Part shown: positions 1 to 64,000 of the stretch, in pieces
Position numbering within the stretch: the first letter of the stretch is position 1
Layout: each line of letters begins with the position of its first letter
Assembly: GCA_030756895.1 (NCBI GenBank)
Contig: JAVBIX010000054.1
Coordinates: forward strand, 1 to 64,000
DNA: 64,000 bases
Direction of reading: 5' to 3'
Source: Synechococcus sp. SP2 MAG
GTDB taxonomy: Bacteria > Cyanobacteriota > Cyanobacteriia > PCC-6307 > Cyanobiaceae
Position numbers and translations under genes: made by a program
The notes under the pieces: generated by a model
What the model saw: the letters and a program-made list of their open reading frames with translations, nothing else
What the model was told of the DNA's origin: nothing
The model's database searches: none

Positions 1-100
1 GCTGCAGCTGGTTCTTGAGGAAATTTAATTTTATTGGGCCTAGTTCAAATGTTTCAAATCCGTAAAATCCCATTACGATGTCAGGCCGTCTTGGAATGAG

Positions 101-361
101 ATGCTCCGTTCGATTGTTTCGCTGTTCTTCGCTGCAGTGATGTGGGTCCAGGTTCCACAGTGGTCAAACGATTGGTCAAAATGTGCCGTGGACGTTCCTG
201 ATACTGCATGCCATTGGTATGTCGTTGCACCTGACAACACTTTTGGCGAAGGATTCAGCTGGGCTAACGCTCCCTGGTTTAGCGCCGAAGGACTCCTTGA
301 CATCGGCGATCTCACAGACACCATGAGCAACATTCATCTCGGAGCCGTTGAAAACGCTTAA
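101..361 (+). CDS. Hypothetical small protein, possible N-terminal signal/TM segment
   Basis: 86-aa ORF with hydrophobic N-terminus (MLRSIVSLFFAAVMWVQV); an antisense ORF overlaps it. Confidence 0.45.
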   Translation: MLRSIVSLFFAAVMWVQVPQWSNDWSKCAVDVPDTACHWYVVAPDNTFGEGFSWANAPWFSAEGLLDIGDLTDTMSNIHLGAVENA

Positions 362-935
362 ATAAACCGTACGAAGAAAGAACTAGACGACGCTTCTCTT
401 TAGTGCTGCGGGAACAACTTTTTTGTGGCCTTTATCAGGAGTTGATTGGATCAAAATTGGATCCAATCAACTTGCCTGGCTTAGACGATTGACACGACCA
501 CTACCTCTCTATAAATTAGTAAGACAAATTATAATCATACAATAGAAAGGCAGCCAAAATTTTGTGTCACGATGATTCTCGACATGGCTATTGAATATCT
601 TTTCAATATCAGACTGAGGGTCATTCTTTCGTTAGTGGGTACAGAATAAGCATTTTCCATCCCCAATCAAGGTCTATCCATAATTGCGATCTGATCAACT
701 ATTAACCAAAACTTCTTTCAGACTTGGCTTACTTCAAAGCCCAGCGATGTGAAGCGCAAAACAATAATTGATCAGTGATAGATCTGCTACAGCATCAGCA
801 AAAATTTCTTAAAAAGTGAGTAGCTAAAGGGTTAAGTTGCTTTGTCCAGACAGCCAAGGAAAACCTGTACTTTCTAAAGCCAGATCTGATTATTTAGCAG
901 ATCAGGAATAGAATTTCCTAAAAATTCCAATAAAA

Positions 936-958
936 AACCCGAAACAAATTTTCGGGTT
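936..958 (-). terminator. Rho-independent terminator of the hli / small-ORF unit
   Basis: 9-bp stem AACCCGAAA/TTTCGGGTT followed on the minus strand by a T-rich tail (TTTTATT). Confidence 0.7.
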
Positions 959-975
959 ATTAAAGCAATGGGGAT

Positions 976-1092
976 CTATTTTTTCTTCAAATATGGCAAG
1001 TCACTAGGCTGAGAAAGGGTATAAATAACAGCTGCTGTAATCAATGCACCCACAGCCAACATTGCATAAATCCAAACAGAATAATCAGTCAT
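976..1092 (-). CDS. 38-aa single-TM micro-protein (MTDYSVWIYAMLAVGALITAAVIYTLSQPSDLPYLKKK)
   Basis: Read by hand on the minus strand; not in the ORF track (<60 aa); start codon overlaps the hli stop codon (TGATG). Confidence 0.7.
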   Translation of the reverse strand: MTDYSVWIYAMLAVGALITAAVIYTLSQPSDLPYLKKK

Positions 1093-1292
1093 CAGTTAAT
1101 CCCTAAAACGCCAAAAGTGAATTGACTCAGAATGCCATGACCTGTCAAGGCTTCGGTGAGCAGACCGATTACAAATCCGAGCATGGCCAAGCGACCGTTG
1201 AGAAGCTCAGCCGCAACAAAATTCCCAGAGCCACTTTTCTCTGAAGTGTCCGCCTGGAACCAATCGGCTTGGGACTGTGAAGAGGAATTCAT
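1092..1292 (-). CDS. High light-inducible protein (Hli/Scp, chlorophyll a/b-binding-like)
   Basis: Contains the Hli motif AAELLNGRLAMLGFVIGLLTEALTGHGIL. Confidence 0.9.
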   Translation of the reverse strand: MNSSSQSQADWFQADTSEKSGSGNFVAAELLNGRLAMLGFVIGLLTEALTGHGILSQFTFGVLGIN

Positions 1293-1350
1293 AAGCTTCA
1301 GATAAGTTCAAACACATTACCCGCTTTGCAACGTTTTGCGAAGCAATGCC

Positions 1351-1800
1351 ATGCGCCCTATCCAACCCACTGACTCCCTGTTGTTGCGCGCGATTTACGT
1401 GGATGCCATTCAAACGCAGACCTCTCAGGCCTATAGCCCTGAGCAAATACAAGCTTGGGCGAACCTCGCTTGGCTACCAGGACTTTTAGATCGCACCTTT
1501 GAAGAGGGCCAAGGATGGATCAGTGGAGTCGATGCTGCATTCGCGCTTCGCTATCCCGCCAACCGACTGTCAATGCTGTATTGCCGAGGTCGGTCTTCTC
1601 GACAGGGGCATGGCTCAGCTCTTCTACAAGCCATTGAATGCGATGCCCAACGCATGGGAATCAAACAGTTGCAGACAGAGGCCAGCCTCCTCAGTCGGCC
1701 CATGCTGGAACAAAGGGGCTGGATGATGATCGCTCCTCAGCCGTTCACGATCGCTGGTGTGCCTTTCGTGCGTTTCCAGATGGAAAAAACATTGGGCTGA
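1351..1800 (+). CDS. GNAT-family N-acetyltransferase
   Basis: ORF 1336..1800; MRPIQPTDSLLLRAIYVDAI...YCRGRSSRQGHGSALLQAIECDAQRMG resembles the GNAT acetyl-CoA binding motif. Confidence 0.7.
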   Translation: MRPIQPTDSLLLRAIYVDAIQTQTSQAYSPEQIQAWANLAWLPGLLDRTFEEGQGWISGVDAAFALRYPANRLSMLYCRGRSSRQGHGSALLQAIECDAQRMGIKQLQTEASLLSRPMLEQRGWMMIAPQPFTIAGVPFVRFQMEKTLG

Positions 1801-2422
1801 GTCATACCCATATCGCGAACCGCAAAAGGGAGAAGCAAGTCAATCAGGAAAGCCAATGGTCTTCAACGAGCTCATCCCAAAGCGTTCTGGCTCGGCCAAG
1901 AGCCTGAATCGTCATGCTTCCTGATTCGCCAAGCCCCTCACTCCGCATCTGTTTTTCCACACGATTTTCAAATCGAGACAGACCTTTCCTCGAGAAATTG
2001 CTCCTCCCAAAATTTATCCTGCAATAGAAGCAAGATCAGTCATGAAATGTCGCAACTTCGGAATTACAACAAGGAAACATCTATTACTCGCATTAAACCC
2101 TCTCTACGACTGGATTATGAACCCAATAAACATCAATACATCACAAGGGAACAACAGAATGAACCAGGTTGTATACAAGAAAAGGGCTCTGGATCCAAGT
2201 CCTGAAAGCTGAGCTCGACCTCCACAGCAGCCACCATCAGCATCTGTGGAAAAGTTGTGGAAAATCCTGAAAAATACTCAGATCTTCGAATTTCTGCTCA
2301 AATTCAAAGGTGATCCTTGCCCGCCATGCCGTTCTAGATCGTCTACAAATTGCCGATGAATTGGCAGGAATCAGCAAAAGACTTCCCCCTAGAGATCCAC
2401 GTCGTCTTGACGATCGATCGCA

Positions 2423-2866
2423 TCAGGTCTGGTTGCCACCAAACATGTCTTCATACCCTTCATAGGGGTCATATTCAGCCCATCCAGGACTGGCTTGATT
2501 CAAAAGTCCGTATTGGCCATCAATCATCTGTGTCCTTGTGTTCCCGTAAGGAACGGTGTTGCAGGTCACACCTCCCCCAGCAACAGGCTGGCAGTCATTG
2601 AAGCGAACCTGTCCCTTCACTGAGACGCCAACAAGTGAAGCGAAGCCGATGACAAGAGGAACAACTGCCTTGAAACGCGCATCAAAACGTTGATAGATCG
2701 GCATGAGCTGATGGACAACTGGAGTCAGTTTGACGGCATCGACTATCAGAAGCCCTGACACTGAACATTCACAGCCGTCAAAAACTTGACAGCGTCTTTC
2801 CCACGTCCAGCACGGAGCTGCACCATGACGAGATCGGATTGAAGGCCCAAAAGCATGGTTTGACAC
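2423..2866 (-). CDS. Hypothetical protein; true start likely internal (around VDAVKLTPVVHQ)
   Basis: Internal hydrophobic segment and acidic/aromatic C-terminus (PYEGYEDMFGG); the N-terminal part of the ORF looks non-coding. Confidence 0.45.
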   Translation of the reverse strand: MSNHAFGPSIRSRHGAAPCWTWERRCQVFDGCECSVSGLLIVDAVKLTPVVHQLMPIYQRFDARFKAVVPLVIGFASLVGVSVKGQVRFNDCQPVAGGGVTCNTVPYGNTRTQMIDGQYGLLNQASPGWAEYDPYEGYEDMFGGNQT

Positions 2867-3246
2867 GGATAACGATCACGTGCTGACGCACTGCGCTGCA
2901 GCTGTTCAGCATGAATCAGGGCCTGCTGACAGCTGGCGATTCGCTCGAAGCGAAAACAGTCCAACGCAACAGGATTCACGCTCCTCAGCGAGGCTGCGAA
3001 GGCTGAACCCATGAAAGCACCACCAACGACGAACAGAATTGCCCCAGAAATCGCAATCTCCTGAGAGGATGCGGAAGCTATTTCTCGGATCGGATGTACA
3101 CCGACTGGACTGCTGTCGCCCTTCTGCTGTTCACCACTGTGCCCTTGCTGGCAGTCGTGGTGACCGCCGCCTTCTTTATTTGGCAACAGAGGAAGAAACA
3201 ACTGCGTTAACGGGCTCAGAGCGGGCAGAAGAGTGCTGAAGTCCAA
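2746..3246 (-). CDS. Hypothetical protein with one TM segment; true start likely internal
   Basis: Plausible coding segment ISGAILFVVGGAFMGSAFAASLRSVNP...CQGF; N-terminal part overlaps the CXXCXGXG ORF. Confidence 0.4.
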   Translation of the reverse strand: MDFSTLLPALSPLTQLFLPLLPNKEGGGHHDCQQGHSGEQQKGDSSPVGVHPIREIASASSQEIAISGAILFVVGGAFMGSAFAASLRSVNPVALDCFRFERIASCQQALIHAEQLQRSASARDRYPCQTMLLGLQSDLVMVQLRAGRGKDAVKFLTAVNVQCQGF

Positions 3247-3397
3247 GTGTTGGCAGTGGCATGCCTAACTTTTGATTTCGACTCTTGATGGGCTCGCCTT
3301 GACCCAAACAATCGAGACACGTTCTGAAACGCTTGTCATTGATCCGCTGAATTCCACTACCGCCACAGCTTCTGCAGGTCATAGTTCGTGTTGCCAT
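3176..3397 (-). CDS. Small DnaJ-type zinc-finger-like protein (CRSCGGSG...CLDCLGQG)
   Basis: ORF 3176..3469 with likely start at MATRTMTCRSCGGSG; one pair of CXXCXGXG-like motifs. Confidence 0.6.
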   Translation of the reverse strand: MATRTMTCRSCGGSGIQRINDKRFRTCLDCLGQGEPIKSRNQKLGMPLPTLGLQHSSARSEPVNAVVSSSVAK

Positions 3398-3425
3398 TTC
3401 AAGACTTTTAGTTTGAGGCCTTTTT

Positions 3426-4355
3426 TCAGTTGTGATCCCGAACTTTTCCTGAAGAATCAGCCCCAACAATCAATGACGTGAGCTTGTCCTCACGCACTCT
3501 CAGCTCCTCCAGCAATTCTTCAGCCGAAATCGCACACGTGGAAGACATCAGTCCAAGTGATGCTGCCAATTGGCCAATCACTTGCGCGGCAGCTTCTCCA
3601 CGATCACGCAGAGAGCTCAGGCCTGTCGCATGATCGCGTTTTGACAGTTTTTGGCCGGATGAATCACAGAGCAACGGAACATGCCCATAGCGGGGAGAAG
3701 CCATCCCCAACGACGCGATAACAGCATTCTGGGCAGAGCAGACCGACACCAGATCTTGCCCTCGCACCACCTCGTTGATGCCCAACGCCAATTCGTCTAT
3801 GGACGTCGCCAAGTGATAGGCAATGACTCCATCAGCGCGAAGGAGAATGACATCTCCCACCACAGAGTCGAAAGGTTCAGCAACACGCAGTCTCCAGGCC
3901 GGTAATCGCGCATCCCTCAAGCCCCAGTCTTGAGGAAGCCACCTGCATGTTCCCGGATAAATCGTTGCACCATCAAGCTGACGGCGACTGCAGCGACAGG
4001 GATAGAGGTAACCCTGCCTCCGAAAGGTTGAAAGGAAGGATCCATACAATCCGCGTCGTCTGCTCTGCAGGACGAGGGGGCCATCCCAGTTGAGTCCTAG
4101 CCAGCGAAGATCTTGCAGTACAGATTCAATAGCGCCAGGACGAATCCTTGGGGTATCGAGGTCATCGACCCGCAATAGCCATTGCCCGTTGCAGAGTCGG
4201 GCCCGCAACCAAGACAAAAGGGCCGTCCTCACATTGCCGAGATGCAGTGGACCGGATGGAGTCGGCGCAAAGCGGCCCCGATAGCCCTGTTGGCGAAGTC
4301 CCTGCCCGTTTTGCAGGACTTGACTTAGGTGATCGGGAAGCTGGATGGCCATCAA
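3426..4355 (-). CDS. gluQ: Glutamyl-Q tRNA(Asp) synthetase
   Basis: GRFAPTPSGPLHLGNVRTALLSWLRAR class I motif, KLSKRDHATGL motif; short GluRS paralog without anticodon-binding domain. Confidence 0.85.
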   Translation of the reverse strand: MMAIQLPDHLSQVLQNGQGLRQQGYRGRFAPTPSGPLHLGNVRTALLSWLRARLCNGQWLLRVDDLDTPRIRPGAIESVLQDLRWLGLNWDGPLVLQSRRRGLYGSFLSTFRRQGYLYPCRCSRRQLDGATIYPGTCRWLPQDWGLRDARLPAWRLRVAEPFDSVVGDVILLRADGVIAYHLATSIDELALGINEVVRGQDLVSVCSAQNAVIASLGMASPRYGHVPLLCDSSGQKLSKRDHATGLSSLRDRGEAAAQVIGQLAASLGLMSSTCAISAEELLEELRVREDKLTSLIVGADSSGKVRDHN

Positions 4356-4429
4356 TACTGCTGATCGCTCAGATCAACAAAAAAGGGTGATCCAACGACC
4401 ACCCCAATCATCATCGAAAGATCTGTGAC

Positions 4430-4705
4430 TTAGCCCTGGACACGGTCCTTGAACATTTTGCCAGCGGTAAATGCGGGAACACGCTTTGCAGGGATTTTGA
4501 TCTTTTCACCGGTTTTAGGGTTCAGGCCCTGACGAGCAGAACGCTCGCGTGGTTCAAAGGAACCAAAACCAAGGATTGAAACTTTTTTCCCTTCGACAAC
4601 GGAATCAATGATGGTGTCGATAGCGGCGTCAACGACGAGGGAAACGTCCGTTTTGGTGAGTTCGGTGCGAGCAGCAACGAGGTTGACGAGGTCAGCTTTG
4701 TTCAT
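4430..4705 (-). CDS. hup: HU family DNA-binding protein
   Basis: MNKADLVNLVAARTELTK...VSILGFGSFEPRERSARQGLNPKTGEKIKIPAKRVPAFTAGK; start set at the internal Met. Confidence 0.95.
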   Translation of the reverse strand: MNKADLVNLVAARTELTKTDVSLVVDAAIDTIIDSVVEGKKVSILGFGSFEPRERSARQGLNPKTGEKIKIPAKRVPAFTAGKMFKDRVQG

Positions 4706-4847
4706 GGAAGGAGTGGTTTGGAGCGAGAGCGCGCTGGTTGACGTTGCGGAGATCAACATCCGCACGGCTTCCCTGAGCGTGCCAATCGTATGGAGGTCAG
4801 GGCCTAGAGGCAACCGAAAAACGCTGTGCCGCAATGCATTCACAGAA

Positions 4848-5519
4848 TCAGTCTTGAGAAAGCAGGTCTGATTGCGCAGGACTCCAACTGTCAAAAGGAG
4901 CTAGACGCCTACCGCGCAGAGCCCCAAGCCCTGCTCCAGAAGCCAATGCTGGACTGCATTCTGGAGGAATCCAATCGCGCAATCGCTGAAGGCTGCGCTG
5001 CTGCCTCGGCCAATGAAACGTGCGTCGATGACGCAGAGGAGCCAGCTGACTTTTCTGAACCGGAATTAACAATCGTCCGCAAAACAGCACATCCAAAGGG
5101 GCTGGAGCGTGCACAACACAGCTTCCTGGTGTGGGTCCTGGCGTCCAAAGCAGCCTTAAACCGGAGGCTGTGATGTGGGAATCAACAAAAGTCTCAAGGG
5201 GTTGAACGCCTGGCAACAAGTAAGCCTCTTGCTCCTGAACCAACACTGGCCATCCCAATCTTTCTTGCAAACGACGAAGGCGTCCATGTCCCTCGCGACT
5301 CGTCAGAAGAATCCGAGCTGGACGATCAGAAGCCAGATCATGCAGGGCTTGAAGGGTGCCCTCGGTCAGCGGCGGGCAATCGATCAAAACGGGTTCTGGC
5401 TCCACATCGAGCCACCAAGACGACCCACCGCGACAGTCACGATTGGGTGGAAACAACCAAAGGTTGTTCAAGATTTGCTGGGGCGGTCGGCCTGACTCCA
5501 AAGCCGAGGTCATCGTCAT
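4848..5519 (-). CDS. MBL-fold metallohydrolase-like protein
   Basis: WWLDVEPEPVLIDCPPLTEGTLQAL...LLWTPGPTPGSCVV...LFCGRLLIP resembles an MBL fold; canonical HXHXDH not evident. Confidence 0.55.
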   Translation of the reverse strand: MTMTSALESGRPPQQILNNLWLFPPNRDCRGGSSWWLDVEPEPVLIDCPPLTEGTLQALHDLASDRPARILLTSREGHGRLRRLQERLGWPVLVQEQEAYLLPGVQPLETFVDSHITASGLRLLWTPGPTPGSCVVHAPAPLDVLFCGRLLIPVQKSQLAPLRHRRTFHWPRQQRSLQRLRDWIPPECSPALASGAGLGALRGRRLAPFDSWSPAQSDLLSQD

Positions 5520-5585
5520 TTCGGTGGAGTTCCATCACACCCTCTACTTTGAGGGAAGTACGTCCTGCGATCTGCGGGCGGATCT

Positions 5586-7661
5586 TTGAGCACGATCCAT
5601 CGCGGCAGTCCCTGGCCACTAGGCAGCACGATCACACCCATTGGTGTGAATTTTTCTGTTGCGGCGCCTACGGCCAATCGGCTCGAATTGCTGATCTTTT
5701 CTCATCCAGAGGCAACAGCACCCGAGCAGGTGATTGAGCTTTCGGAGCAGCATCGCTCAGCAAATTATTGGCACGTAGAGGTCGAAGGCCTTGGTGCAGG
5801 GTGTTGCTACTGCTATCGGGTGTTTGGCCCCATTGATCCAGGTGGCCACGGCTTTCGGCCCGCCAAGGTGCTTGTTGACCCCTGCGCCCGCGCCATTGAT
5901 GGCTGGGACGTTTATCAGCGCGCAGCGGCGACCGGTGCATCACCCAACTCCGACAGATGCTTGAAATCGGTCGTTTGCGAGCGAAATCCGTTCGATTTCC
6001 GAGCCCACCCGCGGCCTCGCCATACCTGGCAAGAGACCGTGATCTACGAACTCCACATCGGCGGGTTTACCAAACGCCCCGACAGCGGTGTCAGCCCAGA
6101 TCGACGCGGAACCTATTTAGGCGTGATCGACAAGATCCCTTACCTAAAGAAGCTCGGGGTCACAACGATCGAACTGCTGCCGATCCAAGCCTTCGATCCC
6201 AGCGACGCCCCCGCGGGTCGGGACAACGTTTGGGGCTATAGCCCTCTCAGTTGGTTTGCACCGCATCACGAATACGCAGTGGGCTCGGATCCCCATTCGG
6301 CTCGAGACCAGGTCCGTGACCTCGTGGCGGCCTGCCATGACGCCGGCATCGAGGTCCTTTTGGATGTGGTTTACAACCACACCACTGAAGGGAACCGCAA
6401 CGGTCCCACCTTGAGCTGGAGGGGATTTGCCGATCGCAATTACTACCACCAGAGCGATGCAGGTGAATACATGGATGTAAGCGGTTGTGGCAACAGCATT
6501 GCTGCCAATGACCCACTCTCCAGACAGCTCATCCTTGAATCACTCCGCTGCTGGGCCACTGAACTTGGCATCGACGGGTTCCGTTTCGATTTAGGGATTG
6601 CTCTCAGCCGCGGGGAGAAGCTCAAACCCCTGGAACACCCCCCGCTGTTTGAAGCGATGGAGGCTGATCCGCAGCTAAGTGAACTCAAACTGGTGAGCGA
6701 ACCCTGGGATTGTGGAGGGCTGTACCGGCTGAGTGATTTTCCTGCAAAACGGATTGGCACCTGGAACGGACATTTCCGGGATGCATTGCGCAGTTTCTGG
6801 AAAGGAGATGAGGGCAGCACCTGGCCTCTCGGACAACGCTTCCGCGGCAGCCCCGATTTGTACAACGGGAAAGCGGCCAGCCTTGGTAGTTCCGTGAACC
6901 TGATCACAGCCCATGACGGCTTCAGCCTCTTGGACCTGGTGAGCTTCAACAACAAACACAACTTGGCCAATGGTGAAAACAACAGAGATGGTGAGAACCA
7001 CAACAACAGCTGGAATCACGGCGTAGAAGGCCCGAGCAGCGATCGCGCCATTGATGCACTAAGACGGCGCCAACAACGAAATCTGCTCAGCACCTTGCTG
7101 CTGAGTCGAGGTGTCCCGATGCTGCTGATGGGCGATGAAGTAGGTCGCAGTCAGGGCGGGAATAACAACACCTGGTGCCAGGACAGCCCTCTCAGCTGGA
7201 TGATCTGGGGAGACGATCACTGCGATCACGAGTTGCAGACCTATGTGAGTCGCCTGCTCGATGTGCGCCAACAACTTGCGATCTTGTTCAATCCGATCCG
7301 AGCTCACAACGAAAAGAAACCACTCCGATCAAGCGACTCAGAAGAGTTGTGGCGTCAGTGGCACGGAGTAGAGCTCAGCAAACCTGACTGGGCTAACTGG
7401 TCCCACTGTTTAGCGATGAGCCTGCAGCGAGGACATCAAGGAGGCGTGTTGTGGATGGGCTTCAACGCCTATTTCAAATCCATGCACTTCGACCTACCGG
7501 AAGCGGCCTCACCATGGTGTCGATTGATCGACACAGCGTTACCTGCTGGGGAAGATCTCCCAGCGCACGTCGAACGTTGGACCCCATCTGGAGTTCCATT
7601 AGAAGCGCGAAGCCTCGTAGTAATGGTGGCTCAGGAGTACGCGGACCGACTGAGTTTTTGA
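5586..7661 (+). CDS. glgX: Glycogen debranching enzyme / isoamylase (GlgX-type, GH13)
   Basis: GH13 motifs DVVYNHT, GFRFDLGIAL, LVSEPWD, NLITAHDGFSL. Confidence 0.93.
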   Translation: MSTIHRGSPWPLGSTITPIGVNFSVAAPTANRLELLIFSHPEATAPEQVIELSEQHRSANYWHVEVEGLGAGCCYCYRVFGPIDPGGHGFRPAKVLVDPCARAIDGWDVYQRAAATGASPNSDRCLKSVVCERNPFDFRAHPRPRHTWQETVIYELHIGGFTKRPDSGVSPDRRGTYLGVIDKIPYLKKLGVTTIELLPIQAFDPSDAPAGRDNVWGYSPLSWFAPHHEYAVGSDPHSARDQVRDLVAACHDAGIEVLLDVVYNHTTEGNRNGPTLSWRGFADRNYYHQSDAGEYMDVSGCGNSIAANDPLSRQLILESLRCWATELGIDGFRFDLGIALSRGEKLKPLEHPPLFEAMEADPQLSELKLVSEPWDCGGLYRLSDFPAKRIGTWNGHFRDALRSFWKGDEGSTWPLGQRFRGSPDLYNGKAASLGSSVNLITAHDGFSLLDLVSFNNKHNLANGENNRDGENHNNSWNHGVEGPSSDRAIDALRRRQQRNLLSTLLLSRGVPMLLMGDEVGRSQGGNNNTWCQDSPLSWMIWGDDHCDHELQTYVSRLLDVRQQLAILFNPIRAHNEKKPLRSSDSEELWRQWHGVELSKPDWANWSHCLAMSLQRGHQGGVLWMGFNAYFKSMHFDLPEAASPWCRLIDTALPAGEDLPAHVERWTPSGVPLEARSLVVMVAQEYADRLSF

Positions 7662-7665
7662 ATCA

Positions 7666-7736
<71 letters not shown>

Positions 7737-7774
7737 ACTAGTACGCCTGAACTGCTTGCCAAGAAAGGCTGCCG

Positions 7775-9184
7775 TTGAGTCGCGTGCCCAAGCATTATGG
7801 CGGTCCGCGTGCCCCCTGTTCCGGATTGACCTCTTCAACAGCTCGCCCCGAGGGCTCCCGTCGCCGTCTCATGCTCGCTTACGGGCTGGGGGATGCTGGT
7901 ACCGGACTAGCTGCTACGACGCTGGGGTTTTACCTATTTCCGTTTTTCACCTCTGCAGCAGGATTGCCAGCTTTCATTGCCGGCTCCCTACTCACCGTGA
8001 TCAAGCTTTGGGATGCCATCAACGACCCCTTGATCGGCTGGATGAGCGATCACACCAGTAGTCGATGGGGTCCAAGGCTTCCCTGGATGTTTGCAGCCGC
8101 ACTCCCGTTGGGGATCAGCCTGGCTGCGATGTGGTGGGTTCCAGAGGGGAGCACCCTCCAGCGCACGGCTTATTACGTGCTGATGGCCATCCTGCTGATG
8201 ACTGCTTACACAAGCGTGAATCTGCCCTATGCAGCGCTCTCAACAGAACTCACACCGGATACGGCGATTCGCACGCGGCTGAATGCCGCTCGATTTACCG
8301 GATCGATTTTGGCGGGAACCATCGGGTTGCTCATCGCGGTTTTCGTCTTGCGAGAGGGCAGTGGTGGCTACTTATTGATGGGACAAATCACAGGGACGAT
8401 CGCAGCGGTCGCAACACTGCTCTGCTGCTGGGGGCTTGCCCCGTATGCAAAAAAGGCTCAACGCCCCAGTGGCAACAAAGAGCCCCTGCTGCAACAACTG
8501 CGGCGCATTCGCTCAAATTCACGATTTTTGATGGTGCTAGGGCTGTACTTACTGCTGTGGTTTGGCCTGCAACTGATGCAGGTGGTTGCCCTGATTTGGC
8601 TTGTTCAAGTCATCCACGTTCCAGCTGGAATTGCCACATTGCTGTTGCTTGCTTTCAATGTCGCTGCATTAGTAGGACTCCAGCTTTGGAGCGTGTTGTC
8701 CAACCGGCACGGTCGAATCAAGGCCCTTGGCTGGGGATCGAGCATCTGGATTGCCGCCTGCCTCCTCTCAATGACCCTTGTACCAATAGCGGAGAGCAAC
8801 ACGGTTGCCCTGATCCCTGTGACCGGCCTGATCATGCTGGTGGGGTTGGGGGCCTCAACGGCTTACCTCATCCCATGGTCGCTGCTCCCTGATGCGATCG
8901 ATGCGGATCCCACCCACCCAGCGGGCCTCTACATCGCTTGGATGGTGTTCGGACAAAAACTCATCATTGGCCTGAGCATGAGCGTTTTTGGAACCTTGCT
9001 TTCACTTACTGGATATATCTCCACGAAGACAGCCGATGGTGCCTTGAGTTCTGTCCAACAACCTGAAACAGCACTGATTGCCATTCGTCTCTGCATGGGT
9101 TTAATTCCAGCTGTGTTGGTGGTGCTCGGGCTTCTGTTGATGCGACGCTGGCCTGATCGTGGCGCTCATCTGCACAGCGCTTAA
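7775..9184 (+). CDS. MFS transporter, GPH (glycoside-pentoside-hexuronide:cation symporter) type
   Basis: LAYGLGDAGTGLAATTLGFYLFPFFTSAAGLPAFIAGSLLTVIKLWDAINDPLIGWMSDHTSSRWGPRLPW; about 12 TM segments. Confidence 0.85.
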   Translation: MSRVPKHYGGPRAPCSGLTSSTARPEGSRRRLMLAYGLGDAGTGLAATTLGFYLFPFFTSAAGLPAFIAGSLLTVIKLWDAINDPLIGWMSDHTSSRWGPRLPWMFAAALPLGISLAAMWWVPEGSTLQRTAYYVLMAILLMTAYTSVNLPYAALSTELTPDTAIRTRLNAARFTGSILAGTIGLLIAVFVLREGSGGYLLMGQITGTIAAVATLLCCWGLAPYAKKAQRPSGNKEPLLQQLRRIRSNSRFLMVLGLYLLLWFGLQLMQVVALIWLVQVIHVPAGIATLLLLAFNVAALVGLQLWSVLSNRHGRIKALGWGSSIWIAACLLSMTLVPIAESNTVALIPVTGLIMLVGLGASTAYLIPWSLLPDAIDADPTHPAGLYIAWMVFGQKLIIGLSMSVFGTLLSLTGYISTKTADGALSSVQQPETALIAIRLCMGLIPAVLVVLGLLLMRRWPDRGAHLHSA

Positions 9185-9207
9185 GTCATTTCTCTGATCT
9201 CCTCTTA

Positions 9208-9954
9208 ATGAAGTCCCCTCGCTGGCTGAACCGACTTGGCAGCAGCCTGCTGATCGGCGGACAAGCTGTCTCAGCCACAACCAAAGGCCGCATCAACACC
9301 ATTGATTTGTTTGATCAGCTCCAGGAAGCAGGACCTGGAAGCTTTTTGATCGTGATCATCACGGCCTTGGCGGCAGGCACCGTGTTCAACATTCAAATCA
9401 CAGCAGAACTCAACAGCATGGGCGCCGGATCCACCGTGGGGGGGGTTCTCGCCATTGGCCTGGCTAGAGAGATTGCTCCCCTACTCACCGCCACGCTGCT
9501 CACGGGAAAGGTTGCCACTGCCTATGCCGCCCAATTGGGAACGATGAAGGTCACCGAGCAGATCGATGCGATCACGATGCTGCGCACCGATCCCGTGGAG
9601 TACTTGGTGGTGCCACGTCTGATCGCCATGGTGGTGATGGCGCCGGTGCAATGCCTGTTGTTTTTTGGGGTTGCGATTTGGAGCGCTCAAATCAGCAGCA
9701 CCAACCTTTACAGCATTCCTCCAGCCGTGTTTTGGACAGCCGTTAGGACATGGCTACAACCTGATGACTTGCCCTTCATGCTGATCAAAGCTCTGGTCTT
9801 TGGTCTTCAAATTGGTGTCATTGCCTGTGGATGGGGCATGACCACCAAAGGCGGCGCCAAAGAGGTTGGCACCAGTACCACCGGAGCTGTGGTCATGATC
9901 CTTGTCACCGTGGCTCTGATGGATGTGCTGCTCACCCAGGTTTTATTCGGCTGA
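9208..9954 (+). CDS. MlaE-family ABC transporter permease (Ycf63-like)
   Basis: LARE(I)APLLTATLLTGKVATAYAAQLGTMKVTEQIDAI motif. Confidence 0.88.
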   Translation: MKSPRWLNRLGSSLLIGGQAVSATTKGRINTIDLFDQLQEAGPGSFLIVIITALAAGTVFNIQITAELNSMGAGSTVGGVLAIGLAREIAPLLTATLLTGKVATAYAAQLGTMKVTEQIDAITMLRTDPVEYLVVPRLIAMVVMAPVQCLLFFGVAIWSAQISSTNLYSIPPAVFWTAVRTWLQPDDLPFMLIKALVFGLQIGVIACGWGMTTKGGAKEVGTSTTGAVVMILVTVALMDVLLTQVLFG

Positions 9955-9966
9955 TTTCCCTATCCC

Positions 9967-10365
9967 ATGACTCCCTCCCCACAGACCAACAACGTGATCA
10001 TTCGTCCGAGCCCCAGGCTGCCGTTCGTAATTTTTTTACTGAGCGCAAGCCTTTGGCCCTTACCCCTCAGCCCCTGGCCGACCCTGGTGGTGGGGGTGTT
10101 CAGTCTTTTCCTTTTGGTGCAGACCTACATCCTGAAGCTTGAATTCAGCGAAGACGATCTGGTGGTGTGGCGCGGACAACAAGAGTTACGCCGTTTCCCT
10201 TTCAGTGAATGGATGGCTTGGCGCCTCTTCGCCCCTTGGCTGCCCGGACTGTTTTATTTCCGTGAAACCAAAAGCATTCATTTCCTTCCCATCCTGTTCA
10301 ATCCAACGGAACTTCAAGAGCAACTGGAACTGCGCGTGGGGCACCTACACCAAGCCAAGCCCTGA
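9967..10365 (+). CDS. DUF3119-like membrane protein
   Basis: Two N-terminal TM segments and LVVWRGQQELRRFPFSEWMAWRLFAPWLPGLFYFRETKSIHFLPILF. Confidence 0.65.
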   Translation: MTPSPQTNNVIIRPSPRLPFVIFLLSASLWPLPLSPWPTLVVGVFSLFLLVQTYILKLEFSEDDLVVWRGQQELRRFPFSEWMAWRLFAPWLPGLFYFRETKSIHFLPILFNPTELQEQLELRVGHLHQAKP

Positions 10366-10492
10366 GCAAGATTGGATGACCTCTATCTCTCACTAGCTGG
10401 CGTAACGAAAACGAAATGCTTTCCACACGTTTGGACAGAAGATTCGACTTGCGTCGCGCAATCAGCTGAAATAACCCAAGGACGAGCGGACC

Positions 10493-11485
10493 ATGCCAGA
10501 CGACACCGATCTGACGCCCCAGGCGCATTCCGGAGAGACGGCCGAAGCGTCGTCACCAGAACCAGAAGTACCGCAGAGCGACGACCCTGCTGCAGAAACA
10601 TCTGCAGATGCAAGTAGCGATGCCTTGATCAACCTCGCCCTGACCGAGCTGCAGCAACGCCGCGCTGCCTTGCAGCAAGACATCGAGAGCCTCAATCAAC
10701 GCAAATTGCAGCTTGAACAGGAGATTGCAGGAAGCTTCGTTGGCCAATCCGATGCCATTGCTCGGCGCGTGAAGGGATTTCAGGAGTATCTGAGCGGTGC
10801 ACTCCAGGGAATGGCTCATTCGGTCGAGCAGCTGGAGCTGGTGTCCCAGCCGGTTGTGGTGCAGCCTTCACCTCTTGATCAAGATGCTCCTAGCACCCAG
10901 GAAGGGGGCAGTAGTGCAGATCCATCTCCAGCGATTGCCGACACCTTCCAGCCCGATGAAGCGCTGATTCGCTCCAACCTCGAGCGTTTTGCCGAGCAAC
11001 CCGACTTCTACGCCGATCCCTGGAAGCTGCGCCGCAGCCTCGACCACAGTGATATCACCCTGCTCGAAGATTGGTTCTTTAACCAGGGCGGACGGGGAGC
11101 CCAGTCCAGTCGTGGGAATCGACCTCGCAACGTATTGATCGGCAGTGCCCTGATCGCCATTCTCAGCGATCTTTATGGCGATCAATTCCAAACCCTTGTT
11201 CTGGCAGGGCAACCAGAGCGACTTGGCGAATGGCGACGCGGCTTGCAAGACGCCCTTGGATTAGGCCGAGAAGACTTTGGCCCCAACAGCGGCATCGTTC
11301 TGTTTGAACGTGGCGATGCCTTAGTTGAGCGAGCTGACCGTCTGGAAGAACGCGGTGAAGTGCCGCTGATCCTGATCGATGCCGCCGAACGCGTCGTGGA
11401 CATCCCCGTGCTTCAGTTTCCGCTGTGGATGGCCTTTGCGGCTGGTCCTGGCGAGATCTACGACGACGACAACGAACTGCTCTGA
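10493..11485 (+). CDS. DUF3086-like protein
   Basis: Acidic N-terminus, coiled-coil (LQQRRAALQQDIESLNQRKLQLEQEI), conserved cyanobacterial C-terminal half. Confidence 0.6.
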   Translation: MPDDTDLTPQAHSGETAEASSPEPEVPQSDDPAAETSADASSDALINLALTELQQRRAALQQDIESLNQRKLQLEQEIAGSFVGQSDAIARRVKGFQEYLSGALQGMAHSVEQLELVSQPVVVQPSPLDQDAPSTQEGGSSADPSPAIADTFQPDEALIRSNLERFAEQPDFYADPWKLRRSLDHSDITLLEDWFFNQGGRGAQSSRGNRPRNVLIGSALIAILSDLYGDQFQTLVLAGQPERLGEWRRGLQDALGLGREDFGPNSGIVLFERGDALVERADRLEERGEVPLILIDAAERVVDIPVLQFPLWMAFAAGPGEIYDDDNELL

Positions 11486-12072
11486 TGGGTTTCTTTTCTC
11501 TAATTCTCGGCTACCTACTCGGATCTATCCCCAGTGGCTGGCTTGCAGGAAGCTGGCTCAAAGGCATTGACTTGCGCGAGATCGGCTCGGGCTCCACAGG
11601 CGCCACCAATGTGCTCAGGCAAGTGGGCAAAGGTCCTGCTTTGATTGTCTTTTTGATCGATGTTGGCAAAGGCGCCGCCGCTGTTTTGATCGCCCGCGCT
11701 CTTGGCCTAGGGGATTGGATTCAGGTGCTAGCAGGCCTGACCGCATTAGCTGGTCATATTTGGCCTGTTTGGCTGGGCTTCAAGGGCGGCAAAGCCGTCG
11801 CGACCGGATTGGGGATGTTTCTCGGCCTGGCCTGGCCCGTGGGGCTGGCCAGTTTTGGGGTGTTCCTGGCGGTGTTCAGCCTGAGTCGTTATGTGTCACT
11901 GGCGAGCGTGTTGGCCGCCATCAGCCTTCCACTTCTGATGGCCGCCGGCACTGACAGCAACGCCAATCTGCTGGTGGCCCTGGTAGCGATGCTGCTGGTG
12001 CTTTGGCGACACCGCAGCAACATCCAGCGGCTGATCAACGGCACCGAACCGAAGCTGAGCCAGAAGCCTTGA
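11485..12072 (+). CDS. plsY: Glycerol-3-phosphate acyltransferase PlsY
   Basis: LGYLLGSIPSGWLAG...GSGSTGATNVLRQVGK...AGHIWPVWLGFKGGKAVATGLG; TGATG overlap with the upstream ORF. Confidence 0.93.
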   Translation: MGFFSLILGYLLGSIPSGWLAGSWLKGIDLREIGSGSTGATNVLRQVGKGPALIVFLIDVGKGAAAVLIARALGLGDWIQVLAGLTALAGHIWPVWLGFKGGKAVATGLGMFLGLAWPVGLASFGVFLAVFSLSRYVSLASVLAAISLPLLMAAGTDSNANLLVALVAMLLVLWRHRSNIQRLINGTEPKLSQKP

Positions 12073-12366
12073 GTGCAGCGGCCGACCTGGACCTTCTTGC
12101 ACTGATTGCACAGGTGGAGATTGCCTGGTACACGCGCGTGCTGGTGCTGAATGACTTCCCAGCTGGCCTGGATGGGTTTTATGCCCCGGCGCTCAACCAC
12201 ATTGGCCTTTGCCGCAAGCCACAACCACAGCAGCGATGCTGCCCTCCGAGGCATGCTGCTACATGAAGCGATGCACCGCCTGCAGCACTGCCGCCAGCCG
12301 GAACTCACTGATCAGCTCGACGCCGATCACAGCGTGATTGCACTGGAAGAGGAGGCCATGGCGCTT
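12069..12366 (+). pseudogene. Frameshifted small metallopeptidase-like gene (HEAMH)
   Basis: Frame 3 reads LSAAADLDLLALIAQVEIAWYTRVLVLNDFPAGLDGFYAPALNHIG, then the reading continues in frame 1 as AASHNHSSDAALRGMLLHEAMHRLQHC...; right boundary approximate. Confidence 0.55.
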
Positions 12367-13142
12367 CAAAACCGTGACAAACAAGAGCCCAGACTTAACT
12401 CATCGCAGCAGGCGGCAAATGCAGCGCTGGGATTTTCAGCCTTGGTGATCGGCCGGCCGATCACCAACTGGCTTGCTCCTGCTGCAATCGCCTCGGCAGG
12501 CCCCATCACCCTGGCTTGATCGCCAACCGCCGCTCCCTTAGGGCGTATCCCCGGCGTCACCAAGGCAAACGGCTCGGGATGTTGAGCCCGCATCGCCGCG
12601 GCCTCCAAAGGCGAACACACACAACCACCAATACCGGCAGCTGCCGATAGCTTCGCGAAGGCAGATACCCGCTCGGCGACGTCTTGGCTGATGGCGAGTT
12701 CCCGTTGCAGCTGCTGCTCTTCCCAACTGGTGAGCACCGTGACCGCCAGAAGAGTCGGAGTGGCCAGTCCAGCACTCTGCGCTCCCTCCATCGCCGCGGC
12801 CTGAGCCACCTGCAGCGCTTCGCTGCCCGCACAGGCATGCACGGTGATCAGCTCAGCCCCCAGCGCTGCTGCCCGCCGGCAGGCCCCAGCCATCGTGGCA
12901 GGAATGTCGTGAAATTTGAGATCCAAAAACACCCGCAAGCCCTGGTCCCGCAACTTATCCACCACATCAGGCCCCGCCTGGACGAATAGCTCCAGCCCCA
13001 CCTTCACCCAGCGCAGTCCCTCCACCTGCGTACTGAAAGCAAGCGCTTGATCAGGGGGCATTCCGTCGAGGGCCACGATGATCCGTTCCGCTGATTCAGC
13101 CGAGAAAGAGGAAGCCACACGCCGTCTCCGCACGCCCCTCAT
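12366..13142 (-). CDS. pyrF: Orotidine 5'-phosphate decarboxylase
   Basis: [14 protein letters not shown]...[14 protein letters not shown]...[14 protein letters not shown]...VTPGIRP...LVIGRPIT. Confidence 0.93.
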
Positions 13143-13170
13143 CGTGATGGGTCATGGGCAACCCTTCCAA

Positions 13171-14055
13171 TCAAGCCGTGACTTGAAAACAATCGGCAGG
13201 CCAACCTTTTACACCAACATCGGCTTGAAACAAGCCTCCAGCCAATGGCTCGGCCTTGAGTGCAGCAGCATCCATCTCCCTTCTTGCGGTAGTAATAAAC
13301 AACTGATCCAAGTTGGGACCGCCAAAACAACAGGAGGTGACCTGACGACAAGGCAACTCCAGCCTTTCAAGCAGTTGACCGCTGATTGGATCCCAGCGCG
13401 TCACGCATCCACCGCCAAACAGGGCAATCCAAAGCATTCCCTGCGTATCGATGCACATGCCATCCGGTAGGGCATCCCACTCTTTTGGGATCTGGAGGCA
13501 GGTGTTGGGTTCTCCAGCGATCTCACCGGCGCTTGTGAGCGGGAAGGCCACCACATTCAGCGTTGGCGAATCAATGAAATAGAGCGTCCCACGGTCTTGG
13601 CTCCAAGCCAGTCCGTTGGCAATAGTGAGCTGACTGCGTTGGCGCGTAATCCTTCCATCACCATCGAGCCGCCATAGGGATCCAGCCAGCGGCTCGAAGT
13701 CGTAAGCCATCGTGCCGGCCCAAAAGCGCCCCCATGGATCACATTTGCCATCGTTGAAGCGATTACCAGGGCGATCGAGCTCGGGATCAGACAACAAAGT
13801 CACCGCTTCGGTACTCGGATCCAGCCTTATCAACCCAGCCGCTGTTGCTAACAGCAAATCTCCAACCGATGTGGGTACAACCGCACCCACATGAGCAGGG
13901 AGATGCAAAAAATCATTCCTACCCGCTTGAGGATCAAACAGGCCAATTCTTGAAGCCTCAATATCAACCCAAAGCAGAACCTGCCTTTCAGACCACCAAC
14001 AGGGTCCCTCTGCTAACCCTGCAGCAGCAGGCAACACACAACGACAATCCATCAA
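13171..14055 (-). CDS. SMP-30/gluconolactonase/LRE-family protein
   Basis: LAEGPCWWSERQVLLWVDIEASRI...NRFNDGKCDPWGRFWAGTM...ITIANGLAWSQDRGTLYFIDSPT. Confidence 0.88.
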   Translation of the reverse strand: MMDCRCVLPAAAGLAEGPCWWSERQVLLWVDIEASRIGLFDPQAGRNDFLHLPAHVGAVVPTSVGDLLLATAAGLIRLDPSTEAVTLLSDPELDRPGNRFNDGKCDPWGRFWAGTMAYDFEPLAGSLWRLDGDGRITRQRSQLTIANGLAWSQDRGTLYFIDSPTLNVVAFPLTSAGEIAGEPNTCLQIPKEWDALPDGMCIDTQGMLWIALFGGGCVTRWDPISGQLLERLELPCRQVTSCCFGGPNLDQLFITTARREMDAAALKAEPLAGGLFQADVGVKGWPADCFQVTA

Positions 14056-14447
14056 TATAGAACTGGCCTGTCTACACGTTTCCTACCCAAAATCACGCGT
14101 TCCACAACACCTTTCTTCTTGGAGTAGTGAACTAATTTATCATCTTCAATGATGTTCAAACTCATCACTCCAGCCTGGCGATAGTCACGATCAAAGGGCA
14201 AGGCCCATGATTTACCACTGCGCATCACATACACAACAAAATGTCGATCTTCACTGATGCAAAACCTCACGTTTACCTCATCAAAAACACCAATATCGCT
14301 TTCATATTCAGCCTTACTGTAGTCACATTCTTGAGCTCGCTGATATTCATCCTTAATCCCAGAATTGGCCGGTACTGCCATTCCCGCACCCACCAAAAGG
14401 CTGAGGACCGCCCCCACGATTGAGCGCGAAGAGATCACATCAAGCAT
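14052..14447 (-). CDS. Hypothetical secreted protein
   Basis: N-terminal hydrophobic signal-like segment; 4-bp overlap with the 13171..14055 gene. Confidence 0.5.
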   Translation of the reverse strand: MLDVISSRSIVGAVLSLLVGAGMAVPANSGIKDEYQRAQECDYSKAEYESDIGVFDEVNVRFCISEDRHFVVYVMRSGKSWALPFDRDYRQAGVMSLNIIEDDKLVHYSKKKGVVERVILGRKRVDRPVLY

Positions 14448-14487
14448 GGTTCTCCTGACTTTCAGCTGTGGCAGTCATAGCAGCACA

Positions 14488-15735
14488 TCAAGGAACCAAG
14501 CGCCTAAATGTCTTTTTACCGAGCTGAAGAACCTTCCCTTCTAAGTCGGATACCGAAGAAAATTCCTGATTGGGATCGGTGATTTTCTCTCCCTCAAGCC
14601 GTGCTGCTCCCCCTTTGATCTGCCGGCGCGCCTCACTACTGCTGGCACACATACCCACTGCACTGAACAGATAGAACGCCTTCGCAGGAAAATTCACTGC
14701 AGAAAGGGATGCCTCTGGCACATCCGCCGCTGCTGCGGCCTCTCCACCCACCAACGTGGCGGCATCCACTTGAGCTTTTTGCGCCACTTCCATCCCATAG
14801 CGGCTTGCCGTCACCGCCAGAGCCATTGCTTTTTGCTTTTCGCGGGGATTGTCTGGCAACGCTTCACTGGCCAAATCGGTGAGCAATATCAAGTAATCGT
14901 TAATCGCCGCATCACCAACTTTTTCGAGCTTGGAATACATCGACAACGGGTCCTCTTCCAGACCCACCGTGTTGCCAAGGCTCTTACTCATCTTCTGCAC
15001 TCCATCAAGACCGACAAGGATCGGCAAGAGCAAGCCGAACTGAGTTCTTTGGCCGAAGTGACGCTGTAAATCACGTCCCATCGCCACATTGAATTTCTGA
15101 TCCGTCCCGCCCAACTCCACATCAGCATCCACAGCCACAGAGTCATACCCCTGCAACAAGGGGTAAAGAAACTCATGCAGAGCGATTGGGGTGCCGCTCC
15201 CATAACGCTTGGAGAAGTCATCCTTCGCCAACATTTGGCCCACCGTCGCCGTTCCCAACAAGCCAATCACCTGGGGCAAATCGAGGCCCGCAAGCCATTC
15301 ACTATTGCGTCGCACCTCCAGTCGTCCTGGAGTTTCAAAATCAAGCAGGGCCTGTTCCTTGGGCTGTCCTTGCCCGAGCTGGCGCAAATACGTGGTCGCA
15401 TTGGCCTCCACCTGTTCGGTTGTGAGCTGCACGCGCGTGGCGCTCTTACCCGTTGGATCGCCGATCCGAGCCGTGAAATCACCAATAATCAGAATGGCTG
15501 TATGCCCCGCATCCTGAAAAGCGCGCAACTTGCGAAACAAAATGCTGTGGCCCAGGTGGATATCACTTCCCGTTGGGTCAATGCCCAGCTTCACCCGTAG
15601 AGGACGACCCTCTAACTCAGCTGCGGCCAAACGCGCAGCCAACGCCTGATCCGCATCATCCGATTGACCGTCCGGAAATAAATCGGCCATCCCCCTCGCC
15701 AACCAGTTCGGCAGTGAATGGGGGTTGACTGTCAT
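14488..15735 (-). CDS. tyrS: Tyrosyl-tRNA synthetase
   Basis: [16 protein letters not shown] (HIGH), KMSKSLGN (KMSKS), C-terminal S4-like region. Confidence 0.95.
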
Positions 15736-15771
15736 TACAAAAAGAATGTGCTGTGCGACGGATCGTACGGC

Positions 15772-16101
15772 TCACTGACCTTCCGATTGCTCGAGCTGAC
15801 TCTTCATCCGCTCCAAGGTTTGATTCATCTGTTCAAACATTTGCTCAGGGGTGATCCCAAATTGCCCAAGCTGCGTCCGCAACTGTTCGACCGTGAGCTT
15901 GGCTTGGAAGTCTTCCGAGAGCTCAAAGCGTTTCATAAAAACGCGATAACGCTCCATCAGGTTTTCCATGGTGTCAATGAACTTCTTCTTCCCTTCTCTG
16001 TCGAACTTTCCGTAATCCGACCCCAGTTGCATCAACTGTTGATAGTCACCAAAAAGATGCTTGGCCTCCTCCTGCACGATTTCGGAATCGAAGAAGGCCA
16101 T
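15772..16101 (-). CDS. DUF1825 family protein
   Basis: MAFFDSEIVQEEAKHLFGDYQQLMQLGSDYGKFDREGKKKFIDTMENLMERYRVFMKRFELS. Confidence 0.8.
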   Translation of the reverse strand: MAFFDSEIVQEEAKHLFGDYQQLMQLGSDYGKFDREGKKKFIDTMENLMERYRVFMKRFELSEDFQAKLTVEQLRTQLGQFGITPEQMFEQMNQTLERMKSQLEQSEGQ

Positions 16102-16206
16102 GGTCTTGAAAAACAATCAATCACATTGTGAACAATTCGCGGAATCCCTCACAGTGCGGATCCACGCCCCCTCACAAAGCCAACATATGGAGAGTTTCAA
16201 AATCTA

Positions 16207-16935
16207 GTGGATCTCACCTCCCAGATCCCCAGACTTCAGGCCCGCAGCAAGCAGGGGCACAACCTTCTGCGCAATAGTCGCACTGCCATTGCCAGTGGCG
16301 ATCGCGTGTTGTTAGCCAGCTGGATGGGCTGGTTTCATGACCTTGGACATCTCGTTGCTGCCGCCACAACAGAAGAGGAATGTCTTCAGAGGTTGCAAAA
16401 GGATGATGTGAACCTCTTGATCTGCACAGACCAACTCGAGGGGGGCAACGGCCCAAGCCTCGTTCGGCACGCCAAGCAAGACAATCCCGCCTTGAAGGCA
16501 TTGCTGATCGTTCAACGTCCAATTTTGAGAACCATTCTTCAGGCGATCGACGCGCCCTGTGATGGTTTGTGCTCCCATCAAAATGTCGGAATGGGAGGCG
16601 TCTCTGCAGCGCTGACCGCGATGGAATCCGATGGGATGTATCACGACTCAGTGATTGCCAACATCCTCCGGCACGGTCGACTGGGACGCACAGTCTCAGG
16701 TTCCATCCCGCCCGAACTGAGCCTGAAGGAAGAGGACGTGCTGCGTGGACTTTGCAAAGGGATGAGCAATCAGGAGATCGCAGACAGCCTTGTCGTCTCG
16801 ATCGACACGGTCAAATCCCACATCGCCAGCCTGCTGCGCAAACTGCAAGCCAACAACCGCACCCACGCCGTGGTGGTTGCCTTCCAACAGGGAATGATTG
16901 AAATCCCAACCCTGCCTCCACGCTGGAACCCCTAA
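16207..16935 (+). CDS. LuxR/NarL-type response regulator with atypical receiver
   Basis: C-terminal LuxR HTH: LSLKEEDVLRGLCKGMSNQEIADSLVVSIDTVKSHIASLLRKL; N-terminal receiver-like domain. Confidence 0.82.
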   Translation: MDLTSQIPRLQARSKQGHNLLRNSRTAIASGDRVLLASWMGWFHDLGHLVAAATTEEECLQRLQKDDVNLLICTDQLEGGNGPSLVRHAKQDNPALKALLIVQRPILRTILQAIDAPCDGLCSHQNVGMGGVSAALTAMESDGMYHDSVIANILRHGRLGRTVSGSIPPELSLKEEDVLRGLCKGMSNQEIADSLVVSIDTVKSHIASLLRKLQANNRTHAVVVAFQQGMIEIPTLPPRWNP

Positions 16936-16956
16936 CACCTAAGGCTTGGGCTCGGT

Positions 16957-17565
16957 ATGGTCCTGGCCAAGAAGCAAGTCCCTAAAGCAATGGCGCGCCA
17001 GCACTGGCTTGACCCCCTGGCTCGCAAGCTCTTGCAGGCCACCGGCGATCTACCCCCAGATCCTGTCCAAATAAAACAACAGCCGAGAACTACCCCGACT
17101 CAGGCAGAAACCTGGAGCCTGGATGTCAACAGGGCGACGCCCGAGCAATGGGAAAAGCTGCCCGGTTGCAGTGAAGCGATGGTGGATGTGCTGATGCGAC
17201 TCCAACGGGGTGGGGTGCAATTCAGCCAACTGGATGATCTCGCTCTCTTGCTGAACCTTCCTACGGATCTCGTGAAGCTATGGACACCCCACCTGGTGTT
17301 TCGCTGGCATGGGGATGCCCCAGTACTGCCTGAGCAGCCACTACTGGATGTCAATGCCGCAGCACCCACTTTGTTAGAGCAAACCCTCAACTGGCCAAAA
17401 CCCCGACTCCAACGGCTCATTCAAGAGCGGCGGCTTAAGCCGTTTGAGCATCTCGCCGATCTCCAAGAACGCGTGTGCTTACCCCCCGATGCTGTGGAGC
17501 AGCTCATTGGCCGCGTGAGTTTTGGGGCACGGCCATCCGGCCCAAGCCTGCCGCCAAGGAGCTAA
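16957..17565 (+). CDS. Helix-hairpin-helix (ComEA-like) domain protein
   Basis: DVNRATPEQWEKLPGCSEAMVDVLMRLQRGGVQFSQLDDLALLLNLP and DVNAAAPTLLEQTLNWPKPRLQRLIQERRLKPFEHLADL. Confidence 0.7.
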   Translation: MVLAKKQVPKAMARQHWLDPLARKLLQATGDLPPDPVQIKQQPRTTPTQAETWSLDVNRATPEQWEKLPGCSEAMVDVLMRLQRGGVQFSQLDDLALLLNLPTDLVKLWTPHLVFRWHGDAPVLPEQPLLDVNAAAPTLLEQTLNWPKPRLQRLIQERRLKPFEHLADLQERVCLPPDAVEQLIGRVSFGARPSGPSLPPRS

Positions 17566-17569
17566 GTCC

Positions 17570-18184
17570 ATGGCCACTCCCCCCGGGCAGAGCAACCTTT
17601 TCGAGCAGCCATTGGCCGAGTCCAGTGGGCTGATCGAGCGGTCCCTGCCTCTGAGCGCAGAGCTTTTACGGGGCTGGCAAGAGCGAATCCATCAGTTCCA
17701 GCAACCTCTGTTCACGCCTCAGTTGGCGTCTCGATTCGGGCATGGCAATGAACCATCAGAACAACAGCGCCTGTTTGCCAGCGACAACACCAATCCTCTG
17801 AGCAGCTTCCAGCCTTTACAGCTCAGGCCCTTACCTTTGAGTTTCTGGCGTTGGCCTAACAGTCCCCATCAAGGGGCGGCCATCTATCTCGTGATGGATC
17901 GCCCGAAAGAGCTCGACCAACCCATCCTTCTCTACATCGGAGAAACCAAGGCGGCTGATCGGCGCTGGAAAGGCGAGCACGATTGCAAGGCCTACTTGGC
18001 GAGTTACCAAGAGGCCTGCATGAGCACAGGCTTGCGCTGCAGCACAAGCATCCGTTTCTGGGCTGATGTCCCGCAGGACACCCGACCTCGACGACGTCTG
18101 GAACAAACCTTGATTCGCCTCTGGCAACCGCCCTTTAATAAGGAAACCCGTGAGCGATGGTCCACTCCGTTCCATGCCGATTAA
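17570..18184 (+). CDS. GIY-YIG-like nuclease superfamily protein (tentative)
   Basis: AIYLVMDRPKELDQPILLYIGETKAADRRWKGEHDCKAYLASYQEA resembles a GIY-YIG core. Confidence 0.5.
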   Translation: MATPPGQSNLFEQPLAESSGLIERSLPLSAELLRGWQERIHQFQQPLFTPQLASRFGHGNEPSEQQRLFASDNTNPLSSFQPLQLRPLPLSFWRWPNSPHQGAAIYLVMDRPKELDQPILLYIGETKAADRRWKGEHDCKAYLASYQEACMSTGLRCSTSIRFWADVPQDTRPRRRLEQTLIRLWQPPFNKETRERWSTPFHAD

Positions 18185-18221
18185 GGGTGCCCCTTAGCAT
18201 CGGCTCACGTGCCCAATCTCT

Positions 18222-19712
18222 ATGCAGATCTCCCTCTCGTCGGCCCAGCCAAAGGCCTGGTCGGGAACCGTGTTGGCCCTAGGCATTGCAGAGGGAGATC
18301 CCAATGGCTTGATACCAGCGATGGAAGAACGCTTTTCCATCCCCCTTAGCGACTGGCTGGAACAGCGCAAGTTCCAAGGGAAAAACGGAGAGCGCGCGAG
18401 CCTTCAACTCCTCAATCCCGACTGCGCATCCCTCGTGCTCGTAGGCATGGGGCCTCTTGAAACACTGGATGTGGATAGCTTTCGGCAGGCGGGCGCTGCT
18501 GCGGCCCGAGCGAGCAAAGACCAAACAGGCAGCCTCGGATTGTTGCTGCCATGGAACGCCGTTGATCCTGCAGAGGCAGTAACCGTTGCAGCGCAAGCGG
18601 TCAGGCTTGCGCTCTACAGCGATCAACGTTTTCGCAGCAAACCAGAGCCCGGCGTCCACCCCGAGCGGCTTGAACTGCTCGGCCCACTCCCCAACAGCCT
18701 TAGCAGCGCCCTCGAAGCGGTGCATCCCATCTGCGCGGGGGTGGAACTGGCAAGAGAGCTCGTTGCGGCACCTCCGAACAGTGTCACCCCAACAGCTCTT
18801 GCCGACAGTGCCGCTCAGATGGCGCATGAGCATGGCTTGGACTTGAAGGTGCTCGAGCGCGGCGACTGTGAAGCCAAGGGCATGGGGTCGTTCCTATCGG
18901 TCTGTCAAGGCTCGGATATGGATCCCAAGTTCATCCATCTCACCTACCGCCCCTCCGGTCCTGTCACAAGACGGGTGGTCTTGGTTGGCAAGGGCCTCAC
19001 CTTTGATTCCGGTGGTTACAACCTGAAAGTTGGTGCTGCCCAAATCGACATGATGAAATTCGATATGGGAGGCAGTGCAGCGGTGCTTGGCGCGATGCGC
19101 TCGATCGCTGAGCTCCGCCCCAAGGGGGTTGAAGTTCACATGCTGGTGGCATCATGCGAAAACATGATCAACGGTTCTGCCGTGCACCCAGGTGACATCG
19201 TCACCGCGTCCAACGGCACCACGATTGAAATCAACAACACAGATGCGGAAGGCCGGCTCACCCTCGCTGATGCCTTGGTTTACGCCTCCGAGCTCGAACC
19301 CGACGCCATCGTTGACTTGGCCACATTGACCGGTGCCTGCGTGGTTGCGCTTGGCGACGAAATTGCTGGGCTGTGGACTGGAGACGACTCGCTTGCCAGC
19401 TCCTTAGAGAGCGCAGCGAAGGATGCAGGTGAGGGGCTATGGCGCATGCCAATGCACCAGGCTTATCGCAAGGGCCTCAAGTCACACCTTGCGGACTTGA
19501 AAAACACAGGTCCCCGTCCAGGAGGCTCTATCACAGCCGCTTTGTTCCTCAAGGAATTTGTCAAAAGCTCCATCCCATGGGCGCACATTGACATCGCCGG
19601 AACGGTGTGGAGCGACAAAGCAAGAGGAGTAGATCCGGCTGGAGCCACGGGCTACGGAGTCCGCACCTTGGTGAATTGGGTTTGTAAGCAATCGCTGCGG
19701 GCCGAGAACTAG
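18222..19712 (+). CDS. pepA: Leucyl aminopeptidase
   Basis: VGKGLTFDSGGYNLK...MKFDMGGSAAVLGAM...NTDAEGRLTLADAL motifs. Confidence 0.95.
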   Translation: MQISLSSAQPKAWSGTVLALGIAEGDPNGLIPAMEERFSIPLSDWLEQRKFQGKNGERASLQLLNPDCASLVLVGMGPLETLDVDSFRQAGAAAARASKDQTGSLGLLLPWNAVDPAEAVTVAAQAVRLALYSDQRFRSKPEPGVHPERLELLGPLPNSLSSALEAVHPICAGVELARELVAAPPNSVTPTALADSAAQMAHEHGLDLKVLERGDCEAKGMGSFLSVCQGSDMDPKFIHLTYRPSGPVTRRVVLVGKGLTFDSGGYNLKVGAAQIDMMKFDMGGSAAVLGAMRSIAELRPKGVEVHMLVASCENMINGSAVHPGDIVTASNGTTIEINNTDAEGRLTLADALVYASELEPDAIVDLATLTGACVVALGDEIAGLWTGDDSLASSLESAAKDAGEGLWRMPMHQAYRKGLKSHLADLKNTGPRPGGSITAALFLKEFVKSSIPWAHIDIAGTVWSDKARGVDPAGATGYGVRTLVNWVCKQSLRAEN

Positions 19713-19727
19713 GGTTTTCCCAAAACT

Positions 19728-19982
19728 GTGAACCAACCCAAACAAATGGCTTCCAGACCCCTGCGCTGGTATGTACGAGCTCAACTTGGAGTCCTGCTTT
19801 TGCCTGCAGGACTCTGCCTCTTTGGGGAAGCCATCAGTCGAAGAATTATCCAACTACTCGGACAGGACCGTGGTCCATGGTTTTGGTATGGAACTCTGAG
19901 CCTGATCTGCATCAACGCAGGAATCGGCTTAATGATCGAAAGCGGTCTTCTAAGCGGTTATCCAGGCCGGCGAGCCGATTAG
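19728..19982 (+). CDS. Hypothetical small two-TM membrane protein
   Basis: 84 aa, two hydrophobic segments. Confidence 0.6.
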   Translation: MNQPKQMASRPLRWYVRAQLGVLLLPAGLCLFGEAISRRIIQLLGQDRGPWFWYGTLSLICINAGIGLMIESGLLSGYPGRRAD

Positions 19983-20152
19983 GAAGCAACCGCAGTCATC
20001 GCACGTGGGCACTCAAGGGCATGAATTTGCCAGCGCGCCCTATCTGAACAAGTTGACAACACACGATCTAAATCATCTGAAGCCTGCTTCGTCGACGGAT
20101 AAGGACCAACGTGACGCGTCACCAGACCATCCTTGATCGTCAGCAGATACAT
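19979..20152 (-). CDS. Hypothetical small protein (57 aa)
   Basis: MYLLTIKDGLVTRHVGPYPSTKQASDDLDRVLSTCSDRARWQIHALECP; internal start in the listed ORF. Confidence 0.5.
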   Translation of the reverse strand: MYLLTIKDGLVTRHVGPYPSTKQASDDLDRVLSTCSDRARWQIHALECPRAMTAVAS

Positions 20153-20293
20153 ACAGCCCCTCCACAAATCTTGAGCTAATGGTAAGGACAATGTCCTAAT
20201 GCGTCGAGAGGGGAATACCCGCATCTTCACTGAGAAATGCCTGAATGGAACCAAAGCTTGAATTACAGGTGTTCTTTAACTTTTTAGAAGGTG

Positions 20294-20974
20294 TTACTGC
20301 GCTACTGGAGTGACCCAGGCTGTCCCTGATCTTGCGCGCTCTCCCCAGACGGCATCGAGGCGGCGATCTCGCCCACAACTGAAGCGGTAATAGCGATAAC
20401 GGAGCTCGTTGTTATTCGCATAATTTTGGTGGTAATCCTCTGCAGGCCAGAACTGAACTGCATCACGAATCTGCACTTTAATCTTAGATTTTGAGACTCC
20501 TAATTCACTTGCAGCAGAGGCAGCACTTGCTTGAGCGGCAGCTGCCTGTTGCTCGCCATCGGTATAAATCACTGGCCGATACGAGTCACCTCGGTCACAA
20601 AACTGACCTTGACCATCTAGAGGATCAATATTCCGCCAATAATGCTGTAAAAGGTTGGCATAACTGATTTTATCAGAATCAAATCGCACACGCACCACTT
20701 CTTGATGACCACTTTTTTCACCACTAACTTGTTGATACGTGGGATTCTCCACATGACCACCGCTATAACCACTTTCAGCCGAAATTACACCTTCAACATC
20801 CTCTAAATCATGTTCTAGGCACCAAAAACAACCACCCGCCAGAACAGCATCCTGGGTAGCTGCTAGGGCTGACATTGGACTCAACAACATAATACTGGTC
20901 AAAACCAACGGGATCAACACATGCATGAGCTCAAGAGGGCTATTTGATCTGGTCAAGAATCGCTTCCGCAGCAC
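20294..20974 (-). CDS. msrA: Peptide-methionine (S)-S-oxide reductase, apparently exported
   Basis: [30 protein letters not shown] motif, N-terminal signal peptide ending ALAATQ. Confidence 0.9.
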
Positions 20975-22115
20975 GATCGGTCACACCTGGTTCACCAAGG
21001 GTGTCACGCAAGCGCTGATACCCATCCAAAACCCTTTGGCGATCAACTTGGTTATCCAATAGAGGGATAGCCAATGCCACAAGCTGATCGGCGTTGAACT
21101 CCTCCTGCAACAGCTCCGGCACAAGACGCTCATTCAGCAAAAGGTTGACCGGCGAGATGTGATCCACGTGGAAACGGAGAATTCGCCGCGCCACCCACGC
21201 GGTGATACGGCTGACGCGATAGCCAACCACTTGCGGAACACCCTGAAGAGCTAATTCCAAATTCACGGTGCCGGATTTACCCAAGGCCAAATCGGCAGCT
21301 GCAAACAGTTGAGGCTTCATGGCATCCGCCTGATCAGCGGGAATGACCGTTCCGCGAACCCCCGCTTGGTCTAGGGCCTGTTGCAATGGCTCCTCAAAAC
21401 GCTCCAATCCGGCTGGGACCATCACATTGAGTGATGGGTCACGAGCCTGAAGGGTGGCGGCAGCCTGCACCAATTCGGGCATGAGGTAATGCATTTCCTG
21501 AGGTCGTGATGCAGGCATCAAGATCAACAGAGCTCCTTCTGAGGGCAAGCCCAACGCACCTCGAGCAGCCTGGCGATCGAAAGAAGCCGGAACCATATCG
21601 AGGAGGGGATGCCCTACCCAAGTGACGTCAGCGCCTTGACCGGCATAGAACTCAGCTTCTTCTGGAAAAATCGCCAAGATGCGATCTGTGAACTGCAGCA
21701 AACTTTTGGTGCCTCCTTCCCCAATGCGCCAAGCCCATTCCTGGGGGGCGATGTAGTAGGTGATTGGCACATCCGGCAGGCGGTCTCTGAGGCTGTGGCC
21801 CAAGCGCACGTTGGCGCCCATGTAATCGATCAACACCACCCCATCGGGTGGGCGCTGCTTCAATACCCGGTCGACTCTGGCTTGCAATCGAATCGTGGGG
21901 ACAACCAAAGGGAGGGCTTCCCACAGGCCAATCGCGCCCATCGGAGAGGTATCGGCCAGCAACTCAGCTCCAGCAGCCTTCATCCGCTCACCCCCTAGAG
22001 CGAGGACTTCTAAATCGAGTCCACGACGCTTCGCGACACGCCATAGAGCCTGAATCAACAGGCTTCCCTGCAAATCTCCTGACACCTCGCCGGTGCTGAT
22101 GAGCAAACGCACCAT
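20940..22115 (-). CDS. lpxB: Lipid-A-disaccharide synthase
   Basis: [17 protein letters not shown]...[13 protein letters not shown]...[11 protein letters not shown]...LMPASRPQE. Confidence 0.93.
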
Positions 22116-22975
22116 CAGCGACTCGATGGAGGAGGCATGGGGCCCCGTCGACCTGTCGACAAGGAACCCTCCAAAAATGTACAGAGATGGTTAGCGGCAG
22201 GTAGCAAGACTTGTTGCCTCGCAAGGTTTAAGCCGTCAGCAATGACGTGATCAGAGCGATAAAGCAATGACCAAACCTCCTGCAGCTGTTTGAATTCCTG
22301 ACCCCCCTCTAGGCGATGCAGGCCCTGACGTCTCAAGCCCACACGATTAAGACCCCGCACCCTGCCTGGATGACCTTCTACAAGGCAGTAAGGAGGAACA
22401 TCACGATCAACACGGGTCATGCCGCCAACCATGGCCATGCCGCCAATGTGAACGAATTGATGAATCCCTAAACAACCACCAATCACTGCCCGATCTTCAA
22501 TTAACACGTGGCCTGCCACTTGGATGCCATTCGACATCACAATGTTGTTTCCAAGCAAACAATTATGCCCAAGATGGCAATAGGCCATGAGCAAGTTGTT
22601 GTCACCAATCCGAGTCTGCTCCCCTTCATCAGTGGCACGATTAATCGTGACGCATTCACGAATAGTGTTGTGATCGCCAATGACAACCTCCGTCGGAGCA
22701 CCTTTGTATTTCAAATCCTGAGGTTCCTGCCCCAAACAAGCTCCGGGGTAAATGCGATTGTGAGCACCAATTCGCAGCAGACCATCGAGCACCACATGGG
22801 GACCAATCCAGGTGTTAGCCCCAATGCTCACCTCAGGACCGATCACGGCTCCAGGACCAATCACAACGCCATGGGCGAGCTCAGCTCGAGGATCGACCAC
22901 CGCCATTGGATGGACCTGAGCGGGGCGATCGTCCGTGATCACTGATGTGGAGAGCTCATCACTCATCACGATCAA
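22115..22975 (-). CDS. lpxA: UDP-N-acetylglucosamine acyltransferase
   Basis: Left-handed beta-helix hexapeptides; [54 protein letters not shown]. Confidence 0.93.
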
Positions 22976-23436
22976 TCCACCAGAGAAAACATCAGCTCAC
23001 CGGAGCAGACAAGCTGTCCATCCACGGTGGCCTCAGCTTTGACTTTGCCAAAACGCTTGCGCTTAAGGCTAAGCAACTCACAGGTAATCCTCAATTGATC
23101 TCCCGGAACGACAGGCCGACGAAAACGAACTCCATCAATTCCGGCGAACACAAACAAGCCCTTGGGAAGATCTGGCATCTGCGTCACGATTAAGCCCCCC
23201 ACTTGAGCCATCGCTTCCACAATCAAGACTCCAGGCATCAAAGGACGACCAGGGAAATGTCCCTGGAACTGTGGCTCATTCAAGGTGACATTCTTGATCG
23301 CGACAGCGCGTTCACCTGGAACGTGCTCAAGCACCCGATCCACCAACGCGAATGGATAACGATGAGGCAGCAACCCCATGATCTGCTCGGCATTCAGCAC
23401 CGCAGAGGGCGTGTCGGTGGAGGCAAGAACGGTCAA
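22972..23436 (-). CDS. fabZ: 3-hydroxyacyl-ACP dehydratase
   Basis: [63 protein letters not shown]. Confidence 0.95.
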
Positions 23437-23441
23437 GTGGC

Positions 23442-24296
23442 TCAGCGTTGGGGAACGAATTGATCGGCAAGTGCCGCGGCCAGCTCAGTATGAAGGCCGT
23501 GGGATCCTCGATAGACCAGCACCTGGGCTTGAGGAAAACCCACAAGAGCCAGATCTCCGATTAGATCCAAGATCTTATGGCGCACTGGTTCATCTGGAAA
23601 ACGCAGCGGGGGATTCACCCATGAATCTCCATCACAGACGAGGGCATTATCTAAAGCTCCACCACGAATGAGACCAGAGGATCGAAGTTGATCCACTTGC
23701 TCGCGAAAACCAAAGGTCCGAGCAGGAGCAATCTCTTCAATAAACCTCTGAGGTGTGAGCTCGAGGGCCAATTGCTGACGTCCAATGGCTTTCTGCGGGA
23801 AATCAATGACACCGACCAGCGTGAAGCGATCAGCAGGCGTCGCGACGATGGCGCTGTTCCCGCGATGAAAGGCCAGCGGCTCAGACAGCACCAAGGGGGG
23901 GCGACGTGGGGTCGACGCTGCTTTTAAACCGGCTTCAGCGATTGCCTCCACCCAGCCCAAAGCTGACCCATCAAGAAGCGGAATTTCCGTACCGGACACG
24001 TGTATCTCAACATGGGAAATCCCGCAGCCAGCGAGAGCAGCGAGCAGATGTTCCACAGTGGAGAGCTGTCTGTCTCCGAAGTCGAGGGTGGTACACAACT
24101 GGCTGTCTCGCACCTGTGAAGGATCGAGACGAATCGGCGCTGTAGCTTGATTAAGCCAGCGCACATAAAACCCCTCTTGCTCTGAGGGAAAGAGAGTGAC
24201 GTCACACTCCTGGCCGCTGTGCAATCCAATCCCTGAGCGCGACACACTGGATGCCAGCGTCCAAGGCCCGTTGTAATCCCCTGGCCAAGACAACAT
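23442..24296 (-). CDS. lpxC: UDP-3-O-acyl-N-acetylglucosamine deacetylase
   Basis: SGIGLHSG...[34 protein letters not shown]...[12 protein letters not shown]; probable start overlaps the bamA stop. Confidence 0.93.
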
Positions 24297-26551
24297 CAGA
24301 ACTTCCAGCCCACTCCCAAGTTGAAGCGCCACTCACCGGTTAAATCCTGACTGGCAACCTCCAGACGAAGAGGGCCAACTGGCGTCGTCACAATTACACC
24401 AGTACCGATTGAGAAACCCGACCCAGGTTTTTTGAGCAATTTGCCAGGTTTTCCAGGAACATTGCTCTGAGACCCAAAATCAGTACCCGCATCAACGAAA
24501 AGTTCTCCTGCGAAAATACTGATAATCGGGAAGCGATATTCCAAGGTTGCTTCGCCATAACTACGACCAACCGCTAGGTCGCAGTCATACCAACCACGAA
24601 CTGAATTAGAACCACCCAAACAAAAAGCTTCATACGGAGGGAGATCGCCAACGATGGATCCTGCCTTGAGCTGAAGACCAATGGCTTGTGGACAGTTAGC
24701 TTTTTCGCCTGGCTTTGGCCTGCAACCTTTGGCAATTTTCAGCCAATTAACAGGAAAGAACTGCGTATAACTTGCTTTTACTCGGTTGAAGGTAGGAGAG
24801 TTTTCACCAACCGACAGGAATTGCTCTGTACCGAAACTAAGGAAATTGCCAGAAGTAGGATTGCGGGGATCATTCAAAGTATTATAAGTTGCTGCAAATC
24901 TCAATCCGGCCAGATTGTTTTCAGTGGCACAATTGTAAGAGATGCAGATAATATTTTCACTGGGGACTTCATCACCACTATTGCTGGGAGTTCCGTAAAT
25001 ACGTGAAGCGCCCTCAAAGTTAATTGGCCTAACGCTCTGAACATTTAAACCCGCAAGAATCTGCCATGGAGAATTCTTATATGGATCACCACCATTAAGA
25101 GGTCTCGCAAAAATGATATTACCGCCAACCCTTTGCAAGGCAACAGAGTCGCCTTGATAATCGAACCAGCTGTACTCAGGGAAGAGATCAGACGCCTCTC
25201 CAACATTGTCAAACTTCCTGCCCTCAGGATTATTATTTGTACTAATCGAGTAAGCGCTGGATGAATTGTTGTCTTGGTAATCTGTAAGAGTAACAATATC
25301 TCCATTATTTTGGCTCTGAAACACCTGAGGCACTTCACGACTCAGGAACAGAGAAGTGCGGAAAGATGTGCGATGCGCATCACCCTTAATCCATGGATCA
25401 GTAAACGTGAAATTCGCCAAGCCGCCGTACTGCCCGTAGGTGAGGTTGAGAGCTAAGTTCCAAGCACGTCCAAATAAATTGCTGTCCTGAACTTGAACCT
25501 GTCCAAACACACCTTGACTTTGGCTGTAGCCCAAGCCGCCTGAAAGGGAACCGGTTGACTGCTCAACGATTCCCAAAACAATGTTGACTTCGCCTGGATT
25601 TCCAGCAACAGGCTTCAGTGTGACTTTGACATCACTGAACAGTGATGTTCCGTAAAGGCGCTTGATATCACCCTCAAGTTGATTGCGATTAAAGGCCTCA
25701 CCTGGCTTGATCGAGATTTCTCTCGTAACGACCCAGGGTTTGGTTTTTCCGCGAATTGGCTCACCTTTGTCGTTGGTGGTTTCACCTTCCTTGTTTAGGA
25801 ACTGCACCTCAACGCCAGCAACCGTGCCAACCACAACCTTGAGCTCTACAACCCCATCTGGACTGACGCGCGTCGGACCTGTGACCCTTGCAAGGGCATA
25901 ACCCTCACTTGCGTACCACGTCTGAAGTTCTTTCATCCGAAGCTGAAGCTCGGAGAGGTTCAGCGTGCGTCCATAGTCAGAACTGAAGGCGTCTTCAATG
26001 ACCTGTGGAGGGATTTCATTGTCTTCAGGAAGAAGCTCAACCCGCGTAAGAACGGGATTGGGTACAACTTGAACGACAAGCTGCACACCGAGAGGACCAT
26101 TAACTGGTTCGATGCGTACATCAGAGAACCAGCCGGTGGCGTAGATCGCCTCCAAATCAACTTTGAGCTCATCTCTGGTGACGCGACTACCAGGGCGAAC
26201 GGTCATGGCGTCATAGGCAGCCAATTCCACCCGCTCCTGTTCAGGGTGACCATCGATCCCATCGATCATCACCTCCGTAATCAGCACTCTGGGCTGAGCA
26301 AGGCCCTCATCTTCTAAAGCAACAGGTGTTTCTTGTACGTCTTCAAACGCTTCCACCTCCACAGCTTGAGGCTCGGTTTTGCCCCCGGTTAAGGCATCCT
26401 CGAGCTGAACTTGCTCCTCCGAACTCTGATCGGAGTCAGCCTCAGTTTGTGCGCGAGTAGGAAGGGTGGTCAGAAGCGGCAGGGCCAAAGCAAGCCCTAA
26501 AGCTCCCCGCCGAACGGCGTTCCTGGTTCGGTATGAGGAGGGATTGACCAT
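24296..26551 (-). CDS. bamA: Outer membrane assembly protein, Omp85/BamA family
   Basis: POTRA-like repeats and C-terminal surface-antigen barrel (GGSNSVRGWYD, terminal F). Confidence 0.9.
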   Translation of the reverse strand: MVNPSSYRTRNAVRRGALGLALALPLLTTLPTRAQTEADSDQSSEEQVQLEDALTGGKTEPQAVEVEAFEDVQETPVALEDEGLAQPRVLITEVMIDGIDGHPEQERVELAAYDAMTVRPGSRVTRDELKVDLEAIYATGWFSDVRIEPVNGPLGVQLVVQVVPNPVLTRVELLPEDNEIPPQVIEDAFSSDYGRTLNLSELQLRMKELQTWYASEGYALARVTGPTRVSPDGVVELKVVVGTVAGVEVQFLNKEGETTNDKGEPIRGKTKPWVVTREISIKPGEAFNRNQLEGDIKRLYGTSLFSDVKVTLKPVAGNPGEVNIVLGIVEQSTGSLSGGLGYSQSQGVFGQVQVQDSNLFGRAWNLALNLTYGQYGGLANFTFTDPWIKGDAHRTSFRTSLFLSREVPQVFQSQNNGDIVTLTDYQDNNSSSAYSISTNNNPEGRKFDNVGEASDLFPEYSWFDYQGDSVALQRVGGNIIFARPLNGGDPYKNSPWQILAGLNVQSVRPINFEGASRIYGTPSNSGDEVPSENIICISYNCATENNLAGLRFAATYNTLNDPRNPTSGNFLSFGTEQFLSVGENSPTFNRVKASYTQFFPVNWLKIAKGCRPKPGEKANCPQAIGLQLKAGSIVGDLPPYEAFCLGGSNSVRGWYDCDLAVGRSYGEATLEYRFPIISIFAGELFVDAGTDFGSQSNVPGKPGKLLKKPGSGFSIGTGVIVTTPVGPLRLEVASQDLTGEWRFNLGVGWKF

Positions 26552-26598
26552 GGGGTGCTGCGTTTACCGGCCAAAAAGGCCGCAAATATCCGGTGACC

Positions 26599-27351
26599 TT
26601 ACCTGTAGTTGCGGGGTTTGGGGGTTGCCCCTTGGACCCGTTTGCAGACCTCCCCGTAGGCCTCGATCACTCCGCCAAGGTCTTGACGGAAGCGATCTTT
26701 GTCCAAAATGCGTTCCTTTTCGTCCCGACTGTTCATGTCCCAAAGGCGGCAGGTGTCTGGGCTGATCTCGTCAGCAACAAGTAATTGGCCCGCTGCATTG
26801 CGTCCCAGCTCGAGCTTGAAGTCCACCAATTGCAGATTGATACCAGAAAAGAAAGGGGTCAAAACAGTATTCACCCGCCTTGCCAACGTCTCGATTTCCT
26901 GACGACTTTCCGGGCTGACTAAATCAAGCAAAAACAGGCGCGACTCTGTTAAGAGAGGATCACCAAGATCATCATCCTTGTAGTAGAGATCCAGCAGTGC
27001 TGGATTTAAGAGAGTGCCTTGAGAAATAGGGGTTTGACGACAGAGTGATCCTGTGGCCACATTGCGTAGCACCACTTCGATCGGAATCACCTTGACCCGT
27101 TGGACCACCATCCAATGATCCGACTCCAATCCGCAGTAATGCGTTGGTATTCCTTCCCGTTCCAGCAACTCAAACAAACACGCCGAAATCTGACAATTAA
27201 GTCGGCCTTTGTCTTCCAGTTGTGCACGCTTTTGGGCGTTAAAAGCGGTGGCATCATTTTTGTATTCGACCAAAACCTCAGCCTCATTGCTTGAGGCATA
27301 GATGCGTTTGGCCTTGCCCTCATAGAGGAGAGGCCCATGGGTGCTGGTCAT
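26599..27351 (-). CDS. purC: Phosphoribosylaminoimidazole-succinocarboxamide synthase
   Basis: [13 protein letters not shown]...[31 protein letters not shown]. Confidence 0.95.
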
Positions 27352-28334
27352 GGAGTGGCCAAAGGATTGGAAGCAGAAGCTTCAGATGAATCCGATTCTC
27401 CCAGGGAGGCATGGCCACCGGCAGCGCGAGGAGAGCGGAGCTGATCCTCGAGGTCTTGCAAACGCTGTTGATCCACGTCAGGGGAGATCTGTTCGAGCTT
27501 TAGCAGCGTTAATCGGTCATCAACCCGGCTAGCTAGACGACGCAATCGTTCGCGAGGTCGCTCAGCATCGCCCCTCTGTTGCAGCGCCAAACGCAACTGC
27601 AGGCGGAGCAAATCTTCCGCCAAACCCCAGGCTTGCTCAGCTGCCGCTTGATCCAGTGCCGCTTCTAACAACAAATCACTGCGCTCTGGATCAAGCGGAG
27701 CCAGCAGTTCAGCAACTTGGCCAAGCCTGCGCGATGCCACAACTCCTGGAGTACGTCCAGCTAGAAGCACCGTGACGGCCTCCTCCGGCCGGCCAGCTGC
27801 CAACTCATGGTTCGCCAGCAGATCAAGAGCTGAACGCATGAGCGGCAAGCCATCCTCAGATTGGCCCACGATCAACAGCTCGGTATCGAGACGCGTGAGA
27901 TCTCCATCAGCCAAACGCCGCAGCGCAAGCACAGCACGATCTTGATCGAGGGCCGCACTGGCGGCTTGCCATGACAAGAGCAACCACTCCCTGCGCCGTG
28001 ACCCTGGTCCAGGGCCATATCGACTGAGCACAATTTGGGTGCTGTCGGGAGCCTTACAAGCCAACAGCGCCCGGGCATTTGCCATCACAACAGCAAATGG
28101 TTGCGGGGAAGGCGCCACCAGCATCAAACGATCACGCAGCAAACGAAGGCGCTCTTGCAGGCCAAAACGATCCGCATCAGCACAAGCCTCCGACAGCTGG
28201 GGGATATCACCTTCTTGGAGGACCATTTCAAAGGCCTCTAAGGACATCGGCAAAGCAACAGGCGGCACAGGAGCCACCTCCAACGGCTGTGCTGCCGCCA
28301 ATACAAACAACAGTGGGAGGGAGGAAAGCCCCAT
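27348..28334 (-). CDS. Hypothetical alpha-helical repeat protein (putative secreted)
   Basis: Signal-like N-terminus [17 protein letters not shown]; Ala/Leu-rich helical repeats; 4-bp overlap with purC. Confidence 0.6.
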
Positions 28335-28436
28335 GGGCTGGCAGTCGTTCAACAAAGATGGATAGGCCAGAGCAACGCGTTGAGCGTTGCGCCTGCACTC
28401 CAAACCTAGGAGTCACCCCCCGTTCCGCACCCGCCC

Positions 28437-29774
28437 ATGGCCATCTCCAACACCCGTCCCCTCTCGCTGCCACCGTTGCGCAATGTGCTCGTGGTCGGAG
28501 GTGGCGGACGAGAGCAAGCGTTGGCCTGGGCGTTCAGACGCTGCCCAGAGATCGAAGACATCTGGATCAGTCCTGGAAACGCTGGCACTAGCGATTTGGA
28601 AGGCTGCACTCCCCTGGCGATCGCAGAAACTGACCACGAAGGCATGGTTGCGGCATGCAGCGACCACGCCATCGATCTGGTGGTAATCGGTCCAGAAGCC
28701 CCATTAGCCGCTGGTTTAGCAGACACGCTTCGTGGACAAGGCGTCGCAGTCTTCGGCCCGAGTGCGGAGGGTGCACAGCTCGAAGCGAGCAAAGCCTGGG
28801 CGAAGCAACTCATGCAAGAAGCAGGGATTCCCACGGCTGGGTACTGGACCGTGACCAACGAACAGGATGGGCTTGCCCTTCTCCAACAACTGCAGCGCCC
28901 CTTGGTTGTGAAGGCGGATGGGCTCGCGGCAGGGAAAGGGGTAACGGTGGCGAACACCGTGGAGGAGACAGTCGCCGCCATTCAAGAGGCTTTTCAAGGG
29001 CGTTTCGGACAAGCCGGTGAACAGCTTGTCCTGGAGGAACGCTTAACCGGACCAGAAGTCTCCGTGTTTGCCCTTTGCGATGGCGAGGACATGATTTTGC
29101 TTCCGCCTGCACAGGATCACAAACGACTTTTGGAGGGGGATCGAGGACCAAATACTGGGGGGATGGGGGCTTATGCACCGGCGCCCCTTCTCGATCAAGC
29201 GGGCCTAGAGCAGGCGCGCGAACAAATCCTCAAACCAACCCTTGCGGCTTTGCGCAAGCGAGGAATCTTCTATCGGGGGGTGATTTATGCGGGTCTCATG
29301 CTGACTGAGGAGGGGCCGCAGGTGATCGAATTCAATTGTCGCTTTGGCGATCCTGAATGCCAAACCCTGATGCCTCTCATGGGGCCTGAGCTTGCTCGAG
29401 TGCTCCAAGCCTGTGCGCTTGGACGTCTTACAGACGCCCCAGCGCTCACACAGGTGGAGCTATGCAGTGCCTGCGTCGTAGCAGCAGCAGCGGGCTATCC
29501 CGACAGTCCCCGCAAAGGCGATCCGATTGCGGTTGAGTTCAGCCCCGACACAACCGACAACGACCAGCGTCAGTTGTTTCATGCAGGTACGCAACACAGC
29601 AATGAGGGAGTGCTGGAGACCTCCGGCGGCCGCGTTCTAGCGATGGTGGCTCAAGCAACAGATTTCGATCAGGCCTTCGCAAAGGCCTATGAAGGATTAA
29701 GGCAGGTCCGATACGACGGCATGCAATACAGAACAGACATTGGCCATCAAGTGCGCGCGCCTAAGCTTTGTTAA
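28437..29774 (+). CDS. purD: Phosphoribosylamine-glycine ligase
   Basis: NVLVVGGGGREQALAW...DHKRLLEGDRGPNTGGMGAYAP...EFNCRFGDPECQ. Confidence 0.95.
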   Translation: MAISNTRPLSLPPLRNVLVVGGGGREQALAWAFRRCPEIEDIWISPGNAGTSDLEGCTPLAIAETDHEGMVAACSDHAIDLVVIGPEAPLAAGLADTLRGQGVAVFGPSAEGAQLEASKAWAKQLMQEAGIPTAGYWTVTNEQDGLALLQQLQRPLVVKADGLAAGKGVTVANTVEETVAAIQEAFQGRFGQAGEQLVLEERLTGPEVSVFALCDGEDMILLPPAQDHKRLLEGDRGPNTGGMGAYAPAPLLDQAGLEQAREQILKPTLAALRKRGIFYRGVIYAGLMLTEEGPQVIEFNCRFGDPECQTLMPLMGPELARVLQACALGRLTDAPALTQVELCSACVVAAAAGYPDSPRKGDPIAVEFSPDTTDNDQRQLFHAGTQHSNEGVLETSGGRVLAMVAQATDFDQAFAKAYEGLRQVRYDGMQYRTDIGHQVRAPKLC

Positions 29775-29787
29775 GCATCGACGCGCC

Positions 29788-31869
29788 ATGAGTAGCGGTT
29801 CGGCACCAGCTTCTGCGAACTCGACTGCGTCCTCATGGGCAGGGTCAGCCTCTTCTGATACGGCCACAGAGCAGGAGGGCCTTTGGAGTGGCATCCGCCT
29901 CTGGTGGGCCGAATTCAGCCTTCAAACCAAACTTTTGGCCATCGCCACGCTGGTGGTGAGCCTGATGATGACCAGCATCACCTTCTTCGCACTCAATGGC
30001 ATCCAACGTGATGCGGTGATGAATGACACTCGTTACGCCCGGGATTTAGGGCTGCTGTTAGCGGGCAATGTCACCGAGCTAGTGGCAGAAGGACACGACC
30101 GAGAACTGGCCAATGTGGCCGAACAGTTTTGGCGTTCAAGCCGCAGCCTTCGCTACATCTTTTTTGCAGATCCAGAAGGCGTTGTCTACCTCGGCATTCC
30201 CATCAGTGGAAATGACGATGACACCAGAGGAGACCTACGTCTCAATCGACGCCTCGAACTCCCGAGTGAACTGAGATCAAGGCCTAAAAATCCCCTCGTC
30301 CGTCAACACCTGACTCCTGAGGGTCAGGTCACCGATGTTTTTGTGCCCTTGATTCAGGAGGGTCGCTATCTCGGCGTTCTCGCCCTAGGGGTGAATCCGA
30401 ATGACTCGGCTCTTGCCAGTGCCTCCCTCACCCGCGAGGTCACCGTGGCTGTCTTTATCTCAATCTGGGTCCTGGTGATCCTTGGCGCTGTCTTCAATGC
30501 GCTGACCATCACCCGACCCGTCAAGGAACTTCTACGCGGCGTTCGCTCGATTGCTGCTGGAGATTTTCAAGCCCGTATCGGCCTCCCAATCGGCGGCGAA
30601 CTTGGGGAGTTGTTGGATGGCTTTAATGCGATGGCATTGCAGCTCCAGGACTACGACGCAGCCAACATCGAAGAGTTGCAGGCTGCTCAGGTCAAGCAAG
30701 CCTCACTGATTGCGACGATGGCGGATGGCGCGGTCTTACTGGATGAGAAAGGTCAAATTGTGTTGGCCAATCCAACGGCTCGACGCTTATTCCGCTGGGA
30801 GGGACGCAATCTTGAAGGACAGGATTTTCTCAATGCGATTCCGGACCTTTTAGCCATTGAGCTTCATGAGCCTCTCGATGGAGTGCTGAACCAAGGCCGT
30901 GACAGCAATGATCTTCGAAGCAGTATCGGGGAGCCGCCTCGCACCCTGCGTTTCGTGCTCCAAGCCGTACGCGAACCCAGCGGAGAAAACCTAAAAGGAA
31001 TCGCTGTGACCATGCAGGACCTCACCCGCGAAGTGGAGCTCAACGCGGCCCAGAGCCGCTTCATCAGCAACGTGTCCCATGAACTGCGAACCCCGCTTTT
31101 CAACATCAAGAGCTACGTCGAAACCCTTTACGAAATGGGGGATCAACTCAGCGATAAAGACAAGCAAGAATTTCTGGGCATTGCCAATGCAGAAACGGAT
31201 CGACTCACGCGACTCGTGAACGATGTACTCGATCTTTCAAGGCTCGAATCCCATCCCAGCGTTCAGTTTTCTGAACTCGATCTCAGGCCTGGCCTAGAGC
31301 AAACCCTGCGCAGCTATCAACTGAACGCATCCGACAAACAAGTGGAACTAAAGCTGGAGGCATCGATCGATCTGCCAGACATTCTTGGCAATTGGGATCT
31401 GATCCTCCAGGTGCTGGACAATCTCGTTGGGAATGCTCTTAAGTTCAGCCGTAGCGGCAGCCGCATCGTGATACGCGCCTACGCCTGGCCCGACAGCTGT
31501 TGGATGGGACCACTTCCAGAAGATTCGCTTCAAGCACCACAATGCGAAATGGTTTCACCTCTTCCAAAATTACGGGTGGAAGTGAGTGACACGGGTTATG
31601 GAATCAGCGAAGACAAACAACAACGAATTTTTGAACGGTTTTATCGCGTAGAAAATGCTGTTCATACGGAAGTAGGGACGGGCCTTGGGCTTTCCATTGT
31701 TAGAGGCATTTTAGAGAAACACAGCAGCGTGATTCGTATGGCAAGCGAACCGGATGTAGGAACAACATTCTGGTTTGACCTACCTCTCGCCCAATCCGAT
31801 CAAGACGAAATCAAATTGCAAGCTGAACGACAAAGTCGTTATGAGCAAGAAGAGGTCGAGCTGATTTGA
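29788..31869 (+). CDS. nblS: Sensor histidine kinase NblS (Hik33/DspA type)
   Basis: Periplasmic sensor, HAMP, PAS, HisKA (FISNVSHELRTPLFNIKSYVETLYE), HATPase (DNLVGNALKFS, GTGLGLSIVRGI); next to purD. Confidence 0.9.
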   Translation: MSSGSAPASANSTASSWAGSASSDTATEQEGLWSGIRLWWAEFSLQTKLLAIATLVVSLMMTSITFFALNGIQRDAVMNDTRYARDLGLLLAGNVTELVAEGHDRELANVAEQFWRSSRSLRYIFFADPEGVVYLGIPISGNDDDTRGDLRLNRRLELPSELRSRPKNPLVRQHLTPEGQVTDVFVPLIQEGRYLGVLALGVNPNDSALASASLTREVTVAVFISIWVLVILGAVFNALTITRPVKELLRGVRSIAAGDFQARIGLPIGGELGELLDGFNAMALQLQDYDAANIEELQAAQVKQASLIATMADGAVLLDEKGQIVLANPTARRLFRWEGRNLEGQDFLNAIPDLLAIELHEPLDGVLNQGRDSNDLRSSIGEPPRTLRFVLQAVREPSGENLKGIAVTMQDLTREVELNAAQSRFISNVSHELRTPLFNIKSYVETLYEMGDQLSDKDKQEFLGIANAETDRLTRLVNDVLDLSRLESHPSVQFSELDLRPGLEQTLRSYQLNASDKQVELKLEASIDLPDILGNWDLILQVLDNLVGNALKFSRSGSRIVIRAYAWPDSCWMGPLPEDSLQAPQCEMVSPLPKLRVEVSDTGYGISEDKQQRIFERFYRVENAVHTEVGTGLGLSIVRGILEKHSSVIRMASEPDVGTTFWFDLPLAQSDQDEIKLQAERQSRYEQEEVELI

Positions 31870-31918
31870 CGCAATTTCGCTTCAAGTCATTATTAATATT
31901 TCTAAAGACTAATAATTT

Positions 31919-40979: not shown

Positions 40980-41774
40980 CTAGCAATTAAAAGCCGCGGT
41001 CTTTTCCACGGGTTTATACACCCTTGTTGTAATCAATAGTGGGTGAAAGACTTCAAGAAAGTGCGACTGCAGCGTACGAAAAAAGCAATCAACAAGGTTG
41101 GGATCATCAAAGTGAAAAGGATATTCTCCTTTATGTCCTTTAAAGAAATACCAGTTTAATAAGGCCCGTCCTTCCTCATTCATGAATTCATGGAATTGCA
41201 TGAGCTGATCAGACGGATCAGGGAGATGTTCCAAGACATCAAGACAAACGACAGTGTCGAAACGTTGGCCGCTGAGATCTGCAAGATCACGATGAACCGA
41301 CATTTTTTGATCCAAACCAAGAGCTAGAGCCCTAGACCAGACGAAAGCCCTGTTTTGTGGATTCAAATCTACAAAATGAACGCGATCAACTGAATCCAAT
41401 GCCGCTGCCGCTAAGGCATGCGTACCAATCCCTCCTCCAAAATCAAGGACGGTGCCTCGAGCAAAATCCTCCTGCAAACGCAGCGTGTCAGCGATGTAGT
41501 CAGAGCTGCTGAGATGCCAAGCCGCCAATTCAAAAAGATGCCCCGTTCCCACGGTGGTCTCGTAAAACTCAGTGGCTTGATCTGCTTGAAAAGCACCAGG
41601 ATGCAGTGCGGCTAAATCATCCTTCCCATCCGGTAGGCGCTCATCCACTTGCTCCAGCGTGAGCTGAAGATGTTGAGCCAAATGGTCACGAACAGAAAAG
41701 CCACTGTCCAAGAAGGTCTCGATGTCTACGCGGGGAGAATTGCTCAGGCTTTGCATCTTCTGCCGGTCGGACAT
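40980..41774 (-). CDS. Class I SAM-dependent methyltransferase
   Basis: GTVLDFGGGIGTHALAAAALDSVDRVHFVDLNPQN...FDTVVCLDVLEHLPDP; start set at internal MSDRQKMQ. Confidence 0.8.
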   Translation of the reverse strand: MSDRQKMQSLSNSPRVDIETFLDSGFSVRDHLAQHLQLTLEQVDERLPDGKDDLAALHPGAFQADQATEFYETTVGTGHLFELAAWHLSSSDYIADTLRLQEDFARGTVLDFGGGIGTHALAAAALDSVDRVHFVDLNPQNRAFVWSRALALGLDQKMSVHRDLADLSGQRFDTVVCLDVLEHLPDPSDQLMQFHEFMNEEGRALLNWYFFKGHKGEYPFHFDDPNLVDCFFRTLQSHFLEVFHPLLITTRVYKPVEKTAAFNC

Positions 41775-41829
41775 CGTCAATGTAGGTGCAGGCCGGATGC
41801 CACATTCAGAACAACTGCCACTGGAATCC

Positions 41830-42724
41830 CTTGGATGCACCACTCGGCTTCGTGGTGATCGATAAGCCCTCAGGTCTCACCTCCCACGACTGCGTGAGCC
41901 GGATGCGTCGCGTGCTTCAAACCAAAAGAGTGGGTCACGGAGGCACCCTGGACCCAGCCGTAACAGGCGTTCTGCCGATTGCCGTGGGCCAGGCCACCCG
42001 ACTACTTCCCTACCTGCCAGGAGAGAAAACCTATCGCGGTGTAATCCAGCTGGGGACCAGCACCAGCACCGATGACCTGCAGGGAGAGGTCGTTACGGTT
42101 CAGGAATGGCCTCGTTTAAGCCTGGAAGAGATGGATCAGGCCCTCAATCCATTCCGCGGCAGCATCGAACAGTGCCCGCCGCAAGTTTCGGCGGTTCACG
42201 TGAACGGCGAACGCGCCTATGCCAAGGCCCGCCGCGGTGAAGTAATGGACTTACCGGCCCGCAGTGTGACGATCCATTCCGTTTCTCTCGAACAGTGGGA
42301 TTCAGAGCAAGGCAAGCTCACCCTTGAGGTGCACTGCTCGGCTGGCACCTACATCCGTTCGCTGGCCAGAGATCTTGGCCAGGTCCTCGGATGCGGCGGC
42401 TGTCTTGACTGGCTGCGGCGCACCCAAGCGCTGGGATTCATAGAGACCGATGCGATCGCCTTGCCATTGCATCCCAATGAACAGCGCTCTCCAGCGATAG
42501 AGCCACTCACTCTCATCCCTCCCCAACTCGCCCTAACCCATCTACCAATCCGAACGCTCTCCGAGCTCGAACGGATCGACTGGAGCTGCGGACGCATAAT
42601 TTCCCATCAAAATGGTGATGGGCCCACTGTTGTTCTCAGTGAAGACAACATCATGCTGGGCATTGGAATCGCCAACAGCGAAGACCAGCTCAGACCCAAG
42701 GTCGTGTTTGAAGCGCGCGGCTGA
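41830..42724 (+). CDS. truB: tRNA pseudouridine(55) synthase
   Basis: [22 protein letters not shown]...[27 protein letters not shown]; start approximate (TTG), listed ORF begins 41786. Confidence 0.93.
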
Positions 42725-42741
42725 TCCCTCTCCTGCTCCCT

Positions 42742-43488
42742 ATGGCCGGCCACAGCAAATGGTCTCAAATCAAACGCACCAAAGCGGTGGTGGATGGAAA
42801 GCGAGGTGCCCTTTTCACCAGGCTTGGGCGCGAAATCACCGTGGCCGCTCGCAACGGATCTGACCCAAACGGTAATTTTCAACTGCGCACAGCAATCACC
42901 AAAGCGCGGTCGGCAGGATTACCAGCAGGCAATATTGAGCGGGCTATTGCCAAAGGATCGGGCCTAGGGGAAGCAGGCTCCAGCCTGGAATTGGTTCGCT
43001 ACGAGGGGTATGGCCCTGAGGGCATAGCTGTCCTTGTAGAAGCACTCAGCGACAACCGCAACCGCACGGCAGCCGAGATGCGCCTTGCCTTCAGCAAGCA
43101 CGGCGGGAAGCTCGGAGAAACTGGTTGCGTGAGTTATCTCTTTCAACATCGCAGCGAGGTGCGACTCGAGGGACATTGCGAAGAAGAGCCTCTCTTGGAA
43201 AATCTTCTCGAACTCGATGCAGAGGGGTATGTACTACTGAGCGATGGCAGCACCATGGTTCATGGCGGCTATGAAGCTCTCGAACAGCTTCAACAGGGGC
43301 TACATGATCATGGCTGGACCGTATTGGATTGGGAGCACTGCTGGCATCCCCTCGCGCTGGTGGAGATCCATGACCCACAGCTTGCAGAAACCTGCCAACG
43401 CTTACAAGAAGCCTTGGAATCGCTGGATGACGTTTGCAGCGTAAGCACCAACCTTGTACCAATCAAGGAAACTATAAAATTGGAATAA
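42742..43488 (+). CDS. yebC: YebC/PmpR family DNA-binding regulatory protein
   Basis: [39 protein letters not shown]. Confidence 0.93.
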
Positions 43489-43550
43489 ACCTATTTATCA
43501 ACAACCATTGACAATTAATACCGGCAATTCATTCCTTAAGAGAGACAAAA

Positions 43551-44441
43551 TCAGTGAACTCGTTTGCCCACAGTGTCGTCATAGGCATCAAAGTTCACCA
43601 AAGCCTTGAGATCAGAAAAACTGAGCATTCTCTCGGGAGTTTTTCCTGCCTGAAGATCCATCACAGCTTGCCGCATGGCAAACGCTGCAGATGCAAGAAG
43701 GGTGAGCGGATAGGCCACTAAGTGGAAACCCATGGCTCGAAGCTCTTCAGGCGAAAGCAACGGGGTCACCCCACCCTCCAACATATTTGCCATCCGCTTT
43801 CCAGGAACCTCATTGCAGAAGCGCAGCATCTCTTCTGCTGAGCGTGGGGCTTCTAAAAACAGCACATCGGCGCCGAGATCGGCAAAGGCCTTCAATCGCC
43901 AAAGCGCTTCATCGAGTGCACGATGCTCTCCGTAGCGTTGCGCGAACGCCGATCGTGCGTCGGTTCTCGCCACGATCACGAGATCAGCACCCTGGCGGCG
44001 AGCTTCAACGGCAGCACTAATCCGCTCGATCGCAACATCACGGTCCACAACCTGCTTTACCCCGGTGTGTCCACAGCGTTTGGGAGAGACCTGATCTTCA
44101 AGCATGATCCCGGCAAAACCTGCCTGCTTGAACTGGTGCATGGTGCGCTGCACATTGGCTGCATTGCCATGGCCTGTATCACCATCACCGATCACTGGAA
44201 TCGAAACGGCATCGCAGAGCTGACGACCTTGATCCAGCATTTCTGTCACCGTGAGCAGGCCCGTATCAGGCAAACCAGCACGCGCTGCTGCCACGGAGAA
44301 CCCACTCATAAACGTGAGCGGGCAACCCGCTTGTTCCACAATCCTTGCCGATAAGGCATCAAAACAGCAGGGCATCACGTGACAGAACTCTTGCGACAAC
44401 AACGCACGTAAGTTGGCGGCGGCACCTGCTGCTGGGGTCAA
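43551..44441 (-). CDS. Isocitrate lyase/PEP mutase (PrpB-like) family protein
   Basis: LTFMSGFSVAAARAGLPDTGLLTVTEM...PVIGDGDTGHGNAANVQRTM...MLEDQVSPKRCGH...IVARTDAR. Confidence 0.88.
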   Translation of the reverse strand: MTPAAGAAANLRALLSQEFCHVMPCCFDALSARIVEQAGCPLTFMSGFSVAAARAGLPDTGLLTVTEMLDQGRQLCDAVSIPVIGDGDTGHGNAANVQRTMHQFKQAGFAGIMLEDQVSPKRCGHTGVKQVVDRDVAIERISAAVEARRQGADLVIVARTDARSAFAQRYGEHRALDEALWRLKAFADLGADVLFLEAPRSAEEMLRFCNEVPGKRMANMLEGGVTPLLSPEELRAMGFHLVAYPLTLLASAAFAMRQAVMDLQAGKTPERMLSFSDLKALVNFDAYDDTVGKRVH

Positions 44442-44748
44442 GATTCAAAGTCCTCCATATGCATGATTAGGAGCGGAAAGCAAACAAGAAAAGCAAATGA
44501 GTTCTGGCTAGCTATTCGTTGCCAGAAGCTGCAACCAAAAGCAAGCTCCAAGACGTTCCATCTCGTACTTTAGGAAGCGATGCTTCCGAGGCTCATACTG
44601 AACGGGAAAGTACAGAAAACCCCTCGGAGCTCAGTGAAAGCCAACAAACGAATCGATCAGGTCCAAATCATAAACTCAATCCTAGTTTAAAAATAATCGG
44701 AGGCCACACATCACAAGCAAAAAACTAATCACAAGCCACGATTTAATC

Positions 44749-45888
44749 ATGAACAGCGGGGCTATCAGCAAAAAAGACAGGCTGGTGTTTTTAGATCAAA
44801 TCAAAGCCATAATGATAGCCCTGGTAATTGCAACTCATACAATACTGGTTGGCACACTATTCTCAAATGATCTCAAACAGATCATTGAGTCAGCGCCTAA
44901 CTACGAAGCAATAAGCTTTTGGTTTGGCTGGATCTGTAATACCTTTTACATGAACATTTTATTCCTAATCTCAGGATACCTGGTACCAAATTCAGTACAC
45001 AAACGAGGAGTCGCGAGCTATGCCAGACACCGATTGCTCCGACTAGGAATTCCTCTTATTATTGCAATTGTTCTACTAAATAACATAACACCATTCGCAG
45101 GAATGTTCATTCCAAATAGCACTGTATTCGGGCAGGAATTTAGCAATCTTCCGCTAAACAGAATTGGGCCACAATGGTTCATTTTAGTACTCATAATATT
45201 TAATGCGATATACTGCTGCTGGGCTTTTATTCGAAGAAAAGAATTTACAATTGACAACACAAAACCCGTACCCGGCTGGCGATCTTGGCTTATCAGCGCT
45301 TCAATTCTAGGGGTACTAGAGCTAATGATGGGTCACTTTACTGGCTTTTGGGCTGACTTAAAAGACTCAAATCTTGATGGACTTGGTTATCAAGGAATGC
45401 ACATCTGGACATATGGTTTTTTATTCTTTATTGGCTGCAAGGCAGCATCACATAGATGGCTAGAACGGATTAACAAGCGCCTCGCATTAACATGGCTTCG
45501 CCTCTCACTCGTGCTTACACTTGCCCTGCTGGCTTCCAACTATTCAGCATTTCTAGCGGCCCCTAACAAGGTTTCCTTAGAACTTATCACGCCATTGATG
45601 ACATTTTTAACGCCACTCATTGGTTGGGGATTTATCGCTGCAATTTTAACTTGGAGTCAAGCCAATGAACAGTTGGATAGCGATTGGCTAACAAAAGCAG
45701 GCAATGACAGTTTTGGCGCCTATTTAATCCATATACCACTCCTTGCTGGAGCAATGGTTACCTTTTACTTACTAGGAATAAAGAACATATGGGTACTTGG
45801 ATTAGGTTCAACATCAATAGCTATCCTCTTATCATTTGCTGCAAGCCATCAGCTGCGAAAAATTCAGGTCATTAGGCAGATCATTTGA
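44749..45888 (+). CDS. Acyltransferase 3 family membrane protein (OafA-like)
   Basis: RLVFLDQIKAIMIALVIATHTI...FWFGWICNTFYMNILFLISGYLVPNS; about 10 TM segments. Confidence 0.8.
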   Translation: MNSGAISKKDRLVFLDQIKAIMIALVIATHTILVGTLFSNDLKQIIESAPNYEAISFWFGWICNTFYMNILFLISGYLVPNSVHKRGVASYARHRLLRLGIPLIIAIVLLNNITPFAGMFIPNSTVFGQEFSNLPLNRIGPQWFILVLIIFNAIYCCWAFIRRKEFTIDNTKPVPGWRSWLISASILGVLELMMGHFTGFWADLKDSNLDGLGYQGMHIWTYGFLFFIGCKAASHRWLERINKRLALTWLRLSLVLTLALLASNYSAFLAAPNKVSLELITPLMTFLTPLIGWGFIAAILTWSQANEQLDSDWLTKAGNDSFGAYLIHIPLLAGAMVTFYLLGIKNIWVLGLGSTSIAILLSFAASHQLRKIQVIRQII

Positions 45889-46006
45889 CAGCTATTCAGG
45901 CAGGAGCACGCGCTACAGCTAAAACATATAACTAGGGCGTAAGAGTGGTATCACAGACTACACAATACCCCGTGTAAAATAGAGAAGTCTCCATTGAACA
46001 GTATTC

Positions 46007-46279
46007 ATGACATTCTTGATGCATTGGACATTCAAAACTGGATATCATGCAATTGCAGCTAAAAAGTTTTTATCAACAGGTGCGCCATTCCCGGAATGCA
46101 AATCATGGAAGCGGCTTCATGGGCCTGGCTCAGTAGAAGGTTGGATTTTGGTGGAAGCAGATAATGCTGATGCTTGCTACGAACATGCAGCTGAGTGGGC
46201 CGAATACTTGGATTGGGAGGTGACGCCTGTCCTAACTGACGATCAGGCAGGTTCTTTTATGGCCAAGGTTTACAGCTAA
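46007..46279 (+). CDS. DUF3303-like small protein
   Basis: MTFLMHWTFKTGYHAIAAKKFLSTGAPFPECKSWKRLHGPGSVEGWILVEADNADACYEHAAEWAEYLDWEVTPVLTDDQAG. Confidence 0.75.
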   Translation: MTFLMHWTFKTGYHAIAAKKFLSTGAPFPECKSWKRLHGPGSVEGWILVEADNADACYEHAAEWAEYLDWEVTPVLTDDQAGSFMAKVYS

Positions 46280-46285
46280 TCTCAG

Positions 46286-46377
46286 TACCGAGGATGGAAC
46301 TCCCGCCAGCAGCAGGGATTCTGCTGGTGGCGGGCTCAAGTCCTTCCAAGGTACCTCCACTAAATTTTTTTAGCCTT
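46286..46377 (+). terminator. Extended hairpin with downstream T-tract after the DUF3303 gene (terminator or structured RNA)
   Basis: CCCGCCAGCAG...CTGCTGGTGGCGGG core, outer GTACC/GGTAC pairing, then ATTTTTTT. Confidence 0.55.
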
Positions 46378-46469
46378 CACAAGATTTTTACACTAACATT
46401 AAATATGCTGGCAAAAAGTATTAAAATTGCAGCCAACATCAAAGTCAATATCTTTTCAAAGACAAGCAA

Positions 46470-46928
46470 ATGAAACAAACTTTTGTCCGCGTTTCTTTAA
46501 TTCTTGCGTCATCGCTGTTGTGGCCATCACTTGCAAAAAGTCACGACGAGCACTTATCAAGCCATGGGGTCAAAATTGAAGAACTAGCTGACTCCACCAA
46601 AATGTGGGATGGCAATATATTACCGAATTATCCTGCTGGACAGCCCAAGATCAAAATCCTTCGGATTCACATACCAAGCGGAGTGACCTTGCAGTGGCAC
46701 TACCATCCAGTGATCAATGCAGCCGTTATTTTAAAGGGAACACTGGAACTGAAATTAAAAGATGGTACCCAAAAAATATACCAAAAAGGCGAAGCACTGA
46801 TTGAAGTTGTCAATGTGATTCATACCGGGAAAGCATTAGGGACAACAGATATAGATCTAATTGTGTTCTATGCAGGAGAGAAGGCAACACCAACAACAGT
46901 TCTCGCTGCCCCCCATATCAATCCATAG
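46470..46928 (+). CDS. Secreted cupin-domain protein
   Basis: Signal peptide; IPSGVTLQWHYHPVINAAVILKGTLELKLKDGTQKIYQKGEALIEVVNVIHTGKA. Confidence 0.8.
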   Translation: MKQTFVRVSLILASSLLWPSLAKSHDEHLSSHGVKIEELADSTKMWDGNILPNYPAGQPKIKILRIHIPSGVTLQWHYHPVINAAVILKGTLELKLKDGTQKIYQKGEALIEVVNVIHTGKALGTTDIDLIVFYAGEKATPTTVLAAPHINP

Positions 46929-47052
46929 AAGTATTAGTAAGCAAGCATCCACAACACTCTGCTTATGCCTAGACAAAAGCAACCAACCCACTAAAAATTA
47001 GACAGTTCATAGAACCAACAAATTGAATAACATTGCCTCATCATGAACTTCA

Positions 47053-47202
47053 TCATTCACCGCATTCCTGCTCATCAGCTTTCAAGTGTTCCAGCAAATA
47101 TGAATACCAATTACCATGTGCAATGGCATCCTCCTTTGTAATCTCATTGGCTTCTATCGCTGCAAGTAATCGATATGCAGCTGCTCTTTGCTTTTGATCC
47201 AA
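47053..47202 (-). CDS. 49-aa micro-ORF (TTG start)
   Basis: Hand-read: LDQKQRAAAYRLLAAIEANEITKEDAIAHGNWYSYLLEHLKADEQECGE; not in ORF track. Confidence 0.4.
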   Translation of the reverse strand: MDQKQRAAAYRLLAAIEANEITKEDAIAHGNWYSYLLEHLKADEQECGE

Positions 47203-47668
47203 TGCCCTTTACCCCCTAAGCATGGAGAGTGAGTGAAGCAGATCCAAAGGTGCCATCTCAGATACGAACTTCACGAAAGACACCTTCGTTTGGCAATAGT
47301 TTGATTCAGACTTAAAGGGAATAGACATTAATTTAACGAGCTCTCTCCGTTCTTTCTTCATAGCAAAAACTGGTAGTTCAGGCATTACAGGTAGTGCTGA
47401 TTGATGAGATCACTATCGCCCACGAACATCCAAAAAAACTCCCCCAAACGGGTGACAGTAGACAGAATATGACTCACCCATTTAGGGGAGACAGGAAAAT
47501 TGCATCCATCAAAACAAGCCGAAGCAAGATCTAGAAGATGACACCTGGAAGCCTAGTATCCATCATAATAAAATTCCATAAAGAAGATCAAGACCAGGCC
47601 GATTGAGGCCGCTAAACTTGACACAAGTTCAAGACGCAATCAACTGAGATTGGAGGACACCATTGAAA

Positions 47669-47815
47669 ATGCGACACCTAATACCGGCCACGGTTAGTGA
47701 TCTGCTCGACAAAGTCAGACGAAGGATTGCCTATGTACCAGCTGTGAGAGATACGATTTCAGCCATGAAAGATCTTGGCATCGACCTAAAAGAGGAAAAA
47801 AAGAACAACAAGTGA
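47669..47815 (+). CDS. 48-aa micro-ORF
   Basis: Hand-read: MRHLIPATVSDLLDKVRRRIAYVPAVRDTISAMKDLGIDLKEEKKNNK; not in ORF track. Confidence 0.4.
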   Translation: MRHLIPATVSDLLDKVRRRIAYVPAVRDTISAMKDLGIDLKEEKKNNK

Positions 47816-47900
47816 AGCACTTGTAGGGATCCAACTGATCAGGATGAAAGATTACGCCATGCTCTTGCAATCCTCATTCATGGTATTCAGCTGGAAATCG

Positions 47901-48431
47901 TCACTTACCAGAACCCCCAGATCCATGCAGTTCCTTGAGGAACCAACAGTCACAACCACCATGCCCTGTTTGACCAAGAGGCTGTTCAATCTTTAAGAAT
48001 CCCCAAGCCCGATAAAGCCGTTGGGCCGCCACCATTCCCGAAAGAGTCTCGAGATAGACCTGGCGATAGCCAAGTATACGAGCCTGTTTCAACAGGCTAT
48101 CCATAAGCCGCCAACCAACACCCTTCCCCCGCGCTGATGGTGCTAAGTACATCTTCTGCAATTCGCAAGTAGCCTCCACACCACTTAAGGGGCCAATTCC
48201 AGCTCCCCCAAGAACATTCCCACCCTCCACGGCTACGAGATAAATCCATCCAGACGCTGCATAGGTCTTGCTCATGGCATCTAGCTCCGGATCTTGCCAA
48301 GCAAAACCGGGACGGTCAGCCCCAAATTCAACAAGCGCCGCCCGAATCACTCTGGACAAGGCGGTCTCGTCCAGCGGTTGTAGAGGCCGAAGATCGACCT
48401 CTCGCCCTTCACTCAAAAGGATGACCTCCAA
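47901..48431 (-). CDS. GNAT-family N-acetyltransferase
   Basis: LRPLQPLDETALSRVIRAAL...LQKMYLAPSARGKGVGWRLMDSLLKQARILGYRQVYLET. Confidence 0.88.
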   Translation of the reverse strand: MEVILLSEGREVDLRPLQPLDETALSRVIRAALVEFGADRPGFAWQDPELDAMSKTYAASGWIYLVAVEGGNVLGGAGIGPLSGVEATCELQKMYLAPSARGKGVGWRLMDSLLKQARILGYRQVYLETLSGMVAAQRLYRAWGFLKIEQPLGQTGHGGCDCWFLKELHGSGGSGK

Positions 48432-48598
48432 ATCGAGAGACCTCCTTGAAATTCAATCAAGCAACCCCAGCGAACTGGCTCTGACGAGAGACATCGGCAC
48501 CAACCAAAGCGGGCAAAGGAACTCAAAACCAACATCAATCAAATCAGCCAAAGAGCGAGAAAACTAATCATGGATCCTATGCATTAAGCAGCTTCGAT

Positions 48599-48853
48599 AT
48601 GACAAGTGCTTCCACTGCAACAACAAGTGGAGCACTAAGCCATAGTGTCTTTCATGCTAGATTCGAACAAAACATAATCCACATGCTAGATATTTTACCT
48701 GGATATTACATTGTTTTCTTAGCACTAGGACTGGCAGCTGTTCTTGTGGTCTTCTTTTATTCCTTTACTCGAAATTCCAACTACGAAGTGCAACAGCGAG
48801 CCAAAAAAATCCAGGAAAAGAGGCAAAAAGCATCAAAATCTAGCGATGAATAG
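48599..48853 (+). CDS. Small single-TM protein
   Basis: MLDILPGYYIVFLALGLAAVLVVFFYSFTRNSNYEVQQRAKKIQEKRQK; start may be the internal Met. Confidence 0.55.
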   Translation: MTSASTATTSGALSHSVFHARFEQNIIHMLDILPGYYIVFLALGLAAVLVVFFYSFTRNSNYEVQQRAKKIQEKRQKASKSSDE

Positions 48854-49143
48854 CCACTAATGTAACCGGCAAGCGTTGTGAGTCCAGTTTCCAGTCTCTA
48901 CTTACCCTGGGAGATCAGAACTAAAAGTGAAAATCGATTCAACAACCAGCTAAATAAAAATCGATACGAAACCAACCCGACAGCAATATTCTTTGCTGGT
49001 AAGTATTCATCGACACCAATTCACAACAAAAGCGACTAGAAATCCCAAAGCAAGAATACTCATCTCAGTTATTTTGCATCAGTTTTTACCAGACAGAGAA
49101 TTCAAGGTAGCAATCAGCACGAAACCATCGGATTCCTTAGGCC

Positions 49144-49269
49144 ATGGTCAAGCCATCTGGACTTGATTCAATGGAATTATTTGTTGGCATCTGCATCATC
49201 CCCTTCCTGAGCGCTCTTTTTATCCAGGCAGGCCAAAACGATGATTCCGATGATCATGATTTCCTTTAG
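49144..49269 (+). CDS. 41-aa single-TM micro-ORF
   Basis: Hand-read: MVKPSGLDSMELFVGICIIPFLSALFIQAGQNDDSDDHDFL; not in ORF track. Confidence 0.5.
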   Translation: MVKPSGLDSMELFVGICIIPFLSALFIQAGQNDDSDDHDFL

Positions 49270-49417
49270 GTCATCAATGCACATGATCAATCGCCCTACC
49301 CGAGGAGAAGCTTGTCTCACCCATCACCTTTATCCCCAAAGCAACTCACTGATCAGCAACAATGGGAGTAACAAGTTTCTCATCGATCAATTTCACCTAC
49401 TTACTAGCAAACAATTA

Positions 49418-49444
49418 ATTCATTAATTAATTAATTAATTAATT
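49418..49444. repeat. ATTA/TTAA simple tandem repeat
   Basis: attcattaattaattaattaattaatt; boundaries approximate. Confidence 0.7.
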
Positions 49445-49454
49445 CTCTAACGGA

Positions 49455-52400
49455 TTAGTCTCCATTATTGAGTGTTTCATCACCTTCCTCTATTCCCCAA
49501 CCTCCACCACCAGGCGTTGCAATCCATAGACAATCACCGGTTTGAACCCTCTGTTCAAAGCAGCCATGTTGTTTTTGCCAAGAGCCTCCCTGTTCACGTA
49601 ACCAAGCCATCCCCAAAGCCCCTGCCTGCCCACCAGCCAAACCAAAGGGCGCCACGCGCCGAGATCCAGACAGCAGAGCCACCGACATGGGAGCAAGAAA
49701 ACGAATCTCACGATCAAGTCCATCACCGCCAGACCAGCGTCCTTTCCCCCCGCTACCCCGGCGCAACTGGAAGCGTTCCAAGCGCACAGGGAATCGTTGC
49801 TCGAGAATTTCTGGGTCGGTGAGTCTGGAGTTGGTCATGTGGGTCTGTACACCGGAAGATCCCTGAAAACCCCGACCTGCTCCACCACCTCCGGTAATCG
49901 TTTCGTAGTACTGAGAACATTCATCTCCAAACGTGAGGTTGTTCATCGTTCCTTGCGCCGCGGCCATCACCCCCATCGCCGCGAATAACAGGTTGCACAG
50001 CGCCTGAGAGGTCTCCACATTGCCTGCCACCACTGCAGCTGGGGGGAGGGGATTCAACAGTGATCCCTCCGGGACGATCAAAGTAAGTGGCTCAAAGCAG
50101 CCTGCATTGAGGGGTATCGATTCATCCACCAAGCAGCGCAGCACGTACAACACAGCGGCTTTGGTGACCGCTAGCGGAGCATGAAAGTTGTGGTCTCCTT
50201 GGGGGCTCGTCCCAGTGAAATCCAGGCAAGCCGTTCGCGCTTTGTGGTCCACATGCAAAGCAAGCTCCAAACGGCCGCCATGGTCTAACTCCACGCTGAA
50301 CTGTTGATCCACCAAACGACTGATCACACGACGCACCGTTTCCGCCGCATGGGTTTGAACAAAGAGCATGTAACGACTGACGCGACTAGGTCCCTCTCGC
50401 AGCATCAACTGCTCGAGATAGTCCACGCCGAGGAGGTTGGCCGCCACCTGAGCCTGCAAATCCGCCCAAAGCACATCGGGAGAGCGCGGCAACTGCCGCT
50501 CTGCGCTCAAAATCGCGTTCCAGCCATCCACATCCAAGACGCCGCCACGCAGGAGTGACCAGTTGCGGAGCCGTAGGCCTTCCTCTCCGATCTCACGACT
50601 GAAAGGAGGCATGGATCCAGGTGTGAGCCCCCCCACATCGGCGTGATGCCCTCGACAAGCAACGAAGTAACTGGGTCGTTCCCCCTCTCCAAAGACAGGG
50701 GTCATCGCCGTGATATCCGGGAGATGGGTGCCTCCGTGATACGGGTCGTTGCTCAGCACTGTTTCGCCCGGTTCCAGAGGAGGGCGTTCTCCGCGTTGGA
50801 TCTGGTGCAGCAGATCCACCACCGCCTCACCCATGGAACCCAAATGCACGGGGATATGGGGAGCATTGGCAACCAATGCTCCGTTGTGATCGAACAACGC
50901 ACAGGAAAAGTCCAGGCGCTCGCGGATGTTCACAGAGCGGCTCGTCTGCCGAAGCCTCTCCCCCATCTGCTCAGCAATCACCATGAAGCGGTGATGAAAC
51001 AGGCTCAGGTCCACCGGATCTGGAACATCAACAACCTGATCCCGAGCCAACCGTTGAACGGGAGACTCAGCAGAGGTGAGCAACAAGCTTCCAGCGACGT
51101 TGCAGCGGGCCGACCAACCCGGCTCGAGCACGGTGCAGCCCGTGGCATCAAGAATCAAAGCTGGACCCTGCAAAGGCTGGTGCAACGCACGATCGCAGCG
51201 CTGCATCACAGGAACCTCCCGCCAACCCAGCCCAGGCCAGTGAACGGTGGCTGTTGTGCTGAGAGCACCAGACACCGACAGCGGCGCTGATGCCATCTGA
51301 CTGTCGTCCTCACTGCGAGCTGATGCGGTGAAAACTTCAACCTCCAAGCGCTCCAACATCAAGGCTGCAGTTCGCGGAGGCTTGTAGCCAAAGCGCTGAC
51401 AGTGCGCTTGGTCAAACTCACCTTCCAACTCTGAAAGTTGCAAGGTTGAGGGGAGTTCAGCAATCGGGATCAGCAATCCCTGCTCAGACCCAATATCCCG
51501 AAGTTCAAGCCGAATGCGCTGCTCAAATTGAGACACAGGGCCTGCTCCAGCTGCCTGCAGCTTCTCCTCAGCAAAGCCCACCTCCTGGCGAATCATTTCA
51601 GGGAGGGTCGCCAACAAATCCGCTTTAAGAGCACGCCGCACAACAAGCTGACGCCATTCCCTTAGGCGCGCCTGACCCAGGCCAAAAGCCGACAACACTC
51701 CAGCGAGTGGATGGATCAACACTTGGCGGAGACCCAGCACTCCCGCTACTCGGCACGCCAATTGCCCGGCAGCACCTCCATAGGCCACAAGCGCCCCAGC
51801 ACGAATGTCGTGACCACGAAGCAACGACACCTGCTGAATGGCACCAGCCATCGTTTCCACCGCGAGGTCAAGCGCTCCCTCCGCAAGCGACTCCGGATCG
51901 CGTCCCAATCTGCACGCAAGCTCCCCAAATCGCTGCCGTACCACCTCCAGATCAGGACGCAAGTCCGCCGTTGGGCCGAACACGGGGGGAAAGGCCTCAA
52001 CCTGTAATCGACCCAGAAAAAGATGGGCGTCGGTAATGGTTAAGGGGCCGCCACAGCGATAGCAAGCTGGTCCAGGGCTAGCGCCTGCAGAGCGAGGGCC
52101 AACCTGCAGACGATCGCCATCACTGCGAATAATCGAGCCCCCACCTGCTGCGACGGTATGGATCGGAAGGCGAGCAGCAGACAGCTCGAGACCAGCGATT
52201 TTGGTCTGAGCGCTGCGCTCCCAGTCCAGATCAGAAGCTCCTGCTGGCAAACAAAACACGTCGGTGCTGGTGCCACCCATGTCCACACCTACGAGCGCCT
52301 GACCTCCCAGACCCGCAGCCTCAGCAGCAGCAACCGCGCCAATCATTCCTCCAGCAGGCCCAGACAGGATTGTGTCTTTCGCGAACAGCTGCTCAAGACC

Positions 52401-53141
52401 TTGTAGGGCCCCACTTGACGTCATCACCCGCAGTCGTGTCTGCCCTCCAAGTGACTGCTTCACCTGTTGCAGATAGCGAAAAAGCAGCTGTTCCACCGCC
52501 GCCTCAACGACGGTGGTCTGAGAACGGGGGACCAAGCGCGGCAGTGGGCTCACCTCGTGGGAGCAAACCACCGTGGTGAAACCGATCGTTTGCGCTAACT
52601 CAGCCAGTCGCCTCTCATGGCACGGATTACGCCACGCATGCATCAGGGCAATGGCGCAGGCGTTGATACCGGCACTCCGCTGCGCGCGCAGCGTTTTCTC
52701 CAACTCTGCATCGAAGCAAAGCGTTTCTACCTCCTCCCCATCGGCATTCAATCGCCCTCTGGATTCAACAACCGCCACAGCCAGCGACTTCGGAGCAGGA
52801 ATCTCCAGTGCGAATAGATCAGGGCGATGCTGATCACCAATCAACAACAAATCCGCCAGACCCTTGTTAGTGATCAACAGAACTGGCTCCCCTTCCCCCT
52901 CAAGCAGGGCATTGGTCGCGACTGTTGTCCCTAAGCGCACCTCCTGGATCAAACCCGGCGGGATCTGAGCTCCCGCAGGCAAACCCATCACCTCTCGGAT
53001 GGCACAAACAGCGGGATCACCTCGATCGATCGCATGCTCTGAGAGCACTTTGCGAACCACAAGCTCACCAGTCGGGGCGCGACCCACGAGATCCGTGAAG
53101 GTTCCGCCTCGATCAATCCAAAATTGCCATTGGGTCGTCAT
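49455..53141 (-). CDS. Fused hydantoinase/5-oxoprolinase (HyuA+HyuB)
   Basis: N-terminal [16 protein letters not shown]...[13 protein letters not shown]-terminal Hyu[36 protein letters not shown]; about 1228 aa from the internal Met. Confidence 0.92.
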
Positions 53142-53145
53142 CGGT

Positions 53146-53928
53146 TCACGGCCCTTCTTCACCCCATGCCGCATCGTCCACCCACAACCAAAGTTTTGGG
53201 TGACGCCTTAGCCAGCTGGCAGGCACCTCAGGATCACCATCAAGTTCCAAAGCCTTGCGCAGGATCCCCGCCTTAGGCGCACCGGTCACGATCAGGTGAA
53301 GTTCCTTCGCCGCCAGGATCTCTTGCAGCCCGAGGGTGATCGCTTGCTCCGGAACCAACCCTGGACTGCCCTGGAATGCAGAAGCATTTTGCGATCGTGT
53401 AGCGGGGCTGAGTTTGACCACACGGCAGCGCACATCTGGACCACATGGGGGCTCGTTGAATCCCACATGACCGTTACTTCCCAATCCCAATAACTGCGAG
53501 CCAATCCCCCCAGCGCTGAGTATCTCGGCGGCAAAGCGATCAGCAGCAGCCTCAGGATGGGCAGCAGCTCCATCTGGCAACATCACTTGCGCAGCATTAA
53601 GTCCTAGCGGCCGCACTAGGTGACATCCCATAAAGGCAGAGAACGAGCTGGGATGCTTCGGTGCCAAACCCACATACTCATCAAGATTGAAACTGCGCCA
53701 GTGCTGACGCAAAAGCTGCAGACGATCCTTAGGCCAAGCTCTTAAACGCGAGACCAATGCGGCATAAAGCGGCTCCATGGTGCGTCCTGTCGCCAAACCC
53801 AGGGGCCGAAATGCCTGATGCTCAAGAGAGTCCAGCAATCCTTGCTCAAGCTGGTCAACAACAGCCTCCATGAGCTGCAGCGGATTGCGCCTGCGCACGA
53901 TAGTGATCGTGTCTGAAATCTTGAGCAC
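53146..53928 (-). CDS. nagB: Glucosamine-6-phosphate deaminase/isomerase
   Basis: [14 protein letters not shown]...[20 protein letters not shown]...[14 protein letters not shown]. Confidence 0.9.
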
Positions 53929-53946
53929 GATGAACTGCCACTGACA

Positions 53947-55383
53947 TCAACCCCACCAGGCTGACTCTGAACGGAGCCAAAGTGCCACAGCTGGGTCATC
54001 ACTGGAGCGGTAGGGGCGAATTTCTGCACCGCGGTAGTAGTGCAAAAGAATCTCACGAAAGTCAGCACCCTGAAGCGCCAGTCCATGGGCTCCCCACTGA
54101 CTCATCCCAACCCCATGTCCAAATCCTTGACCACGCGCTTCGAGAACCATCTCACCCACCCTGAGGTCAGGACGTGGCTTGTTAAAAACTGACCGGTTGA
54201 GAGGGGGGAGCGGCGGCGGTGGCAGTAGAGCCGCCAATCGACCTGAAGTGCTGGATGTGGTGTCAGGACCACTTGCGGAGTCTCGCCACAAACCGATCAA
54301 AGGAGGGGCTGCGTGAGTTGATGCTTGCGGGTCATTTTGAGCAGTGGCGATTGCAGATGCAGTTGAAGCATCGGGGGAGTCATTGATGAGTTCGAATTGA
54401 ACCATCGTGCTTTTGAGGCCCAGACGCCTGCGAAGCTCCCTCCCCGTCAACACCAAAGAGCCACGTGGGCCCTGCACTCGCGCCGTACGCACCCGACCTG
54501 TTGAGCTTGTCTTAAGGACCTGCAAGCGCTTGACACCTCCGGTTTCACGGAAGAGATCACGCAGCGCATCATCATCAAAACGTTTGTTCCAGCGATGCAC
54601 CGGACTGTGCTGATCGTGATCCGCAACGCTGACCAGGTAGGGAAGTTGATTGCGCCAAACCTCACCACTGGGTTCCGTTGCACCACCAGAGCTGCTGTGA
54701 AACACAGCATTGATCAGCCGCCCAGCGTGGACTAAGACCAAAGAGCGCGTGCTTTCAACAGCTTCAATCGTGCTGGGGGTTTCGGATTCAACCCCGCGGT
54801 ACACCTGGCTGGACACCGTGGCCTTCACATCAAAGTCACCAGCCTTCCCGCGCTGTCGAAGGGCATAGGTGCGTGCCGCGACAGCCTGAGCTTGCAAGGC
54901 CGGCAACGGCCAACGATGGGGCATTTCACTCCCCACAACACTGGCCAGGTAGGTCTCAATCCCAAGGTGATTTATGACCTGCACCTGGCCGCGCCGCACT
55001 AAAAACTGCAACCGGCCGCGGTAACGCCGAGAGCCGAGCCAAATCCCGCGGGGATCGTTGCTTTGCACCTCGATCGCAGAACGAGCTGCCAATGAGCGAG
55101 ACGACCCATCGCTCAGTTGACCACTGATCCTGAGGCGCCCCTCTCGCAGACTCACCTCCATCGAGCGCATGCCTTGATCGCCACGGCCAAGACCTCGCAC
55201 TAGGAATGGCTGATCTCCATCAGCGCGAAGCCGCACAACCGAGGCTTGTGACAGCAACACCCGCATCGACGGCTCCTGTGCCGCATGCACAACCCGCTGA
55301 TCAAAACCGACCGCCATCACAGCGATCGGCATCGTCAAAGCAGCAGTCAGCACAGGGAAGAACGCTGACGTACGAGTGAGCAC
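53947..55383 (-). CDS. SpoIID/LytB domain protein
   Basis: YLASVVGSEMPHRWPLPALQAQAVAARTYAL...GFGHGVGMSQWGAHGLALQGADFREILLHYYRGAEI. Confidence 0.9.
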   Translation of the reverse strand: MLTRTSAFFPVLTAALTMPIAVMAVGFDQRVVHAAQEPSMRVLLSQASVVRLRADGDQPFLVRGLGRGDQGMRSMEVSLREGRLRISGQLSDGSSRSLAARSAIEVQSNDPRGIWLGSRRYRGRLQFLVRRGQVQVINHLGIETYLASVVGSEMPHRWPLPALQAQAVAARTYALRQRGKAGDFDVKATVSSQVYRGVESETPSTIEAVESTRSLVLVHAGRLINAVFHSSSGGATEPSGEVWRNQLPYLVSVADHDQHSPVHRWNKRFDDDALRDLFRETGGVKRLQVLKTSSTGRVRTARVQGPRGSLVLTGRELRRRLGLKSTMVQFELINDSPDASTASAIATAQNDPQASTHAAPPLIGLWRDSASGPDTTSSTSGRLAALLPPPPLPPLNRSVFNKPRPDLRVGEMVLEARGQGFGHGVGMSQWGAHGLALQGADFREILLHYYRGAEIRPYRSSDDPAVALWLRSESAWWG

Positions 55384-55473
55384 TGCGAGCCGAACCAGGC
55401 AGCTCAGTGTGACCTGATGATTCGGACGCGGCTAGGTCCCCGTGGCAGATTTGATTGTTGAGCGCGTTGAGAC

Positions 55474-56421
55474 GTGCAGGTCACCTTTCTTGGAACCAGT
55501 TCAGGCGTGCCCACCCGTGGTCGCAATGTTTCTTCTGTGGCGCTGCGTTTGCCACAGCGGTCGGAGCTGTGGCTGTTCGACTGCGGAGAAGGGACCCAAC
55601 ATCAATTTTTACGCTGCGACTTGCGCCTTTCCCAACTGAGAAGGGTGTTCATCACCCACATGCATGGTGACCATGTCTTTGGCCTGCCCGGGCTGTTGGC
55701 GAGTTTGGGGCTAGGCGGCACAAGCAATGGGGTAGACCTCTACGGCCCTGACCCCTTGGATGCGTATCTCCAAGGGGTTTTGCGTACGAGTTCGACCCGC
55801 ATCGGCTATCCGCTTGCGATCCATCGCGTGCGCGAAGCAGCCGAACAGAACACCGTTGTGTTCGAAGACGACGATCTGATTGTGACCGCGGCCCCCCTCA
55901 ACCATCGCGTTCCGGCCTACGCCTATCGAGCGGAACAAAAACCGAGAGCAGGTCGCTTTGACATCGACAAGGCCCGAGAGCTGAAGATCCCACCAGGACC
56001 TGTCTATGCAGCTCTGAAGCGCGGCGAATCGGTCACGCTCGAAGACGGTCGCACCATCGATGGCCGGACCTTATGCGGGCCAGAACAACCTGGGGTGAGC
56101 GTTGTGTACTGCACCGATACCGTCTTCTGCGAAGCAGCGGTGCAGTTGGCTCAGGGAGCCGACCTGCTGATCCATGAATCGACCTTCTCCCATGCGGAAG
56201 CCGACATGGCTTTCAAGAGGCAACACTCCACAAGCACTATGGCGGCACAGACCGCTGCGGAGGCCGGCGTCAAGCAGTTAGCACTGACCCACCTCAGCCC
56301 TCGCTACGCCCCTGGAAACGCAGTCACCGCCGACGATTTAGTCGCCGAGGCCCGTACCATTTTTCCGAATACGTTTTTGGCTAAGGATTTCCTCAACGTG
56401 GACGTGAATCCCTCTTCATGA
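55474..56421 (+). CDS. rnz: Ribonuclease Z
   Basis: [19 protein letters not shown]...[25 protein letters not shown]...[10 protein letters not shown]. Confidence 0.95.
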
Positions 56422-56534
56422 GGGGCACGTGCTGCAACAGTTCGTGATCACTAGGCCCTCTAGGGGCTCATCCGCCTCCCACCCCGTGATACAAGGACTT
56501 GGTGCGCTGTCTACGTCAGTCTCTGACATCTTTC

Positions 56535-57047
56535 ATGGCCTCTTTTTTCTCCACATTGCGTCGATCCTTGAATCGACTGCTGATCGCACTGCCAGTGCTA
56601 CTTGGGCTGTTGATCAGTGCCCCCGCCCAGGCCGCCCAGTGGGATGCCGAGACCCTCACGGTGCCAGCTGACGGCGATGGCGCCCTGGTCACCTTCAGTG
56701 AGCAGGAAATCAAGACAGGACGGAAGGTGTTCAACGTGAGCTGCGGCACCTGCCACGCAGGCGGCATCACCAAAACCAACCAGAATGTTGGCCTGGATAC
56801 TGAAACGCTTGCGCTGGCCACTCCGGTCCGTGACAACGTTGCGGCACTCGTGGATTACATCCAAGACCCCACGTCTTATGACGGGGAATACAGCATCGCC
56901 GATCTACATCCCAGCATGCGCAGTCGCGATCTTTATCCCGCGATGCGTGATCTCACCGATGAAGATCTTCGCCTGATGTCTGGGTACATCCTGGTGGCTC
57001 CCAAAGTCTTAGGTGTCGAATGGGGCGGTGGAAAAATCTACTTCTGA
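56535..57047 (+). CDS. psbV: Photosystem II cytochrome c550
   Basis: Signal peptide; CGTCHAGG haem motif; HPSMRSRDLYPAMRDLTDEDLRLMSGYILVAPKVLGVEWGGGKIYF. Confidence 0.95.
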   Translation: MASFFSTLRRSLNRLLIALPVLLGLLISAPAQAAQWDAETLTVPADGDGALVTFSEQEIKTGRKVFNVSCGTCHAGGITKTNQNVGLDTETLALATPVRDNVAALVDYIQDPTSYDGEYSIADLHPSMRSRDLYPAMRDLTDEDLRLMSGYILVAPKVLGVEWGGGKIYF

Positions 57048-57083
57048 TCCTTTGATTAGATAATCACTTCACGCAAAGTGCAA

Positions 57084-57117
57084 ATAAAGGGCCTCAGGCA
57101 ATACTGGGGCCCTTTAT
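57084..57117 (+). terminator. Rho-independent terminator of psbV
   Basis: ATAAAGGGCC/GGCCCTTTAT 10-bp stem followed by TTTT. Confidence 0.85.
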
Positions 57118-57351
57118 TTTTGCGTAGAAGGCGTATCAGTCCCAGCGATGAAACGTGCCGAGAGACGAAGGCTAAATCCCCTTAAGACGAGAGTCAGCAA
57201 AGACCGAAGAAACAACACAACAAACGTCTATTAACTTAATTTAAATAAGATGATGGCACCTTGCGAAACAAAAAATTTCGAACATGCCTTCTAATATTTT
57301 CAATCAATTCAAGATATATTTTACTGAAATAAATCCGGAGTCTCTTCAACA

Positions 57352-58257
57352 ATGCTCTCCTCTATATCAGTCATCACAAGCTTTGGCGGCGAACGCGAAG
57401 CCAAACCCTCTACGTCATACAAGAGTGCACAGAATAAATCTTCTCAGCTTGCAGCGCTATGCAATAGCGAGTTCAAGCGAAGACAATGCGAGGGAATGAA
57501 AATAGCCATAGGTCCTCGCCTTCATGATCAATGCGAGAGAAAAGTCACTTTCGAGGAATATCCAGATATATCGTCGGAGGCACTAGAGAGGGCCCTAAGC
57601 AGTGCCTATAAGCACGTCTACGGGAATGCACATGTGATGGATAGTGAGAGGTCTACTTCTCTTGAAGCACAATTAAAAGATGGGCGAATTTCAATTCAAG
57701 ATTTCGTACGAGGACTCGCAAAATCTGATTTCTATAAGAAAAATTTTTATGATAAATGTTCTCCAGAAAGAACCATTGAGCTTGATTTTAAACATATTTT
57801 AGGGAGGACACCTCATGATCAAGGCGAGATCACAAAATACATTGAGATCCAAGCATTAAATGGGCATCATGCTGTAATTGATTCAATGGTGGACTCAGCT
57901 GAATATTCAGAAACATTCGGACGATATACAGTTCCTTTCATGCGGTCTTGGCTTTCCCAAGCAGGATCAGCTCAATCAGCATTCAATAGAACGGCTGCGA
58001 TTTGCCTTGGATATGCATATAGCGACAAAGCTATCGGAATCAACTCAAAGCTAAGTCAAGGATTAAAAACAGGCCAAGCAGACAGGATTGTCTTCCCGCA
58101 TGCATCAAAACTGAATTTCTCAGGAGTAAACCTGATCCTGAAAAAGGGAAAGCCCGCATCATGGATCAGGAAATCAGCAACTGTTCTAACAATCGCCGGC
58201 ACAATCGAAGTAACCCGAATCATTCTCACAATTGCATATAGCGCCTTGGCTTCTTGA
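57352..58257 (+). CDS. Phycobilisome linker-domain (pfam00427-type) protein with hydrophobic C-terminal tail
   Basis: SSEALERALSSAYKHVYGNAHVMDSERSTSLEAQLKDGRISIQDFVRGLAKSDFYKKNFYDKCSPERTIELDFKHILGRTPHDQGEITKYIEI...DSAEYSETFGRYTVPFMR; C-terminus SATVLTIAGTIEVTRIILTIAYSALAS. Confidence 0.85.
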   Translation: MLSSISVITSFGGEREAKPSTSYKSAQNKSSQLAALCNSEFKRRQCEGMKIAIGPRLHDQCERKVTFEEYPDISSEALERALSSAYKHVYGNAHVMDSERSTSLEAQLKDGRISIQDFVRGLAKSDFYKKNFYDKCSPERTIELDFKHILGRTPHDQGEITKYIEIQALNGHHAVIDSMVDSAEYSETFGRYTVPFMRSWLSQAGSAQSAFNRTAAICLGYAYSDKAIGINSKLSQGLKTGQADRIVFPHASKLNFSGVNLILKKGKPASWIRKSATVLTIAGTIEVTRIILTIAYSALAS

Positions 58258-58353
58258 CGAAGCCATTCAGACCAACACATCCTGCCCAAAAAATCAGGAT
58301 ACGTTCGTCTCCAGGCAAGAACATCTCTCGACCAAAAAGGGGAGAGGCATGAA

Positions 58354-58391
58354 ATGCTTAGACCTAATAATATATTATTAGGTCTAAGCAT
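58354..58391. repeat. 38-bp perfect palindrome
   Basis: ATGCTTAGACCTAATAATATATTATTAGGTCTAAGCAT is its own reverse complement. Confidence 0.9.
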
Positions 58392-58460
58392 AGTGCTCAG
58401 CTCCGCAAGGTACGCCTATAGGAACTGAGCAGCAATCATGCTGTTCTAAGCTTTAAATTC

Positions 58461-58754
58461 ATGACAAAAGGCTATTGGGTTGTGACTGGCAATATTCACA
58501 CCCCCTTAGGAATGGTTCCTTACATCAACAAATTCATGGCTTGGCTTCCAACAGTCGGAGCACGTTTACTGATACGTGACCTGCAAGGTGATATACGGGA
58601 AGGAAGTCCTGGTTCAGTCAATATTATTGTTGAATTTGATTCAAAAGAGAAAGCGGTCACTGCGTACGAATCAACAGAATACCAAGAATTAATAAACCTC
58701 AGGCTTCAGCATTCAGACCTCAGCCTCACCATAACAGAAGAATTAATCAACTAA
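58461..58754 (+). CDS. DUF1330-like small protein
   Basis: KGYWVVTGNIHTPLGMVPYINKFMAWLPTVGARLLIRDLQGDIREGSPGSVNIIVEFDSKEKAVTAYESTEYQELINLR. Confidence 0.8.
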   Translation: MTKGYWVVTGNIHTPLGMVPYINKFMAWLPTVGARLLIRDLQGDIREGSPGSVNIIVEFDSKEKAVTAYESTEYQELINLRLQHSDLSLTITEELIN

Positions 58755-59039
58755 AATACCAACAGAGAATCATTCTGCAAACAAAGCCTGGCTTCTAGTA
58801 TTTACTTTAAAGCAAATTTTCTTGCAACCACTATGCCTCCAAAAAACTACCTACTTTGCCACAAGTTAGTGCAACTTGACAACATTTTGAATGGTCAATT
58901 CTTCGCCTCTTGAAGAATGTCACCTCTGCCAATGCTAGAAAAAATGAATAGTCCAGGCAGATCACAAACAAGACAAAGTAAAACTGATCTCTCCCAATAA
59001 GATCGATCTGAGGGAGTAAGCCGGCCTATCAGAACACTT

Positions 59040-59459
59040 TCATCGCTTGTCTTCAATAAATGACACCGAAGGCGTGTGATTCAAAGCAACCATTGATTTC
59101 GGTTGGCGGCTGTACCACCATTCCTGCAACTCAGGCGTCAAACGCATCGAAAAAAGCGTTAAGAGCGTGACCGTAGGGCGAGAACCAGGCTGGAGCAGCT
59201 CAACGGAATACGAAGGACAGCGCCTAGAAGCCAGATCTGGCACAAACCGGCGACCCACCCGGCGCCAACTCGGCTCCTTGCTACGCCAAGCCAAACGACA
59301 GCATGGCCAGGGCAGCTCCTCACGGTCAAACAAACGGCAACAAGGCCCAATCACCCGAAAGCTGTACTGTCCGCCTGGACTGGCATGCACCGATCCATGC
59401 TCCAGCAATACCTGAACATCAGAACGCAGGGCAGGAACAGGTGTCACGGTGACGATCAA
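59040..59459 (-). CDS. Hypothetical protein
   Basis: 139-aa ORF, Arg/Trp/Cys-rich; no family recognised. Confidence 0.55.
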   Translation of the reverse strand: MIVTVTPVPALRSDVQVLLEHGSVHASPGGQYSFRVIGPCCRLFDREELPWPCCRLAWRSKEPSWRRVGRRFVPDLASRRCPSYSVELLQPGSRPTVTLLTLFSMRLTPELQEWWYSRQPKSMVALNHTPSVSFIEDKR

Positions 59460-59482
59460 GCACTTAAGAGTGTCATCACATT

Positions 59483-59505
59483 AAAAAGCCACCCGTAAGG
59501 GTGGC
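59483..59505 (-). terminator. Rho-independent terminator of petF
   Basis: GCCACCC-gtaa-GGGTGGC stem followed by TTTTT on the minus strand. Confidence 0.85.
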
Positions 59506-59549
59506 AGAACGATCGCTTGGGTTGCGACCTCAGCTCGAGGCTGAAGGGC

Positions 59550-59849
59550 TCAATACAGCTCTTCTTCAGCGTGAGTTTTGATGGTGCAATCTGAGGTGGG
59601 GTAAGCCACACAGGTCAGAACGAAACCAGCTTCGATCTGGTCGTCGTCAAGGAAGCTCTGGTCGGACTGATCAACGGTACCGGCAGTGATTTTGCCTGCG
59701 CAAGTGGAACAAGCGCCTGCACGGCAGGAATAGGGAAGATCGATGCCTTGCTCTTCAGCAGCATCAAGGATGTACTGATCGTCAGGAACTTCGATGGTCT
59801 TGTTGAGGCCTTCGCTTTCGCTGACCAGGGTGACCTTATAAGAAGCCAT
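59550..59849 (-). CDS. petF: Plant-type [2Fe-2S] ferredoxin
   Basis: [53 protein letters not shown]...[22 protein letters not shown]; start set at internal Met. Confidence 0.96.
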
Positions 59850-59990
59850 GGATGGATGTAATGCGCAGAGATCGAATCGATCTGAACCTGCTGGACGGAA
59901 CCCTTCTACATCGGACAGACGCCTTGATACGGGATTCATCAGGGTTTTCTGGTCAAGCCCAATCAAAGAAGGGGCATTAATAAGAAGGGC

Positions 59991-60887
59991 TTATCGAAAA
60001 ATGCGCTTAATTTCGAGCAGACCCCAGCGACCTTGTTCCCCGATTGGCCTTGCCTGCCAGCCATATTCAGCCAAGACCTCCATCAGCCGAGGCGCCTGAT
60101 CCACCAAAAGACCACTCAGAAGTCCGCGACCTGTGGACTTCAGCACAGAAGCGAACTGCGGGGCTAGAGCTTCGATCACCGGAGCCAGGATGTTGCATAG
60201 GAGCAAATCCGCTTCCTCTCCGTTCAACAAGGTTGCAAGCGTGTCGATCGATCCATGGCCAACGCGAAGTTGCTCGGCCTTCAAACCGTTAAGAGCAGCG
60301 TTATCTGTCGTCGCACGAACCGCCAATGAGTCGGTATCGGCAGCCAATACTTCACTGGCACCAAGGGCCAAAGAAGCCAAGCCCAAGACCCCACTCCCGC
60401 AGCCCAAATCGGCTACCCGCTGATCGTGTGGAGGCATCTCTTCCAGAGCTTCCAGACAGAGGCGAGTGGTGGGATGACTACCGGTCCCAAAAGCACTTCC
60501 CGGGTCCATCTTCAAAACCAAGCGGTTGGCGTGCTCCTCAGGGACCTCCAGCCATGCCGGAAGGATCAACAAGCGCTGACCCACGGGATCTGGTTGCCAG
60601 TGCTTTTTCCAACTAAGACTCCAGTCTTCATCAGCCAACTCCTCCCACAGCGGTTCTGCCAAGGCAAGTCCAAACGTGTCCGCCATCGGGCGAAGGCTGT
60701 TCAGCAACTGATCCCGTTGATCCTGCGGCCACTCCCACGCTGGAAGCCATGCCAGCAACGTGCGCTGATCCGGCGACTCTGGGGCATGTTGAACAGCCAA
60801 GCGATGCAGCCCTAGAGACTCCAACTTCCAGAGAAGGGACTCCTCAAGGACAGGTGGCAGAGGCAAGGAGAGACGCCACCACATCAC
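59991..60887 (-). CDS. prmA: Ribosomal protein L11 methyltransferase
   Basis: DPGSAFGTGSHPTTRLCLEAL...VADLGCGSGVLGLASLALGA...LLLCNILAPVIEAL. Confidence 0.92.
   Translation of the reverse strand: MMWWRLSLPLPPVLEESLLWKLESLGLHRLAVQHAPESPDQRTLLAWLPAWEWPQDQRDQLLNSLRPMADTFGLALAEPLWEELADEDWSLSWKKHWQPDPVGQRLLILPAWLEVPEEHANRLVLKMDPGSAFGTGSHPTTRLCLEALEEMPPHDQRVADLGCGSGVLGLASLALGASEVLAADTDSLAVRATTDNAALNGLKAEQLRVGHGSIDTLATLLNGEEADLLLCNILAPVIEALAPQFASVLKSTGRGLLSGLLVDQAPRLMEVLAEYGWQARPIGEQGRWGLLEIKRIFR

Positions 60888-64000: not shown

Follow-up and report, generated by a model that had tools for sequence, protein, structure and literature searches.

The mpeF locus

The window analysed here, which is the whole 64,000-nucleotide stretch of contig JAVBIX010000054.1, contains on its forward strand an open reading frame with an ATG start that codes for a protein of 301 amino acid residues (Table 1). 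The original prediction had described this protein as a phycobilisome linker with one linker domain and no obvious second one, and the Pfam search agreed, PF00427 being the single domain found, with neither PF01383/CpcD nor any other Pfam domain in the protein. The novelty of the gene itself did not hold: it is MpeF, a name coined by Six et al. (2007; PMC2246261) in strains CC9311, BL107 and CC9902 for a putative PE-II linker encoded outside the rod region, in the work that also described MpeG, another putative PE-II linker outside the rod region, from RS9916 and RCC307. The window gene and the MpeF of these three strains share the kinship to PE-II linkers, the position outside the rod cluster and the occurrence in chromatic acclimaters; a hydrophobic CpcGII-type tail is unmentioned for MpeF in the literature that we found.

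Full-length orthologues with 86–93% identity to the window protein are present in five further genomes and one with 77% identity in one more, while two further orthologues, here labelled F', are 55–56% identical. A shorter relative of 269–280 amino acid residues occurs in seven genomes (57–61% overall identity). The window protein and the proteins of these 15 other genomes (MpeF, F' and the 269–280-residue form) constitute the MpeF-type set (n = 16). A more distant form, with approximately 40% identity and found in three genomes, is MpeG. Genome G021, whose copy is 87% identical to the window MpeF, is taken by us to be CC9311, and likewise G055 to be RCC307 and G020 to be close to RS9916; G011 is WH7803, as matched to a named record.

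The gene was said to stand alone after psbV, which is the case: the cytochrome c550 gene lies directly upstream and is followed by a terminator-like hairpin, found by direct reading, with a loop that exceeds the loop limit of our hairpin scan. Since psbV ends in this hairpin, mpeF is probably transcribed as a unit of its own; a promoter scan returned no informative site. The position away from rod genes was correct in that the phycobiliprotein structural genes and the other rod linkers are all on other contigs; a phycoerythrin-related CA4-A island, however, is located within the window. mpeF belongs to an AT-rich accessory cassette of about 2 kb, lying between psbV and a small open reading frame adjoining ferredoxin, which is missing from the close relatives G031 and G014 and also from G007 and G011. 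A DUF1330 gene, part of this cassette in the window, accompanies mpeF in both the MpeF and the F' lineages, with a cupin gene in between in F' (L053:3857-4219). The F', 269-residue and MpeG genes have neighbourhoods other than the psbV site, and, as regards carriage by phages, no relative was found in IMG/VR.

Table 1. Features of the mpeF locus and of the CA4-A island, by position in the window.
Feature	Position	Strand	Remarks
mpeZ-type lyase-isomerase, HEAT repeats	36133..37362	-	named by island context
fciB, AraC-type regulator	38031..38987	-	
fciA, AraC-type regulator	38984..40018	-	
unk10, Nif11 domain	40342..40665	+	
AT-rich accessory cassette, mpeF and DUF1330 gene	57050..59030		edges approximate; absent from close relatives
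Terminator-like hairpin after psbV	57086..57121	+	8-bp stem, 14-nt loop, T run; read directly
mpeF, PE-II-type linker with CpcGII/CpcL-type tail, 301 residues	57352..58257	+	
Codons of C46 and C61 (C-x14-C)	57487..57534	+	alignment of MpeF/MpeG and own-genome MpeC, MpeD, MpeE
PF00427 linker domain, residues 74–198	57571..57945	+	Pfam E 7.9e-44
C-terminal helix, residues 270–300	58159..58251	+	homologous to CpcGII tail
Codon of E286	58207..58209	+	within C-terminal helix
Codon of R289	58216..58218	+	within C-terminal helix
DUF1330 gene of the mpeF cassette	58461..58754	+	PF07045 E 3.8e-18

Linker domain and N-terminal cysteine residues

In a phylogenetic tree built from 134 alignment columns of 74 linker domains, MpeF, F' and the 269-residue form made up one clade (support 99/95), which was nested with the PE-II linkers MpeC, MpeD-N and MpeE (98/92), and this phylogeny places the MpeF linker domain among the PE-II linkers. 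The suggestion of the original prediction that phycoerythrin might be concerned was thus supported, whereas the membership of the CpcG/CpcL family, for which it had proposed a phylogeny as a check, was not: grouping the domain in a clade with CpcGII was rejected (p-AU 2.9e-7), which rules out that MpeF is a CpcL by descent. The MpeG domain was placed nearby on a separate branch, and a single clade of MpeG and MpeF-type domains was not rejected (p-AU 0.165). The linker domain was modelled by AF2 with a pLDDT of about 60–84, and the Foldseek matches of the predicted structure were PF00427 linkers, including the CpcL of 8hfq.

We also noticed a pair of cysteine residues, C46 and C61, in the N-terminal segment, which had been overlooked before. 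Both are kept in the alignment of MpeF, F' and MpeG, and they align with the C-x14-C pair of the MpeC, MpeD and MpeE proteins of the same genome, in a region described as phycourobilin-binding in MpeD (Six et al., 2007; PMC2246261). By analogy, we infer that C46/C61 of MpeF may carry phycourobilin. The 269–280-residue relative (L023–L029) is without this N-terminal cysteine segment and has a more hydrophobic tail, and, judging from its sequence, it is probably a linker without a chromophore of its own.

C-terminal tail

The hydrophobic C-terminus had been quoted correctly, as SATVLTIAGTIEVTRIILTIAYSALAS. The MpeF protein ends in GKPASWIRKSATVLTIAGTIEVTRIILTIAYSALAS and the CpcGII of the same genome in AKPPAWLIKSWLVLFAIGGFEISRVILTIGISMVRN. 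A closely similar tail, up to the last residue, is present in the 15 other genomes of the MpeF-type set, and its dN/dS values were 0.04–0.19 (the MpeF lineage at approximately 0.19, the 269-residue lineage at 0.09), so that the tail is a selected coding feature and a chance hydrophobic run is ruled out; the substitution ratios place both the domain and the tail of MpeF under purifying selection.

In local alignments with eight CpcGII tails, the window tail scored above shuffled sequences with Z values of 5.6–12.8, and the tails of MpeF relatives reached Z values of up to 16.8. When all open reading frames of the loci assembled up to that stage were compared, only the C-termini of MpeF-type proteins and CpcGII were clearly above background, and these two results rule out a mere likeness of any two hydrophobic ends. 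An E-x-x-R motif (E286 and R289 in the window protein) is present in 16 of 16 MpeF-type tails and in 29 of the 30 CpcGII tails read (L110–L139), the exception being L138. Shuffles and comparison alike establish, at the level of sequence, that the tail of MpeF is homologous to that of CpcGII. No such tail occurs in the further PE-type linkers that we examined, among them those of relatives with small genomes regarded as Prochlorococcus, which excludes that it is a general habit of phycoerythrin linkers. No homology to the tail of Nostoc CpcL was found (shuffle Z 0.4), and MpeF is therefore linked to the proven CpcL proteins by analogy. The expectation of a CpcL-like protein was supported as to the tail, homologous to that of the CpcGII of the same genome, but not as to the linker domain, which is not of CpcG/CpcL descent. 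What appears to be new, in a gene that is known, is the grafting of a CpcL-type tail on a PE-II linker; no description of the MpeF tail as a CpcGII-type graft was found in the literature searched, of which the coverage was partial, so that an earlier mention is possible.

Predicted interaction of the tail with the membrane

The C-terminal helix was modelled by AF2 as a single helix, residues 270–300, with low confidence (pLDDT about 40–53). Insertion energies were calculated with a scale whose validation was limited to two known helices, and with it the window tail appears only marginally hydrophobic for insertion (predicted dG of about +2.0, KD 1.59). Across the MpeF and F' tails the values were unfavourable, +1.3 to +2.0, and the MpeG tail gave +2.3, while the tails of the 269-residue form gave -0.4 to +0.7, those of CpcGII -1.1 to +0.9 and the CpcL-type tails of other cyanobacteria -0.4 to -2.8. 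For ordinary CpcG, phycoerythrin and own-genome rod linkers, the values were mostly above 3.5, with 2.2 for one truncated ApcE frame. In the window tail, E286 and R289 fall in the middle of the helix, which we counted against membrane insertion, whereas R272 and K273 precede the helix and no positive residues follow it, which fits a linker domain on the cytoplasmic side.

Association with type IV chromatic acclimation

The CA4-A island, located at 36133–40665, 17 kb upstream of mpeF, had also been overlooked in the window. It is composed of an mpeZ-type gene, fciB, fciA and unk10, the same gene content as that published for CA4-A (PMC3877281), which implies a strain of pigment type 3d. All genomes with an intact fciA (13 of 13) carry a gene of the mpeF, 269-residue or mpeG type. 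In the two close relatives without mpeF, fciA either contains a stop that interrupts it (G031:C1:1246566-1247594, L096) or survives only as a fragment in which stops occur (G014:C1:2255910-2256164, L103). Six genomes, three of them near-complete, have an mpeF-type gene without fciA. The contingency table of fciA against mpeF-type genes (12/3/0/6), drawn from 21 near-complete PE-II genomes, gave a Fisher p of 0.0015; the association fails correction for phylogeny and is suggestive only, since it comprises just three independent contrasts. The gene distribution is thereby suggestive of mpeF being an optional module, held mainly by strains with the type IV chromatic-acclimation island. In another genome, four near-identical AraC-type HTH genes were observed within about 42 kb (G018:C1:3114793-3156551).

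Proposed role of MpeF

We propose, as the reading towards which we lean, that MpeF is a chimera of a PE-II linker domain and a CpcGII tail that tethers a PE-II hexamer or rod to the membrane without a core, with photosystem I as the likeliest acceptor. The N-terminal part of MpeF would sit in the PE-II hexamer, with phycourobilin on C46/C61, and the C-terminal helix would cross the thylakoid membrane or embed there. A PE-II hexamer or short rod would thereby be tethered without an allophycocyanin core, as CpcL does for phycocyanin rods, and photosystem I would be the most likely acceptor, again by analogy with CpcL. The spectral overlap for energy passing directly from PE-II to chlorophyll is poor, which counts against this reading. 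The PF00427 domain of CpcL holds the membrane-proximal phycocyanin hexamer, the predicted transmembrane part being unresolved in the 8hfq structure (PMC10322944). The products of MpeF and MpeG were undetected by mass spectrometry in phycobilisome preparations of the tested strains RS9916 and RCC307, and CpcGII was often undetected in such preparations, yet once seen in a phycobilisome fraction of WH8102 (PMC2246261). The missing MpeF and MpeG products speak for the proposed tether, the sighting of CpcGII in WH8102 against it.

This last observation, the marginal insertion energy and the conserved E/R pair in the middle of the helix would also suit a protein-docking helix, through which CpcGII and MpeF attach to one shared site, either on the allophycocyanin core or on a neighbour in the rod, so that a PE-II hexamer brought by MpeF takes the place of the phycocyanin hexamer that would come with CpcGII. 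We consider this unlikely, as CpcG linkers without a membrane role have no hydrophobic end, the tails of CpcGII and of the 269-residue form reach insertion energies of about zero or below, and CpcGII, MpeF and MpeG were often not detected in phycobilisome preparations (PMC2246261). The PE-II-type domain and the chromophore cysteine pair are what an ordinary rod linker would have, and the replacement of another PE-II linker by MpeF was proposed by Six et al. (2007; PMC2246261); such an exchange would occur in hemidiscoidal phycobilisomes under particular light, with the tail merely capping the rod. It seems improbable, because the C-terminus of an ordinary rod linker has to provide either a domain for the next hexamer or a cap, not a CpcGII-homologous tail, and because MpeF was not detected in phycobilisomes. 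That MpeF anchors a PE-II rod in the membrane with photosystem II or no fixed partner is very improbable, given that the CpcL rods of Synechocystis associate with photosystem I (PMC10322944), even though the sequence points to no particular partner and CpcL-type rods of Acaryochloris were reported with both photosystems (PMC9415938).

Returning to the membrane-tethered chimera, a tentative extension, to which we attach a lesser probability, is that MpeF nucleates a core-less, phycocyanin-free, membrane-bound PE-II antenna that would feed photosystem I with blue-green light as part of type IV acclimation, and would thus be for PE-II what the CpcL rods are in type I acclimation.

Comparison with known linkers

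Marine Synechococcus are among the most abundant phototrophs of the ocean. mpeF offers a single gene with which a second, membrane-bound antenna can be tested in them, and in strains whose colour is adjusted to the light its product may couple an antenna for blue-green light to the photosynthetic membrane itself. The CpcL-type tail is also a possible reason for MpeF and MpeG missing from purified phycobilisomes. MpeG shares with MpeF the PE-II-type domain, the cysteine pair and a tail alignable with that of CpcGII, but it is only about 40% identical, has lost the E-x-x-R motif (AHLAGM), bears an additional C-terminal extension and forms a separate branch of the domain tree. CpcL/CpcG2 of Synechocystis and Nostoc is similarly made of one PF00427 domain and a hydrophobic C-terminal helix, in MpeF a predicted one; however, its domain is of the CpcG type, for phycocyanin, and its tail is unrelated in sequence. 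CpcGII, the rod-region CpcG of marine Synechococcus, has a homologous tail with the E-x-x-R motif, but, unlike MpeF, it has a CpcG-type domain, is encoded in the rod cluster and is widespread across pigment types. Among the marine Synechococcus genomes that we read, nearly all have a rod-region CpcGII whose hydrophobic tail is of the CpcL type and keeps the E-x-x-R motif (L110–L137 and L139); CpcGII looks like the CpcL of marine Synechococcus and is worth re-examining as such.
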